Positions 1 to 53,652 are shown, numbered from the stretch's first letter. The stretch: DNA of 53,652 nucleotides from Haloarchaeobius iranensis (GCF_900103505.1 NZ_FNIA01000022.1:1-53652); one strand, 5' to 3'. Program-made: numbers and translations. Notes: generated from the sequence alone by a model not told the origin.

Positions 1-72
1 CTTCGCCTCGTCGTCGCTATCACCAACTACGAACGCGGAGACAATCCGGGAAGTACGATCATCACGGTGTGA
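1..72 (+). CDS. Transposase, C-terminal fragment (cut by window edge)
   Basis: Reading frame 1 is open from the first base and ends in TGA at 70-72. The peptide contains LVVAITNYERGDNPG and ends in IITV. From memory this matches the C-terminus of haloarchaeal DDE transposases whose N-terminus resembles the one at 53369. That match is recall, not a search. The inverted repeat only 5 bases past the stop supports a transposase independently. Only the tail is present, so the catalytic residues cannot be inspected. Confidence 0.65.
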   Translation, partial: LRLVVAITNYERGDNPGSTIITV

Positions 73-93
73 GAAGAGTTCTATGACACCCTC
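1..93 (+). mobile_element. Right end of an insertion sequence
   Basis: The stretch holds the last 23 codons of a transposase (1-72) followed 5 bases later by GTTCTATGACACCCTC at 78-93. That 16-mer is the exact reverse complement of GAGGGTGTCATAGAAC at 53314-53329, which lies 40 bases before the start of a transposase gene. The two 16-mers are therefore seen directly as the right and left terminal inverted repeats of one IS type. Both partial copies lie in the same orientation. The target duplication cannot be judged, because each copy is cut by the window edge. Confidence 0.8.
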
Positions 94-294
94 TTAATTT
101 TACCATTTCGGGAGCGCACTCTAGTCAGGAGGCCGGTACACTCGTTCAGTCACGGCCTACCGACGGGAGCGGAGCCAGGAAGGGCGGGCTCGTTTCGACG
201 GCTGCCGAGACCGACCCCTGCTGTCGGTCCACCGGGTGGGTACGGCGATATATCCCCAGTTGGCTGCCGATTGTTCGACAACTGTCGTAGCGTA

Positions 295-302
295 GCTTTA
301 TG
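295..302 (+). promoter_or_regulatory. TATA box for the 37-residue zinc-ribbon gene
   Basis: GCTTTATG is centred about 29 bases before the ATG at 327. This is the spacing expected of a leaderless haloarchaeal promoter. The surrounding DNA is GC-rich, so the AT core stands out. Confidence 0.45.
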
Positions 303-326
303 CCCGTCGAAGTAGACTCCTCGCCC

Positions 327-440
327 ATGCTCGAACAGGTGAAACACGGCCGCACACGGCAGTGTCCGGAGTGCGAGACAGCCACGGTGAACGTCCAGGG
401 CGTCGACGCCTGCCCACGGTGTGCCTGGGTCGACAAGTAG
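327..440 (+). CDS. Tiny zinc-ribbon protein (37 aa)
   Basis: The ORF encodes 37 residues with two CxxC knuckles, CPEC at 13-16 and CPRC at 29-32, which could bind one zinc ion. It is flanked by basic residues (KHGRTR) near the N-terminus. The ATG sits 29 bases after a TATA-like box, and the stop codon ends one base before the convergent ppk1 stop, so the gene fits the gap exactly. Haloarchaea carry many such one-domain zinc-finger proteins, and several are known to affect physiology. The specific role of this one is unknown; nucleic-acid or protein binding is only a guess. Confidence 0.7.
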
Positions 441-2570
441 TCAGTCGGTGCGGTCGGCCCAGTCGAGCCCCTCCGCGTCGCGGGCGGCAGCCCGGGCTCG
501 TTCCATCAGCAGTTCCTGGACGCTGACGACCGGCTCGCCGTCCTCGGGGCGGAGCTGCTCGTAGCGTCCGTCGGGGCGGAGTCGCCAGCGCTTGCGGTTG
601 TCGGAGAGGTTCGCCTCGAGAACCGTCCACAGCTCGTTCTGCAGGCGTTCGTTCTCGACGGGTGCGACGCACTCGACCCGGTTGTCGAGGTTCCGGGCCA
701 TCCAGTCGGCCGAACCGATGTAGAAGCCGGGGTCGTCGTTCTCGAAGTACCAGATGCGGGCGTGTTCGAGGAAGCGGCCGACGATGCTGTAGACGTCCAC
801 GTTCTCGCTGACGCCCTCGACCCCTGGCACGAGCCGACAGATGTCCCGCACGACGAGGTCGATGTCGACGCCGGCCTGCGAGGCCTCGTACAGCTCTCGC
901 ACCATCGCCGGGTCCTCCAGTCGGTTCATCTTGGCGACGATGCGGGCGTCACCGCCGTTCCGGGCCACGTCGGCCTCGGTCCGGACGAGCTCGGTGAACT
1001 GTTCGCGCATGTTGCCCGGCGCGATGAGCAGCTTCCGGTACTCGTCGTGCCGTGAGTGGCCGGTGAAGAAGTTGAACAGCTTCACGAGGTCCTGCCCGAT
1101 GTCGCGGTCGGCGGTGAGCAGTCCGAGGTCGACGTACGTCTTCGCCGTCTCGGAGTGGTAGTTCCCGGTGCCGACGTGTGAGTACAGTTCGACGTCGTCG
1201 CCCTCCTCGCGCACGACGAGCGTCGTCTTGGAGTGGGTCTTGTAGCCCGGCGTGCCGTAGGCGACGTGGATGCCCTCCTCCTCGAGACGTTTGACCCAGT
1301 GGAGGTTGTTCTCCTCGTCGAAGCGGGCCTTCAGCTCGACCATCACCGCGACCTGCTTGCCGTTCCGCGCCGCATCGATGAGGCTCTCGATGATGTTCGA
1401 GTCACGCGACGTGCGGTAGATAGCGGCCTTGATCGCGAGCACGTCGGGGTCGTGGGCCGCCTCGTCGATGAACCGGTGGACGGTCTTCGTGAACGAGTGG
1501 TACGGGTGGTGGACGAGCACGTCCTCCGCCTGCACCTCGTCGAAGACGCTGTGGCCCTCGGCGTCGAGGTGCGACTCGAGCAGTCGCGGGTGGGGCTTCG
1601 GCGTCCACGGCTCGAGCTTGCGGTCCGGCAGGTTCAGCTCCGTGAGCTGCATCAGGTCCCGGAAGTCGAGCGGGCCCTCGCGCACGAACGTCTCCGCCTC
1701 GCTCACGTCGAGGTGTTCCTGCAGCAGGTTCCGGACGCGTTCGGGCGTCCCGGACTCCAGTTCGAGCCGGACGACCGTCGCGAACCGGCGCTCGTGGAGC
1801 ACGTCCTCGATGGCGTCGACGAGGTCCTCGGCGACCTCCTCGTTCCGCCGGACCTCCGCGTTGCGGGTGACCCGGAACGTCGAGTGGTCGAGCACCGCCA
1901 CGTCGGGGAACAGCAGGTCGAGGTTCGCGGCGACGACCTGCTCGAGCGGGACGTACGTGTGGTCGTCGTCGACCGCGACGAGCCGGGGCCGGTTCCCCGG
2001 AATCTTCACGCGGGAGAACGTCACGTCCGCGTCGGGGTTGGACCGGGTCAGCACCGCGAGGGACAGGCTCAGGTTCGAGATGAACGGGAACGGGTGCGCC
2101 GGGTCGAACGTCAGCGGCGTCAGCGTCGGGAGCACGGAGCGCTCGAAGTAGTCCCGCAGACCGGACCGCTCCGCCGCGGTGAGCGTCTCGTAGTCGACGA
2201 TATCGACGCCCGCCTCGGCGAGCGCCGGCAGGATGTCATCGTGGTAGCAGCGGGTCTGGCGGTCGAACAACGGCCGTTCCGTCTCGACGATATCCTCGAT
2301 CTGCTCCTCGGGGGTCCGACCGTCGGGTGTCCGGTCGGTCACCTCGGCCGCGATCTGCTGTTTCAGCCCGCCGACCCGCTTCATGAAGAACTCGTCCATG
2401 TTCGAGGTGAAGATGGAGAGGAACTTCACGCGCTCCAGCAGCGGGTTCCGGTCGTCGAGCGCCTCGTGGAGCACGCGCCGCTGGAAGGCGAGCTCGCTCA
2501 GCTCGCGGTTCCGGTAGAGGTCGGGGTCGTCCAGCTCCACGTGCGGCGTAGCCGGGTGCTCGTCCGACAT
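441..2570 (-). CDS. ppk1: Polyphosphate kinase 1
   Basis: The 709-residue protein matches PPK1 over its full length. PPK1 reversibly transfers the terminal phosphate of ATP to inorganic polyphosphate. Visible landmarks are the N-terminal LSELAFQRRVL and FLSIFTSNMDEFFMKRV segments, the catalytic KTHSK motif with the predicted autophosphorylated His at residue 446, the GTGNYH segment after it, the second conserved His in FLEHARIW, and the C-terminal YIGSADWMARNLDNRVE block. It lies one base downstream of the phosphatase gene (TAG-G-ATG), so the two are almost certainly one transcription unit. Its start overlaps nothing else. Function is secure; the direction favoured in the cell is not shown by the sequence. 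Confidence 0.95.
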   Translation of the reverse strand: MSDEHPATPHVELDDPDLYRNRELSELAFQRRVLHEALDDRNPLLERVKFLSIFTSNMDEFFMKRVGGLKQQIAAEVTDRTPDGRTPEEQIEDIVETERPLFDRQTRCYHDDILPALAEAGVDIVDYETLTAAERSGLRDYFERSVLPTLTPLTFDPAHPFPFISNLSLSLAVLTRSNPDADVTFSRVKIPGNRPRLVAVDDDHTYVPLEQVVAANLDLLFPDVAVLDHSTFRVTRNAEVRRNEEVAEDLVDAIEDVLHERRFATVVRLELESGTPERVRNLLQEHLDVSEAETFVREGPLDFRDLMQLTELNLPDRKLEPWTPKPHPRLLESHLDAEGHSVFDEVQAEDVLVHHPYHSFTKTVHRFIDEAAHDPDVLAIKAAIYRTSRDSNIIESLIDAARNGKQVAVMVELKARFDEENNLHWVKRLEEEGIHVAYGTPGYKTHSKTTLVVREEGDDVELYSHVGTGNYHSETAKTYVDLGLLTADRDIGQDLVKLFNFFTGHSRHDEYRKLLIAPGNMREQFTELVRTEADVARNGGDARIVAKMNRLEDPAMVRELYEASQAGVDIDLVVRDICRLVPGVEGVSENVDVYSIVGRFLEHARIWYFENDDPGFYIGSADWMARNLDNRVECVAPVENERLQNELWTVLEANLSDNRKRWRLRPDGRYEQLRPEDGEPVVSVQELLMERARAAARDAEGLDWADRTD

Positions 2571-2571
2571 C

Positions 2572-3279
2572 CTAGGCGGTCCGGGTCCGGTTCGGGGTCA
2601 CGATCTTCGACGCGTTGCGGTCACGGCCGGACCGGGTGAGCGGGACGGCGACGAACTCGTCGCCCGCGACGTCGTAGGCGGTCAGCTCGCCGCCGTAGAC
2701 GCAGCCGGTGTCGAGGCCGACGGCGTACTCCCGGTAGACGGGCGATTCGAGGACGGTGTGCCCGAAGAACACCCGTGGGCCCTCGTCGCGCTCCTCGAAC
2801 CAGAACGGGCCGTCGTAGCCGTCGGCCGGGTCGAGCGCCCGCATGTTCTGGACGTCGTCGACGCTGTGGTCGGCGAGGCGCTTCCGATGGTCGACGCCGC
2901 CGTGGACGACGAGGTGGTCGTCCCACGAGATGGCGACGGGCATCGACCGGACGTACTCCAGGTCGACCGGGCCGAGCCCGGGAAGCTCGGCGTCGCCGCG
3001 CAGGAGCTTCTCCTCGTTGTTGCCCCGCACCGAGAGCATGTTGGGGGCGTCCCGGACTCGCCGGAGCACGCCGCGACTGTTCGGGCCTTTCCTGACGAGG
3101 TCGCCGACGAAGACCACGAGGTCGTCCGCGGACGGGCCGAGCGTCGCGATGAGCCTGTCGAGCGCCGACAGACAGCCGTGGACGTCGCCCACGACGTAGA
3201 TGTCGTTCCAGTCGTCGCGGTCGACCGTGCGGTGCCACGCCGCCTCCGTCTCGGGGAACGCGGGAGCCGGTGTTCGCAT
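2572..3279 (-). CDS. PPP-family metallophosphoesterase
   Basis: The 235-residue protein has the signature blocks of PPP-type phosphatases: GDVHGC, GDLVRKGPNS, RGNNE and, further on, a VHGGV histidine. These build a two-metal active site used by protein Ser/Thr phosphatases and by ApaH/PrpE diadenosine-tetraphosphate hydrolases. RGNNE replaces the usual GNHE, so one canonical His is Asn. It is the first gene of a two-gene unit with ppk1 (one-base gap), which suggests a role tied to polyphosphate or phosphate signalling. The substrate (phosphoprotein, nucleotide or polyphosphate) cannot be told from sequence alone. Confidence 0.85.
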   Translation of the reverse strand: MRTPAPAFPETEAAWHRTVDRDDWNDIYVVGDVHGCLSALDRLIATLGPSADDLVVFVGDLVRKGPNSRGVLRRVRDAPNMLSVRGNNEEKLLRGDAELPGLGPVDLEYVRSMPVAISWDDHLVVHGGVDHRKRLADHSVDDVQNMRALDPADGYDGPFWFEERDEGPRVFFGHTVLESPVYREYAVGLDTGCVYGGELTAYDVAGDEFVAVPLTRSGRDRNASKIVTPNRTRTA

Positions 3280-3323
3280 TGGGTGTGGAAGGACCGAGAA
3301 GCGGGTAAAGGGTTGCTAAGAGC

Positions 3324-3333
3324 GCTATATAGC
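3324..3333. promoter_or_regulatory. Palindromic TATA element between divergent genes
   Basis: GCTATATAGC is a perfect 10-base palindrome in the 125-base gap between the phosphatase-ppk1 unit (minus strand, start 3279) and map (plus strand, start 3405). It lies about 50 bases from the phosphatase start and about 77 from map. It is best placed to serve the phosphatase-ppk1 transcript with a short leader. Confidence 0.4.
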
Positions 3334-3404
3334 CGACGGGTGAGATTTCCTGTCACGGGAGCCGGATGCGCAACCTCTTTTTCCGGCCTGCGCGAAGAGC
3401 GTGT

Positions 3405-4307
3405 ATGAGCGAGCCCGAGGTCGATCTTGACGCCGAGAAGTACGAGAAGCACCGCGAGGCCGGCCGAATCCTCGCGCAGGTCCGCGACGAGGCAGCCGAA
3501 CGGCTGGAGGTCGGGATGGGCTACCTGGAGATCTCGGAGTGGGCCGAGGACCGCATCCGCGAACTCGGCGGCACGCCCGCGTTCCCGGTCAACGTGAGCG
3601 TGGACGAGGAGGCCGCCCACGGCGCGGCGGGTCCGGGCGACGAGCGCACGGTCGGCGAGGAGATGGTGAAACTCGACATCGGCGTCCACATCGACGGCTG
3701 GCTCGCGGACACGGCGGTCACGGTGGACTTCAGCGGGAACCCGGAGCTCGTCGAGGCCGCCGAGGAGGCGCTCGATGCGGCACTCGAGACCGTCGAGCCT
3801 GGTGTCGAGACCGGTACCATCGGTGCGGCTATCGAGGAGGTCATCGACGGCTACGGCTACAACCCGGTCGTGAACCTCACCGGCCACGGGCTGGGCCACT
3901 GGGAACAGCACGTCAGCCCGAACATCCCGAACCGCGCGGTCAAACAGGGGACGACGCTCGAGGTCGGCGACGTGGTCGCCATCGAGCCCTTCGCGACCGA
4001 CGGCTCCGGGAAGGTGTCGGAGGGCCAGCAGGAGGAGATATACTCGCTGGAGCGCGAGGCGTCCGTCCGCGACCGGAACGCCCGCAAGGCGCTCGAGCAG
4101 ATCACCGAGGAGTTCCAGACGCTGCCGTTCGCGACGCGGTGGCTCGACGTCTCGCGACCGAACATGGCACTCCGGCGGCTCAAGTCACAGAACATCGTCC
4201 ACGGCTACCCGGTGCTCAAGGAGGACGACGGCAAGCTGGTCAGTCAGAAGGAACACACGATAATCGTCACCGAGGATGGCTGTGAAGTGACGACGGCGTC
4301 ACAGTAA
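3405..4307 (+). CDS. map: Methionine aminopeptidase, type II
   Basis: The 300-residue protein removes N-terminal Met from nascent proteins. The five predicted metal ligands are visible: D91 and D102 in KLDIGVHIDGWLADTAV, H161 in the GHGLG motif, E194 in VAIEPF and E283 in EHT. H72 in AAHGAAGP is the usual substrate-binding His. An insertion between the His and Glu ligands, with EREASVRDRNARKALE, identifies the type II (archaeal/eukaryotic) class. The ATG at 3405 was preferred over an in-frame upstream ATG at 3366, because the intervening MRNLFFRP segment is atypical and family members begin near the YEKHREAG helix. Confidence 0.95.
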   Translation: MSEPEVDLDAEKYEKHREAGRILAQVRDEAAERLEVGMGYLEISEWAEDRIRELGGTPAFPVNVSVDEEAAHGAAGPGDERTVGEEMVKLDIGVHIDGWLADTAVTVDFSGNPELVEAAEEALDAALETVEPGVETGTIGAAIEEVIDGYGYNPVVNLTGHGLGHWEQHVSPNIPNRAVKQGTTLEVGDVVAIEPFATDGSGKVSEGQQEEIYSLEREASVRDRNARKALEQITEEFQTLPFATRWLDVSRPNMALRRLKSQNIVHGYPVLKEDDGKLVSQKEHTIIVTEDGCEVTTASQ

Positions 4308-4346
4308 CGGCGTCGTCGGGGGGAGTTGTCCGCGGCCGTGTCACCG

Positions 4347-4547
4347 TCAGGCGTTGTTCATCCGCATGCTCTCGCGGGACCCACACTGCTGGCATTCGGT
4401 CACGCGGTAGGGTTCCCGGGAGAACTGGGAGTTCTCTTTCTTCGTGCTCTCCGTGACGAGCTGGACGGACACCTGGTGGATGGTGTCCGTTCCGCAGCTG
4501 TCACAGTGTTCGGTCCGCCCGTCGATCGAGTTGTCAGTCGTTGCCAT
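4347..4547 (-). CDS. Small zinc beta-ribbon protein (DUF7835-like)
   Basis: The 66-residue protein has two zinc knuckles, CDSCG and CQQCG, separated by about 34 residues containing VSVQLVTEST and a REPYR segment. I recall this pattern as the haloarchaeal DUF7835 putative zinc beta-ribbon family, but could not search. A strong TATA box (TTTATAC on the minus strand, 4573-4581) lies 26-34 bases before the ATG, so the message is probably leaderless. It stands alone between map and the HIT gene. The molecular role is unknown. Confidence 0.8.
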   Translation of the reverse strand: MATTDNSIDGRTEHCDSCGTDTIHQVSVQLVTESTKKENSQFSREPYRVTECQQCGSRESMRMNNA

Positions 4548-4572
4548 CTACTTCGGTAGAGAAGCGGGAAGG

Positions 4573-4581
4573 GTATAAAAA
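4573..4581 (-). promoter_or_regulatory. TATA box for the DUF7835-like gene
   Basis: GTATAAAAA on the plus strand reads as TTTTTATAC on the minus strand. It is centred about 30 bases upstream of the ATG at 4547, the classic leaderless spacing. Confidence 0.55.
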
Positions 4582-4697
4582 GAGCCGACCGTTCAGGGGC
4601 AAAAACTAACCAAAACTGATGTCTATTAGTTTCTGAGTAAGGAGACACTAATTCTGGCGTAACCAGTCGTTTACCGGCTGAACTGCCAGTGCTTGTA

Positions 4698-4735
4698 GCC
4701 CCGCAACCGGGTCTTGAACCCGGTATTGCAGGCCT
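4698..4735. other. Strong hairpin resembling a tRNA T-arm (minus strand)
   Basis: GCAACCGGGT at 4703-4712 pairs with ACCCGG at 4718-4723 and, after a two-base bulge, TTGC at 4726-4729, giving a 10-bp stem with a 5-base loop. Read on the minus strand the core is CCGGGTTCAAGACCCGG, with the 5-bp stem and 7-base loop of a T-arm. No matching acceptor, D-arm or anticodon arm was found on either side. It may be a tRNA-derived remnant, a mobile-element end or a structured leader. The region 4548-4804 has no convincing gene. Confidence 0.45.
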
Positions 4736-4804
4736 TTCATGACAGCTCGGCAGAGAGGAACCGGAGGTCGTGGGATTCAAACCGTCGCCGGCCCGACTCG
4801 GACC

Positions 4805-5347
4805 ATGGACCAGGTGTTCGCGCCGTGGCGCATCGACTGGGTGGAACGCGACGGGAACGACGACATCGACGGCTGTGTCTTCTGCGAGCTGCCCGAGCGG
4901 GATGCCGACCGCGAGTCCCGCATCGTCGCCCGGAACGCGGGCGCGTTCGTCATCCTGAACAACTACCCGTACAACCCGGGTCACGCGATGGTGATCCCCG
5001 ACAGCCACACCGGGGATTTCCGCGACCTCGACGACGAGACGCTGCTGGCACACGCGCACCTGAAACAGCGGACGTTCGACGCGCTCGACGACGCGATGGG
5101 GCCGGACGCCTACAACACCGGGCTGAACCTCGGGTGCGGGGCGGCCGGCGGTTCCATCGACGACCACCTCCACACGCACGTCGTCCCACGCTGGGAGGGG
5201 GACACGAACTTCATGCCCGTCGTCAGCGACACGACGGTCATCGTCGAGGCGGTTTCGGAGACGTACGAGCGGCTGCACGAGGCGTTCGCCGCACAGGACG
5301 GTGCGCTCGTCGAGGGGGACGACACGGCGGTGCGGTTCGACGATTAG
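4805..5347 (+). CDS. HIT-family nucleotide hydrolase/transferase
   Basis: The 180-residue protein carries the histidine-triad motif HLHTHVV at 121-127, in which the middle His is the nucleophile attacking an alpha-phosphate. The upstream NNYPYNPGHAMVIP segment and the N-terminal CVFC pair (24-27), a likely zinc site with a downstream His, are typical of FHIT/HinT-like archaeal enzymes. Likely substrates are AMP-lysine/AMP-NH2 or dinucleoside polyphosphates. The ATG at 4805 was chosen over upstream in-frame starts because APWRIDWV begins the family fold. The stop overlaps the convergent neighbour's stop by a few bases. Confidence 0.88.
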   Translation: MDQVFAPWRIDWVERDGNDDIDGCVFCELPERDADRESRIVARNAGAFVILNNYPYNPGHAMVIPDSHTGDFRDLDDETLLAHAHLKQRTFDALDDAMGPDAYNTGLNLGCGAAGGSIDDHLHTHVVPRWEGDTNFMPVVSDTTVIVEAVSETYERLHEAFAAQDGALVEGDDTAVRFDD

Positions 5348-5697
5348 AGCGTACTTCGCGCGCCGAGAGCACCAGTGAAGAACAGAATCACCCCGACGCC
5401 CGTGTAGAGGGCCGCGAAGAGGACTGCACTGCTCCGTGACCGGATATGGACCGTCGAGCCGTACGTACTGGTGAACGTGTCTCCCACCATCGCCCCGAGC
5501 TCGCGGAGCGTGGCGACTCCGCCACAGAGCAGGCTCGTCCCGCACAGCGTGACGGCGGTGAGGAGGATTACCGTGTGCTCGGACGACCGGATGGCCAGGA
5601 ACGACACCAGGAACGTGCCCATTGTCGCGACGGCCAGCACTGTCGACGCCTTGTCCAGCACCGTCGTGACCGAGACCGAACTCTCGTTCGTACCCAT
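5344..5697 (-). CDS. Small membrane protein, three predicted TM segments
   Basis: The 117-residue protein has three hydrophobic stretches: LAVATMGTFLVSFLAI, VILLTAVTLCGTSLLCGGVA and LFAALYTGVGVILFFTGAL. These follow a short polar N-terminus (MGTNESSVSVTT). The ATG at 5697 was chosen because the longer frame upstream overlaps the divergent CDF gene and reads as low-complexity Arg/Thr. An AT-rich stretch near 5724-5733 is at leaderless promoter distance. No family was recognised. It converges with the HIT gene, with overlapping stop codons. Confidence 0.65.
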   Translation of the reverse strand: MGTNESSVSVTTVLDKASTVLAVATMGTFLVSFLAIRSSEHTVILLTAVTLCGTSLLCGGVATLRELGAMVGDTFTSTYGSTVHIRSRSSAVLFAALYTGVGVILFFTGALGARSTL

Positions 5698-5809
5698 GCG
5701 ACGACCTGCTCCGGCCATAAGTAGTTTTTTACCGATATTTATGTGGTGGTCGTACCGGTGCGGGAGCGTCCCGACACGCCCATTGTCCCCCGGGTCGAAA
5801 CCGCGACCG

Positions 5810-6724
5810 ATGGACGACCGTCGTCGGACTGTCCGCCGGGTCGGGGCCGTGATCCTGCTCGCCAACGTCGCGCTGGCGCTGGCGAAGGGCGCGGTGTACG
5901 TCGAGAGCGGGAGCCTCGCGGTCGGCTCGGAGGCGGTCAACAGCCTCTCGGACTCCGTCTACAGCCTCGTCGTGCTGGTCGGGCTCTACCTGACGACCCA
6001 GCCGCCGGACTTCGAGCACCCCCACGGTCACGAGCGCATCGAGCCGTTCGTCTCGCTGTTCGTCGCCGCCGGCATCTTCGCGGCCGGTGTCATCGTGTTC
6101 TGGCAGTCGAGCACCACGCTGCTGTCCGGCGATATCGCCGTCAACTCGACGCCCGCGGGCATCGGCGTCCTCGCCGGCTCGGCGGTGATCAAGCTCGGAC
6201 TCTATCGGTACTGTCTCACGCGTGGCGCGGACGCGAGCTCCCCCGCACTCGTCGCGACGGCTCTCGACAACCGCAACGACGTGCTCACCGCCGTCGCCGC
6301 GCTCGTCGGCGTCCTCGGCGCGGCGGCGGGCTACCCCGTGCTCGACCCGCTGGCCGCCGCCCTCGTCGCGCTCGGCATCCTCTGGACGGGCGTCGAGATC
6401 GTCCGTGACAACGTCAACTACCTCGTCGGCGGCGCGCCGCCCGACGACCTGCGCGCGGAGATCGTCGAGCGCGCCACCGCCCACCCCGAGGTCGAGGGCG
6501 TCCACGACGTCGTCGCCCACTACGTCGGCCCCGAGATCGACGTGAGCCTCCACATCGAGGTCGAGGGCGACCACACGCTGTTCGAGGCGCACGACATCGA
6601 GAGCGACGTGGTCCAGGCCATCCGGGAGCTCCCGGAGGTCGACGACGTGTTCGTCCACATCGACCCGAAGGAGCTCGGCGAGTGGAAGGACGACGAGGAG
6701 GCCGAACGGCTGGTCGGCGAGTGA
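5810..6724 (+). CDS. Cation diffusion facilitator, possibly Mn(II) exporter
   Basis: The 304-residue protein is a CDF transporter, a proton-coupled exporter of divalent metals. It shows TM1 GAVILLANVALALAKG, then NSLSD in TM2, the HPHGHERIEPF loop, DNRND in TM5, and a C-terminal ferredoxin-like cytoplasmic domain (VEGVHDVVAHYVG through DVFVHIDP). The predicted transport site is N-x3-D in TM2 and D-x3-D in TM5, without the His of zinc transporters. That N-D/D-D arrangement is the one described for the manganese exporter MntE. The ATG at 5810 starts the canonical fold. Manganese is an inference from these residues. Confidence 0.88.
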   Translation: MDDRRRTVRRVGAVILLANVALALAKGAVYVESGSLAVGSEAVNSLSDSVYSLVVLVGLYLTTQPPDFEHPHGHERIEPFVSLFVAAGIFAAGVIVFWQSSTTLLSGDIAVNSTPAGIGVLAGSAVIKLGLYRYCLTRGADASSPALVATALDNRNDVLTAVAALVGVLGAAAGYPVLDPLAAALVALGILWTGVEIVRDNVNYLVGGAPPDDLRAEIVERATAHPEVEGVHDVVAHYVGPEIDVSLHIEVEGDHTLFEAHDIESDVVQAIRELPEVDDVFVHIDPKELGEWKDDEEAERLVGE

Positions 6725-6917
6725 GTCGGACGGATGGGAATCTTGCGTTCCTCCGGGCGGCAGATTTTACCGCGGTCGAGCCGCACTATATTCACAGGTT
6801 GTACCTCCGGGTTTCGGGCGGTCGTTCGCCCCGTTGTCCGCCGTCCTTGAGGGTGTTCTAGGCATAAGTGGCTGTTTGTACGGAACCACTAAGTCGTGCG
6901 AACCGTTGTCATGGGTG

Positions 6918-7376
6918 ATGATAGAGATCCCAGTCCACGGCGCACTGACCGAGGACGCGGCGGTCGTCCGGCCGGACTGCTCGCTTCCGGCGGCGGCCGA
7001 GTACCTCCGCGACCCCGACGTCCCGGCGCTGGTCGTCCGCGACGAGCAGGACGGTGTGGCGGGGGTCGTCACCGAATCGGACGTCGTCGCCGCCGTCGCC
7101 GAGGAGGGCTTCACCCGCCCCGTGGGCGAGGTCATGTCCACCCCTGTCGTCACGGTCGGGCCGACGATGTCGGTCGGACTGGCCGCCGACCGGATGCGCA
7201 AGGCCGGCATCGCCGTCCTCCCCATCGTCGACGACGGGGAGTACCACGGCGTCGTCACCCGCGGGACGCTCGCCCCGTACGTCACCCGGTCGCGCCTCGA
7301 CAGCACGTGGGACGCCGAACCGCTCCGGCTCGACCGGGTGTCGGAGGCCGACGCCGAGGCGACGGACCCCGCGTAG
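6918..7376 (+). CDS. CBS-domain-pair protein
   Basis: The 152-residue protein is a single Bateman module of two CBS repeats: PALVVRDEQDGVAGVVTESD, then VGEVMSTPVVTVGP and GIAVLPIVDDGEYHGVVT. Such modules bind adenosyl nucleotides and regulate partners. The ATG at 6918 is preferred: an AT-rich ACTAAG lies about 28 bases upstream, and the upstream in-frame extension has no CBS similarity. No enzyme or channel gene shares its transcript, so the partner is unknown. It precedes a broken gene at 7441. Confidence 0.85.
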   Translation: MIEIPVHGALTEDAAVVRPDCSLPAAAEYLRDPDVPALVVRDEQDGVAGVVTESDVVAAVAEEGFTRPVGEVMSTPVVTVGPTMSVGLAADRMRKAGIAVLPIVDDGEYHGVVTRGTLAPYVTRSRLDSTWDAEPLRLDRVSEADAEATDPA

Positions 7377-7440
7377 CGCCGTGTCGTCGCCAGCGTTCTC
7401 GCGGGCGAACAGTTAGACCCCCGCCCGTCCTCCCTCGCGT

Positions 7441-7600
7441 ATGGCCGACCAGCTCTCGCTCGACGCGCGGACGCTCGTCGGGATCGCCAACGACGAATCG
7501 TGCGACGGCGGTGCCGTCACCCGGTTCCACTTCGAACAGGACGGCGACCGGACACTCCGTCGGTGAGGTGACGCTGCTCGACGAGGGCAGCGGCTCTGGC
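7441..7600 (+). pseudogene. Internal-deletion remnant of a small beta-barrel (NAGS-misnamed) family gene
   Basis: The ATG at 7441 opens a frame reading MADQLSLDARTLVGIANDES and on to FEQDGD, then a stop at 7564-7566. From 7544 another frame reads ATGHSVGEVTLLDEG. Both pieces resemble the start and the later half of a roughly 110-residue family often labelled n-acetylglutamate synthase, in which a middle segment separates them. The simplest reading is an internal deletion that joined the two parts out of frame, followed by decay after about 7595. The family link is from memory, not a search. Confidence 0.5.
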
Positions 7601-7708
7601 GTGCCTGGCGGAGGTCAGCTACCCGTCAGACCGGCACGTACGGCATCAAGAGGGCCTCGACCACGAGCGCGGCTCCACGGACCGCCGTCGCGGCCGGCTG
7701 TCGAGTCC

Positions 7709-8449
7709 CTACTCCGGCGGGTCGCACGTCTCGACGGTGTCACGGAGCCACGCGACTGCCCCGGCGACCGCGTCGGGGTCCGAGCCAGAGACGCGGATGC
7801 GGCCGGGCTCGTCGACCGGCGCGGGGTAGCTCCCGACGGCCACGCCGAACCGGTCGCGGACCTCGCCGAGCGCGCCGCCGAGTGCGCCCTCCGGCCTCGG
7901 CGTGTAGACGGTCTCGCTGGTCCGGTCGCCCGCGAACTCGTCGGCGACGAGGTCGAACATCGACTCCATCTCGTCCGGGATACCCGGGAGGACGTAGACG
8001 TTCGCCACCACGCAGCCGGGGGCCCAGCTCTCGTCTGTTACCAGGGCCCGGGCCCCCTCGGGCAGCGACGCCACCGCGTCGAGGTCCACGTCGAACTCGT
8101 AGTCCTCGGCGAGGGCCGGCTTCTCCTCGCGGAACGCTTCGGCCCGTCGCACCAGCCGCTCGCGCTGGTCCTCGCGGACGACCATCGGGCGGTCGAACGC
8201 CCGAGCGACGGCCTCGACGGTCACGTCGTCGTGGGTGCCGCCGATGCCGCCGGTGACGACGACGGCGTCGAACTGTTCCGAGAACTCCCGGACCCACTCG
8301 GCGATGACGGCCTCGTCGTCGGGAACCGTGAGAACCCGTGTGACGGTGACGCCGCGTCCGGTGAGTTCCTCGGCGAGCCACGAGGCGTTCGTGTTCGTCG
8401 TCTCGCCAGCGAGCACCTCATCGCCGACGGTCAGGAGTGCGACCTGCAT
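7709..8449 (-). CDS. CinA-N/MoaB-like molybdopterin-binding-domain protein
   Basis: The 246-residue protein begins VALLTVGDEVLAGETTNTN and contains VVVTGGIGGTHDDVT, the two signature blocks of the MoCF-biosynthesis/CinA N-terminal domain. The first half is the complete domain. The second half (VANVYVLPGIPDEMESMF onward) corresponds to the region that follows it in stand-alone archaeal CinA-like proteins. There is no C-terminal nicotinamide-nucleotide amidase domain. Related proteins include pyrophosphatases acting on ADP-ribose or nucleotide cofactors, so a molybdenum role should not be assumed. The gene lies 16 bases downstream of the methylthiotransferase gene and may be co-transcribed. Confidence 0.85.
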   Translation of the reverse strand: MQVALLTVGDEVLAGETTNTNASWLAEELTGRGVTVTRVLTVPDDEAVIAEWVREFSEQFDAVVVTGGIGGTHDDVTVEAVARAFDRPMVVREDQRERLVRRAEAFREEKPALAEDYEFDVDLDAVASLPEGARALVTDESWAPGCVVANVYVLPGIPDEMESMFDLVADEFAGDRTSETVYTPRPEGALGGALGEVRDRFGVAVGSYPAPVDEPGRIRVSGSDPDAVAGAVAWLRDTVETCDPPE

Positions 8450-8465
8450 CAGTCTTGACCCCGCA

Positions 8466-9722
8466 TCAGACCGGCGTCCCGAAGGCGTAGACGGTGTTCT
8501 GCCCCGTCACCTCGAGGTCGACGAAGTCGCCGGGTTCGAGGCCGTGCTCCGTGGCGTTCCGGACGATTATCTGCCGGTACGCCGAGTCCCGGCACTTCAC
8601 CGAGTCGCCGGTGCCCTCCTCGACGACGAGGCAGTCCGGCTTCGTCTCGCCGACCATCGCCGCGTAGGCGTCGCCGACGACGTCCATCTTCAGCTCCGAC
8701 ATCGCCTTCGACCGGTCCTTCTTCGTCTGGCCGCCGAGGCCCTTTATCTCCGCGGCGTCGGTGCCCGGCCGCTTCGAGAACCGTGTGACGTTGATCTTCT
8801 CGGGGCGGGTCTCGCGCAGCAGCGCCATGCTCTGTGCGTGGTCCTCGTCGGTCTCCGTGGGGAAGCCGACGATGAAGTCCGTCGAGAGCGTCCAGTAGTC
8901 GAGCGCGTCGTCGAACGCCTCGACGACCTCCAGGTACTCCGAGACCTGGTGCTGGCGGCGCATGTCGCCGAGCACGTCGTCGCTACCGGACTGCACCGGC
9001 GCGTGCAGGAAGTCGTACAGCTCGTCGTGCCTCGCGAAGACCTCGGCCAGTTCCTCGCGGATGCCGTGGACGCCCTTGGGGTTCGCCATGCCGACGCGAA
9101 CGCGGAACTCGCCGTCTATCTCGGTGCAGATGCGGTCGAGCAGCCTGTGCAGCTTCCGCTCGCCCTCGTCCCAGCCGTAGACACCCGTGTCCTGGCCGGT
9201 GATGCGGAGTTCCTTCGCGCCCGCGTGGACCAGCGCGCGAGCCTTCTCGACGTTCTCCTCGACCGACGGCGACTCGATCTTGCCCGTCGCCTGCTTCGTG
9301 ATGCAGTACGAGCAGTCGCTCATGCAGCCCCGGGCGATGGGGAGGATGCCGACGACGCCGTCGAGCACCGGCTCCACGCCGGGACCGGGCGTCGGGCACT
9401 CGCCGTTCGTCACCGCCGTCGGCACGTCGTCCCAGTGGAGTATCTGAGCGTCGACGGCCTCGTCGCGGAACTCCTCGCCCTGGGCCAGCGCCATACAGCC
9501 AGTGACGATGAGGTCCGCCGTCTCGGATTCGAGTTCTTTGGCCCGGCGGAGCATGTTCCGCTCCGTCTTCTCGACCACCGTACAGGTGTTCAGTATCGCG
9601 ACGTCGGCCTGTTCGGGGCCGTCGACGCGGTAGTGTCCCGCGTCGCGGAGCGCCGACTCGATCTGTCGGCTCTCACCCCGGTTGGAGGTGCAGCCGTACG
9701 TCTCGATGTGGTATCGGGCCAT
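8466..9722 (-). CDS. tRNA t6A37 methylthiotransferase (archaeal e-MtaB/CDKAL1 type)
   Basis: The 418-residue radical-SAM enzyme inserts a methylthio group into N6-threonylcarbamoyladenosine at position 37 of ANN-decoding tRNAs. Visible domains are the UPF0004 domain (HIETYGCTSNRGES, ILNTCTVV, VTGCMA), the radical-SAM CxxxCxxC in RGCMSDCSYC, and a C-terminal TRAM RNA-binding domain (CLVVEEGTGDSVKCRDSAY). The start at 9722 was chosen because MARYHIETYGC is the conserved N-terminus; the 10 extra upstream codons are unlikely. The anticodon of the tRNA-Ile gene in this window (GAU) is a plausible substrate class. Confidence 0.92.
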   Translation of the reverse strand: MARYHIETYGCTSNRGESRQIESALRDAGHYRVDGPEQADVAILNTCTVVEKTERNMLRRAKELESETADLIVTGCMALAQGEEFRDEAVDAQILHWDDVPTAVTNGECPTPGPGVEPVLDGVVGILPIARGCMSDCSYCITKQATGKIESPSVEENVEKARALVHAGAKELRITGQDTGVYGWDEGERKLHRLLDRICTEIDGEFRVRVGMANPKGVHGIREELAEVFARHDELYDFLHAPVQSGSDDVLGDMRRQHQVSEYLEVVEAFDDALDYWTLSTDFIVGFPTETDEDHAQSMALLRETRPEKINVTRFSKRPGTDAAEIKGLGGQTKKDRSKAMSELKMDVVGDAYAAMVGETKPDCLVVEEGTGDSVKCRDSAYRQIIVRNATEHGLEPGDFVDLEVTGQNTVYAFGTPV

Positions 9723-9852
9723 TCCTATCCCCTGTTGCCGGTGCGCGTTCAAAAGCGCGACGATAGCCCCCTCCGTGTGTCGGGAGCGCGCTCGTGCCGC
9801 ACCGCCGTCTATTCTTGCCGCAGTTTCTCACGCTGAAACCAAGCCGATGGGG

Positions 9853-9859
9853 TTTTTAC
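9853..9859 (+). promoter_or_regulatory. TATA-like box for the PGF-CTERM gene
   Basis: TTTTTAC lies about 30 bases before the ATG at 9886, in an AT-rich pocket between GC-rich flanks. This is consistent with leaderless transcription. Confidence 0.45.
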
Positions 9860-9885
9860 CTCTCAACTTCAACACATGACTTGTG

Positions 9886-11802
9886 ATGCGAACACAGACC
9901 CGCGCACTCCTGGCACTCGCGCTCGCCGCGTTGCTCGTCACGAGCAGCGTCGGCGCGGTTGCCGTGGGTGGCTCCTCCCTGTCCGCCCTGAACGGCACGC
10001 AGGAGCAAGACGATCTCGAATCGGCAGACGAAATCTACGTCGAGGACGACGGTGACGCCGTCCTCGTCTACCGCGAAGACACGAGTGGTACCGGCACCGG
10101 CCACTACGGTGCCGACCTCTCCGAGGGCCTGTTCCACGTGTTCCTCAACGACACGATGGACGAGGCTCCCGAGGACAACTTCTCCGGTGAGGCCTCGTTC
10201 GAACTCACGCCCGAGTCGATGACGGGCGACGGCGCGTTCTCCATGGACACGCCGGACTCCGTCGAGGACCTCTCCTTCGAGGCTTCGGGCGAGCAGACCC
10301 GCGAGAACGCCCAGGGCTCGGTCTCCCTCGACGGGACGTTCACCAGCGAGTCCGGCACCGCCTCGACTGGCACCTCGATGGTCGAGTCCGTCTCGACCGA
10401 GGGCTCGATGACGACGACCGGGAGCACGTTCTCGACTGACGGCTCCGTCAGCGCGACGTTCTCCGAGGACCCCGGCATGGACGAGATGCACTTCGCGTTC
10501 ACGCTCGAGGAGCGCGAGGACAGCTACGTCCTCTCCGGCGAACAGGACTACGTCGTCGGCTCCTACAGCGCCGACTCGTGGAACACCCGCGAGAGCGCCC
10601 GTCGCAGCCTCGAGGCCCAGTTCGGCGTCGTCGCCCGCCAGCTCGACGGTGAGGTCTCCGTCACCGTCGACTCGCACTCGTTCGACAGCGACACCAACCG
10701 GGTCGACATGAGCTACACGGTCGAGTTCACCGGCGTCGACGAGGCCGTCTCCGAGCAGCTGACGACGGCACTCGCGTCCTCCCAGCAGATGGACCTCTCC
10801 GAGAGCGAGGCCGAGGACCTGGCCCAGCGCCTCCAGTCCGTCGAGCTGACCGAGCTCTCCACGACCGTCGACGTGACGAGCGAGGAGGCCAGCGCGAGCT
10901 GGTCGGTCCAGATCGACAACTACGACGAGGCCTCCCTGGCGATGCTCGACATCGCCGAGGCCTCGGAGATGAACAGTAGCCAGATGAACCTCGAAGACAC
11001 CCGGGCCCGCATCGAGGCCCAGCAGGCGGCCGACCTCACCCAGGAGTACACCTGGAACGGCTCGGTCTCCTCGCCCGACCAGAGCACCGCGGAGGTCCAG
11101 TTCGCCGCAGACTACCGGACCGAGAACTGGGGCTCCTATGTCGAGGAGCTCGAGAGCCGGGGCGTCGAGTGGTCCGGCGACACCGAGTTCTCAGCGAGCG
11201 CCCGGACCGAGAACGGCGAGCTGACCGCCGAGATGTCCGCCACCTTCAGTCAGGAAGAGCTCGTGAGCGGAGCTATCGACAGCATGCTCCAGTCGAGCGA
11301 GGGCACGGGCAGCGACCAGTCCCGTGCCATGCTCGAGGCCTTCCAGCAGTCCGAGTTCGAGACGGCCAAGATGGACGTCTCGATGGAGGACCGCACCGTC
11401 TCCTTCGAGGCCGGTGCGAGCTTCGACAACGTCTCCGCCTTCCGTGACGTGATGCAGGACGAGTACGGAAAGGATCTGAGCGTCGAGAGCGCCTACGGCG
11501 AGCTCACCGGTGACGAGAGCGTCACCTACGTCCGGCTCTCCGGTGCCGTCTCCGGGGACGCCAGCGAGTCCGACGTGCGAGAGCTCGCGGTCGTCGGCGA
11601 CGAGACCGATGTCCACATGCCCGGCGACTGGGACCCCGACGAGAAGGACTTCCCCGAGATGGACACCCAGGAGGCCCGTAACTACCTGAGCGTCGACGAC
11701 GACGGCGGTGGCCTGCTCGGCGGCATGCCCGGCTTCGGGCCGGCCGTCGCGCTCGTCGCGCTCGTCGCACTCGCACTGTTCGGCCGCCGTCGCGCCGAAT
11801 AA
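9886..11802 (+). CDS. Large secreted PGF-CTERM surface protein
   Basis: The 638-residue protein starts with a Sec signal peptide (RALLALALAALLVTSSVGAVA) and ends with GGMPGFGPAVALVALVALAL then RRR. That end is the PGF-CTERM signal cut by archaeosortase ArtA and swapped for a lipid anchor. The mature region is Ser/Thr/Glu-rich and acidic, with several stretches that look like repeats of one fold (the DYVVGSYS, FAADYRTENWGS and VRLSGAVSGD segments). Asn-x-Ser/Thr sites are present. No enzyme domain was recognised. A GTG three bases before the ATG is possible but unlikely. It faces deoC convergently. Confidence 0.85.
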   Translation: MRTQTRALLALALAALLVTSSVGAVAVGGSSLSALNGTQEQDDLESADEIYVEDDGDAVLVYREDTSGTGTGHYGADLSEGLFHVFLNDTMDEAPEDNFSGEASFELTPESMTGDGAFSMDTPDSVEDLSFEASGEQTRENAQGSVSLDGTFTSESGTASTGTSMVESVSTEGSMTTTGSTFSTDGSVSATFSEDPGMDEMHFAFTLEEREDSYVLSGEQDYVVGSYSADSWNTRESARRSLEAQFGVVARQLDGEVSVTVDSHSFDSDTNRVDMSYTVEFTGVDEAVSEQLTTALASSQQMDLSESEAEDLAQRLQSVELTELSTTVDVTSEEASASWSVQIDNYDEASLAMLDIAEASEMNSSQMNLEDTRARIEAQQAADLTQEYTWNGSVSSPDQSTAEVQFAADYRTENWGSYVEELESRGVEWSGDTEFSASARTENGELTAEMSATFSQEELVSGAIDSMLQSSEGTGSDQSRAMLEAFQQSEFETAKMDVSMEDRTVSFEAGASFDNVSAFRDVMQDEYGKDLSVESAYGELTGDESVTYVRLSGAVSGDASESDVRELAVVGDETDVHMPGDWDPDEKDFPEMDTQEARNYLSVDDDGGGLLGGMPGFGPAVALVALVALALFGRRRAE

Positions 11803-11820
11803 GGAACCGCCGCGCGCCGA

Positions 11821-12462
11821 CTACTCGTTTTCTTCGTAGTCCGCGACGATAGCGACGCCGCTGGACGCGCCGATGCGGACCGCGCCGGCGTCGAACATCG
11901 CCTTCGCGTCGGCCCACGAGCCGACGCCGCCGCTCGCCTTCACGGGGAGGTACTCGCTCATCAGCTCGACGTCTTCGACCTCGGCCCCGCCGTCGGCGAA
12001 GCCGGTCGAGGTCTTCACCATGTCGGCGTCGGCGTCCGCGGCGGCCTTGCAGGCGGCGTGTTTCTCCTCGTCGGTGAGCAGCGCCGTCTCGATGATGACC
12101 TTCACCGGCACGGGCACCGCGGCGACCAGCTCCTCCAGCTCGTCGTGGACCGTGCCCGAGTCGCCCGCCTTCAGCCGGCCGACGTTGATGACCACGTCCA
12201 GCTCGTCGGCGCCGTCGTCCCACGCCGCGACGGCCTCGTCGCGCTTCATCTCGGGCGTGTTGTTGCCGTGCGGGAAGCCGATGACCGTCGCCAGCGTCAC
12301 GTCGGGCGCGTAGTCGGCGGCCTCCTCGACGAAACACGGCGGGATGCAGGCGTTCATCCCGTGTTCGGCGGCCTCGTCGAGGACGCGTTCCACGTCGTCG
12401 AGCGTCGTCTCCGGACCGAGCACGGTGTGGTCGATGCTCGCGGCGAGTTCGTCGCGGTTCAT
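11821..12462 (-). CDS. deoC: Deoxyribose-phosphate aldolase
   Basis: The 213-residue TIM-barrel enzyme cleaves 2-deoxyribose-5-phosphate to acetaldehyde and glyceraldehyde-3-phosphate in deoxynucleoside breakdown. The Schiff-base Lys is K150 in VKTSTGF, the second catalytic Lys is K175 in VKASGGV, and D89 in LDVVINVG is the proton-relay Asp. The N-terminal [10 protein letters not shown] is also canonical. It is divergent from the ribose-1,5-bisphosphate isomerase gene with a 132-base gap. Together with the kinase and phosphorylase downstream this marks a nucleoside-salvage neighbourhood. Confidence 0.94.
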
Positions 12463-12594
12463 GGCTCCCCGTTGTGGGGCAGGGGGTATAGTAGTCGCCG
12501 GTCGTCACCGATGGGCCAGTACTCCTCCGTAGCCCTCCCGAGACGCCGCCTCGCGCCGCGCCATTTTTGTGTCGTGGCGGCCGAGGTGAGAGGT

Positions 12595-13554
12595 ATGACC
12601 GACGTACATCCGGACGTTGCCGACACCGCCGACGACATCGCGACGATGGAGATTCGCGGTGCGGCGACCATCGCGGACGCGGCCGCCGGGGCGCTCGCGA
12701 CGGCGGCCCGCGAGTCCGACGCCGACTCGCCCGCGGCGTTCCGCGAGGACCTCCGGCGGGCGGCGAAGGCGCTGTACGAGACACGACCGACCGCGGTGAG
12801 CCTGCCGAACGCGCTCCGGTTCGTGATGGCCGACGTGACCGGCGACACCGTCGCTGAGCTGCGCGAGTCCGCCGTCGCCAGCGCCGAGGCGTTCCAGCGC
12901 GAGCTCGACCAGGCCCAGGCGCGACTCGGCGAGGTCGGCGCGAACCGGCTCCGGGACGGCGACGTGGTGATGACCCACTGCCACTCGACGGACGCGCTGT
13001 CGTGCGTGAAGGCCGCGGTCGACCAGGGCAAGCACATCGAGGCCATCGTCAAGGAGACCCGGCCGCGCAAGCAGGGCCACATCACCGCCGAGGAGCTGCG
13101 CGACTGGGGCGTCCCCGTCACCATGATCGTCGACAGCGCGGCCCGGCGGTACCTCGACCGGGTCGACCACGTGGTCGTCGGCGCGGACTCCATCGCGGCC
13201 GACGGGAGCGTCATCAACAAGATCGGCACGTCGGGGCTGGCGGTGAACGCCCGTGACCGGGGCGTGCCCATCATGGTCGCCGCACAGACCATCAAGCTGC
13301 ACCCGGACACGCTGACCGGCCACACCGTCGAGATAGAGATGCGCGACGAAAGCGAGGTCATCGGCGACGCGGAGCGCGAGCGCATCCAGGGCGACCCCGA
13401 CGGCTTCGCCGTCGAGAACCCGGCCTTCGACGTGACACCGCCGCGGTACGTCGACGCCATCGTCACCGAACGCGGACAGTTCCCGCCCGAGAGCATCGTC
13501 GTCCTGATGCGGGAGCTGTTCGGCCGTGACACCGCGCGCCCGTGGAAGGCATGA
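12595..13554 (+). CDS. Ribose-1,5-bisphosphate isomerase
   Basis: The 319-residue protein belongs to the eIF2B/MtnA superfamily and best fits archaeal ribose-1,5-bisphosphate isomerase, which makes ribulose-1,5-bisphosphate. The predicted catalytic Cys is C129 in THCHSTDALSC and the Asp is D198 in VVVGADSIAADG. Both sit four residues earlier than in the characterised Thermococcus enzyme (C133, D202). IRGAATIADAAA at 20-31 is the sugar-binding IRG block. The ATG at 12595 was chosen because the long upstream extension overlaps deoC. MtnA-type isomerase or an eIF2B subunit are less likely, given the Cys/Asp pair and genomic context. Confidence 0.88.
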   Translation: MTDVHPDVADTADDIATMEIRGAATIADAAAGALATAARESDADSPAAFREDLRRAAKALYETRPTAVSLPNALRFVMADVTGDTVAELRESAVASAEAFQRELDQAQARLGEVGANRLRDGDVVMTHCHSTDALSCVKAAVDQGKHIEAIVKETRPRKQGHITAEELRDWGVPVTMIVDSAARRYLDRVDHVVVGADSIAADGSVINKIGTSGLAVNARDRGVPIMVAAQTIKLHPDTLTGHTVEIEMRDESEVIGDAERERIQGDPDGFAVENPAFDVTPPRYVDAIVTERGQFPPESIVVLMRELFGRDTARPWKA

Positions 13555-13638
13555 ACGTACGGGGAACGGTCGGTCGTGTAACTTTCCGACGGTAGCCGAC
13601 CGGAACCTTCTTTCCTGTTGCTCTCACGATATGCGACC

Positions 13639-14514
13639 ATGGTACTTGCAGGGGCAGAGCTACCGCCGCTCGTCTACGCGGTGCCGCTCGTGCTCGCCTT
13701 CCTCGGGGTAGTGGCGTTACTCTGGGCGGTCCACCCGCCCGTCACGGACTGGACGGCCGTCGCGTTCGTCCCGTGGATGCTCACGGGGGCGATACTCCAC
13801 GTCCTCTACGTGCTCGACGTCTACCCCGCCTCGGTCGAACCCCTGTTCGGTACGCTCACGGTCTACATCACGACGGCGACGGTGGCGGCTCTCGTCTGGA
13901 TACTGATGACGTTCCTCGCCGCGGTCCGCCAGCACTTCGACGCCGACAGGGGCCTGGGAACCGTCGGCACCGGCTTCGGCGTGACGTTCGTCATGTTCGC
14001 CATCCTCACGTCGCTCGAGAACGGGACGTTCACCCCGTTCTGGTCGGTCATCGGCGCCGTCGTCGCGGCGGTCGTCGCGGCGGTCGCCTGGGTGCTGTTG
14101 AGCCTGCGCTACACGGAGGTCGCCGCCAAGACCGGCCGTACCGGCGCAGTCGTCGTCTTCGCCCACACGGTCGACGGTATCACGACCGCCATCGGCTACG
14201 ACCAGCTCGGCGGGGGCGAGCGCGTCGTCCTCTCGAAGTACATCCTGCAGGCGGGCGAGCAGCTCCCGACGTACGACGCCATCGGCGCGGGCTGGCTGTT
14301 CGTCCTCGTGAAGGTGCTGCTGGCGCTCGTCGTCGTCGCGGCGTTCAAGGAGTACATCGACGAGCAGCCCCGATACGGCCGGCTCGCGCTGGCGTTCGTC
14401 GCGGCCGTCGGCTTCGGTCCCGGGCTGCACAACCTGCTGCTCTTTGCGGTGTCGAGCGACGTGACGGCCGCGGACGTGCCACTCGCCATCGCACACGTCG
14501 CGGGGGTGGCCTGA
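13639..14514 (+). CDS. DUF63-family integral membrane protein
   Basis: The 291-residue protein has about seven to eight hydrophobic segments, including PLVLAFLGVVALLWAVHPP, LTGAILHVLYVLDVYPAS, YITTATVAALVWILMTFLAA and VLLALVVVAAFKEYIDEQPR. The DUF63 hallmark GAVVVFAHTVDGITTAIGYD is present, along with the closing GFGPGLHNLL. The archaeal DUF63 family has no assigned function. Its TGA is followed directly by the GTG of the PfkB kinase gene, so the two are translated from one message. A transport or membrane role linked to the kinase substrate is possible but only inferred. Confidence 0.85.
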   Translation: MVLAGAELPPLVYAVPLVLAFLGVVALLWAVHPPVTDWTAVAFVPWMLTGAILHVLYVLDVYPASVEPLFGTLTVYITTATVAALVWILMTFLAAVRQHFDADRGLGTVGTGFGVTFVMFAILTSLENGTFTPFWSVIGAVVAAVVAAVAWVLLSLRYTEVAAKTGRTGAVVVFAHTVDGITTAIGYDQLGGGERVVLSKYILQAGEQLPTYDAIGAGWLFVLVKVLLALVVVAAFKEYIDEQPRYGRLALAFVAAVGFGPGLHNLLLFAVSSDVTAADVPLAIAHVAGVA

Positions 14515-15396
14515 GTGCCGCGGGTGGTGACCGCGGGCCACGTCAACTGGGACGTGACCCTCCGCGTCGACCGGCTGCCCGAACCGGACGGCGAGTCACG
14601 GATCCGCTCGCAGCAGTCGTCCGGCGGGGGGAGCGCGGCTAACGTCGCCGTCGCGCTCTCGGGGCTGAACGTCGACGCCGGGCTCGTCGGGAGCGTCGGC
14701 GACGACGAGAACGGCCTGCTCGCCCGTCGCGAACTCGACGAGGCCGGCGTCGACCTCCGGGGCCTGCTGACCGTCTCGGACGGCCAGACCGCCGTGAAGT
14801 ACCTGCTCGTCGACGAGCAGGGCGAGGTCGCGGTGCTCGGTAACGACGGCGCGAACGAGGCGGTCACCCCCGACGACGTGGACCCCGACTACGTCCGCGC
14901 GGCCGACCACGTCCACCTGACGAGCCAGCGCCCCGACACCGCGGCGGCCCTCGCCGAGACTGCCTCGGCGGCGGGCGTGCGCGTCAGCTTCGACCCGGGC
15001 CGGCGACTCGCCGACCGGGACTTCTCGCGGGCGCTCGACGCCGCCGACATCCTGTTCCTGAACGACCGCGAGGCGGAGAGCGTGCTCGAGGCGGAGTACC
15101 CCGGCTCCGCGTTCGCGGACCGCGTCCTCGTCATCAAGCACGGCAGCGAGGGGGCGGTCGTCCACACGCCGGACGCGACGTACGAGCACCCGGGGTTCGG
15201 CGTCGACCCCGTCGACACGACCGGCGCGGGCGACGCCTTCGCGGCGGGCTTCGTCGCGGCGCTGCTCGAGGTCGAGGACTACGAGCGGGCCGTCGAGCAC
15301 GGGAACGCCTGCGGGGCGCTCGCGGCCGCCGCGGAGGGTGCCCGCGCCGCGCCGACGGAGAGCGAGCTCCAGGCGTTCCTCGACGAGCAGTACTGA
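14515..15396 (+). CDS. PfkB-family sugar/nucleoside kinase, candidate ribose-1-phosphate kinase
   Basis: The 293-residue ribokinase-fold enzyme starts at GTG immediately after the DUF63 stop. It shows the N-terminal GHVNWDVTLRVDRLP, the GGGSAANVAVALSGL signature 1, and the signature 2 DTTGAGDAFAAGF with the catalytic base D240. PfkB enzymes phosphorylate sugars or nucleosides with ATP or ADP. The location one gene after ribose-1,5-bisphosphate isomerase, and near a nucleoside phosphorylase, makes ribose-1-phosphate kinase the leading hypothesis. Inosine/adenosine kinase, ribokinase or 2-keto-3-deoxygluconate kinase are alternatives that only assay or phylogeny can exclude. Confidence 0.88.
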   Translation: MPRVVTAGHVNWDVTLRVDRLPEPDGESRIRSQQSSGGGSAANVAVALSGLNVDAGLVGSVGDDENGLLARRELDEAGVDLRGLLTVSDGQTAVKYLLVDEQGEVAVLGNDGANEAVTPDDVDPDYVRAADHVHLTSQRPDTAAALAETASAAGVRVSFDPGRRLADRDFSRALDAADILFLNDREAESVLEAEYPGSAFADRVLVIKHGSEGAVVHTPDATYEHPGFGVDPVDTTGAGDAFAAGFVAALLEVEDYERAVEHGNACGALAAAAEGARAAPTESELQAFLDEQY

Positions 15397-15397
15397 C

Positions 15398-15487
15398 TCA
15401 CTGCCGGGCGGTCGACAGCGCGTCCCAGTTCAGCTGGCTGGCGAGGAACACCGCGACGAACGTCACCACTCCGAGCCCGACAGCCAT
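15398..15487 (-). CDS. Possible 29-aa single-TM peptide or gene remnant
   Basis: The frame reads MAVGLGVVTFVAVFLASQLN and ends TARQ; its stop lies one base from the convergent PfkB stop. Upstream the same frame continues as an Arg-rich stretch (RPRRTRLRRRRVLP) but has no ATG or GTG, as if a longer protein with a basic N-terminus and one TM helix had lost its start. It could be a real micro-protein or the tail of a decayed gene. The rest of 15488-15698 shows no supportable gene. Confidence 0.3.
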   Translation of the reverse strand: MAVGLGVVTFVAVFLASQLNWDALSTARQ

Positions 15488-15698
15488 CGGCAGGACCCGA
15501 CGTCGGCGGAGCCGGGTGCGCCGGGGGCGAACGCGGTGAGCAGACTGATGACGACGCCCTGCGTCGACGCCCTGACCGCGTCCTCGCGGGGGTACCGTCT
15601 CCCATTGAAGCGAGGCGTGAGGCGCCTCCTCGAAAACGGCTTCGGCGGGGCGGCCCGGATGCCACGGGATTAAGGGCCGACCGGGCGAAGCCGGCGCC

Positions 15699-16136
15699 AT
15701 GTCGACGGTCACGACGCTTGCGGTGTGTGCGGCCGCCGGACTGGCCGGCGCACTGGTGATGGACGTGCCGATGGCGCTCATGCCCGAAGGGTTCACGCCG
15801 GCCGCCGTCGCGGCCTCGAAGCTCCAGCGCCGTCCGGTCGGGGCGGTGTCGAGTCTCGCGACGCAGGTCGTCCACCACGGCACGGGGGTGGTCGGCGGGC
15901 TCGGTCTCGGCGTCGCCGTCGTCGCGCTCGAACCGCGGCTCGGCACGTGGGCGGCCGTCGTGCTCCCGGCGACGCTGTTCACGGTCTTCATCATGAACTT
16001 CTTCGGCTTCGTCGTGCTCCCGACGGCGGGTCTCGACGACGACCGGCGGGAGGCGACGTTCCTCCAGTGGCTGTTCTCGGCGGTCGTCTACGGCGTCGTG
16101 CTGACTGCCGTGGCGCTGTTCGGACTCGGCGCGTGA
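15699..16136 (+). CDS. Four-TM membrane protein of unknown function
   Basis: The 145-residue protein has four hydrophobic segments: TLAVCAAAGLAGALVMDVPM, TGVVGGLGLGVAVVAL, AVVLPATLFTVFIMNFFGFV and LFSAVVYGVVLTAVALFGL. Short polar loops (EGFTPAAVAASKLQRRP, DDDRREATFLQW) separate them. No family was recognised with certainty. It lies between the PfkB and nucleoside phosphorylase genes on the same strand, 37 bases before the latter. A T-rich run at 16141-16150 may end its transcript and also act as the next promoter. Confidence 0.7.
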   Translation: MSTVTTLAVCAAAGLAGALVMDVPMALMPEGFTPAAVAASKLQRRPVGAVSSLATQVVHHGTGVVGGLGLGVAVVALEPRLGTWAAVVLPATLFTVFIMNFFGFVVLPTAGLDDDRREATFLQWLFSAVVYGVVLTAVALFGLGA

Positions 16137-16173
16137 CGAACGTTTTTTCTCGGACTCCGGCGAAACCGTGGGT

Positions 16174-16905
16174 ATGACACAGCCGCACCTGCTCGTCGAG
16201 GAGGGAGACGTACACGACATCGCGCTCATCCCGGGCGACCCGGGCCGCGTGGACCGCATCGCCGGGCACTGCGACGAGCACGAGGTCGTCGCCGAGAACC
16301 GGGAGTACAAGCTCGTCAACGCCACCTACGAGGGTGTCGACCTGACCATCTGCTCGACCGGCATCGGCTGTCCCTCCGCCGCCATCGCCGTCGAGGAGCT
16401 CTCGAACGTCGGCGTCGAGACGTTCATCCGCGTCGGCACGACCGGCGCGCTCCAGCGCGACGTCGAGATCGGCGACATGATCGTCGCCACCGGCGCGGCG
16501 AAGAACGAGGGCACCTCGAAGCGGTACGAGGCCGTCGAGTACCCCGCCGTCCCGGACTTCGACGTGATGTCCGCGCTCGTCGACGGCGCGGAGGCGAACG
16601 ACGAGGAGGTCCACGTCGGCCCCATCGCCAGCGACGACGCCTACTACGCCGAGACCGACGACTACGTCGTCGACTGGGAGGAGGCGGGCATCCTGAGCGT
16701 CGAGATGGAGGCCGCGACCGTGTTCACGCTCGCCCGTCGGAAGGGCCTCGCCGCGGGTGCCATCTGCACCGTCGACGGCAACCTCGTGAAGGGCACCCAG
16801 AAGGGCACCGACACCGAGGACGAGGAGCTGCCCGAGAAGGCCAAGAACAACGTCGGTCGGGCCATCGACATCTCGCTCGAAGCGGTGCGCGCGCTGCAGG
16901 AGTAG
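16174..16905 (+). CDS. Nucleoside phosphorylase, uridine phosphorylase family
   Basis: The 243-residue protein is a PNP/UDP-family phosphorylase that splits nucleosides with phosphate into base and ribose-1-phosphate. It shows IPGDPGRVDRIAGH (phosphate-binding), ICSTGIGCPSAAIAVEEL, RVGTTGALQRDVEIGD and SVEMEAATVFTLARRKG with the ribose-binding Glu, in the expected order. The T-rich box at 16141-16150 lies 25-30 bases before the ATG. In haloarchaea, members of this family supply ribose-1-phosphate to a kinase and then ribose-1,5-bisphosphate isomerase, both encoded upstream here. Base specificity (uridine or guanosine) cannot be read from the sequence. Confidence 0.92.
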   Translation: MTQPHLLVEEGDVHDIALIPGDPGRVDRIAGHCDEHEVVAENREYKLVNATYEGVDLTICSTGIGCPSAAIAVEELSNVGVETFIRVGTTGALQRDVEIGDMIVATGAAKNEGTSKRYEAVEYPAVPDFDVMSALVDGAEANDEEVHVGPIASDDAYYAETDDYVVDWEEAGILSVEMEAATVFTLARRKGLAAGAICTVDGNLVKGTQKGTDTEDEELPEKAKNNVGRAIDISLEAVRALQE

Positions 16906-16932
16906 GCCGGGTCGAGCGGCCGTCCTGTCGAC

Positions 16933-17667
16933 CTACCCCTCGAACTCGGCGAACTCGCCGAGCTTCAGCGACCAGTCGTAGTCTGCGTACGCGAGCGACG
17001 GGCTGGCATCAGCGGGGACGACGCCGTACCGTCGCAGGAACCGGACGACGCCCGATTTTCCGCCGAAGTCGCCGCGGTACCACGAGAACAGCTTCGGCAC
17101 CCGGACGACGTTCGCCGTCGAATCGTGGTGGCACTCCGTCTCCAGGTACGACGCCGTCGCCAGGTCGAGCTCGTCGTCGACGCTGTCGCGGGTGTACACC
17201 GCGACCGGGGGACAGGAGCTGGCACCGCAGTTCAGCGCGAAGTGGAGCCTGGGGTCGAGCTCGTCGACGCGGTGGCGGCGCTCGAACCCGTCGACGCGGA
17301 CCCGGGGCAGGTAGCCCAGACCGACGCCGGACTGCGAGCCGCGGAGGATACCGTGTTCGACGTCGTCGAGGCTCAGGTCGTGGCCGGCGACGGTGAACAG
17401 TCCGTCGGTGAAGACCGGCCGCGTCGGGGGGAGCCGACGCTTCCGCCAGAGGGCGGGGTCCGAGTCGAGCAGGTACTGCGCGAAGCCGTTGTACACGTCG
17501 AGCCAGAACGCGGTCCGGGGGGCGTCCCCGTCGAGTTCGCGGGCGAGCCGGCGGTCGTCGAGCCCGGCGAGGGCTCGGCGGTGCTCGCGGCTCTCGTCGC
17601 CCGCCTTCACCGCCCGAACGAAGCTGGCGGCGAGCGCGACGGGGTCGTCGTGGTCGACGGCGGCCAT
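16933..17667 (-). CDS. DUF547-family protein
   Basis: The 244-residue protein fits DUF547: FWLDVYNGFAQYLL, the DVEHGILRGSQ block, LHFALNCGASSCPPVAVYT with the conserved Asn-Cys-Gly-x-x-x-Cys-Pro, and a C-terminal WYRGDFGGKSGVVRFLRRYG. DUF547 is widespread and has no settled biochemical role. The conserved Cys/His pattern suggests a hydrolase-like site, which is inference. No signal peptide is seen, so it is probably cytoplasmic. It is divergent from the HPP-USP gene across 103 bases and convergent with the phosphorylase gene. Confidence 0.85.
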   Translation of the reverse strand: MAAVDHDDPVALAASFVRAVKAGDESREHRRALAGLDDRRLARELDGDAPRTAFWLDVYNGFAQYLLDSDPALWRKRRLPPTRPVFTDGLFTVAGHDLSLDDVEHGILRGSQSGVGLGYLPRVRVDGFERRHRVDELDPRLHFALNCGASSCPPVAVYTRDSVDDELDLATASYLETECHHDSTANVVRVPKLFSWYRGDFGGKSGVVRFLRRYGVVPADASPSLAYADYDWSLKLGEFAEFEG

Positions 17668-17770
17668 GACGGGGGGTTGGGACGGCGGCGGCAAAAGCGG
17701 TCGGCTACCGCCGGGTAACCAGCAGGGGCACGACAGAACGGTTTTCTCGCTGGCGGGGAAACGCCAGGCC

Positions 17771-19243
17771 ATGCTCTCGGGTCTGCGGGCCCGCCTCCAG
17801 CGGCTCCTCGCCCGCGTCCGCCGCGTCGAACGCCGCGAGCTGCGTGACTTCCGTCGCTGGCTCGAGCACACCAACAACCTGCTGCACCTCTCCGTGCTGG
17901 TGTTCGTCCCGCTGCTCATCGCCCTGGTCACGTACGTCTCGAACGCGTCGCCGGCGCTGTCGTTCCTGCTGTTCCCGCCGCTGGCCTCGGGGACGTACAC
18001 CCTGTTCTCGGACCCGGAGGGGAAGTACGCCTCGCCGCCGAAGTTCGTCGGCGGGATGACCGTCGGCGCGGTGTGTGGCTTCCTCGCCATCGAACTCTCC
18101 GGCGTGGCGGGTGTCAACGGCGGCACGGCTATCGGCATCCAGTCGGTGAGCGCGCTGGACGCCGGGCTCAGCATCTTCCTCACCGGCGCGGTGACGTGGA
18201 CGCTCGACCTGGAGGAGCCGACGGCGTTCTCGACCGCACTGTTGACCCTGCTCACGGGCGGTTCGCGCGGCGAGTACGTCCTGAGCGTGATGCTCTCGAC
18301 GGCGTTCGTCGCCACGGCGTTCTACGCCTGGCGCGAGCTGTTCTACGACCGGCGCGCGGAGTACCTCTACCGCACGACGCAGGGCGACGACCACGTGCTG
18401 GTGCCGGTCCGCGGCGACACCGCCGACGAGACGGCGATGTTCGGCGCACGCATCGCGGCGGCCCACGACGCCGGGAAGGTGGTGCTGCTCGACCTGGTGT
18501 CCGAGAGCGAGATCGCCGAGGCGGAGGCGGGTATCCGCCGGGACGAGGACGACGGGCCGGGACCGGAGGCCGACGCGGGCGAGACGGACCCGACGACGGA
18601 GGCGGAGGAGCAGGTCGCGGGACAGGCGGCGATGCGGCTGGAGCGCCTCGCCGGCCGTATCCAGACCAGGGTCGGCGTCCCCTGCGAGGTCGTCGTCGCG
18701 AGCGGGTCCGGCAGTCCCGCGAACGTGGTGCTCAGGACGGCACAGGAGGCGAACTGCGACCTCGTCGTGACGCCGTACGAGGAGCGCCACGGGAGCCTCT
18801 CCCCGTTCGTCAAGTCGCTGTTCGACGACCCCATCGACGTGGTTGCGTTCCGTTCGGTGTCCGGCCGGACCCGCTGGCGACGGGTGCTCGTCGCGGTGGC
18901 TCGGCCCGGGGACAACGCGCACGCCATGCTCGACTTCGCCCAGCGCGTCTCTCGTGCGACGGGGACGGTGAGCGTCTGCACCTGCATCGACAGCGAGAGC
19001 CACCGTCGGCGTGCGGAGTCGATGCTGGTGAACCTCGTCGAGCCGTTCGACGGCACGTTCGAGACGCGCGTCTCCCGGGACTCGATCCAGGGTTTCCTCA
19101 GCGCGAACGCGCCGTCGCACGATCTCGTCGTCGTCGGTGCGAGCACCGACCGGACCGCCGCCTCGCGCTTCCTCGCACCACCGACGTTCGAGAAGCTCCG
19201 CGACGTGGACTGCGACGTGGCCATCGTCCACCGGGGCGGGTGA
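17771..19243 (+). CDS. HPP membrane domain fused to tandem universal-stress-type domains
   Basis: The 490-residue protein opens with a four-TM HPP domain (about 40-190: LSVLVFVPLLIALVTYVSN, FLLFPPLASGTYTLFSDPEG, FVGGMTVGAVCGFLAIEL, LSIFLTGAVTWTLDLEEPTAF). Two USP-like alpha/beta domains follow in the cytoplasm (about 212-355, beginning DDHVLVPVRGDTADE, and 370-490, WRRVLVAVARPGDNAHAM to DVAIVHRGG). An acidic linker near 255-280 splits the first. Some HPP proteins transport nitrite in plants and cyanobacteria, and USP domains often bind ATP. The combination suggests a transporter with a nucleotide-sensing tail; this is inferred. The ATG at 17771 follows a TTTTCT box by about 28 bases. Confidence 0.82.
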   Translation: MLSGLRARLQRLLARVRRVERRELRDFRRWLEHTNNLLHLSVLVFVPLLIALVTYVSNASPALSFLLFPPLASGTYTLFSDPEGKYASPPKFVGGMTVGAVCGFLAIELSGVAGVNGGTAIGIQSVSALDAGLSIFLTGAVTWTLDLEEPTAFSTALLTLLTGGSRGEYVLSVMLSTAFVATAFYAWRELFYDRRAEYLYRTTQGDDHVLVPVRGDTADETAMFGARIAAAHDAGKVVLLDLVSESEIAEAEAGIRRDEDDGPGPEADAGETDPTTEAEEQVAGQAAMRLERLAGRIQTRVGVPCEVVVASGSGSPANVVLRTAQEANCDLVVTPYEERHGSLSPFVKSLFDDPIDVVAFRSVSGRTRWRRVLVAVARPGDNAHAMLDFAQRVSRATGTVSVCTCIDSESHRRRAESMLVNLVEPFDGTFETRVSRDSIQGFLSANAPSHDLVVVGASTDRTAASRFLAPPTFEKLRDVDCDVAIVHRGG

Positions 19244-19301
19244 ACCGGCTTGGCGGTCCGTCGAACGGACCCACGACGACGCGCCGGCGGCTCCTCGCCG
19301 G

Positions 19302-20480
19302 CTAGTCCGACGGGCCCCCGCCCTTCAGTATCTTGTCGGCCACGTCCTCGGTGTCGCCCCGGCCGAGTGCCGATTCGACGAGCAGGTGGCCGCCGATGGC
19401 CGCCGGGCTGATGACGGTGTCCGCGCCGGCGCGCTTGAGCTTCTTGACGTTCTCGCGGTCGGTCGCCGCGGCGACGATGCGGACGTCCGGCCGGAGCTGG
19501 CGGGCGGTCAGCACCGCCAGTGCGTCCTCCGCGTCGTTGTTCGTCGCGGTGACGACTGCGGTCGCGTCCGACAGCTGCGCCCGCCGGAGCGGCTCCTCGT
19601 CGCTCGGGTCGGCGGTGATGACGTTCATCCCGCGGTCGGAGAGCTCGGCGGCGCGCGCCTGGTCCGGCACGATGACCACGAACGGGACGTCGCCGTCGGT
19701 GAGTTCGTTCAGTATCGGTTCGGTCAGGTCCCCGTAGCCGAGGACGATGACGTGGTCTTCGAGCAGGTCGAGCTGTGTTTCTGTCATTCTCCCAAGTGCG
19801 CGTTGGAACCGGGCTTCGAGCAGCGGTGCGAGCAGCGTCCCCAGCGCGACCGTGAAGCTCACGACGCCGAGGACGACGACCGAGAGGGCGAACAGCTTCC
19901 CGCGGGTCGAGGTCGGGCCGGGCGTCACGTCGCCGTAGCCGACCGTGCTGGCGGTGACGATGGTGTAGTAGAACGCGTCGACCAGCCCCGCCGAGCCGTC
20001 CCGGATGGCGGGGAACTCGTCGCGGAGCGCGTACGCGCCGACAGTGCCGTACACCTGGACGCTCGCGAGGATGATGCCGGCCGCCAGCTGCGAGGTCGAC
20101 AGCGAGAGCTTCCGGTCGAAGCGGCGGCGGTTGACGAGCAGGCCGGGTATCGCCAGCAGCGACAGGCCGACGAGCGGGTACGCGTACGGGCTGGTCTGGA
20201 TGACGCCCTGCAGTGCGGCCAGCGGGAGCAACAGCAGCGCGCTGTACCACGCGCCGCGTCGTCGCCGCCGGAGCGCGTAGGCGCTCAGCAGCAGCAGGAA
20301 GCCGGTCATCGTGCCGGTGAACCCCGCGGTCTGCTGGACCGCCTCGGGGATGTACGGCGAGAGCGGGCCGGCGCGGGCGGACCCGATGTTCGCGATGCCC
20401 GTCGCGATGGAGAGGACCGCGGAGAGACCGGTCAGCGCGACCGGCAGCCGTGCGCTCGTCAACCTGTCCAGCAGTCCCAT
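19302..20480 (-). CDS. Potassium channel with cytoplasmic RCK (TrkA-N) domain
   Basis: The 392-residue protein has about six TM segments in its first 220 residues. A pore helix and the selectivity filter T179-V-G-Y-G-D184 lie before the last one. A TrkA-N domain follows (VIVLGYGDLTEPILNEL, VPDQARAAELSDRGMNVITADPSDE). The nucleotide motif is GYGDLT, so the last Gly of the usual GxGxxG is missing. There is no clear TrkA-C domain after it; the chain ends at a short tail. Proteins with exactly such C-terminal-type domains are encoded divergently at 20591 and 21844. It probably mediates gated K+ flux across the cell membrane. Confidence 0.9.
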   Translation of the reverse strand: MGLLDRLTSARLPVALTGLSAVLSIATGIANIGSARAGPLSPYIPEAVQQTAGFTGTMTGFLLLLSAYALRRRRRGAWYSALLLLPLAALQGVIQTSPYAYPLVGLSLLAIPGLLVNRRRFDRKLSLSTSQLAAGIILASVQVYGTVGAYALRDEFPAIRDGSAGLVDAFYYTIVTASTVGYGDVTPGPTSTRGKLFALSVVVLGVVSFTVALGTLLAPLLEARFQRALGRMTETQLDLLEDHVIVLGYGDLTEPILNELTDGDVPFVVIVPDQARAAELSDRGMNVITADPSDEEPLRRAQLSDATAVVTATNNDAEDALAVLTARQLRPDVRIVAAATDRENVKKLKRAGADTVISPAAIGGHLLVESALGRGDTEDVADKILKGGGPSD

Positions 20481-20590
20481 ACGCCGTCAGTGCGCCGCCA
20501 TCGGTGAAAAGGGTCGCGGTGTCGGCACCGATTTCGGCCGCCAGCACCGGCGGCGACACCGATTTACCGTCGGCACCCGAGGGCAGGGAC

Positions 20591-21847
20591 ATGGCGTCGC
20601 TTCCCGTCGAGGTCCTCTACGGTATCTACCTCGGTCTCCTCACCGGTATCATCCCCGCGCTCGTGTCGGGCTCGCTCGGGTTCCTGTTCAAGTACGTGAC
20701 CGGCGTCACGCTCCCCGGGCTCGGGGTCGTGGTGCTGTCGGTCGCTATCGCCGGCGTCAACGGCGGGCTGATGGGCCTGCTCGACCCGACGGTGTCGAGT
20801 TCGCCCCGGCTGCTCGTCGCGGTCGTCGTCATCATGATGCTCTCGCTGTGGGCGCACAGTCAGGGCGACAAACTCGGCGTGTCGATGCCCAAGCGGGTGA
20901 CGTTCGCGTCGCTCCGCCGACGCAACATCTCGGCGGACGTGGTCGACATCGTCGGCGGCGTCGGAAAGGTCACGCTGCGGCCGTCCGGCCCCGTCCGCGA
21001 CATGGAGGGCTATCCGCCGCTGCCCGCGGACCTGCGCGAGACCATCGCCGAGGGGTCGTGGTCGCTCCCGGCGGACCTGCCGCTCGCCGAACTTGAGAGC
21101 CGCCTCGTCGACCGGCTCCGAACGGAGTACGACCTCGCGGACGCCGCAGTGACGCTCGACACCCAGGGTCGGGCGACCATCGCGGCCGCCCCCCCGGCGA
21201 GTGGCCTCTCCCGGCGCATCCCGCCGGGCAAGCGCGCGGTGTCGGTCACGGCGCTGCTGCCGACCGGCGCAGCCCGCGGCGACTCGGTCGTCGTCCGGAC
21301 GGGCGAGACACGTGTCGCGGGGACGCTGCTGAGTGCGAAGAGCGACGGCTCGCCCGCGCCCGCCCCGCCGACGCCGGACGCCGACGACGACGGCGGTGTG
21401 GCGACCGACGGAGGAACGGACGACGTCACGGTCCCGGCACCGACCGCGCCGACGACGACCGGTGGGGAGGGCCGGCTCACGGCCGCGGTCACCCGCGAGC
21501 AGGCCCGGACGCTGCTCGACGTGGACCGTGCGCAGGTCGCCGTGACCTCGCGTGGGACCCGCCGCGAGTTCGAACTCGTCTCGTTGCTCCGGCGCTCGGG
21601 GCGGCGCTTCCGGAAGGTGTCCGTCCGCGCCGAGGGCCCGCTCGACGGCGTCACCATCGGCGACGCGACCATCCGGGACAGCTACGACGTGACGGTCCTC
21701 GCGCTCCGCCACCCGCCAGAGGCCAACAGCGTCGACCGCTCGTGGGCGTTCTCGCCACGCGGTGACGCCGAGCTCTCGGCCGGTGACGAGCTGTTCGTCG
21801 TCGGGCGCCAGCCCGCCCTCGTGGCCTTCGCGGAGGCGGTCGCATGA
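20591..21847 (+). CDS. Membrane-anchored TrkA-C/RCK-like protein, paralogue 1
   Basis: The 418-residue protein has about three N-terminal TM helices (LYGIYLGLLTGIIPALV, GVVVLSVAIAGVNGGLMGL, LLVAVVVIMMLSLWAHS). A large soluble part follows with two regions resembling TrkA C-terminal (RCK-C) domains, one around 130-260 and one ending SAGDELFVVGRQPALVAFAEA. An Asp/Gly/Thr/Pro-rich linker (about 255-295) lies between them. It has no pore and no TrkA-N nucleotide-binding domain. Its stop overlaps the next start by ATGA, so the pair is co-translated. The role is unknown; a ligand-sensing or regulatory subunit for the divergent K+ channel is the working idea. Confidence 0.8.
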   Translation: MASLPVEVLYGIYLGLLTGIIPALVSGSLGFLFKYVTGVTLPGLGVVVLSVAIAGVNGGLMGLLDPTVSSSPRLLVAVVVIMMLSLWAHSQGDKLGVSMPKRVTFASLRRRNISADVVDIVGGVGKVTLRPSGPVRDMEGYPPLPADLRETIAEGSWSLPADLPLAELESRLVDRLRTEYDLADAAVTLDTQGRATIAAAPPASGLSRRIPPGKRAVSVTALLPTGAARGDSVVVRTGETRVAGTLLSAKSDGSPAPAPPTPDADDDGGVATDGGTDDVTVPAPTAPTTTGGEGRLTAAVTREQARTLLDVDRAQVAVTSRGTRREFELVSLLRRSGRRFRKVSVRAEGPLDGVTIGDATIRDSYDVTVLALRHPPEANSVDRSWAFSPRGDAELSAGDELFVVGRQPALVAFAEAVA

Positions 21848-23025
21848 CGGGGCTCGTCGCCGCACAGGTGGACTTCGGTTCGTTCGACCCCGTCGCCGAG
21901 ACGGCCCGCATCCTCGCGCTCACCGGGCTGGCGACGGTCGCGGCGCTCGTCGTCGCGGTCGTCTACCGGTGGTACACCCGCGAGCGGGTCCCCGAGGGGG
22001 TCTCCGTCCTGCTCGGCGTCAGCGCGGTCGCGCTCGTGCTCAACACGGAGGAGACGCTGAAGCTCGTCATGCAGGGCCGGGACGGGCTTCCGGCGGAGGC
22101 GACGGCGGTCGTCACCGTCGCGACGTTCGTCGCCGCGGCGCTCGGCACCGGGCTCGGACGACGACTCGGTGACGGGGTCGCGTCGAACGCCTTCGCGGTG
22201 ACGGGTGCCGCGCGGCTCGACCGGGAGGTCTCCCAGCTGGTGCGGGCCGTCGGCCGCGTCGTCACCGTCACCCTCCCCGACGAGGTCGACGACATCGACG
22301 GTTACGACCCGGTCGACCCCGAGGTGAAGGCGGACCTCGCCGGGACGACGTTCGTCTTCCCGCGGCGCATCACCGTCGCGGACCTCCAGGACCGGGTCGT
22401 TACCCGGCTGAAGGACGACTACGGCGTCGGCCACGTCGACCTGGAGCTGGAGCCCGACGGCACCGTCGAGTACCTCGCCATCGGCTCGCGCGCGGCGGGA
22501 CTCGGGCCGACGCTCGCGCCGGGCACCGTCGCGGTCGCGGTCCAGGCCGACCCGGCGAACGGGGCCAGCCCTGGTGACGTGGTACAGGTGTGGGAACGTA
22601 CCGACGACGAGGGGCTCGTCCGGCACGCGACCGGCGAACTCCGCGCGACGACCGAGAAGGACGTGGTCACGCTCGCCGTCGACGAGACGGACGCCGAGGC
22701 GCTCTCGGACACGACGACGTACCGGCTCGTCACCCTGCCCACCGAGCCGTCGGCCGACAGGGAGTTCGCGTCGCTGCTTCGTGCCGCCGACGAGACGATG
22801 AGCGCGGTCGAACTCGCCGACACCAGCGAGCTGGTCGGCCGGAGCGTCGCCGACCTCGACGTGACGCTGGCCGCCATCCGCGGCCCCGATGGTGGTGTGA
22901 CCGCTACGCCGCCCCGGGGCACCGAGCTCGTCGCGGGCTCGACGCTGTACATCGTCGAGCGACCCGCGGCACTCCGGCGGTTCGAGGCGCTCGCCCGTGG
23001 GGAGGAGGCGAAACCGCTTTCCTGA
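21844..23025 (+). CDS. Membrane-anchored TrkA-C/RCK-like protein, paralogue 2
   Basis: The 393-residue protein repeats the plan of its upstream neighbour: about three N-terminal hydrophobic helices (ILALTGLATVAALVVAVVY, VSVLLGVSAVALVLN, AVVTVATFVAAALGTGLG). A soluble region follows with PRRITVADLQDRVVTRLKDD and a closing RCK-C-like TELVAGSTLYIVERPAALRRF. The shared segments ITVADLQDR/LPLAELESRLVDRL and TLYIVERPAAL/ELFVVGRQPAL show the two genes are distant paralogues. The ATGA overlap gives translational coupling. No pore or nucleotide motif is present. The function is inferred only as a partner of paralogue 1 and possibly the channel. Confidence 0.8.
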   Translation: MTGLVAAQVDFGSFDPVAETARILALTGLATVAALVVAVVYRWYTRERVPEGVSVLLGVSAVALVLNTEETLKLVMQGRDGLPAEATAVVTVATFVAAALGTGLGRRLGDGVASNAFAVTGAARLDREVSQLVRAVGRVVTVTLPDEVDDIDGYDPVDPEVKADLAGTTFVFPRRITVADLQDRVVTRLKDDYGVGHVDLELEPDGTVEYLAIGSRAAGLGPTLAPGTVAVAVQADPANGASPGDVVQVWERTDDEGLVRHATGELRATTEKDVVTLAVDETDAEALSDTTTYRLVTLPTEPSADREFASLLRAADETMSAVELADTSELVGRSVADLDVTLAAIRGPDGGVTATPPRGTELVAGSTLYIVERPAALRRFEALARGEEAKPLS

Positions 23026-23045
23026 CGGCGTCGTACGGTACGTTC

Positions 23046-23342
23046 ATGCAGTGGAAGCTGTTCGCGGACATCGCAGAGCGCGCCGGCACCGACGCGGTCG
23101 CGGTCCGGCTCGACGGCGACGACCCGACCGTCGGCGACGCGCTCGACGCCCTCCTCGAGACATATCCGGCCCTCCGCGAGCGCGTGCTCGTCGACGGCGA
23201 GCCGGAGTCCCGTGACGGCATCGCACCCGACGTGAACGTCCTGCTCGACGGCGCGGACGTGTTCACGACGGCGGACGGGCTGGCGACCGAGGTCAGCGAG
23301 GGCGCGGAGCTGGCGCTGTTCCCGCCCGTGAGTGGCGGCTAG
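23046..23342 (+). CDS. samp1: Ubiquitin-like small archaeal modifier protein 1 (SAMP1)
   Basis: The 98-residue beta-grasp protein of the MoaD/ThiS fold starts MQWKLFADIAERAG, contains VGDALDALLETYPALRERV and NVLLDGADV, and ends GAELALFPPVSGG. The terminal Gly-Gly is adenylated by the E1-like UbaA. It is then joined to target lysines, or carries sulfur for molybdopterin as MoaD does. The PPVSGG end and N-terminus are those of haloarchaeal SAMP1. The loop before NVLL (EPESRDGIAPD) is slightly long. No UbaA or MoaE gene is near. It starts 20 bases after paralogue 2, so co-transcription is possible. Confidence 0.9.
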   Translation: MQWKLFADIAERAGTDAVAVRLDGDDPTVGDALDALLETYPALRERVLVDGEPESRDGIAPDVNVLLDGADVFTTADGLATEVSEGAELALFPPVSGG

Positions 23343-23414
23343 AACCGGGACGCTGAGCCGACTCGGCCGTGTCTCGTCGACAGAAGACTGAAACCACCTC
23401 GAAAGTCCCCGCAG

Positions 23415-23432
23415 TCTCGCCAGTCGCGCGCC
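23415..23432 (-). repeat. Short fragment of the dispersed mosaic repeat
   Basis: TCTCGCCAGTCGCGCGCC differs at one of 18 positions from the reverse complement of 25804-25821, the first block of the larger repeat. It sits in the 121-base gap between the convergent SAMP1 and GNAT genes. The other blocks of the repeat are not present here. Confidence 0.5.
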
Positions 23433-23463
23433 TGCAGGCTGGGCAGAAGACGAAAGCCAGCGT

Positions 23464-24414
23464 CTAGCCGTGGGTCCCGCGGTAGTCGGCGGTCAGGTCC
23501 GCCGCCATCACGAAGTCGGGCTCGTCGGAGATGCCCGACCGGAGCAGCGAGCCGTCGCTGACGTAGTCGACGGTCTCCGGGATGAGCACGCGGACGCTGT
23601 CGGCCCCCAGCGCGGCGGCGTCGCGCTGGATGGCGGCGACGAGCGTCCTGGCGGCGTCGATGTCCTCCCACGCGCCGACGCCGTACTCGGCGAAGTGCTC
23701 GGTCTCGCCCTCGTCGTCCTCGCGCTCGTAGTCGCGGACACGGTAGGTGACGCCCCGGGTGCCGGCCCCGGAGGTGACGGCGGCGAGCATCGTCTCCTCG
23801 GCGGCACGCTCGAACAGGGTCGGGGTCAGCTCGACGACTGCCCACGATTCGTCCATCGCGAGGCCGACGCCCCTGAGGTGGTCGCGGGCATCGCAGTCGG
23901 TCCAGTAGGTCCACGCGGCGTTCGGGTCGTCGGTGACCTCGAGCGGACCCGTCGCGTCGGGGTCGGGCTCCGGTTCGAGCCAGCGGAACTCCGTCTCGGG
24001 GTCGAAGCCGACGCCCCGGGAGTGGCCCAGCCCCATGACGTTCCACGAGAACACCATGTTCCGGGCGACGGTCGCGCCCTGCTCGCGCGCCCAGTCCCAC
24101 ATCTCGTGGGTGAGTTCGAGGCCGATGCCGACGCCGCGGTAGTCGGGGTGGGTGCGCATCCCCTGGCACCAGGCCTCGCGGTCCGAGAGCAGGACGGTCT
24201 GGGCGATGGAGACGACCGTCCCGTCGACCGCGGCGACGCAGGTGAACTGCTCGTCGTACGCGGCCTCGTCCTCGATCCAGTCGTGGTATATGTCGGGGAT
24301 GTAGTCGCTCCCGTCGCGGTCGGCCCAGGTGTCGCTGGTGAACGCGACCACGTCGTCGTAGTCCTCCGGCGTGGCGCGGCGGTAGGTGACGTCCGCGCGG
24401 CGGTCGATGTCCAT
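23464..24414 (-). CDS. GNAT acetyltransferase with a second, degenerate-looking domain
   Basis: The 316-residue protein has an N-terminal GNAT domain (about 8-150). Its acetyl-CoA motif A is MRTHPDYRGVGIGLELTHEM (R-G-V-G-I-G), followed by a conserved segment NMVFSWNVMGLGHSRGVGFD. The C-terminal half (WAVVELTPTLFERA to DFVMAADL) ends in a GNAT-like strand pattern but lacks the CoA loop, as in tandem GNATs where one half is degenerate. It lies two bases downstream of gatD, so the two are co-transcribed. Substrate unknown; a link to translation through gatD is only contextual. Confidence 0.82.
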   Translation of the reverse strand: MDIDRRADVTYRRATPEDYDDVVAFTSDTWADRDGSDYIPDIYHDWIEDEAAYDEQFTCVAAVDGTVVSIAQTVLLSDREAWCQGMRTHPDYRGVGIGLELTHEMWDWAREQGATVARNMVFSWNVMGLGHSRGVGFDPETEFRWLEPEPDPDATGPLEVTDDPNAAWTYWTDCDARDHLRGVGLAMDESWAVVELTPTLFERAAEETMLAAVTSGAGTRGVTYRVRDYEREDDEGETEHFAEYGVGAWEDIDAARTLVAAIQRDAAALGADSVRVLIPETVDYVSDGSLLRSGISDEPDFVMAADLTADYRGTHG

Positions 24415-24416
24415 GG

Positions 24417-25664
24417 TCACGCGTTCCACGGCCGGGACTGCTCGGTTATCTCGCCCGCCAGCGGCGTCCGCATCGTCGCCGCCACGTCGTCGGCGTTCGC
24501 GAGCGCCCACATCAGCTTCACCTTCGCGGTTCCGGGGAGCATGTCCTCGCCCTCGACGACGCCGGCGTCGAGCAGGTCGCGTCCGGTGTCGTACACGCGG
24601 TCGCAGACCCGGCCCTCGATGCACTGGCTGGTCATCACGACGGTCGTGCCGTCGTCGACGAGCTCCTCCAGCTGCTCGATGCGGTCGCTGTGGACGTGCC
24701 CGAGCCCGGTGCCCTCGACGACGAGCCCGGCCTTGTCCGCGCAGTGGTCGAAGAACGTGGGGTCCATCCCGGGCGTGAACTTCACGAGTTCGACGTCCTC
24801 GGCGAGGGCCGGCTGGATGTCGAGCTCCGACTCGCCGCGTTCCTCGTACTCGCCGTCGAACGTCACGGTCTCGGCGTCGTAGTCGACCGTCCCGAGCGGC
24901 GCCGCGCCGACCGTCTCGAACGCGTCTCTGCGCGAGGTGTGGTTCTTCCGGACGCGCGTGCCGCGGTGGAGCGCGCAGACGTCGTCGCTCTCGCTCGCGT
25001 GCATGCAGACCATGACCTCCGCGGCGTCGGCCTTCGCCGCCTCGACGGCACAGACCGCGTTCATCACGTTGTCCGAGGACGGCCGGTCGGCCGAGCGCTG
25101 GCTGCCCGTGAACACGATGGGGACCGGTGTGTCGAGCATGAACGAGAGCGCCGACGCAGAGAACTGCATCGTGTCGGTGCCGTGCATGACGACGACGCCG
25201 TCGGCACCCGATTCTATCTCCTCGTGGACGGCCTCCGCGAGCTCCTGCCAGATCGGCACCTCCATGTTCTCCGAGAGGATGTTCGCGACGACCCGACCCC
25301 GGTAGTTCGCCCGGCCCGCCAAGTCCGGCACCGCCCGCAGCACGTCCTCCGCGTCGAATCGCGCCGTCACCGCGCCGGTGCGGTAGTCCACCGTCGACGC
25401 GATGGTGCCGCCGGTCGAGATGAGCGCGATGGTCGGCAGGTCCTCGTCGAACTCGACCGACGACGACGCCGTCTCGTCCTGGGCCGCGTCGATCTGGTAC
25501 ACGTCCGACTCCAGCACCTCGGTCTCCGCTCCCTCGCGCTCGATGCCGACGTTGTAGCCGCCGTCCAGCTTCACGACGAGCTGGTCGGCCGTCGACGACG
25601 GGAGCAGCACGCCCTCGTACTCTCTGTCCGCGCGCTCGACGCGGACGCGGTCGCCTGGGTTCAT
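24417..25664 (-). CDS. gatD: Glutamyl-tRNA(Gln) amidotransferase subunit D
   Basis: The 415-residue protein is the asparaginase-like subunit of archaeal GatDE, which releases ammonia from glutamine for conversion of Glu-tRNA(Gln) to Gln-tRNA(Gln). It has the archaeal N-terminal barrel (MNPGDRVRVERADREYEGVL) and then the asparaginase domain with T84/T87 in ISTGGTIAS and T163-D164 in HGTDTMQ. The closing VVMTSQCIEGRVCDRVYDTG is GatD-specific. The length and N-terminal extension separate it from plain L-asparaginase. No gatE gene is in the window, so the partner lies elsewhere. The GNAT gene follows two bases later. Confidence 0.94.
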   Translation of the reverse strand: MNPGDRVRVERADREYEGVLLPSSTADQLVVKLDGGYNVGIEREGAETEVLESDVYQIDAAQDETASSSVEFDEDLPTIALISTGGTIASTVDYRTGAVTARFDAEDVLRAVPDLAGRANYRGRVVANILSENMEVPIWQELAEAVHEEIESGADGVVVMHGTDTMQFSASALSFMLDTPVPIVFTGSQRSADRPSSDNVMNAVCAVEAAKADAAEVMVCMHASESDDVCALHRGTRVRKNHTSRRDAFETVGAAPLGTVDYDAETVTFDGEYEERGESELDIQPALAEDVELVKFTPGMDPTFFDHCADKAGLVVEGTGLGHVHSDRIEQLEELVDDGTTVVMTSQCIEGRVCDRVYDTGRDLLDAGVVEGEDMLPGTAKVKLMWALANADDVAATMRTPLAGEITEQSRPWNA

Positions 25665-25803
25665 GGCTCCGGGTTCGCCTCGGTCGGACGTAAAGCCATC
25701 CGTTCCGTCTCGACTTCGCGTGTCGACTCGCTTGAACGGGAACAGCCCGGATGCGGCGAATTCGCGCGTCCACGGTCTACAACCACTGTAAACCTTCAAC
25801 CGT

Positions 25804-26205
25804 GGCGCGCGGCTGGCGAGACCGCGAGCGGTGCGCGGTTCGGAGCGAGCGCAGCGAGTGAGAACCGCGACTGCGAACGGGGAGCGAAGCGACCCGTGAG
25901 CGCAGTGAGCGTGTCGAGCCGTTCCGCGCGAGGGATGAGCGAGGGCGACTGAGCGAATCGGTTGGGGAGGCGTGAGGTGCGGGTGCGGTCGGGTGGGGCT
26001 GAAACGGGCTGCTCGCTCGACAGGCGAAACGACGCAAGGACCCAGGAACGAGGACCGGTCACGAGACGCGGAGCGTCTCGTGAGCATCTCGCAGAAGCGA
26101 AGCTTCTGCGGACTCGTCGAAAACCTCCGGTTTCCGAGACACCAGAAATCTCCGATTGCTGGGGACGCAACGAGCTGCAGTAGTCGAGCAGTCGGGGGCT
26201 TTCTG
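25804..26205 (+). repeat. Mosaic repeat copy A with embedded hairpins
   Basis: This part of the 656-base gene-free gap 25665-26320 shares ordered blocks with the inverted copy at 42307-42603: GGCGCGCGGCTGGCGAG (25804), CGCGAGGGATGAG (25927), a 27-base block at 25956-25982 (one mismatch), GCAAGGACC-CAGGAACG (26034), GAGCATCTCG (26082) and GGGGCTTTCTG (26195). Between them the sequence differs and holds hairpins with 3-base loops: 26061-26081 (9-bp stem), 26091-26109 (8-bp) and 26121-26133 (5-bp). No ORF here is convincing. It resembles a family of interspersed haloarchaeal intergenic repeats. Confidence 0.75.
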
Positions 26206-26320
26206 TCGTTCGCAGTCCAAGCTGTTCCTGTTGCGGGGACTACCATCCCAGCGGCACCGGTTCCAGAGGCTACACCTGGCGAACGAACCATTCATTGACC
26301 CATCCCACGACCCCACGCGT

Positions 26321-27895
26321 ATGAAGACGGCACTCGTGATCCTCGACGGCTGGGGGCTGAACGACGACCCGGGCGACCATAGGGACGCCGTCGCGGCGGC
26401 CCACACGCCGGTGTTCGACCGCATCAGCCGGGAGGGCGCAACCGGCAGACTAGCCGTGACGGGCCGGCGCGTCGGGCTCCCGGACGGGCAGATGGGCAAC
26501 TCGGAGGTCGGCCACCTGAACATCGGCGCGGGCCGGGTCGTGATGCAGGAGTACACCCGCATCGAGGACGCCATCGCGCGCTGGCGCGGGGACGAGGACG
26601 TCCCCGCGGACGACGCGGACGGCGCGTTCGACGAGAACGAGGCCATCGCGTCGGCGTTCGACCACGCGGACGAGCACGGGGGACGGGTGCACCTCATGGG
26701 CCTCGTGAGCGACGGGGGCGTCCACTCCTCCCAGAAGCACCTCCACGCGCTCATCGAACTGGCAGCCGAACGGGACACCCCGGCGGTCACGCACGCCTTC
26801 ACCGACGGCCGTGACACCGACCCGAGGGGTGGCGCGGACTATCTGGCCGACCTCGAAGCCGTCGTCGATGAGTACGGCACGGGCGACGTTGCCAGCGTCA
26901 CGGGCCGGTACTACGCGATGGACCGCGACCGGAACTGGGAGCGGACCCGCGAGGCGTACGACGCCATCGTGAACCGGGAGGCCGAGCACCACGCCGGGAC
27001 GGCGGTCGAGGCCGTCGAGGCGAGCTACGAGCGCGGGGACACCGACGAGTTCGTCGAGGCGACGACGGTCGGCGAGCACGCCGGTCTCGAAGACGGCGAC
27101 GCCGTGCTGTTCTTCAACTTCCGGTCGGACCGCGCGCGCCAGCTCACCAGACTGCTCGCGGACATCGAACCCGAGGACGAGACGGTCGGGCGGTGGCCCG
27201 AGCCGCCCGCGGTCCGGGTCGTGACGATGACGGAGTACGACAAGACGTTCGACCTGCCCGTGGCGTTCGCGCCGCGCCAGCCCGCGGACACCCTGGGCGA
27301 GGTCGTCTCCGCGGCCGGACTGACCCAGCTCCGCCTCGCCGAGTCGGAGAAGTACGCCCACGTCACCTACTTCCTCAACGGCGGGCGCGAGGTCGAGTTC
27401 CCGGGCGAGTCACGCGAGATCATCGAGAGCCCGGACGTGCCGACGTACGACGAGACGCCGGAGATGAGCGCCGAGGCGGTCACCGACACGGCCATCCGGT
27501 ACGCCGAGCGCGACGACCCGGACGTGCTCGTGCTGAACTACGCGAACCCGGACATGGTGGGCCACACGGGCGACTACCGCGCGGCGGTCGAGGCCGTCGA
27601 GGCGGTCGACACACAGCTCGGCCGACTGCTCGCGGCTATCGAAGTGGCGGGCGGCCACGCAGTCGTGACCGCCGACCACGGCAACGCCGACGACATGGGC
27701 ACCGAAGAACGTCCGCACACCGCCCACACGTACAACGACGTGCCGTTCGTCTATCTCTCGCCCGCGGGCGACGACGGCGGGAAGCGCGTCCACGAGGGCG
27801 GCTCGCTCTGTGACGTGGCACCGACACTGCTCGCGCTGGCCGGCGTGGACCAGCCCGCCGCGATGACGGGTCGGAGCCTGCTGGACGACGCCTGA
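26321..27895 (+). CDS. gpmI: 2,3-bisphosphoglycerate-independent phosphoglycerate mutase
   Basis: The 524-residue alkaline-phosphatase-superfamily enzyme interconverts 3- and 2-phosphoglycerate in glycolysis and gluconeogenesis. D9 in VILDGWG and S61 in GQMGNSEVGHLN are the metal ligand and the phosphorylated Ser. DGRDTDPRGGADYL, NFRSDRARQLTRLL, YANPDMVGHTG and VTADHGNADDM supply the rest of the two-Mn site. The length is normal for the bacterial-type GpmI rather than the shorter archaeal ApgM. The ATG at 26321 begins the conserved strand; the longer upstream frame runs into the repeat. Confidence 0.95.
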   Translation: MKTALVILDGWGLNDDPGDHRDAVAAAHTPVFDRISREGATGRLAVTGRRVGLPDGQMGNSEVGHLNIGAGRVVMQEYTRIEDAIARWRGDEDVPADDADGAFDENEAIASAFDHADEHGGRVHLMGLVSDGGVHSSQKHLHALIELAAERDTPAVTHAFTDGRDTDPRGGADYLADLEAVVDEYGTGDVASVTGRYYAMDRDRNWERTREAYDAIVNREAEHHAGTAVEAVEASYERGDTDEFVEATTVGEHAGLEDGDAVLFFNFRSDRARQLTRLLADIEPEDETVGRWPEPPAVRVVTMTEYDKTFDLPVAFAPRQPADTLGEVVSAAGLTQLRLAESEKYAHVTYFLNGGREVEFPGESREIIESPDVPTYDETPEMSAEAVTDTAIRYAERDDPDVLVLNYANPDMVGHTGDYRAAVEAVEAVDTQLGRLLAAIEVAGGHAVVTADHGNADDMGTEERPHTAHTYNDVPFVYLSPAGDDGGKRVHEGGSLCDVAPTLLALAGVDQPAAMTGRSLLDDA

Positions 27896-27911
27896 GTCCA
27901 CCCGCGACCGC

Positions 27912-28373
27912 TCAGACGCCCGTCGGGCTCTCCTCCCGGGCGCTCAGTTCGTCGGGGACCAGTCTGACGAACCGGAACGACACGTCGCCCGTCGGCGCGC
28001 CGAAGATGTCGACGAGCGGGATGTCGACGCGTTCGAGCGCAGCGAGGCTCTCCGTCGCGACCGCCTCGCGCTCGATATCGGTCAGCGTGCCGCTGGCGAC
28101 GACGCTCTGCCAGTCGCCGTCCGCGGTCTCGCCCTCGCGACCGTACGCGACGAACGTGGCTGCCCGGCCGCCGAGCTCGCCCTTCGACCGGTCCCCACCG
28201 ACCGCGAGCCGAAAGTAGAACGTCTCCACCGTGGTATCGTAGCCGTAGGAGACGGGAATCGCGTGCGGGGCGTTCCCGCCCTCGGTCGAGAGCGAGAGCA
28301 CGCCGGTGCCGCCGCTGCCGAGGAACGCGTCCCGCTCCTCTGCCGACATCGTTACCGAGCTGTTGTCGTCCAT
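27912..28373 (-). CDS. Pyridoxamine 5'-phosphate oxidase-fold (FMN-binding split barrel) protein
   Basis: The 153-residue protein begins MSAEERDAFLGSGGTGVLSL and continues with PHAIPVSYGYD, FYFRLAVGGDRSKGELGG and VVASGTLTDIE. This is the pattern of PPOX-like proteins, which bind FMN, F420 or heme. The start at 28373 is supported by GTTTTATGG on the minus strand about 27-30 bases upstream. Many haloarchaeal paralogues exist and their substrates are unsettled. It is convergent with gpmI, with a 16-base gap. Confidence 0.85.
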   Translation of the reverse strand: MDDNSSVTMSAEERDAFLGSGGTGVLSLSTEGGNAPHAIPVSYGYDTTVETFYFRLAVGGDRSKGELGGRAATFVAYGREGETADGDWQSVVASGTLTDIEREAVATESLAALERVDIPLVDIFGAPTGDVSFRFVRLVPDELSAREESPTGV

Positions 28374-28457
28374 ACGTGAGAGCACGGCGGCCGGACCCAT
28401 AAAACGCGCCACGGAATCGACAGCGTCCTGTCGGGACCGGTCCGTCCCTCGCCGTGG

Positions 28458-28646
28458 TCAGTACGCCGGCCTCGCGCCGGGCGCGGGGTCCGCGAGCCGC
28501 TCGTCGTCCTCCTCGCCACCGAACTCTCCCCCTTCCTCGTCATCCTCCTCGTCCTCGCCGGGGGCGAAACAGCCCGCGAGCGCCACGGTCGCCGCTGCAC
28601 TCCCCCCGACGGCGACCAGGCGTCGCCGCGTCAGTTCAGTCTGCAT
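28458..28646 (-). CDS. Small Tat-type lipoprotein with acidic tail
   Basis: The 62-residue protein starts with a twin-arginine-like region (TRRRLVAVGG), a hydrophobic stretch AAATVALAGC with the lipobox LAGC, and then a mature chain of only about 35 residues dominated by Glu, Asp and Gly. It would be lipid-anchored outside the cell by its Cys. Such very short acidic lipoproteins have no known function. It lies 65 bases downstream of the MFS stop on the same strand. Confidence 0.65.
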   Translation of the reverse strand: MQTELTRRRLVAVGGSAAATVALAGCFAPGEDEEDDEEGGEFGGEEDDERLADPAPGARPAY

Positions 28647-28711
28647 GAGCGACACCTCTGTCGCCGGGGGCATTAATCCCGACGCTCGCCGACGCGTCGA
28701 GCCGCGGCCCC

Positions 28712-29929
28712 TCAGTCCGCCGGCCGTTGGTCGGCCGCCCCCGTCGCGACGAGGCCGCCGAGCGCGACCATGCCGACGAGCGCGAGCAGCACCGCGCCGA
28801 TACCGGCCAGCGCGAGGTACGGCGACAGGTCGGCGACGGCACCGAGCGCGACGCCGAACGGGATGGCGACGACCGCGTTGACCATCGAGACGCCGGAGAG
28901 CGTCGTCGCGCGGCCGGCCGTCGCCACGCGGTCGTTGATGTACTCGTTGGCGAGCGTCTCCGTCGGTGTGCGGACCGCGCGGACGAGCACGAACGCCGGC
29001 AGGGCGACGACCGGCGCGAACCAGACCGCAGCGAGGAGACCGCCGACGACCGCCGGCCCGAGGACGAGCCAGCCGTCGAAGCCGAAGCGGTCCCGGAGCC
29101 ACGCCGACCGGTCGCTGGCCACCGCGGCGAGCAGGGTGAACCCGGCGTAGAGCCAGCCGAGCCAGGCGGCCGGGACGCCGAGGTCGACCGCGACCGGCTG
29201 TGTGAGCCGTCCCGTCGCGCTCGCGACCGCGAGCACGACCGCGACCCAGAGCACGACACCTCGAAGCTCGACCGAGAGCAACCGCTCGCGCAGCACCGGC
29301 AGCGCCTCGAGCACGGTCAGCCGGTCGTCGTCGTCCACCGCGACCGCGGGCATCGTGGCGAGCACGACCGCGCCGACGGCCCACAGCACGCCCGTCACCA
29401 GGAACGGGAGCCGGAAGCTCACCGTGCCGAGGTAGCCGCCCGCGACCGCCGCCAGCGCCCCCGCGACGAGCGTCAGCGACTGTCCGCGACCCCGGCAGTG
29501 TGCGAACGTGTCGGCGTCGCCGCGCCGCTCGAGCGTCTCGTACAGCCAGGCGTCGGTGCTCCCCGACATGAGCGTCGACCCCAGCGCCCAGAGCAGGTAG
29601 ACGCCGGCGAACGCGGCGAACGTCGAGACCAGGCCCATCGCCACGACGGCGGCGGCCCGGAGCGCGTTCCCAACCACCAGACTGTTCCGCCAGCCCAGCC
29701 GGTCGCCCACGTAGCCCGTCGGTATCTCGCCCGCGGTTAGCCCGACCCACCAGATGGCGTCCAGCAGCATGATCTCGGTGTAGCTGAGGTGCTGTGCCCG
29801 GAGGAACAGCACCCAGACGGGGACCGTGAGCCCGGCCGTCGCCGTGAGCTTGTACAGGTAGTACTTCGCCACGGGACCGCTGGGGAGGGCTGGCCGGCGC
29901 ACACGTCCAGTTCGACGGTATCGCCCCAT
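28712..29929 (-). CDS. Major facilitator superfamily transporter
   Basis: The 405-residue protein has about 11-12 TM segments with the MFS loop 2-3 motif GYVGDRLGWRNSLVVGN and a DAIWWVGLTAGEIPTGYVGD entry helix. It resembles the bacterial/archaeal MFS group that includes drug and uncharacterised exporters. The start at 29929 is supported by ACAAAAT on the minus strand about 27 bases upstream. A GTG at VAKYYLYKL is an alternative. It is divergent from the winged-helix regulator at 30081, separated by 151 bases, so that regulator may control it. Substrate unknown. Confidence 0.82.
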   Translation of the reverse strand: MGRYRRTGRVRRPALPSGPVAKYYLYKLTATAGLTVPVWVLFLRAQHLSYTEIMLLDAIWWVGLTAGEIPTGYVGDRLGWRNSLVVGNALRAAAVVAMGLVSTFAAFAGVYLLWALGSTLMSGSTDAWLYETLERRGDADTFAHCRGRGQSLTLVAGALAAVAGGYLGTVSFRLPFLVTGVLWAVGAVVLATMPAVAVDDDDRLTVLEALPVLRERLLSVELRGVVLWVAVVLAVASATGRLTQPVAVDLGVPAAWLGWLYAGFTLLAAVASDRSAWLRDRFGFDGWLVLGPAVVGGLLAAVWFAPVVALPAFVLVRAVRTPTETLANEYINDRVATAGRATTLSGVSMVNAVVAIPFGVALGAVADLSPYLALAGIGAVLLALVGMVALGGLVATGAADQRPAD

Positions 29930-30080
29930 AGGCGTTCCCTGAAGCGCGATTTTGTACTCCCGGTGAAAGGTCGCGGACGGGGAGACGCCACGAGCGGGGC
30001 GGGTTCGCGGCGGGCAGGGGGCGACCGGTCGGTCCCCGGACCACTTTAGCCGCTACGTCCCGACTCGGGACACGAACCAG

Positions 30081-30977
30081 ATGTCGACCGAGGACGACGA
30101 TACCGACGAGCGGACCACGCTCCCGCCGACCGAGGCGTTCAGACTGCTGAGCGACGGCACCCGCCTCCAGACGCTTCAGGGGCTCGTCGAACTCACGGCC
30201 GCGGGGGGCTACGGGAGCGAGCCGGTGTCGTTCTCCGACCTCCACGCGCAGGTCGAGACCGACGACTCGGCGCACTTCAACTACCACCTCCAGGAGCTGC
30301 AGGACCAGTTCGTCGCGCACACCGAGGACGGCTATCGGGCGAGGTACCCAGCCCGGAAGGTCGTCCGCGCCATCAAGGCCGGGACGTTCACCGAGCGCGC
30401 CGAACTCGCGGACGGGCCCATCGACGGGACGTGTCCGCAGTGCGGGGAGTGCGACCTCCGGGCCAGTTACGCCGACGAGCGCCTCGCCGTCCGCTGTGCC
30501 GCCTGCGAGACCGACCTGACAGCGAACGACTTCCCGCCGGGCGGCTTCGAGGAGCGCTCGCTCGCCGACGTGCTCCACGCGTTCGACCGGCTGGTCCGCC
30601 ACCGGGTCTCCTTCGCGGCCGACGGGGTCTGTCCGGAGTGCACCGCGACGATGGACGGGCACGTGACGACGGACATCCCGCCCGAGTGGGGCTACGAGGC
30701 GCTGCCGGCGTTCGACTGCGTGCGCTGTGACTTCTCGGTGCTCCCGTCGTTCGGGATGCTGTTGCTCGACCACCCCGACGTGGTCTCCTTCTATCGCGAG
30801 CAGGAAGCTGACCTGCGCGAGCCGCCGTTCTGGGAGCTAGCGCTCTGCGTGAGCGACCGGTTCACGACCATCGAGTCACGCGAGCCGTGGCGCGTGACCG
30901 TCCGGGTGCCGGGCGAGAACTCCGAACTCGTTGCCAGCATCGAGGGAGCCGACGTGGCCGAGGTCGTCCTCGAGTAA
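30081..30977 (+). CDS. Winged-helix regulator with two zinc-ribbon segments
   Basis: The 298-residue protein has an ArsR-like winged helix at about 15-95 (EAFRLLSDGTRLQTLQGLVEL, then FSDLHAQVETDDSAHFNYHLQELQ and a YRARYPARKVVRAI wing). Four CxxC-type pairs follow: CPQCGECD, CAACE, CPECTA and CVRCDF. These can form two zinc ribbons. The C-terminal part is a small alpha/beta region. The pattern fits haloarchaeal DUF7351-like transcription regulators. Divergence from the MFS gene suggests local control. The zinc ribbons could bind metal as sensor or simply stabilise the fold. Confidence 0.8.
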   Translation: MSTEDDDTDERTTLPPTEAFRLLSDGTRLQTLQGLVELTAAGGYGSEPVSFSDLHAQVETDDSAHFNYHLQELQDQFVAHTEDGYRARYPARKVVRAIKAGTFTERAELADGPIDGTCPQCGECDLRASYADERLAVRCAACETDLTANDFPPGGFEERSLADVLHAFDRLVRHRVSFAADGVCPECTATMDGHVTTDIPPEWGYEALPAFDCVRCDFSVLPSFGMLLLDHPDVVSFYREQEADLREPPFWELALCVSDRFTTIESREPWRVTVRVPGENSELVASIEGADVAEVVLE

Positions 30978-30980
30978 CCG

Positions 30981-31280
30981 TCAGCGCGCGCCCGCCAGCC
31001 CGTCCCGGAACGCCGTGAGCGTCCGGACGGCGGCGACGGCGAACGCGACGAGGAACCCGAGCGGGATGACCGCGACGAACGGCGAGTAGCCGTGCCCGGG
31101 CACCGCGAGCAGCAACGCCACGGCGACGTCGAGCATCACGATGGCGGTGGCGAGGAGGACGCTCCAGACGGACAGCTGGCGGACCACCGACCAGCGGTCG
31201 TCGCTACGCACGCCGTCGGCACCGTCGAACGCCACGTCGACGGCGAGGCGGGGTCCGTTTCTCCGCAGACATGTCAACAC
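30981..31280 (-). CDS. Small two-TM membrane protein
   Basis: The frame encodes about 99 residues from a GTG at 31280, or 142 from a GTG at 31409 that overlaps the nadC stop as GTGA. The first 40 residues of the longer version look non-coding (Ser/Thr/Arg-rich). The supported part has a polar start, then WSVLLATAIVMLDVAVALLLAV and FVAVIPLGFLVAFAVAAVRTL. No family was recognised. The stop lies three bases from the convergent regulator stop. The start is uncertain. Confidence 0.55.
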   Translation of the reverse strand: MLTCLRRNGPRLAVDVAFDGADGVRSDDRWSVVRQLSVWSVLLATAIVMLDVAVALLLAVPGHGYSPFVAVIPLGFLVAFAVAAVRTLTAFRDGLAGAR

Positions 31281-31405
31281 GTACGACCGAACCCCGCTGT
31301 AACGGTTCCGGTCGCGAGGACACCAATCCGACGCTCCCGCGGCGCTCCGTCGGGGAGCCGTTCCAGTCCGAGGGGTAGCCGACGCCGCGGTCGGCCGAAC
31401 CGGAC

Positions 31406-32215
31406 TCACTCGCCAGTGCGGAAGGAGTAGTCCAGACTCGCCGCCGAGTGGGTCAGCGAGCCCATCGAGACGACGTCGACGCCGGTCGACGCGTAGGCCG
31501 GCACGGCGTCGACGGTGATGCCGCCCGAGGCTTCGGCCAGGGTGTCGTCGGGCAGCAGGTCGACGGCCTGCGTCGTGCGCTCGGGGCTCATGTTGTCCAG
31601 CAGCACCACGTCCGCGCCGGCCTCGGCGGCGCGCGGGGCGTCCTCGGGCGACTCCACCTCGACCTCGACCTTCGTCGCGAAGGAGACGCGGTCGCGGAAG
31701 TGCTGGACTGCCGACTCAAGTCCCATCTCGGCGACGTGGTTGTCCTTCACCATGACCATGTGCGAGAGGTCGAGCCGATGGGTGTCGCCACCGCCCGCGA
31801 CGACCGCGCGCTTCTCCAGCTCGCGGAGCCCGGGCGTGGTCTTCCGCGTCGCGGCGATACGCACGTCGTCGTCGACCTCGCGGGCGGCGTCGACCGCGCG
31901 GCGGGTCCGCGTGGCGACGCCGGAGGCGTGGCCGGCGACGTTGACCGCGACGCGCTCGCCGCGGAGGACGGCCTTCGCCGGCCCCTCGGCGCGGAGCACG
32001 GTGTCGCCAGCGTCGATTCCCGCGCCCTCGTCGATGCGCTCGGTCACGTCCACGTCGAGGTAGTCGAACACGCGTGCAGCAGCGTCGAGCCCGGCGGCGA
32101 CACCCGACTCCTTCGCGACGAGCCGGCCGGTCGTCTCGCCGGGCACCTCGTTGGTCACGTCGTGGTGGCCGAGGTCCTCGCGGAGCCACGCCTCGACCTG
32201 GCTGTCGTGCAGCAT
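31406..32215 (-). CDS. nadC: Nicotinate-nucleotide pyrophosphorylase (carboxylating)
   Basis: The 269-residue enzyme converts quinolinate and PRPP to nicotinate mononucleotide and CO2, the third step of de novo NAD synthesis. It shows REDLGHHDVT at the N-terminus, AGHASGVATRTRRAV, the ATRKTTPGLRELEKRAV block with Arg/Lys ligands for PRPP, GGGDTHRLDLSHMVMVKDNH, EVEVES and LLDNMSPE, and the closing EASGGIT. Its start overlaps the nadB stop by ATGA. It is the last gene of the nadA-nadB-nadC operon. Confidence 0.95.
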   Translation of the reverse strand: MLHDSQVEAWLREDLGHHDVTNEVPGETTGRLVAKESGVAAGLDAAARVFDYLDVDVTERIDEGAGIDAGDTVLRAEGPAKAVLRGERVAVNVAGHASGVATRTRRAVDAAREVDDDVRIAATRKTTPGLRELEKRAVVAGGGDTHRLDLSHMVMVKDNHVAEMGLESAVQHFRDRVSFATKVEVEVESPEDAPRAAEAGADVVLLDNMSPERTTQAVDLLPDDTLAEASGGITVDAVPAYASTGVDVVSMGSLTHSAASLDYSFRTGE

Positions 32216-33708
32216 CAGTCCGCGTCGGCGGCCGCCGGCTGCTCGACGTAGTGGCAGCCGACGCTCTCGTCGTTCTCGGCTGCTGCCCGGGCGACGAGCA
32301 GCGCGGTGACGCTCGCGTTCCGCAGCTCGTAGAGGTCGCGCGCGGTCCGGGTCCGGACGTAGGCGTCGACCTCGCCCTTCAGTCGCCGGAGGACGGCCTG
32401 TGCCCGACCGAGGTCGTCGGGGGTCCGGCGCAGGCCGACGTACTCGTCCATCGTCCGGCGGAGCCGGTGGAACTTCTCGGCGGCGAACCGCTCGGGCAGG
32501 TCGGGGTCGCGGTCGAGCAGCTCCGGGGCCTCGACGGCCTCGGGCCGGACACCGACCGCGTCCTCGCCGGCGCGCAGTCCCCAGACGAGCCCCTCGAGCA
32601 GGCTCGTGCTGGCGAGCCGGTTCGCGCCGTGGACGCCGGTCCGGGCGCACTCGCCGACCGCGTACAGCCGGTCGAGGCTGGTGCTGCCGACGTGGTCGAC
32701 GTCGACGCCGCCACAGAGGAAGTGCTCGCAGGGCGCGACGGGGATACCGGACTCCCAGTCGACGCCTCGCTCGGCGCACTTCGCGGCGAGGTCCGGGAAC
32801 GCCTCGTCGAAGGGCTCCTCGAGCGTCGACACGTCGAGCGTGACCGCGCCGGTCGCGTCGATCTCGTCCTGTACGGCACGGGCGACCACGTCGCGGGGCG
32901 CGAGCTCGGCGTCCGCGTGGTAGTCGGGCATGAACCGCTCGCCGTCGCCGTTGCGCAGCAGCCCGCCCTCGCCGCGAATCGCCTCGGAGAGCAGGAACGG
33001 GTCGTCGCCGGCGTACGCCGTGGGGTGGAACTGCACGAACTCCATGTCCGCCACGTCCGCGCCCGCCAGCGCGGCCATCGCGATACCGTCGCCGGTCGAA
33101 CCGGCGGGGTTCGTGCTCCGCTCGAACAGGTCGCCGATACCGCCCGTCGCGAGGATGGTCGTGCCCGCGTAGACGGGTTCGCCCGTCGTCTCCGTGTCGA
33201 GCATCGCGCCGTGGACCCGGCCCTCGTGGGTGACGAGTTCGAGCGCGGCGGTGTCCTCCAGTATCTCGACGGAGTCGTGGTCGGCGAGGAAGTTCAGGAA
33301 CGGCCGGAGGATGTGCCGGCCGGTCGAGGCGTCCACGTGGAGGATGCGCTCCTCGGAGTGGGCCGCCTCGCGCGTGTAGTCGAACTCGTCCGTGTCGGCC
33401 TCGACATCGAAGTCGACGCCGAGCGTGTCGACGAGCACGTCCGCGACGGCCTCGTCGGCGTTCTCGACGAGCACGTCCACGGCGTCCTCGTCGGCGGTGC
33501 CGGCGCTGGCGTCGAGGATGTCCTGCGTGAACGTCTCCGGGTCGGTGCCCGTCGTCGAGATGCCGCCCTGCGCCCAGTCCGAGGAGGCGTCCTCCGGTTT
33601 CTCGGCCTTCGTGACGACGAGCACGTCGGCGCCCTCGCGCGCCGCGCCGAGCGCGGCCGCACAGCCCGCGATGCCGGTGCCGACGACGAGGACGTCAGTC
33701 TCTCGCAT
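32215..33708 (-). CDS. nadB: L-aspartate oxidase
   Basis: The 497-residue FAD enzyme oxidises L-aspartate to iminoaspartate for NadA. The dinucleotide motif VVGTGIAGCAAALGA is at the N-terminus. The DWAQGGISTTG segment, the HPTAYAGD block with catalytic His, and the RGEGGLLRN, CGGVDVDHVGSTSLDRLYAVGE and HGANRLASTSLLEGLVWG motifs follow in normal order. It is homologous to succinate dehydrogenase flavoprotein, but the LLEGLVWG end and operon place it as NadB. It sits three bases after nadA and overlaps nadC. Confidence 0.95.
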   Translation of the reverse strand: MRETDVLVVGTGIAGCAAALGAAREGADVLVVTKAEKPEDASSDWAQGGISTTGTDPETFTQDILDASAGTADEDAVDVLVENADEAVADVLVDTLGVDFDVEADTDEFDYTREAAHSEERILHVDASTGRHILRPFLNFLADHDSVEILEDTAALELVTHEGRVHGAMLDTETTGEPVYAGTTILATGGIGDLFERSTNPAGSTGDGIAMAALAGADVADMEFVQFHPTAYAGDDPFLLSEAIRGEGGLLRNGDGERFMPDYHADAELAPRDVVARAVQDEIDATGAVTLDVSTLEEPFDEAFPDLAAKCAERGVDWESGIPVAPCEHFLCGGVDVDHVGSTSLDRLYAVGECARTGVHGANRLASTSLLEGLVWGLRAGEDAVGVRPEAVEAPELLDRDPDLPERFAAEKFHRLRRTMDEYVGLRRTPDDLGRAQAVLRRLKGEVDAYVRTRTARDLYELRNASVTALLVARAAAENDESVGCHYVEQPAAADAD

Positions 33709-33711
33709 CGG

Positions 33712-34836
33712 TCAGACCTCCAGCATCCGGTCGAGGGCGACCTTCGCGAGCTCCTTCTCGCCGGGCGCGACCTCGATGACGTTGCGCTCGCGCCCCTCGA
33801 CCAGCTCCTCCAGCACCCAGGTGAGGTAGTTCGGGTCGATCTGGCGCATCGCGTTGCAGTCCATGCAGGCGTCGCCACAGAGCGGGAGGACGTTCACCTC
33901 GGGGTGCCACCGGGAGAGGTGGTTCGTGAGGTGTATCTCGGTGCCGATGGCCCAGGTGTCGCCGGGGTCGGCGTCCTCGACGGTCTCCGTGATGGTCGCC
34001 GTGGAGCCGGCCTTGTCGGCGGCCTCGACGACCTCGCGGCGGCACTCGGGGTGGACGATGACCTTCGCGTCGGGGTGCTCGTCCCGGACCTGCTCGACGT
34101 GGTCGACGCGGAAGCGCTCGTGGACCTGGCAGTAGCCGTCCCAGAGGACGATGTCGGACTCGGCGACCTCGTCGGCGTCCTTCCCCTCGGGGTCCCACGG
34201 GTCCCACTCCGCGGTCTCGTCGGCCATCCCGAGCCGGTGGGCGGTGTTCTCGCCGAGGTGCTTGTCGGGCAGGAACAGCACCTTGTCCCCGCGCTCGAAC
34301 GCCCACTCGAACGCGCGGTGAGCGTTCGAGGACGTACAGACGAGCCCACCCTGCTCGGCGCAGAACGCCTTCAGGTCGGCGTAGCTGTTCATGTACGTGA
34401 TGGGGATGATGTCCGCGTCGGGCGCGGCCGTCGTGATCTCCTCCCAGGCGGCGTCGACCTGCAGCGCCTCGGCCATCCCGGCCATGGGACAGGAGGCCTC
34501 CATCGACGGGAGGATGACGGACTGCTCGTCGTCGGTGATGATGTCGGCGGACTCGGCCATGAACGTCACCCCGCCGAAGATGACGTAGGGCGCGTCGGCC
34601 GCGGCGGCCTCCTTGCTCAGCTGGTAGGAGTCGCCGATGAAGTCGGCGTGCTCGACGATCTCGCGGCGCTGGTAGTTGTGGCCGAGGATGACCACGTCGT
34701 CGCCGAGTGCCACCTTCGCGGCCTCGATGCGTTCGGTTCGTTCGGCCTCGTCGAGGTCGCGGTACTCCGGCGGAAGCTGTTCCAGATTGTCGTACTTGAA
34801 GAGACTGAGCTCCGTATCGAAGTCCGCAGTTTCCAT
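33712..34836 (-). CDS. nadA: Quinolinate synthase
   Basis: The 374-residue [4Fe-4S] enzyme condenses iminoaspartate with dihydroxyacetone phosphate to quinolinate. It has three sequence-related domains with ILGHNYQRREIVEHADFIGDS, VIFGGVTFMAESADI, CPMAG, VCTSSNAHRAFEWA, FLPDKHLGENTA, and cluster Cys in HPECRREV and CGDACMDCNAMR. The C-terminal CGDACMDCN is an archaeal-type Cys-rich motif. The ATG at 34836 is preferred over upstream frames, which are not NadA-like. It is first in the nadABC operon. Confidence 0.95.
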   Translation of the reverse strand: METADFDTELSLFKYDNLEQLPPEYRDLDEAERTERIEAAKVALGDDVVILGHNYQRREIVEHADFIGDSYQLSKEAAAADAPYVIFGGVTFMAESADIITDDEQSVILPSMEASCPMAGMAEALQVDAAWEEITTAAPDADIIPITYMNSYADLKAFCAEQGGLVCTSSNAHRAFEWAFERGDKVLFLPDKHLGENTAHRLGMADETAEWDPWDPEGKDADEVAESDIVLWDGYCQVHERFRVDHVEQVRDEHPDAKVIVHPECRREVVEAADKAGSTATITETVEDADPGDTWAIGTEIHLTNHLSRWHPEVNVLPLCGDACMDCNAMRQIDPNYLTWVLEELVEGRERNVIEVAPGEKELAKVALDRMLEV

Positions 34837-34850
34837 TCTTGGCACGGTTT

Positions 34851-34900
34851 GTCCACCTGTGGGTGACTTGCATCTCTGTGCCGGCCATTGAATAATTTTT
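34851..34900 (-). promoter_or_regulatory. nadABC promoter region with imperfect dyad
   Basis: AATAATTTTT at 34891-34900 reads on the minus strand as an AT-rich TATA-like element about 55-60 bases before the nadA ATG, implying a short leader. Between it and the ATG, GTCCACCTGTGGGTGAC at 34851-34867 is an imperfect inverted repeat (GTCACC/GGTG-GAC) that would overlap or follow the transcription start. It is a candidate operator for NAD-dependent control. No regulator gene is adjacent. Confidence 0.35.
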
Positions 34901-35033
34901 CTCTTCAAAGAAGGTGACCGGCGGCTCGGGACCCCTCTTAGCCCGCCTTCGTGGTACTCTTTCACACTGGCGGCTGGCTCGGCCGGACTGCCGGAACCAC
35001 AACCGACACGAGCCCCACGGACGAGTGCGAGAC

Positions 35034-35795
35034 GTGACCTCGACCGCGCGTTCGGCGTTCGTCGACGGTGCGCGTGCCGTCCTCCCCGCACTCCCGGCGA
35101 ACGTCCCGTTCGGACTGGTCGTCGGCGTGGCGGCCGCGAACCTCGGCCTCCACCCCATCACCGCGCTCTGGACCGCCGGCCTGCTGTTCGCCGGCGCGGC
35201 ACAGCTCGCGATGATAGAGCTGCTCGCCCGCGACGCACCCGTCGTCGTGGCCGTCCTCACCGCCATCGTCGTCAACCTGCGCTACGCGATGTACAGCGCC
35301 GGGCTCGCACCGTACGTCCGCTCGGTCTCCCGCCGCTGGCGGCTCGTCCTCTCCTTCTTCCTGCTCGACGTCACCTACGCGCTCTCCGTCCCGGCGTTCC
35401 GTGCCGACGAGACCGCCGACCGGCGCGCGTACTACCTCGGCATCGCCGCCCCGCTGTGGACGACCTGGACCCTGTCCGTCACCGCCGGCGCGTCCCTCGG
35501 GACCGAACTCCCGCCGGCCTGGCACCTCGAGTTCGCCATCCCGTTGCTGTTCCTCGCGCTACTCGTCCCGAACGTCCGGGACCGCGGGGGCCTCGTCGCG
35601 ACGGTCGTCGGCGGCGTCGGCGCGGTCGCCGGGCTCGGCATCCCGTTCGACCTCGGGCTCGTCGTCGCCGCGCTCGCCGGCGTCGGCGTCGGGCTCGTCG
35701 CCGACCCAGAGGGTGCCGACGACGAGGACGGGGCCCACTCGGGCGGGAACGACCCTGACGGCCCCGACGCCGACCGGACGGAGGGCGAGCCGTGA
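35034..35795 (+). CDS. azlC: AzlC-type branched-chain amino acid exporter subunit
   Basis: The 253-residue membrane protein shows the AzlC pattern: GARAVLPALPANVPFGLVVGV, GLLFAGAAQLAMIELLARDAP, VVVNLRYAMYSAGLAPYVR, LDVTYAL and a C-terminal VATVVGGVGAVAGLGIPFDLG. It has about seven TM helices and an acidic C-terminal tail. With AzlD it forms an exporter of branched-chain amino acids. The start is a GTG (35034); a GTG nine bases earlier is equally possible. Its stop overlaps the azlD start as GTGA. Confidence 0.88.
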   Translation: MTSTARSAFVDGARAVLPALPANVPFGLVVGVAAANLGLHPITALWTAGLLFAGAAQLAMIELLARDAPVVVAVLTAIVVNLRYAMYSAGLAPYVRSVSRRWRLVLSFFLLDVTYALSVPAFRADETADRRAYYLGIAAPLWTTWTLSVTAGASLGTELPPAWHLEFAIPLLFLALLVPNVRDRGGLVATVVGGVGAVAGLGIPFDLGLVVAALAGVGVGLVADPEGADDEDGAHSGGNDPDGPDADRTEGEP

Positions 35796-36118
35796 CCGCC
35801 GTCTCCGACCCCGTTCTCTGGGCGGCGTTCGTCGTCGCCGCCGTCGGGAGCTACCTCGTCAGAAGCTCCTTCCTCGTCCTGTTCCAGCGCGTCGACGAGG
35901 TGCCGCCACGGGTCGAACGCGCGCTCGAACTCGTGCCCGCGGCCGCGCTGGCGGCGCTGGTGCTGCCCGCGCTCGTCGCTCCCGAGGGGAGCCTCGCGCT
36001 CCTCACACCGAAGGTCGCCGCCGGCGGCGTCGCGACCGCCGTCGCCTGGCGCACCGAGAGCATGACGTGGACGCTGGCGGCCGGGATGGGGACGCTGTGG
36101 CTGCTGCTGGCGCTCTGA
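35792..36118 (+). CDS. azlD: AzlD-type transporter subunit
   Basis: The 108-residue protein has four hydrophobic segments and the AzlD landmarks YLVRSSFLVL near the N-terminus and LALLTPKVAAGGVATAVAWRT before the last helix. It begins with GTG overlapping the azlC stop, and the two are known to work as a complex. The longer frames in this region are shadows. Confidence 0.88.
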   Translation: MTAVSDPVLWAAFVVAAVGSYLVRSSFLVLFQRVDEVPPRVERALELVPAAALAALVLPALVAPEGSLALLTPKVAAGGVATAVAWRTESMTWTLAAGMGTLWLLLAL

Positions 36119-36144
36119 GACGCGCGGTGTTGCCGCCGTGGCCG

Positions 36145-36513
36145 TCACCCGGTGTCGGCCACGTCCTCGGCGTCGAGCATCGCGGCGTACTGCCCAAGCG
36201 TTCCCAGCGAGAAGATGGCGACCAGCGTCGCGACGCCGTCGACGAACGGCACCGTCTCCGAGACGAACGTCGTCGCGAGCAACAGCAACGAGAAGGTACG
36301 GACGAACGTCCGCCAGAAGCTCGACTGTTCGGGGAACTGCCCCCAGTAGTGGAGTACGTAGTACGTCGATCCACCGAGGCCGACGGTCAGGGCGAACAGC
36401 ACGTCGACCCCGGCGGTCGTGAACGCTGCGCCGACGAGACCAGCGAGACTCCCGACGACGGTTCCGACGCCGAGCGCGAGCCGACGGCTGTCGCGGAGAG
36501 CGGCGAGGACCAT
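36145..36513 (-). CDS. Small membrane protein, about four TM segments
   Basis: The 122-residue protein has hydrophobic stretches LALGVGTVVGSLAGLVGAAF, VDVLFALTVGLGGSTYYVLH, FVRTFSLLLLATTFVSETVP and GVATLVAIFSLGTLGQYAAML. The short loops hold WGQFPEQSSFWR. No family was recognised with confidence. It lies 69 bases upstream of the YtcJ-like amidohydrolase stop, on the same strand as that gene, and converges with azlD. Confidence 0.65.
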   Translation of the reverse strand: MVLAALRDSRRLALGVGTVVGSLAGLVGAAFTTAGVDVLFALTVGLGGSTYYVLHYWGQFPEQSSFWRTFVRTFSLLLLATTFVSETVPFVDGVATLVAIFSLGTLGQYAAMLDAEDVADTG

Positions 36514-36582
36514 GGCCGGACCGACGGACTCACGACGGAAAACAGTCGATGTTCGTCGCGGCAGGGCGGCGCACAGTCCCCG

Positions 36583-38118
36583 TCAGCGGGCGTCGTAGAC
36601 GACCTCGCCGTCGACGAGCGTCATCGCCACGTCGATGTCGCGTATCGCCTCGGCGTCGGCGTCCCACGGCGACGCTCCGAGCACCGCGAAGTCGGCCCGC
36701 TTCCCGACCGCGACGGTACCCATCCGGTCCTCGTCGAAGCCGGCGTACGCCCCCCCGAGGGTGTACGCCCGGAGTGCCTCCGTCACCGAGAGCTGCTGGT
36801 GCTCGCTCGGCGCGCTGACGGCGTGACAGACGCCGAGCAGGGGGTCCATTGGCATCACGTCGCTGGAGAACGCGAGGTGCGCGCCGGCGTCGAGCAGGTC
36901 GCGGTAGCGGTTCGATCGGCGTCGTCGGTCCTCGCCGAGGCGCTGGTCGTACAGCCCGCCCTCGTCGGCCCACTGGAGGAAGTTCGGCTGGCAGGAGGCG
37001 ACGATGCCGGTCTCGGCGAAGCGCTCGACGTGCTCGTCGGTCGCGAGTTCGACGTGCTCGACGCGGTGGCGGGCCGCGCCGGGGTCCTCGGTCGCCTCGA
37101 ACACCGACAGGGTCTCCTCGACCGCCTCGTCGCCGATGGCGTGGACCGTGCACTGGAGTCCGGCGTCGTCCGCCTCGCCCACGATATCGCGGAGTTCGTC
37201 GGGGTCGACGACCCAGGTGCCGGTCTCGCCGGGGTCGTCGGCGTAGGGCTCGGACAGCTTCGCTGTCCGGCCGCCGAAGCTCCCGTCGGTGAACGACTTG
37301 ATGGCCCCGACCTCGACGAACTCGCTGCCGTGGTTCGTCCGCAGCCCCGCCTCCTGTACGGCGTCGAGGTGGTCGCTCCAGTAGTTGATGCGCACCCGGA
37401 GGGCCAGCTCGTCGGCGAGGTCGAGCTCGCGATACACCCGGGGCGCGTGGGACTGGCGCACCATGTCGTGGACGCAGGTGATGCCGTGGCGGTGGGCGTA
37501 GTCTCGGGCGGCGGTGAGCAGCTCCCGGGTCTCCGCGGGGTCGGGGTCGATGGCGTCCCACACCGGCTCGACGGCGTCCTCGACGACGACGCCGGTCGGC
37601 TCGCCGGCCTCGGTGCGGACGTCCGCGTCGGGCATCGCGTCGGCGAGCCGCTCCAGCGCGACCGAGTTCAGCGCGGCCGTGTGCATGTCCACCCGGACCG
37701 CGGCGACCGGGCGCTCGTCACTGACGCGGTCGAGGTCCTCGCGCGTGAGGTAGCGCGCCTCGTCCCACTCCGATTCGTCCCAGCCGAAGCCGAGCAGCCA
37801 GTCGCCGTCGTCCTTCGCGTCGCTCGCGAGCGTCTCGACCGCTTCGTCGACCGAGCCCGCCTCGGAGAGGTCCGCGTGGACCTGGTACTGGCCGAGCTGC
37901 TGCATGTGCGTGTGTGCATCGACGAACCCCGGAACCACGGTCCGTCCCCCGCAGTCGACGACGTCGGTGTCGACGCCGACGAGGAACTCGATCTCGTACG
38001 CGCTGTCGAGCCGGACGACCTCGCCGTCGCGGATGGCGACGGCCTCGTACGTCTCGTCGGGGTCGGTGAGCGTGTGTACCTCCGCGTTCGTGAGGACGCG
38101 GTCGGCCGCTGTGGTCAT
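36583..38118 (-). CDS. YtcJ-like metal-dependent amidohydrolase
   Basis: The 511-residue protein is an amidohydrolase-3/YtcJ-type enzyme: PGFVDAHTHM (metal HxH), DGSFGGRTAKLSEPYADDP, VHAIGDEAVEETLS, RHRVEHVELATDEH and AFSSDVMPMDP, followed by the closing beta-sandwich strand GKRADFAVLG. These are binuclear metal hydrolases, often acting on N-acyl or formamide-type compounds. The substrate is unknown. The ATG at 38116-38118 was chosen because TNAEVHTLTDPDETYEAVAI is the conserved N-terminal sandwich; the upstream extension is not. Confidence 0.88.
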   Translation of the reverse strand: MTTAADRVLTNAEVHTLTDPDETYEAVAIRDGEVVRLDSAYEIEFLVGVDTDVVDCGGRTVVPGFVDAHTHMQQLGQYQVHADLSEAGSVDEAVETLASDAKDDGDWLLGFGWDESEWDEARYLTREDLDRVSDERPVAAVRVDMHTAALNSVALERLADAMPDADVRTEAGEPTGVVVEDAVEPVWDAIDPDPAETRELLTAARDYAHRHGITCVHDMVRQSHAPRVYRELDLADELALRVRINYWSDHLDAVQEAGLRTNHGSEFVEVGAIKSFTDGSFGGRTAKLSEPYADDPGETGTWVVDPDELRDIVGEADDAGLQCTVHAIGDEAVEETLSVFEATEDPGAARHRVEHVELATDEHVERFAETGIVASCQPNFLQWADEGGLYDQRLGEDRRRRSNRYRDLLDAGAHLAFSSDVMPMDPLLGVCHAVSAPSEHQQLSVTEALRAYTLGGAYAGFDEDRMGTVAVGKRADFAVLGASPWDADAEAIRDIDVAMTLVDGEVVYDAR

Positions 38119-38281
38119 GTTCCCAGCCCCGCCTGCCGGAGGCAAAACCGTTCCGGATGCGGTGGTCTCGCCCGACGAAACCGCCGCGTCGCCGTCGTCT
38201 CCTCGCTTTTCAGCGTCTGGGAACCGGAACCCCGCTTGAAGAGGTTTCCCCGACCACGTCCGGATGTAGAGGTGAGCGACC

Positions 38282-38812
38282 ATGGCAACCAACGAACTCG
38301 AGACCGAGCTGTTCGGCCGTAACGCCCGGTTCAACTACTCGGCTACGTGGGTTGGCTACTCGCTGCTGGGGCTCCGGCTCATCATGGGCTGGACGCTGTT
38401 CTACGCGGGCATCACGAAGGTGCTCGACCCGAGCTGGTCGGCGAAGGGCTTCCTGCTGAACGCCATCCCGGAGGGCAACCCGTTCGGCGGGGTGTGGGCC
38501 ACCATGGCCAACGACTACATCTGGCTCATCGACCCGCTGAACGCCTGGGGCCTCACGCTCGTCGGGCTCGCGCTCATCCTCGGCGCGTTCGTCCGCTTCA
38601 GCGCGTTCTGGGGCGCGGTGATGATGCTGTTCTACTGGGCGGCCAGCCTGCCCCTCGCGCACGGCATCGTCATCGACGACCACATGGTCTACGCGCTGTT
38701 GCTGTTCGGCCTCGGCGCGTTCGGGGCCGGGCGCATCCTCGGGCTCGACGCCTACATCGAGGACCTCGACCTGGTCCAGGAGTACCCGCCGCTGCAGTAC
38801 CTGCTCGGGTGA
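38282..38812 (+). CDS. DoxX/DoxD-like membrane protein
   Basis: The 176-residue protein has four TM helices with the DoxX pattern: LLGLRLIMGWTLFYAGITKVLD near the start, GLTLVGLALILGAFVRFSAF in the middle, and LPLAHGIVIDDHMVYALLLFGLGAFGAGR towards the end. DoxX/DoxD proteins include a subunit of archaeal thiosulfate:quinone oxidoreductase and many uncharacterised members. Nothing else of that complex is near. The ATG at 38282 is the only sensible start. Confidence 0.85.
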   Translation: MATNELETELFGRNARFNYSATWVGYSLLGLRLIMGWTLFYAGITKVLDPSWSAKGFLLNAIPEGNPFGGVWATMANDYIWLIDPLNAWGLTLVGLALILGAFVRFSAFWGAVMMLFYWAASLPLAHGIVIDDHMVYALLLFGLGAFGAGRILGLDAYIEDLDLVQEYPPLQYLLG

Positions 38813-38829
38813 CCCGACCGAGGTCCCCG

Positions 38830-39108
38830 ATGGTCTCCACGACACCCTTCGTCGTCCTCACGAACGCGGTCTCGGTCGCTCTCGGCGGCATCGTCACGCA
38901 CGTCGCCTACCGGGCACACCGGCGGACCGGCTCGCGACCGCTCCGCTGGCTGGCGGTCGGGCTGGCAATGCTGACGGCCGTCGGTGCCGTCGGCGTCGCG
39001 GACGGGCTGGTGGGACTCGGCCCCGAGGTGACGCGGCTCGGACAGGCCGTCGGGCTGGCGGTCGGCTTCGGCATGGTCGCCGTGGCGCTGTACCAGCAGG
39101 TGGAGTGA
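38830..39108 (+). CDS. Small three-TM protein (DUF7521-like)
   Basis: The 92-residue protein has three helices: FVVLTNAVSVALGGIVTHVA, LRWLAVGLAMLTAVGAVGVA and LGQAVGLAVGFGMVAVALY. The AYRAHRRTGSRPLRWLA loop matches the haloarchaeal DUF7521 pattern as I remember it. Its ATG lies 17 bases after the DoxX stop, so the two are probably one transcript. Function unknown. Confidence 0.7.
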   Translation: MVSTTPFVVLTNAVSVALGGIVTHVAYRAHRRTGSRPLRWLAVGLAMLTAVGAVGVADGLVGLGPEVTRLGQAVGLAVGFGMVAVALYQQVE

Positions 39109-39121
39109 GCCGCCGGGCGGC

Positions 39122-39514
39122 TCAGCGGTGCGTCAACGTCCCCCGGTCGTCGATATCGAAGGCGATGAAGTCGTCGCCGTCGTCGTGCGGGTAGTAGTGG
39201 AAGTGGTCCTGGTCGGTCCGGAACGTGTCGTTCTCGTACGCGTCGTAGCGTGCGATGTAGGACCGCTTCTCGACGACTGCTTCACGGGTCTCACCGCCGT
39301 CAGCAGGGACGTCAAAGCGAGCGTCGTAAACGACTGCCTCACTTCGCGACCAGTTCTCGCCCGGACGGACCAGCTCGACGTAGACCGTGTACGGACTGTC
39401 GTCGTGGTTGAAGACGGAGAGGTCGAGCGTCGTAGCTTCCGACGACAGCACGGAACATCCGGCCAGCGAGGCCAGCACGCCGGTCGTCGCGAGGAGAGCG
39501 CGGCGGCGTCGCAT
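39122..39514 (-). CDS. Secreted lipoprotein of unknown function
   Basis: The 130-residue protein has a basic start (MRRRRALLATTG), a hydrophobic core and the lipobox SLAGC. Its mature region is a beta-rich domain (LDLSVFNHDDSPYTVYVELV to FIAFDIDDRGTL). The pattern is like small haloarchaeal extracellular beta-sandwich proteins. The start at 39514 fits the minus-strand TATA-like AAAGATACTT (39541-39550) at leaderless spacing, better than the Met five codons upstream. It converges with the DUF7521-like gene. Confidence 0.7.
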   Translation of the reverse strand: MRRRRALLATTGVLASLAGCSVLSSEATTLDLSVFNHDDSPYTVYVELVRPGENWSRSEAVVYDARFDVPADGGETREAVVEKRSYIARYDAYENDTFRTDQDHFHYYPHDDGDDFIAFDIDDRGTLTHR

Positions 39515-39568
39515 AGCCGACTGGTTCACGCACCAGTGGGAAGTATCTTTCTGGAGACCGAACCGTCG

Positions 39569-40372
39569 TCAGAAACTCAGCGGCTCCGCCTCGCGCCACG
39601 TCGGCTCGAACTCCGCGAACACCTCGCCCGCGAACTCGGGGTCCTTCAGGTCGATCATCGCGAACGTCTCCCGGGAGCCCAGCGGGTTGGGCACCTGGAT
39701 GACGACCTCCATGTCGTCGATGAGGTTGAACGTGCCCGTGACGTCCTCGCTCGTGCGCACCTGGAAGGAGTCCTCGCCGGAGAGGCGCTCCCGGTAGCGG
39801 CGGCCGACCTCCTCGGAGAACGACGCGACCATCTCGCGCGTGAGCAGGACGTCCACCTCGACCCCGCGCTCGATGGCCTCCTCCAGCTCCTCGGTGATGC
39901 GGTCACCGAGCTCGGTCACGTCGAACTGCGGCGACGGCGTCGAGGAGACCATGATGATGCGCTCGTCGGCCGCGGTGAGCCGCTCGAGCAGCAGGTCTGT
40001 CGTCTCCTCCTCGCCGACTGAGGCGGTCCAGAACTGCTCCTCGACGGGTTCGGCGGCGTCGAGCTCGTCGGAGAGCTCGTCGACGATGTTCTCGTACTGC
40101 TCGGCCTTCTCCTCCAGCTCGCGTTTCTTGTCGTCGAGGAGCCGGTCGAGCGCGGTCGAGGGCTCGACCGCGACGTACTTCTTCGGACGGCTCGCGGTCT
40201 GTGACCGCACGAGGTTGTACTGCTCGATGCTGTTCAGGACGTCGTAGATGCGGCCCATCGGCACGTCGCTCGCCCGAGACAACTCCTTGGCCGTTGTCGG
40301 GCCAGTGTTCAAGAGCGCTCGGTAGGCTCTCGCCTCGTACTCCGACAGACCCAGGTCCCTCAAACTCGCCAT
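39569..40372 (-). CDS. TrmB-family transcription regulator
   Basis: The 267-residue protein has the TrmB winged helix at the N-terminus (LSEYEARAYRALLNTGPTTAKELS, then GRIYDVLNSIEQYNLVRSQ). A coiled-coil linker (DRLLDDKKRELEEKAEQYENIVDELSDEL) and a C-terminal PLD-like effector domain (IERGVEVDVLLTREMVASF) follow. Haloarchaeal TrmB proteins are global regulators of sugar metabolism, but many paralogues control local genes. No sugar transporter adjoins it. The promoter box GTTTATGG lies at 40397-40404, so the message is leaderless. Confidence 0.88.
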   Translation of the reverse strand: MASLRDLGLSEYEARAYRALLNTGPTTAKELSRASDVPMGRIYDVLNSIEQYNLVRSQTASRPKKYVAVEPSTALDRLLDDKKRELEEKAEQYENIVDELSDELDAAEPVEEQFWTASVGEEETTDLLLERLTAADERIIMVSSTPSPQFDVTELGDRITEELEEAIERGVEVDVLLTREMVASFSEEVGRRYRERLSGEDSFQVRTSEDVTGTFNLIDDMEVVIQVPNPLGSRETFAMIDLKDPEFAGEVFAEFEPTWREAEPLSF

Positions 40373-40396
40373 AATAAACCCTCTCACAGTGGAGAA

Positions 40397-40404
40397 CCAT
40401 AAAC
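40397..40404 (-). promoter_or_regulatory. TATA box for the TrmB gene
   Basis: On the minus strand the sequence is GTTTATGG, centred about 28 bases before the ATG at 40372. Confidence 0.5.
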
Positions 40405-40487
40405 ACAACGGTAGTTGTTTCGGTGGTCGGCTCGCCGAACCGCACGCGGGCGTCGGGTCGGCGGTCGCCGGGGTGCGTCGCGACGGC

Positions 40488-42161
40488 TCAGCGCACCAGC
40501 TCGGAGACGCGCCGGCTGAGTTCCTCAGGCGTCGTGGCCGGTTCGCTCGTCTCGTCGCCGCGGACGGCGTACGCCGCGTCGGGCTCGTCGTAGCCCGTCG
40601 CGGCGGGCACGACGACCTTCTCGTGGTCGGCCATCCGGAGCGCGGCGCGGTGGAGGTCACTGCCCGCGTCGGCGGTCACGGCGATGACGAGCGGCTCGTT
40701 CAGCAGCCGCGACACCGCGCTGCCGTAGGCCGCGATACGCACGCCGAAGCGGTCCGCCGCGCCGGCGAACGCCGCGAGCGTCTCCCGTGCTACCTCGTGG
40801 TAGCGGTCCTCCCCGGTCAGCACCGCGAGGTCGAGCAGCGCGTCGGCGAGCTCGACGTTGCCGTCGAGCGGGCGGAGCGGCCGGTCGAGCAGGCCCACGC
40901 CCGCCGACGGACCGTCGACGAAGGAATCATCGGAGCGGAGCGTCTCGATGGCATGGTCGGCGACCGCCTGCGCCGTCCCGGTCAGGTCCACGTCGCCGTC
41001 AGCACCGGCGAGCGCGTCCGGCCCGAGCACCTGCCGCGCCTTCGTCAGCGCGCCGACGACCCGCGCGTGGTCGACGAGCAGGCCCGTCGCGCCCGCCTCC
41101 TCGTCCGTCCGGTAGTGGGTCACGACGCCGTCCTCGACGAGGTCGTCGACGACGTGGGTCAGTGCGCGCTCGGCGTACCGGCGCGCGCCCTCGTCGTCGG
41201 TGTAGCCGTGGTAGGTGAGCAGCGCGTCGACCGCGAGCGCGTTCCAGTCCGCGAAGACGGTGTCGTCGACCGGCGGCGCCGACATCGACTCGCGGTCGCT
41301 CGCCTCCGCCGCGTAGTAGTCCCGCCCCGCTCCGGCGGCCTGGCTGCCCGCGAACGCCTCGCCCGTCCAGAGCGTCGTCGTCAGGTAGTCCACCGTCGAC
41401 GCCGCCGGCTGGCGCAGCTCCGCCTTCCCCGTCAGCAGGTAGGCGTTCGCGAACGCCCGGACCAGGGCGGCGTTCGTGTCCAGCACCTTCTCGTAGTGCA
41501 CGTCGGTCCAGTCCGGGTTGCCCGCGAAGCGGAAGAACCCGCCCTCGTAGTCGTCCAGCAGGTTCGCGCTCACGGCGTTCAGGCTCCGCATCGCCTGCTC
41601 CTGCTCGCGCTTGAGCGCGAACTCGACCGTGCGGGGCATCGGGAACTTCTCCGCCTCGCCCCAGCCGCCCGCATGCTCGTCGTACGCCGCCCGGAGCTGG
41701 CCGACGAGGTTCGACTCGATGTCAGCCGTGAGCTCTCCCGCAGGGGTGTCGGTGCCCTGGAGTGCCCGGGGGACCCGCCCGGCGTCTGTCCCGCGGGAGT
41801 CCCACATCTCCCGCACCGAGTCGAGCACCTGCCGCATCCCGTCCACGCCGAGGTAGCCCGCGCCCGTGAGCACCTCGCCGGCGGGCGTCAGGAACACCGT
41901 CGACGGGAAGCCGCCCATGTTGTACCGGTCGCGAACCCTGGGATGACGGTCCACGTCGACCCTGACCGGGACGAACCCGTCGTTCACGTTCGCCGCGATC
42001 CTGGGCTCGTCGTACGTCTCGCGGTCCATCTCGTGGCAGTGCGAGCACCACGTCGCGGAGAGCGAGAGCAGGACCGGCTGGTTTCGAGCGTCTGCCGCGT
42101 CGAAGGCGTCCTGGCCCCACTCCCGCCACTCGACGCGCGTCTCGCGTGCGGAGTCGTCCAT
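40488..42161 (-). CDS. DUF255/YyaL-like thioredoxin-domain protein, short form
   Basis: The 557-residue protein has an N-terminal thioredoxin-like DUF255 domain with WCSHCHEMDRETYDEP (CxxC, residues about 38-41), VRVDVDRHPRVRDRYN and GGFPSTVFLTP. An (alpha/alpha)6 barrel-like region follows, up to YAVRGDET. The family is related to spermatogenesis-associated protein 20 and YyaL, whose members usually run to about 650-700 residues. This one is shorter, with a compact barrel. Function is not established; the CxxC suggests redox chemistry. The TrmB gene follows, with no shared spacing that implies an operon. Confidence 0.85.
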   Translation of the reverse strand: MDDSARETRVEWREWGQDAFDAADARNQPVLLSLSATWCSHCHEMDRETYDEPRIAANVNDGFVPVRVDVDRHPRVRDRYNMGGFPSTVFLTPAGEVLTGAGYLGVDGMRQVLDSVREMWDSRGTDAGRVPRALQGTDTPAGELTADIESNLVGQLRAAYDEHAGGWGEAEKFPMPRTVEFALKREQEQAMRSLNAVSANLLDDYEGGFFRFAGNPDWTDVHYEKVLDTNAALVRAFANAYLLTGKAELRQPAASTVDYLTTTLWTGEAFAGSQAAGAGRDYYAAEASDRESMSAPPVDDTVFADWNALAVDALLTYHGYTDDEGARRYAERALTHVVDDLVEDGVVTHYRTDEEAGATGLLVDHARVVGALTKARQVLGPDALAGADGDVDLTGTAQAVADHAIETLRSDDSFVDGPSAGVGLLDRPLRPLDGNVELADALLDLAVLTGEDRYHEVARETLAAFAGAADRFGVRIAAYGSAVSRLLNEPLVIAVTADAGSDLHRAALRMADHEKVVVPAATGYDEPDAAYAVRGDETSEPATTPEELSRRVSELVR

Positions 42162-42306
42162 GTTTTGGGCTTCGAGTGTGCGTGCCTAAGGGTTGCGTGT
42201 TGTCGGTATTGATTGGTTGCTTGTGTGTCGGCATCGCGTTCGGTCCGACTGTCGAGAACAGCCAGAAAGCCTCGCCTGTCGTGGGAATACACCTTGACTC
42301 TAACAG

Positions 42307-42603
42307 CCAGAAAGCCCCGAGATGCTCGGCTCCCGCGACTCGCTGCGGTCCTCGTTCCTGCGGTCCTTGCTTCGTCGAGGTTCGCCGAGCACCTCGCCCC
42401 TTTCATTCCCACCGTCGGACCTGCGGTCCGACGAGCCCCCGTTCGCTCGCAGGCTCGCTCACGGGGACACCCGACAGCACCGCGACCGCACCGCACCTCA
42501 CGCCTCCCCAGCCGATTGCGATGCTCGCTTCGCTGCGCTTCTCATCCCTCGCGTGGATGGCTCGCGGCCTCGCAGGGCTCGGCACGCTCGCCAGCCGCGC
42601 GCC
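42307..42603 (-). repeat. Mosaic repeat copy B (inverted relative to copy A)
   Basis: Read on the minus strand, this part of the 466-base gene-free gap 42162-42627 has the same block order as 25804-26205. GGCGCGCGGCTGGCGAG (42587-42603), CGCGAGGGATGAG (42541-42553), a 27-base block (42491-42517), GCAAGGACCGCAGGAACG within 42346-42370, GAGCATCTCG (42318-42327) and GGGGCTTTCTGG follow one another. The spacer sequences differ. They include a perfect 8-bp hairpin with a 3-base loop, GTCGGACC-TGC-GGTCCGAC, at 42414-42432. The CTTTCTGGCTGTT end is repeated again around 42256-42270. No ORF in this gap is convincing. Confidence 0.75.
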
Positions 42604-42627
42604 AGTCGGAAAATCCAACTACGGCCG

Positions 42628-43944
42628 TCACCCGAGGACGGGCACCCGACGCACGCTCTCGTTGGTTGCCGGCGGTGTCACGGTGATACTCCCGTCGTCG
42701 CCGGTCACGGTCGCGCCGTCGACGAAGCCGGCGTCGCCCCAGAGCACGACGACGGTCTCGTCGCTGACGCGCAACAGGTCGAAGGCGTGCCCGTCGTGGG
42801 TCCACCGGCCGTTTGTCGCGTTCGCGCGCTGGTCGAGGAACTCCCGGAACGCGTTCTCGAACTCGGTGGCGTTGGCGGCGTCGTCCCACCGGAGTACCCA
42901 GGCGTGGCCCTGGTCGCTGTCCTGGAAGAACACGAGCTCGCGGTCCATCCCCCAGCCGGCGGCCGCCTCGGCGGCGCGGTCCGACCCGAGTGCGGGCCCG
43001 AGCAGGATGCGGGTGTACATCTCCCCGCGCACGTCCCGGCGACCGGTCTCCCACGCCGACGCGGAGACGTTCGCGGTCACGGTGAGGTTCCGGGGCGGTT
43101 CGTCGCCGCGCTCGGGGTGGAGGACCTGCTCGGTGGTCCGCGGCGGGTCGGCGTAGACCTCGTCGAGCTCCTGTGGCGAGTCGATTCGCTGGTGGAGGTA
43201 GGCCGCGCCGAGGTAGTGACCTGACCACATCACACGACGGACGATTCCGAAGTCGTCCCAGCGCGCAGCGACTTCCTCACTCAGGTTCGGCGATTCCGAC
43301 AGGTTTTCGTCGGCGTAGGTGTCCGCCACGTAGGTGGGGCCGCCCTCGACGAGTGCTCTCTGGACGCCCCCTCCATCCGTCGTCTGGAGGTACTCGCGGC
43401 CGATCTCGTCGAGCAACACCTGTCGTCGACCGTCCGATTGGTACCGATGCGAGAGCTCGTGCGCCAGCACGTTCGCGATGACCGAATCCGACGCGTTCGG
43501 CCCGTACATGACGTTGACCGGGCCGCCACTGCCGATGAGAACTCCCCCACCAGCGGGGAACGTCGTCACTTCCGTGCGTCCGAATACGTAGTGAAGGCCA
43601 GAGGTGCCCCCTTCGGCGGCTACTGCGGACATATTCTCTCTCCGGTCCACGGTCACCGTCACCGAGGAGACGTTGCTCGGCTGGACACGCTGGACGTACT
43701 CGGCGACGGGCCGGGCCTCGACCGGGAGCTCGTCACCCCGGACGTCGACCGCCAGGCGAGGCTCGCTCGCGGTGTTGTTCGGCCGCGTCGTCGCTGTCGA
43801 CGTATCCGGTGCTGTCGTCTGCGTGGTGGCTTCCGTCTCCGTCGCCGTCGGTTCGACGGTCGGAGCGGTCGTCCCTCCACCACTGAACCCGGAACAGCCG
43901 GCGAGCAGCGAGAGGAGTACCAGTGCGAGGACCAGTCGATTCAT
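42628..43944 (-). CDS. Lipoprotein with HExxH motif, candidate zinc peptidase
   Basis: The 438-residue protein has a lipoprotein signal (LVLALVLLSLLAGCSGF) and a Thr-rich linker (about 25-60). An extracellular domain follows with AHELSHRYQSDG (H162-E163-L-S-H166) and E200 in LVEGGPTYVADTY. HExxH plus a Glu about 34 residues on is the zinc-ligand arrangement of gluzincin-type metallopeptidases, which is suggestive, not proof. The C-terminal half (FFQDSDQGHAWVLRWDD to VVLWGDAGFVDG) is a separate domain with no recognised family. The minus-strand box GTTTTTTACT (43966-43975) gives leaderless spacing to the ATG. Confidence 0.72.
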   Translation of the reverse strand: MNRLVLALVLLSLLAGCSGFSGGGTTAPTVEPTATETEATTQTTAPDTSTATTRPNNTASEPRLAVDVRGDELPVEARPVAEYVQRVQPSNVSSVTVTVDRRENMSAVAAEGGTSGLHYVFGRTEVTTFPAGGGVLIGSGGPVNVMYGPNASDSVIANVLAHELSHRYQSDGRRQVLLDEIGREYLQTTDGGGVQRALVEGGPTYVADTYADENLSESPNLSEEVAARWDDFGIVRRVMWSGHYLGAAYLHQRIDSPQELDEVYADPPRTTEQVLHPERGDEPPRNLTVTANVSASAWETGRRDVRGEMYTRILLGPALGSDRAAEAAAGWGMDRELVFFQDSDQGHAWVLRWDDAANATEFENAFREFLDQRANATNGRWTHDGHAFDLLRVSDETVVVLWGDAGFVDGATVTGDDGSITVTPPATNESVRRVPVLG

Positions 43945-44036
43945 GGACAGTAATTACCGAACCAAAGTAAAAAACCGGTGCCTCGTCGGCCGTGGATAGA
44001 AAAAGGGCTTTGAGGGGTGGCCCGCAACACCCGTCC

Positions 44037-44630
44037 ATGCGAACGCTCCGGGTCATCGGGCTGCTGTTGCTCATCCCCCTGCTCGATGCGATCCTGCTCG
44101 TGGCCATCGCGGCCTGGGGCTTCCTCGGCCCCATCGAGACGGTCGCGCTGGTCGTGCTGACCGGGCTCATCGGGATGTTCCTCGTCCGCGCCGAAGGGCG
44201 CAGGACCATCCGGAAGATACAGCGCAAGCTCGCCGAGGGCAAGCCCCCGACGGACGAGCTCATGGACGGCGGCCTGCTCATCGCGGCCGGGGCGTTCCTC
44301 CTCACGCCGGGGTTCGTCACCGACGCGCTCGGCGTCCTGCTCACCATCCCCGTCACCCGGGTGCCCATCCGCGTCGTCCTGAAGAAGTACGTCGTCACGC
44401 CGTACATCGACAAGCAGGTCGACGGGATGGCGACCGGCAACGTCTGGACCTACGGCTTCCCCGAGGACGAGGACCCGTTCGAGAACGTCGGCGGCGCGAG
44501 CGGCGGTGGCGGCAGCTTCGGCGGCCCCGGCGCTGGCTCGGGAGACGTTGGCGGGGGCAGTAGCGACGACGACGACGTGTACGACCTCGGCGACGACGCC
44601 TACGACATCGAGTTCGAGGAGAAGGAGTGA
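44037..44630 (+). CDS. FxsA-family membrane protein
   Basis: The 197-residue protein starts with two TM helices (LLLLIPLLDAILLVAIAAWGF and ETVALVVLTGLIGMFLVRAEG). It then has a conserved GKPPTDELMDGGLLIAAGAFLLTPGFVTDALG segment, the hallmark of FxsA. A Gly/Ser-rich low-complexity tail and an acidic end (DDDDVYDLGDDAYDIE) follow. FxsA was named for relieving phage exclusion in E. coli; its true role is unknown. It precedes tRNA-Ile by 78 bases. Confidence 0.85.
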   Translation: MRTLRVIGLLLLIPLLDAILLVAIAAWGFLGPIETVALVVLTGLIGMFLVRAEGRRTIRKIQRKLAEGKPPTDELMDGGLLIAAGAFLLTPGFVTDALGVLLTIPVTRVPIRVVLKKYVVTPYIDKQVDGMATGNVWTYGFPEDEDPFENVGGASGGGGSFGGPGAGSGDVGGGSSDDDDVYDLGDDAYDIEFEEKE

Positions 44631-44665
44631 GCGTGCGACGGCCTGGCGATGGACTGCGAGAAAGA

Positions 44666-44679
44666 AACGTTTAAACGTT
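44666..44679 (+). promoter_or_regulatory. Palindromic promoter element before tRNA-Ile
   Basis: AACGTTTAAACGTT is a perfect 14-base palindrome with the TATA-like core TTTAAA centred about 36 bases before the first base of the tRNA. It is the most AT-rich spot in this gap and the likely tRNA promoter. The palindromic arms are unusual. Confidence 0.55.
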
Positions 44680-44708
44680 CCAGCACTCAACTCGAAATCG
44701 CAGACCTC

Positions 44709-44782
44709 GGGCCGATAGCTCAATCAGGTTGAGCGCCACTCTGATAAGGTGGAGGCTCTCGGTTCAAATCCGAGTCGGCCCA
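44709..44782 (+). tRNA. tRNA-Ile (anticodon GAU)
   Basis: The 74-base gene folds as a standard tRNA. The acceptor strands GGGCCGA and TCGGCCC pair perfectly. The D-arm contains TAGCTCAATCAGGTTGAGC, and the anticodon stem CCACT/GGTGG holds the loop CTGATAA with anticodon GAT at 44743-44745. The T-arm is CTCGG-TTCAAAT-CCGAG. No intron and no encoded CCA are present. A T-rich CACTTTTCG follows and may end transcription. Confidence 0.97.
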
Positions 44783-44858
44783 CTTTTCGTGCAGCCACGA
44801 CCCACCAGCGAGGCGTGACTGCCGAACGGTTTTGACTCCGGCGAGAGTCGCGGTAACT

Positions 44859-45746
44859 ATGGCCGAACTCGTGCGCACACCCGAAGCGCGGTTCGAGGGG
44901 CTCCCGGGCTACGACTACGACGCCGAGTACGTCAGCGTCGGCGAGCCGGAGATGGCCTACGTCGACGAGGGAGACGGGGAGGAGACGTTCCTCTGTCTAC
45001 ACGGCGAGCCGACGTACTCCTACCTCTACCGCAAGATGGTGCCGCCGCTCGCCGAGCAGGGGCGCGTGCTCGCCCCGGATTTCGTCGGCTTCGGTCGCTC
45101 GGAGAAGTACACCGACGAGGACGCCTACTCCTTCGACCGGCACTTCGACTGGCTCGTGACGTTCCTCGAGGAACTCGACCTCGACGGGCTCACCCTCGTC
45201 TGCCAGGACTGGGGCGGCATCCTCGGGCTCGCGGCGGCGGCACACCACCCCGAGCGGTTCGACCGCATCGTCCCGATGAACACCGGCATCCCCGACGGGA
45301 CCCAGGAGATGCCCGAGGTGTGGCACCAGTTCCGCGAGATGGTCGAGACCGCGGACCACCTGGACGTTGCCCCGCTGGTCGAGGCGGGCTGTGCGACGGA
45401 GCTTCCCGAGCCGGTGCTCGACGGCTACCGCGCGCCGTTCCACACCGAGGCGGTGAAGGCGAGCGTGCGAACCTGGCCGGGGATGGTACCGCTGTCGCCC
45501 GACGACGAGGGCGCGGCCGTGATGCGGGCGACCCGCGAGCGCCTCGCCGACTGGGAGAAGCCGGCGTTCGTGCTGTTCTCCGACTCGGACCCCATCACGC
45601 GGCCGAGCCGCGACCCGTTGCGCGAGTTCCTGCCGACGGCGGGCGAGCAGCCGGACGTGTGGGTCGAGGGAGCCGGGCACTTCCTGCAGGAGGACGCCGG
45701 CGAGGCGGTGGCCGAGCACATCGCCGGGTTCGTCGACCGGACGTAG
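44859..45746 (+). CDS. Haloalkane dehalogenase-like alpha/beta hydrolase
   Basis: The 295-residue protein has the hallmark HGEPTYSYLYRKM at 48-60. The nucleophile is D117 in CQDWGG, followed by the halide-type W118. D244 in SDSDPIT is the acid and H274 in GAGHFLQED the general base. This is the catalytic set and order of subfamily-I haloalkane dehalogenases such as DhlA, which hydrolyse halogenated alkanes to alcohols. The second halide-stabilising residue in the cap cannot be fixed by eye, so a related C-X hydrolase or epoxide-type hydrolase remains possible. The ATG at 44859 follows a TTTTGAC box by about 27 bases. Confidence 0.85.
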   Translation: MAELVRTPEARFEGLPGYDYDAEYVSVGEPEMAYVDEGDGEETFLCLHGEPTYSYLYRKMVPPLAEQGRVLAPDFVGFGRSEKYTDEDAYSFDRHFDWLVTFLEELDLDGLTLVCQDWGGILGLAAAAHHPERFDRIVPMNTGIPDGTQEMPEVWHQFREMVETADHLDVAPLVEAGCATELPEPVLDGYRAPFHTEAVKASVRTWPGMVPLSPDDEGAAVMRATRERLADWEKPAFVLFSDSDPITRPSRDPLREFLPTAGEQPDVWVEGAGHFLQEDAGEAVAEHIAGFVDRT

Positions 45747-45798
45747 CCCGGCCAGCCCGGCGGACAGAACTATGTGACCGCCGAGTCGTGTGAAGAGT

Positions 45799-46386
45799 AT
45801 GAAGCGTCGGGGGCAGGCCGGCATCGGGACCCTCGTCATGTTCGTGGCACTCGTCGTCGTCGCCGCCATCGCGTCGGGCGCGCTGCTGGGCGGGGCGAAC
45901 GCCATCCGGCTGCAGGCCCAGGAGGAGACGGAGTCCACCATCGCCGACATCGGGACCGGCGTGAACGTCGTCAACGAGGTCGGTCGCGTGGACGACGACG
46001 GCGAGAGCGTCCGGTACGTCCGCATCAGCGTCAAGCTCGGCCCGGGGACCAACGAGAGCGACCTGCGGAACGCGACAGTCCACTACACCGACGACGACAC
46101 GACGGCGACGCTGAACTTCACGAACCGCACCGCGAACGCGACGAACTTCTCGGTCACAGCGCCGGTCGACAGCGACGACTCCGCACCGGTGCTGAACGAC
46201 GACACCGACACGTTCCACGTCTTCGTCGCGGTGGAGGCCATCCGTGCTGGTGTCGAGGACGGCCCGGCCGGGATCACCTGGCTGTCGAACGCGGGACTGA
46301 CCATCGTCACGGAGAACGGAATGCGGACGACGGTGACGCTTTCCCCACCGGCTGCGCTCGACGGCAGGGAGTGGGTCATCGTCTGA
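45799..46386 (+). CDS. Orphan archaellin (flagellin-like) protein
   Basis: The 195-residue protein begins MKRRGQAGIGTLVMFVALVV, a class III prepilin signal cut by archaeal prepilin peptidase between G5 and Q6. The hydrophobic helix that would form the filament core follows, with the archaellin-type AIRLQAQEETESTIADIGTGVNVV after it. The rest is beta-rich with many Asn-x-Thr/Ser sites (ANATNFSVT, TNES). Archaellins build the archaellum or related filaments. No other fla/arl genes, arlI/arlJ or chemotaxis genes adjoin, so it is a stray copy. An upstream GTG (45790) is less likely than the ATG. Confidence 0.8.
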   Translation: MKRRGQAGIGTLVMFVALVVVAAIASGALLGGANAIRLQAQEETESTIADIGTGVNVVNEVGRVDDDGESVRYVRISVKLGPGTNESDLRNATVHYTDDDTTATLNFTNRTANATNFSVTAPVDSDDSAPVLNDDTDTFHVFVAVEAIRAGVEDGPAGITWLSNAGLTIVTENGMRTTVTLSPPAALDGREWVIV

Positions 46387-46457
46387 ACGAGGGACGTGAC
46401 GGGCAGCGGCGACCGGCCCGGTAGTCGGCGTGACGGCGGCCCGACCCCGTCGGGGGC

Positions 46458-46619
46458 CTACCAGTCGAGCCGTTCGACGCTGTAGCCGCCACAGTTCGGG
46501 CAGGTGTGGTACTGCACGTCGAAGCGCGACTCGCAGGACTGGCACGTGTACTCGCCCCCGGGCTCCCGTGTCGAAACGACGCCCTGGAGGCGGCGTTTGA
46601 CTGCAGTCAGCGGTCCCAT
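46458..46619 (-). CDS. 53-residue zinc-ribbon protein
   Basis: The protein has a basic start (VKRRLQGVVSTREPGGEYT) and two CxxC knuckles, CQSC and CPNCGG, separated by 10 residues in a compact ribbon. The start at 46619 fits a minus-strand TATA-like box (CGATTAAAATGG, 46643-46654) at leaderless distance. It belongs to the many small haloarchaeal zinc-finger proteins with no assigned role. It is convergent with the archaellin gene, 71 bases away. Confidence 0.7.
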   Translation of the reverse strand: MGPLTAVKRRLQGVVSTREPGGEYTCQSCESRFDVQYHTCPNCGGYSVERLDW

Positions 46620-46642
46620 CCTACTCTCAAACTGGCACAAGA

Positions 46643-46654
46643 CCATTTTAATCG
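46643..46654 (-). promoter_or_regulatory. TATA-like box for the 53-residue zinc-ribbon gene
   Basis: CGATTAAAATGG on the minus strand is centred about 29 bases before the ATG at 46619. Confidence 0.5.
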
Positions 46655-46729
46655 TTCGGCCTAAACGGCGTGACCCGCCAGTGGCAACCGGCCCGCCCTC
46701 TAACGGTGACAAGGCCCTCGCAGCCGTCC

Positions 46730-46744
46730 ACTTTCACTTTCACC
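46730..46744 (+). repeat. Tandem ACTTTC repeat in promoter gap
   Basis: ACTTTCACTTTCACC contains two exact tandem copies of a 6-base unit, about 44-58 bases before the ATG at 46788. It is unlike the GC-rich surroundings. It could be a binding site for a regulator of the downstream small protein and D-lactate dehydrogenase-type gene, or a chance repeat. Confidence 0.35.
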
Positions 46745-46787
46745 GCGCTTGGCTGGCCGTTATGTGTGGGCTCCCCCTATCGGGCGT

Positions 46788-46937
46788 ATGGCCACCCAGG
46801 ACATCGGCGAGGCGCTCGACGCTGCCCGGCTCGCGGCCGCCAGCGACGACTACGACGCGCTGGAGTCCGCCGGGCTCCGGCTGGTCGCGCTCGCCCGTCG
46901 CCACCGCCAGGAGGCTCGCCGGGCCGACGCCGACTGA
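46788..46937 (+). CDS. 49-residue hypothetical protein
   Basis: The frame MATQDIGEALDAARLAAASD continues to RRADAD and is predicted to be two amphipathic helices, with a basic/acidic tail. The start at 46788 was chosen because upstream codons read as non-coding. It is 114 bases before the big FAD/Fe-S gene on the same strand and may share its transcript. No family or function is known to me. Confidence 0.5.
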   Translation: MATQDIGEALDAARLAAASDDYDALESAGLRLVALARRHRQEARRADAD

Positions 46938-47051
46938 GCCGAATCGGCGGCGACCAGCCGCCCGGGCCGACCTGCGACCACGCTGGCGCGGGGCCGTCAG
47001 GACCTGCCGCACTCGCCACGTTTTACACCGCTGGCTGCCCCAGTCTCCGCC

Positions 47052-50000
47052 ATGGCCAGCGACCCCGACGCCGTCGACCAGGACGCGCCCCGCGATGCGC
47101 GCGACGCGGCGGCGACCTACGACTACCGGAGCGACGACGTAACCCGGCCCGACATCCTCGACGCACTCTCGACCCGGGTGGACGGCGACGTGCGCTTCGA
47201 CTCCTACTCCCGCCAGCTGTACGCGACGGACGCGAGTATCTACGAGCAGCTGCCCGTCGGCGTGGTCTTTCCGCAGTCGACCGACGACGTGGCCGCCGTC
47301 GTCGCCTACTGTGCCGACGAGGGCATCCCGGTGCTCCCGCGTGGCGGCGGCACCTCGCTGGCCGGACAGACCGTCAACGAGGCCGTCGTCCTCGACTTCA
47401 CGCGGTACATGGACAGCGTCGAGTCGCTCGACCCCGACGCACGTCGTGCCCGCGTCCAACCCGGGGGACGCCTCGGCGACCTGAACGACCGGCTCGCCGA
47501 CCACGGGCTGAAGTTCGCGCCCGACCCCGCCTGGGGCGACAAGAGCGCGCTGGGCGGCGCAATCGGCAACAACTCGACGGGCGCGCACTCGCTGCGCTAC
47601 GGCAAGACCGACGCCTACGTCGAGTCCTGCGAGGTCGTCCTCGCGGACGGCACCGTGACCGAGTTCGGCGAGATATCGACCGAGGAGCTCCGCGAGCGCG
47701 CCGACCCGGACGGCGACCTCGAGGCCCGCATCCACGCCGAAGTCGCCCGGGTACTCGACGAGGAGGCCGACGAGATCCGCGAGCGGTACCCGGAGCTGAA
47801 GCGCAACGTCTCGGGCTACAACCTCGACTGGCTCGTCGAGGACGCGACGGGGGCGACCCGCGACGTGGGCGAACCCGACGCCGACGGCGGGACGGTCAAC
47901 CTCGCCAAACTGCTCTGTGGGAGCGAGGGAACCCTCGCCGTCGTCACCGAGGCAACCGTGGCGCTCGAACCCGTGCCCGAGACGAAGTCGCTCGCGCTGC
48001 TGTGCTACGACGACCTCGTGACCGCAATGGCCGACGTGCCGGCCATCCTCGACCACGACCCCGCCGCGGTCGAACTCGTCGACGAGGTGCTGCTCGACCT
48101 CGCGCGCGACACCGCCGAGTTCGCCGACGTAGCCGGCCAGCTGCCCGAGGGGACACGGGCGACGCTGCTCGTGGAGTTCTACGCCGACGACGACGCCGCG
48201 GGCGAGCGGGCGGTCGCGGACCTGCTCGCGGACCGTGTGCCCGCGGCGGTCGAGGGCTCCGACGACGGTGCCGGCGGCGACGACCCCGCCCGCGCCTTCG
48301 ACGCGGTCGAGGCCCACGACGACGCCGAGCGCGCGAAGATATGGAAGCTCCGCAAGTCCGGGCTCCCCATCCTCCTCTCGCGCACCAGCGACGCGAAGCA
48401 CGTCTCGTTCATCGAGGACACCGCCGTCCCGCCCGACTCGCTGCCCGAGTTCGTCGAGGGGTTCCGCGAGATTCTCGACGACCACGACACGTTCGCGAGC
48501 TTCTACGCCCACGCCGGCCCCGGCGTGCTCCACGTGCGCCCGCTGGTGAACACGAAGACGGCCGAGGGCATCGAGGCCATGGAATCCATCGCCGACGCCG
48601 TCACCGACCTCGTGGTCGACCTCGGCGGCTCCGTCTCGGGCGAGCACGGCGACGGCCGCGCCCGGACCCAGTGGAACCGGAAGCTGTACGGCGACGGCCT
48701 CTGGGAGACGTTCCGCGACCTCAAGACCGCCTTCGACCCGGACTGGCTCCTGAACCCGGGCCAGGTCTGTGGCGACGTCTCGATGACCGAAGAGCTCCGC
48801 AGCGGGCCGGAGTACGAGTTCGATGCCGGCTTCGAGCCAGAACTGGAGTGGGCGAACGAGAACGGGTTCCAGGGGATGGTCGAACTCTGCCACGGCTGTG
48901 GCGGCTGTCGCGGCGACCAGCACACCACCGGCGGCGTGATGTGCCCGACCTACCGCGCCAGCCGCGAGGAGATAACCTCGACCCGCGGCCGCGCGAACAT
49001 GCTGCGGTCGGCGATGGCCGGCGACCTCCCCGACGACGGCTTCGGCGACGAGTTCGTCGACGAGGTGCTCGACCTCTGCATCGGCTGCAAGGGCTGTGCC
49101 CACGACTGCCCGAGCGAGGTCGACATGGCGAAGCTCAAGGCCGAGGTCGTCCACGAGCACCACGAGCGCGAGGGGGTTCCCCTGCGCGACCGCCTGTTCG
49201 GCCGCATCCACGACCTCTCCCGCGTCGGCAGCGCCCTCGCACCGGTCTCGAACTGGCTCGCGGACCTCGGTCCGGCGCGTGCGCTCGGCGAGCGACTGCT
49301 CGGCATCGACGCCGACCGGTCCCTCCCGACGTTCCACCGGAAGACGTTCCGCGACCGGTTCGCGGCCCGCGGTGGCCCGGCGGTCCCCGAGCACGAGGCC
49401 GAGCGGCGGGTCCTCCTCTACCCCGACACGCACACGAACTACACCGACCCCGATGCGGGGATGGCTGCCGTCGAAGTGCTGGAGGCCGCCGGCGTCCACG
49501 TACGGGTGCCCGACGAGGTCGGCGACACCGGCCGGCCGGTGTACTCGAAGGGACTGCTCGACGCGGCCCGGGCGACCGCCCGCGAGAACGTCGCCCGGCT
49601 GGCACCACGGGTGCGCGACGGCTGGGACGTGGTCCTGGTCGAGCCCTCGAACGCCGTCATGCTCCAGTCGGACTACCCGGACCTGCTCGACGGCGACTCC
49701 GTCGACGACCTCGCCGACGCGACCTACGGCGTCTGCGAGTACCTCGACGCGTTCCGGCTGGACGACGCCATCGCGTTCGACGCGCCCGAAGGACCCCTCA
49801 CCTACCACGGCCACTGCCACCAGAAGGCGACCGCGAAAGACCACCACGCCGTCGGCGTGCTCCGACGCGCGGGGTACGACGTGGACCCGCTCGACTCCAC
49901 CTGCTGCGGGATGGCGGGCAGCTTCGGCTACGAGGCCGAACACCGCGGCATGAGCGCCGCTATCGCCGGTATCCTCTACGACCAGGTCGACGAGAGCCCC

Positions 50001-50132
50001 GGCGACCGCGTCGTCGCGCCCGGCGCGTCCTGTCGGACCCAGCTCGCGGACCGCGACGTGCTCGGCGACGGCGACGACGCGAGCGAACCGCCGACCCCGG
50101 TCGAGCTTCTCGCGAGCGCACTCGAACGGTGA
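47052..50132 (+). CDS. FAD-linked, Fe-S D-lactate dehydrogenase-type oxidoreductase
   Basis: The 1026-residue protein fuses a GlcD-like FAD domain with a GlcF-like iron-sulfur domain. The FAD part (about 30-580) shows PRGGGTSLAGQTVN, RVQPGGRLGDLN, GAIGNNSTGAHSLRYG and GEHGDGRART. The Fe-S part has C613-C616-C619-C631-P and C676-C679-C682-C686-P for two clusters. Two CCG-type heterodisulfide-reductase-like blocks follow (YHGHCHQKA and STCCGMAGSFGYE). Such fusions oxidise D-lactate or other 2-hydroxy acids and pass electrons to the membrane chain. The first cluster has an extra loop before its last Cys. D-lactate is the likeliest substrate, with glycolate possible. Confidence 0.9.
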   Translation: MASDPDAVDQDAPRDARDAAATYDYRSDDVTRPDILDALSTRVDGDVRFDSYSRQLYATDASIYEQLPVGVVFPQSTDDVAAVVAYCADEGIPVLPRGGGTSLAGQTVNEAVVLDFTRYMDSVESLDPDARRARVQPGGRLGDLNDRLADHGLKFAPDPAWGDKSALGGAIGNNSTGAHSLRYGKTDAYVESCEVVLADGTVTEFGEISTEELRERADPDGDLEARIHAEVARVLDEEADEIRERYPELKRNVSGYNLDWLVEDATGATRDVGEPDADGGTVNLAKLLCGSEGTLAVVTEATVALEPVPETKSLALLCYDDLVTAMADVPAILDHDPAAVELVDEVLLDLARDTAEFADVAGQLPEGTRATLLVEFYADDDAAGERAVADLLADRVPAAVEGSDDGAGGDDPARAFDAVEAHDDAERAKIWKLRKSGLPILLSRTSDAKHVSFIEDTAVPPDSLPEFVEGFREILDDHDTFASFYAHAGPGVLHVRPLVNTKTAEGIEAMESIADAVTDLVVDLGGSVSGEHGDGRARTQWNRKLYGDGLWETFRDLKTAFDPDWLLNPGQVCGDVSMTEELRSGPEYEFDAGFEPELEWANENGFQGMVELCHGCGGCRGDQHTTGGVMCPTYRASREEITSTRGRANMLRSAMAGDLPDDGFGDEFVDEVLDLCIGCKGCAHDCPSEVDMAKLKAEVVHEHHEREGVPLRDRLFGRIHDLSRVGSALAPVSNWLADLGPARALGERLLGIDADRSLPTFHRKTFRDRFAARGGPAVPEHEAERRVLLYPDTHTNYTDPDAGMAAVEVLEAAGVHVRVPDEVGDTGRPVYSKGLLDAARATARENVARLAPRVRDGWDVVLVEPSNAVMLQSDYPDLLDGDSVDDLADATYGVCEYLDAFRLDDAIAFDAPEGPLTYHGHCHQKATAKDHHAVGVLRRAGYDVDPLDSTCCGMAGSFGYEAEHRGMSAAIAGILYDQVDESPGDRVVAPGASCRTQLADRDVLGDGDDASEPPTPVELLASALER

Positions 50133-50337
50133 TATCGGTTGGCTCTACGACAGGAATCGGACGTATTGGGGCCAGGAGAGACCTTTTTGACGCTCGAATC
50201 CGTAGCCTGGTACGGACGCACTCGCACGCTCCATGGTTCACCCGTTCGCGTGCGTCCACCCCGTCAGCCCCGGGTTCGGGCCGTCCCCGTCGGCGCGAAC
50301 CGGGGCATTGACCCTTCTCCAGTCCGAAGCCGCGGCT

Positions 50338-50553
50338 ATGGCAGAGACAAGGAGCTTCGACGGCAACCGGACGGTGCTCGCCGGGCTGACCGTCGCTTTC
50401 GCCGTCATCGTCCCCGGGGTGCTCAAGTACCTGCTGACGAGCGCTGGCTTCTCCTTCCTCGGGACGCTGGTCTGGGCCCTCGGGTACGGTGGCTTCGCGC
50501 TCGTGTTCTGGTACCTGTTCATCCGCCCCATCGACCTGACCGGGCCAGAATAG
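50338..50553 (+). CDS. Small two-TM membrane protein
   Basis: The 71-residue protein starts MAETRSFDGNRTVLAGLTVA and has two hydrophobic helices, VAFAVIVPGVLKYLLTSAGF and LGYGGFALVFWYLFIRPI. Upstream in-frame codons of a longer frame are not similar to anything. No family was recognised. It is followed by another small membrane gene at 50603. Confidence 0.65.
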   Translation: MAETRSFDGNRTVLAGLTVAFAVIVPGVLKYLLTSAGFSFLGTLVWALGYGGFALVFWYLFIRPIDLTGPE

Positions 50554-50602
50554 CGTCCTTTCGTTAGCGTTAAGACTGCACCGCCGGGAGACGATACTAG
50601 AA

Positions 50603-50860
50603 ATGAACGGGCTCGCACTGCAGGTTATCGACAGCTTCCTGCTCAACTACAACGTGGGGCAAGCGCTCCTCTTCGTGTTCGTCCTCTCCGTACTCGGGAC
50701 GCTCCCGCTCAAGTCCCTGAAGACAGTCGGCCTGGTCGTCGTCACCTTCGGTGCGGTCTTCGTGGTGACGCCGGCGAGCCTCGCCCCGGTACAGTACCGC
50801 TTCCTCGGGCTCGCCCTGCTCATCGTGGGGCCGATGCTCGTCATCATGGCGCGAAAGTAA
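50603..50860 (+). CDS. Small membrane protein, two to three TM segments
   Basis: The 85-residue protein has a helix GQALLFVFVLSVLGTLPL, a basic turn (KSLKTV), then GLVVVTFGAVFVVTPASLA and FLGLALLIVGPMLVIMARK. A GTTAAG element lies about 30 bases upstream of the ATG. No family was recognised. Its stop is 52 bases from the convergent pepF stop. Confidence 0.65.
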   Translation: MNGLALQVIDSFLLNYNVGQALLFVFVLSVLGTLPLKSLKTVGLVVVTFGAVFVVTPASLAPVQYRFLGLALLIVGPMLVIMARK

Positions 50861-50911
50861 GACGCCCGTCCGACCCGTTCTTCCGATTGTTCCGACGAGA
50901 AACGGAGGTTC

Positions 50912-52705
50912 CTACAGCAGCGCTTCCATCTCGTCGAGGTAGTCCCCGTACGTGTCGAGCGCCGCCTGGATCGGCTCCGGCGAGCTCATGTCGACACCCG
51001 CACCCTGCAGCAGTTCGAGCGGGTACTCGCGCGAGCCCTTCGCGAGGAACTCGCGGTAGTTCGCCGCCGCGTCGGGCTGGTCGTCGTCGAGGATCTTGCC
51101 CGCGAGCGCGACGGCCGCCGAGATGCCCGTCGCGTACTGGTAGACGTAGAACGAGTAGTAGAAGTGCGGGATGCGCATCCACTCCCGGGTGATGTGCTCG
51201 TCCACGTCGGCGGGCTCGTAGAACTCCCGCTTCAGGTCGCCGTAGGTCTCGTCGAGCGCGTCGGGCGTGAGCGGCTGGCCCGCCTCGACCATCTCGTGGG
51301 TCCGGTGCTCGAAGTCCGCGAACATCGTCTGCCGGTAGAGCGTCGAGCGCACCCGCTCCAGGTACTCGTTGAGGACGTGCCGCCGGAACTCCTCGTCCTC
51401 GACGGTGTCGAGGAGATGCTGGGTCAGCAGCGTCTCGTTGACCGTCGAGGCGACCTCCGCCACGAAGATCTCGTAGTTGGAGTAGATGTAGGGCTGCTCC
51501 TGCTTCGTGTACTGGCTGTGCATCGAGTGGCCCAGCTCGTGCGCCAGCGTGAACATCGAGGAGATGTCGTCCTGGTAGTTCATCAGGATGAACGGCTGGG
51601 TGTCGTAGGTGCCGCCGGAGTATGCACCCGACCGCTTGCCCTGGTTCTCGTACACGTCGACCCAGCGCGACTCCAGACCGTCGGCGACGCGCGTCTGGTA
51701 CTCGTCGCCCAGCGCGCCGAGCGCCTCGACGATGTACGCCGTGGCCTGCTCGTACTCCACGTCCGGGCTCTCGGTCTCGGTCATCGGCATGTAGAGGTCC
51801 CACATCGCCAGCTCGTCGACGTCGAGCGCCCGGGCCTTCAGCTCCGCGTGGCGGTGGAGCTTGTCGAGGTTGTCGTGGACGGTGTCGAGCAGGTTGTCGT
51901 ACACCTCGACCGGAACGTTCGGCCCGTCGAGCGACGCCTCGCGGGCGGTGTCGTAGTTCCGCGCCCGCGCCAGCTTCACGTCCGCCTTCACCGAGTTCTC
52001 GTAGGCCGTCGCGACCGTGTTGCGCACGTCGCCCCACTCCTCGAAGTAGCCCTCGTACACCGACTGCCTGAACTCGCGGTCTGGCTCTTTCAGCAGGTTC
52101 GTGAAGTTGCTCTGGGTGATCTCGACCGCGTCGCCATCGGCCTTCTCGACGGTCGGGAACGACATGTCCGCGTTCGAGAGCATGGTGTACACGTCGCCCG
52201 TGCCCCCGGTCACCTCCGACAGGTCCGCCAGCAGCTCCTCGACCTCGGCCGAGCGGGTGTGCGGTTTCATCCGCAGCACGTCGTCGAGGTAGTGGTCGTA
52301 CTCGCCGAGCCCGTCGGTCTCCTCGACCATCGCCTCGATCTCCTCGCGCGTCGCCGACTGGACCTCCGGCTCGATGAACGACGCCGCGCTGGAGGCGTCC
52401 GCGGAGAGCGACTGCGCCCGCGTGCTGTAGCCCTGGTACGTCTGGTCCGTCGTGTCCTCGTCCTTGCGCATCCGGGCGTAGGCGGCGACCATCGACACCT
52501 CGCGCATGACCTCGTCGCGGAGTTCGAGCACCGACAGGAGGGTCGCCCCGTCCTCGGTGACCCGCCCCTCGTACTGCTGGAGGTCCTCAAGTCGCTCCTC
52601 GACTGCCTCGTAGGCGTCCTCCCACTCCTCGTCCGTCGCGTAGATGGATTCGAGGTCCCACTTGTACTCGGTGTCGACCTCGGACCGCTCAGGGACTGAA
52701 CTCAT
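50912..52705 (-). CDS. pepF: Oligoendopeptidase F (M3 family)
   Basis: The 597-residue zinc peptidase has the M3 active-site HELGHSMHSQ at residues 389-398 (H389-E390-L-G-H393). Other family blocks are the N-terminal WDLESIYATDEEWEDAYEAV, KSGAYSGGTYDTQPFILMNY before the active site, and the C-terminal WMRIPHFYYSFYVYQYATGISAA. It cleaves short peptides in the cytoplasm. Length and order are normal. It is followed on the minus strand by no close gene and faces the small membrane gene at 50603. Confidence 0.95.
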   Translation of the reverse strand: MSSVPERSEVDTEYKWDLESIYATDEEWEDAYEAVEERLEDLQQYEGRVTEDGATLLSVLELRDEVMREVSMVAAYARMRKDEDTTDQTYQGYSTRAQSLSADASSAASFIEPEVQSATREEIEAMVEETDGLGEYDHYLDDVLRMKPHTRSAEVEELLADLSEVTGGTGDVYTMLSNADMSFPTVEKADGDAVEITQSNFTNLLKEPDREFRQSVYEGYFEEWGDVRNTVATAYENSVKADVKLARARNYDTAREASLDGPNVPVEVYDNLLDTVHDNLDKLHRHAELKARALDVDELAMWDLYMPMTETESPDVEYEQATAYIVEALGALGDEYQTRVADGLESRWVDVYENQGKRSGAYSGGTYDTQPFILMNYQDDISSMFTLAHELGHSMHSQYTKQEQPYIYSNYEIFVAEVASTVNETLLTQHLLDTVEDEEFRRHVLNEYLERVRSTLYRQTMFADFEHRTHEMVEAGQPLTPDALDETYGDLKREFYEPADVDEHITREWMRIPHFYYSFYVYQYATGISAAVALAGKILDDDQPDAAANYREFLAKGSREYPLELLQGAGVDMSSPEPIQAALDTYGDYLDEMEALL

Positions 52706-52840
52706 GTATCCCGGTTCGGAACCGGGCGTTCGTAAGCTTTGTCACCTTCCGTCGTGCCGCGGGTGGCGACGGCAGTCCCGGCGTCCGAGGAAAGAGACCT
52801 GACACAACACGTTTCCCGTCGCCGCCCCCCACCACCAGCT

Positions 52841-52927
52841 ATGACGGACGTAGACGCGGTCCTCGGCCGACTCTGGCGCGACGACGAACCCTGAGACGTG
52901 CTCGTGTCACTCTGTGGACTGGACGAC
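52841..52927 (+). pseudogene. Broken 5' end of an unidentified gene
   Basis: The ATG at 52841 opens MTDVDAVLGRLWRDDEP, then TGA at 52892-52894, and the same frame continues as DVLVSLCGLDD. A TGG (Trp) to TGA change would explain the stop. After about 52927 the frame loses its haloarchaeal codon pattern and GC drops, as if the rest of the gene was replaced. The pattern resembles the start of haloarchaeal M28-type peptidases, a guess from memory. Confidence 0.45.
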
Positions 52928-52976
52928 TATAGCGAATGCACGATCAGAACTGGTGAAGGGGCACTCAACTGGGTTA

Positions 52977-53159
52977 TTACCCAGTTACACTCTTAATTGA
53001 GCAGTAGAGGTTGTACGTTAGGGAGACAGTCATTATAACAAGAAACACAAAAGACTGTCGCAGGATGCCATCGTACCCGACAGCAGGGAAAACCCCAAAG
53101 TGGATGATGACGCAGGCCCCCACCACCAAGGCGTTAATTCCTTGTCTGTGTTCGTTCAT
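52977..53159 (-). CDS. Small two-TM membrane protein in low-GC region
   Basis: The 60-residue protein reads MNEHRQGINALVVGACVIIH, then a second helix FVFLVIMTVSLTYNLYCSIK. A minus-strand GTTAAAGC box about 27 bases upstream supports the start. Its codon use is more AT-rich than that of the genes before it, in line with acquisition together with the insertion sequence region. No family was recognised. Confidence 0.5.
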   Translation of the reverse strand: MNEHRQGINALVVGACVIIHFGVFPAVGYDGILRQSFVFLVIMTVSLTYNLYCSIKSVTG

Positions 53160-53262
53160 TGTCGATACCTGACTGGGTGCTTTAACAGTTGGTGTAGTTC
53201 GGCTTGAGATTTATCTGGGGGTCACACCAATCGATACTGATCGGTTTCGGGCTGCAGTTCCA

Positions 53263-53280
53263 GTCGATACATACATCGAC
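53263..53280. other. Small perfect hairpin before the IS
   Basis: GTCGAT (53263-53268) and ATCGAC (53275-53280) form a 6-bp stem around the loop ACATAC, about 34 bases outside the IS left end. No function is implied; it lies in the low-GC stretch. Confidence 0.35.
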
Positions 53281-53313
53281 TGAGTTGAAGTTACAGCCGT
53301 CTACTGCATGTTC

Positions 53314-53652
53314 GAGGGTGTCATAGAACGATTACCACACCAAGGAGCAGGGTGAACGCTGAGGTGGAATGAGTTCAGCGACCCTGCAAGATGCTCCTTC
53401 GGTAGAGACGTTCTTCAATGTCGCGGAGACCGAGACACTAGCGTTGTTTGAGCATCTCTCCTTCGAGTTTCTCGAAGAGTTCGACGTGTTCGCCCCGGCG
53501 GAGACGGGGCGAACACGAGATCACGAACCACCAGAGCTGATGCGTGGGTTCCTTCATTGCTACTACCACGATATCTACGGGATTCGCCCGGTTGAGCGGG
53601 AGCTTCGGAACACGGTTGTCTGGCTGAGCTGTGGCTTCGATCGACCGCCGTC
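53314..53652 (+). mobile_element. Left end of an insertion sequence (cut by window edge)
   Basis: It opens with the terminal inverted repeat GAGGGTGTCATAGAAC (53314-53329), the exact reverse complement of 78-93. Forty bases later the transposase starts and runs off the window. The same orientation as the fragment at 1-93 and the shared 16-mer indicate copies of one IS type. Confidence 0.82.
53369..53652 (+). CDS. Transposase, N-terminal part (cut by window edge)
   Basis: About 94 residues are visible. They start MSSATLQDAPSVETFFNVAE and contain LALFEHLSFEFLEEFDVFAP, PPELMRGFLHCYYHDIYGI, RPVERELRNTVVWLSCGFD. The LMRGFLHCYY..IYGIRPVERELR..V..WL pattern is that of the DUF772-like N-terminal domain of IS4/IS5-type DDE transposases in haloarchaea. 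The catalytic core lies past the window edge. The fragment at 1-72 is probably the tail of a sister copy. Confidence 0.85.
   Translation, partial: MSSATLQDAPSVETFFNVAETETLALFEHLSFEFLEEFDVFAPAETGRTRDHEPPELMRGFLHCYYHDIYGIRPVERELRNTVVWLSCGFDRPP

Follow-up and report, generated by a model that had tools for sequence, protein, structure and literature searches.

How a putative potassium channel gene of Haloarchaeobius iranensis relates to the two membrane protein genes that diverge from it is the question raised by the locus described here, which lies within a stretch of 53,652 nucleotides (NZ_FNIA01000022.1:1-53652; the whole of this stretch is called the window below). With K+ at molar levels in their cells, haloarchaea need to control how it is released, yet their K+ channels are poorly characterized. 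A sequence-only reading of the locus had proposed that the channel lacks a C-terminal RCK domain (RCK-C), and that the two neighboring proteins, here termed P1 and P2, supply this domain in trans. The features of the locus are collected in Table 1.

Table 1. Coordinates and parts of the genes at the channel locus, numbered from the first letter of the window.
Feature	Position	Strand	Start, size or score	Parts and remarks
HPP transmembrane region fused to Usp domain (HPP-Usp)	17771-19243	+		convergent with the channel
Kch-type K+ channel	19302..20480	-	ATG 20480 to stop 19302, 392 aa	~5-6 TM segments; TVGYGD filter, residues 179-184; TrkA_N/RCK-N, 244-359
Divergent intergenic region, channel/P1	20481..20590	.	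110 bp	
P1	20591..21847	+	ATG start, 418 aa	TM helices 4-37, 43-63, 72-98; alpha/beta domain and beta-barrel; low-confidence linker 258-284; RCK-C 343-414
P2	21844..23025	+	ATG start, 393 aa	start overlaps P1 stop as ATGA; TM helices 16-45, 51-77, 85-135; alpha/beta domain; barrel; degenerate RCK-C 321-383 without pocket loop
SAMP1 (ubiquitin-like small modifier)	23046..23342	+	NCBIfam 111 bits, cut-off 60	

Pfam searches with the window's channel returned Ion_trans_2 (49 bits) and TrkA_N (107 bits, with the motif VLGYGDLT) and no TrkA_C, and there is no recognizable domain past residue ~370; the earlier description of a channel with a TVGYGD filter, a TrkA-N domain with GYGDLT and no TrkA-C is therefore borne out. 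The same architecture of Ion_trans_2 plus TrkA_N is found in 32 of 32 aligned orthologs, and TrkA_C is absent from the families that these 32 match. PRK10537 (Kch) is the nearest named family in all of them; the window's channel scores 200 bits against it over residues 57-370 of 392, and since the NCBIfam equivalog cut-off of 425 bits is not reached the protein is, judged by its sequence, Kch-like and not Kch. It shares with Escherichia coli Kch a multi-TM pore with TVGYGD and one C-terminal RCK-N/KTN domain, but differs in being haloarchaeal, in its GYGDLT motif and in usually adjoining P1-P2. Among solved structures, MthK and 4gx0 (GsuK), a channel with two RCK domains, are closest to it in sequence. 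Residues 7-259 of MthK align to the pore and RCK-N of the channel, and its RCK-C matches the RCK-C of both P1 and P2, although in MthK the pore, RCK-N and RCK-C all reside in one chain.

P1 and P2 are paralogous (BLAST E 1e-9; hhalign probability 99.8, E 1e-29), and AlphaFold models together with hydropathy place three TM helices in each, in agreement with the initial view of two overlapping paralogs, divergent from the channel, with three membrane helices apiece. Mean pLDDT is 86 for P2 and 78 for P1, and given the low pTM the orientation of the domains in these models is unreliable. TrkA_C is matched at E <= 0.01 by all 40 P1 and all 39 P2 sequences; in the window's own proteins the TrkA_C (PF02080) scores are 37 bits for P1 and 22.3 bits for P2 against a Pfam cut-off of 27, so that P1 is an RCK-C protein by its Pfam score and P2 by family-wide matches and fold. 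Foldseek matches of the two domains include PH0236, MthK, KhtT and BusR, KhtT being the top match of P2. The best superposition on the P1 RCK-C is that of PH0236 (1vct/2bko; 1.0 Å over 81 columns), yet this match is confined to the RCK-C (residues 123-193), and the membrane helices and barrel of P1 are without a matched counterpart. In both proteins the likeness to RCK-C is limited to the last ~75 residues; the idea that their soluble parts resemble this domain holds for that stretch and fails for the rest. Neither a pore domain nor a Rossmann nucleotide-binding domain was matched in the P1 or P2 families (40 and 39 sequences), as had been anticipated, and positive charges past the third TM helix favor a cytoplasmic location of the heads.

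The barrel of P2 resembles the 1B domain of IGHMBP2, and that of P1 carries an RcpC/CpaB-like motif (RAVSV...PTG.ARGD.V; window 21230-21343, P1 residues 214-251), which is odd in a K+ regulator. Matches to an S-layer family (NF052345) and to SMUBP-2 reflect weak local likeness of the barrel region, and an identity as MscS-like channels, which three TM helices and a barrel might bring to mind, was rejected, as there was no MscS among the Foldseek matches listed. P1 of Haloarchaeobius sp. FL176, the closest named relative, is 95% identical to that of the window.

An order-level survey covered 146 genomes of the window's order and yielded 113 places encoding P1. P2 is adjacent and co-directional at 111 of these, and the channel adjoins the pair at 80 (78 divergent upstream, 2 tandem upstream); among 80 named species, P2 adjoins P1 in all 80, the channel in 69 and SAMP1 in 61. 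The channel and both paralogs are thus a real and well-conserved unit across these haloarchaeal genomes, as the sequence-only reading had supposed. Across 247 genomes sampled from the phylum, full-length P1 is restricted to the window's order, with other orders matching in RCK-C domains only. The gap between channel and P1 has a median of 139-144 bp in other genomes. In Halorubrum the three genes are kept together despite different outer neighbors (e.g., an SDH operon), and in the two genomes with a tandem channel it lies 73-76 bp upstream of the pair, in a different neighborhood and with P1 on a separate branch in the one inspected (G012). The channel is not a neighbor of ~20 of the 101 main-type pairs; one of these (G023, L186:6516-12597) lies beside a CPA2 antiporter and a KhtT-like 170-aa TrkA_C protein, in a neighborhood that also encodes an RCK protein with two TrkA_N and two TrkA_C domains. 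Every pair-bearing genome that is >90% complete nevertheless encodes the channel somewhere, and the pair occurs without it in four genomes only, which are 61-81% complete. Co-occurrence of pair and channel has little power in itself, because the channel is near-universal.

The channel is present and the pair absent in 31 of the 146 genomes, many of them >95% complete, and in several the pair is precisely missing between the channel and SAMP1 or GNAT/asparaginase neighbors, with the HPP-Usp side intact. Mapped on a channel tree of 62 rows, the pair comes or goes 9 times, with good branch support for at least 5 of these changes, and within one genus P2 is carried by 10 of 17 genomes. Because the channel occurs without the pair in 31 genomes, and the converse is seen only in the four incomplete ones, gene content indicates that the channel is autonomous and that the P1-P2 pair is accessory.

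This distribution bears directly on the proposal of a split RCK, in which the channel would be without an essential half and P1 and P2 would complete its gating ring in trans. That RCK-N is found only in the channel and RCK-C in P1 and P2, the genes being adjacent in most genomes, gives the proposal its appeal. We consider it improbable all the same: members of the Kch family each have a single RCK/KTN domain and normally no RCK-C, and the channel is retained in genomes that lack the pair, with no domain there to compensate. Among 20 pair-less genomes examined, the channels consist of RCK-N followed by a short or low-complexity tail (Gly/Ser-rich in G115 and G138, the others ending soon after RCK-N as elsewhere), and none has gained an RCK-C. 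Furthermore, the genome of H. iranensis encodes 22 TrkA_C domains in all, indicating that other sources exist, and the RCK-C of P2 is devoid of the loop and helix of the ligand pocket. The notion of a "missing" domain is unsupported, and completion of an incomplete channel by the pair is contradicted by the autonomy of the channel and the accessory status of the pair, quite apart from being needless for a Kch-type protein.

Whether the pair acts on the channel at all was probed further by comparing evolutionary distances. Those of P1 and P2 stay correlated after controls (partial r 0.82), and the correlation between channel and pair goes down to 0.2-0.4 with the HPP-Usp neighbor as control; with this neighboring gene controlled, channel and P1/P2 distances show little correlation beyond common species history. 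Moreover, SAMP1, which starts 20 bases past P2 just as had been noted, is nearly as conserved a neighbor (61/80 named loci) as the channel, so that the channel-pair adjacency may in part be a frozen neighborhood; HPP-Usp is a neighbor in 21/80 named loci. The conserved position of SAMP1 lends no support to the regulatory link at which the sequence-only reading had hinted. A non-specific distance correlation and the long-term company of SAMP1 and HPP-Usp would suit an account in which P1 and P2 act independently of the channel, as an osmotic or envelope sensor or scaffold, and do not touch it; their adjacency to it would then reflect shared promoter control or the inertia of the neighborhood. 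The RcpC/CpaB-like barrel, present in 5/40 P1 members, points the same way, as does a sister clade, present in about a dozen genomes, whose diverged P1/P2 pairs adjoin a secretion/pilus-like ATPase cluster (HerA/T2SSE/DUF7311/DUF7382/DUF7857) and have no channel beside them. We nonetheless hold this account to be rather unlikely, since RCK-C domains are associated with the transport of cations and its regulation, the linkage of channel and pair outlasts the change of outer neighbors in Halorubrum and recurs in tandem orientation, and the unlinked pair of G023 sits among K+/H+ antiporter genes. The sister-clade pairs occur as second pairs (L172-L184, e.g., L172:7218-9529), and in two of them that were scanned RCK-C was weak or undetected.

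The explanation that we favor, with roughly even odds of being correct, is an obligate heteromeric complex of P1 and P2 in the membrane, whose cytoplasmic RCK-C heads would regulate K+ flux as an optional accessory, chiefly via the neighboring Kch-type channel; as to its role, regulation of K+ efflux by such a heteromeric accessory is most likely. This is supported by the inseparability of the pair, by the channel being its usual neighbor, and by the channel remaining unchanged where the pair is absent. RCK-C subunits acting in trans on K+ transporters are established, as shown by KtrA (PMC8517857) and KhtT (PMC7288161). KhtT of the KhtTU K+/H+ antiporter is, like KtrA and TrkA, a separate C-terminal RCK-C subunit that acts in trans on a K+ transporter, although it is soluble and partners an antiporter, whereas P1 and P2 are membrane-anchored, paired and channel-linked. 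In the mechanism that we envisage, the RCK-C domains of P1 and P2 would dimerize, as RCK-C domains do, and touch the RCK-N ring or the membrane domain of the channel; P1 would sense a ligand or a change in ions and thereby shift the open probability of the channel. The channel would work without the pair, which would tune and not complete it, and the most plausible role would be to limit or permit K+ release as external salt drops. Against the accessory regulator count the non-specific channel-pair distances, the ~20/101 unlinked pairs and the sister-clade neighborhoods without a channel, as well as the absence of salt regulation of composite genes, including the HVO_2617 family discussed below, in earlier transcriptomes, as given in a 2018 study (PMC5992828). 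A fusion of the channel to P1 or to an RCK-C, which would show contact, was found in none of 62 channels.

If P1 senses a ligand, cyclic di-AMP is a candidate. The best PDB matches of the P1 RCK-C include c-di-AMP-binding domains (KtrA 4xtt, KhtT, BusR), and a diadenylate cyclase (DAC) domain is encoded in the host genome. The messenger is essential in Haloferax volcanii and has a link to osmoregulation there, its targets being not known at the time of that report (PMC6741144). As an aside, the Usp domain of KdpD binds c-di-AMP in Firmicutes (PMC8214093), and a Usp domain is also part of the HPP-Usp neighbor. We compared the KtrA pocket residues I163, I164, D167, I168, R169, A170, N175, I176 and P191. 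Pocket positions of KtrA or BusR kept in P1 comprise a hydrophobic residue at I163, the Gly as in BusR (31/40), Arg169 (34/40), a small residue (A or T) at N175/T165 and Pro191 (39/40); I174 corresponds to V in P1, and the pocket loop is deleted in the RCK-C of P2. However, the kept residues are common RCK-C consensus positions and not diagnostic, P1 does not retain the Asp167 and Ala170 positions, the loop is degenerate in at least 5 P1s, and other RCK-C proteins of the genome are equally good candidates. Sensing of c-di-AMP by P1 is thus possible and no more than a lead, while a c-di-AMP receptor in which P1 would couple the DacZ-made messenger to the channel, with P2 as its non-binding partner, appears improbable. 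Scarcely better are the prospects of the broader conjecture of a Haloarchaea-specific, membrane-anchored heteromeric RCK-C pair that would act in trans as an auxiliary gating subunit of a Kch-type channel and would sense c-di-AMP or another nucleotide through P1. If true, it would provide both a K+-channel auxiliary subunit of a new kind in prokaryotes and the first archaeal c-di-AMP effector in osmoregulation. We know of no auxiliary subunit of this kind for prokaryotic K+ channels.

Part of this module has been encountered before. The 2018 Genome Biol study described a composite family, 1329 / HVO_2617, found in haloarchaea only, for which K+ uptake was proposed, and which resembles P1 in its three-pass N-terminus, C-terminal TrkA domain, length of ~400 aa and Haloarchaea-exclusive distribution (PMC5992828). 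HVO_2619 is SAMP1 (PMC4500146), and the order of the locus therefore fits P1-P2-SAMP1. By published description and locus order, the P1 family is very probably composite family 1329 / HVO_2617. No other paper on haloarchaeal pchA/TrkA-C proteins was found in the literature searched, and the accessible part of the HVO_2617 account reports neither pair, channel linkage, losses nor fold (PMC5992828). Pairing, channel linkage and repeated loss of the pair appear unreported in the literature searched; the unit is mostly undescribed, in line with the proposal of a possible undescribed module, and a P1-like gene was published in 2018.

The unit offers a concrete candidate in a genetic model, namely HVO_2617-2619 of Haloferax volcanii by published numbering. 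An action of P1 and P2 on the channel, if borne out, would mean that membrane-bound auxiliary subunits exist for K+ channels of prokaryotes too, as they do for eukaryotic BK channels. Natural pair-less strains provide ready-made comparisons. In two pair-less genomes (G040 and G065; L202:6051-8487, L203:3849-8497) the channel comes after same-strand Na/H-exchanger-type antiporter-like genes, named from similarity and sequence.
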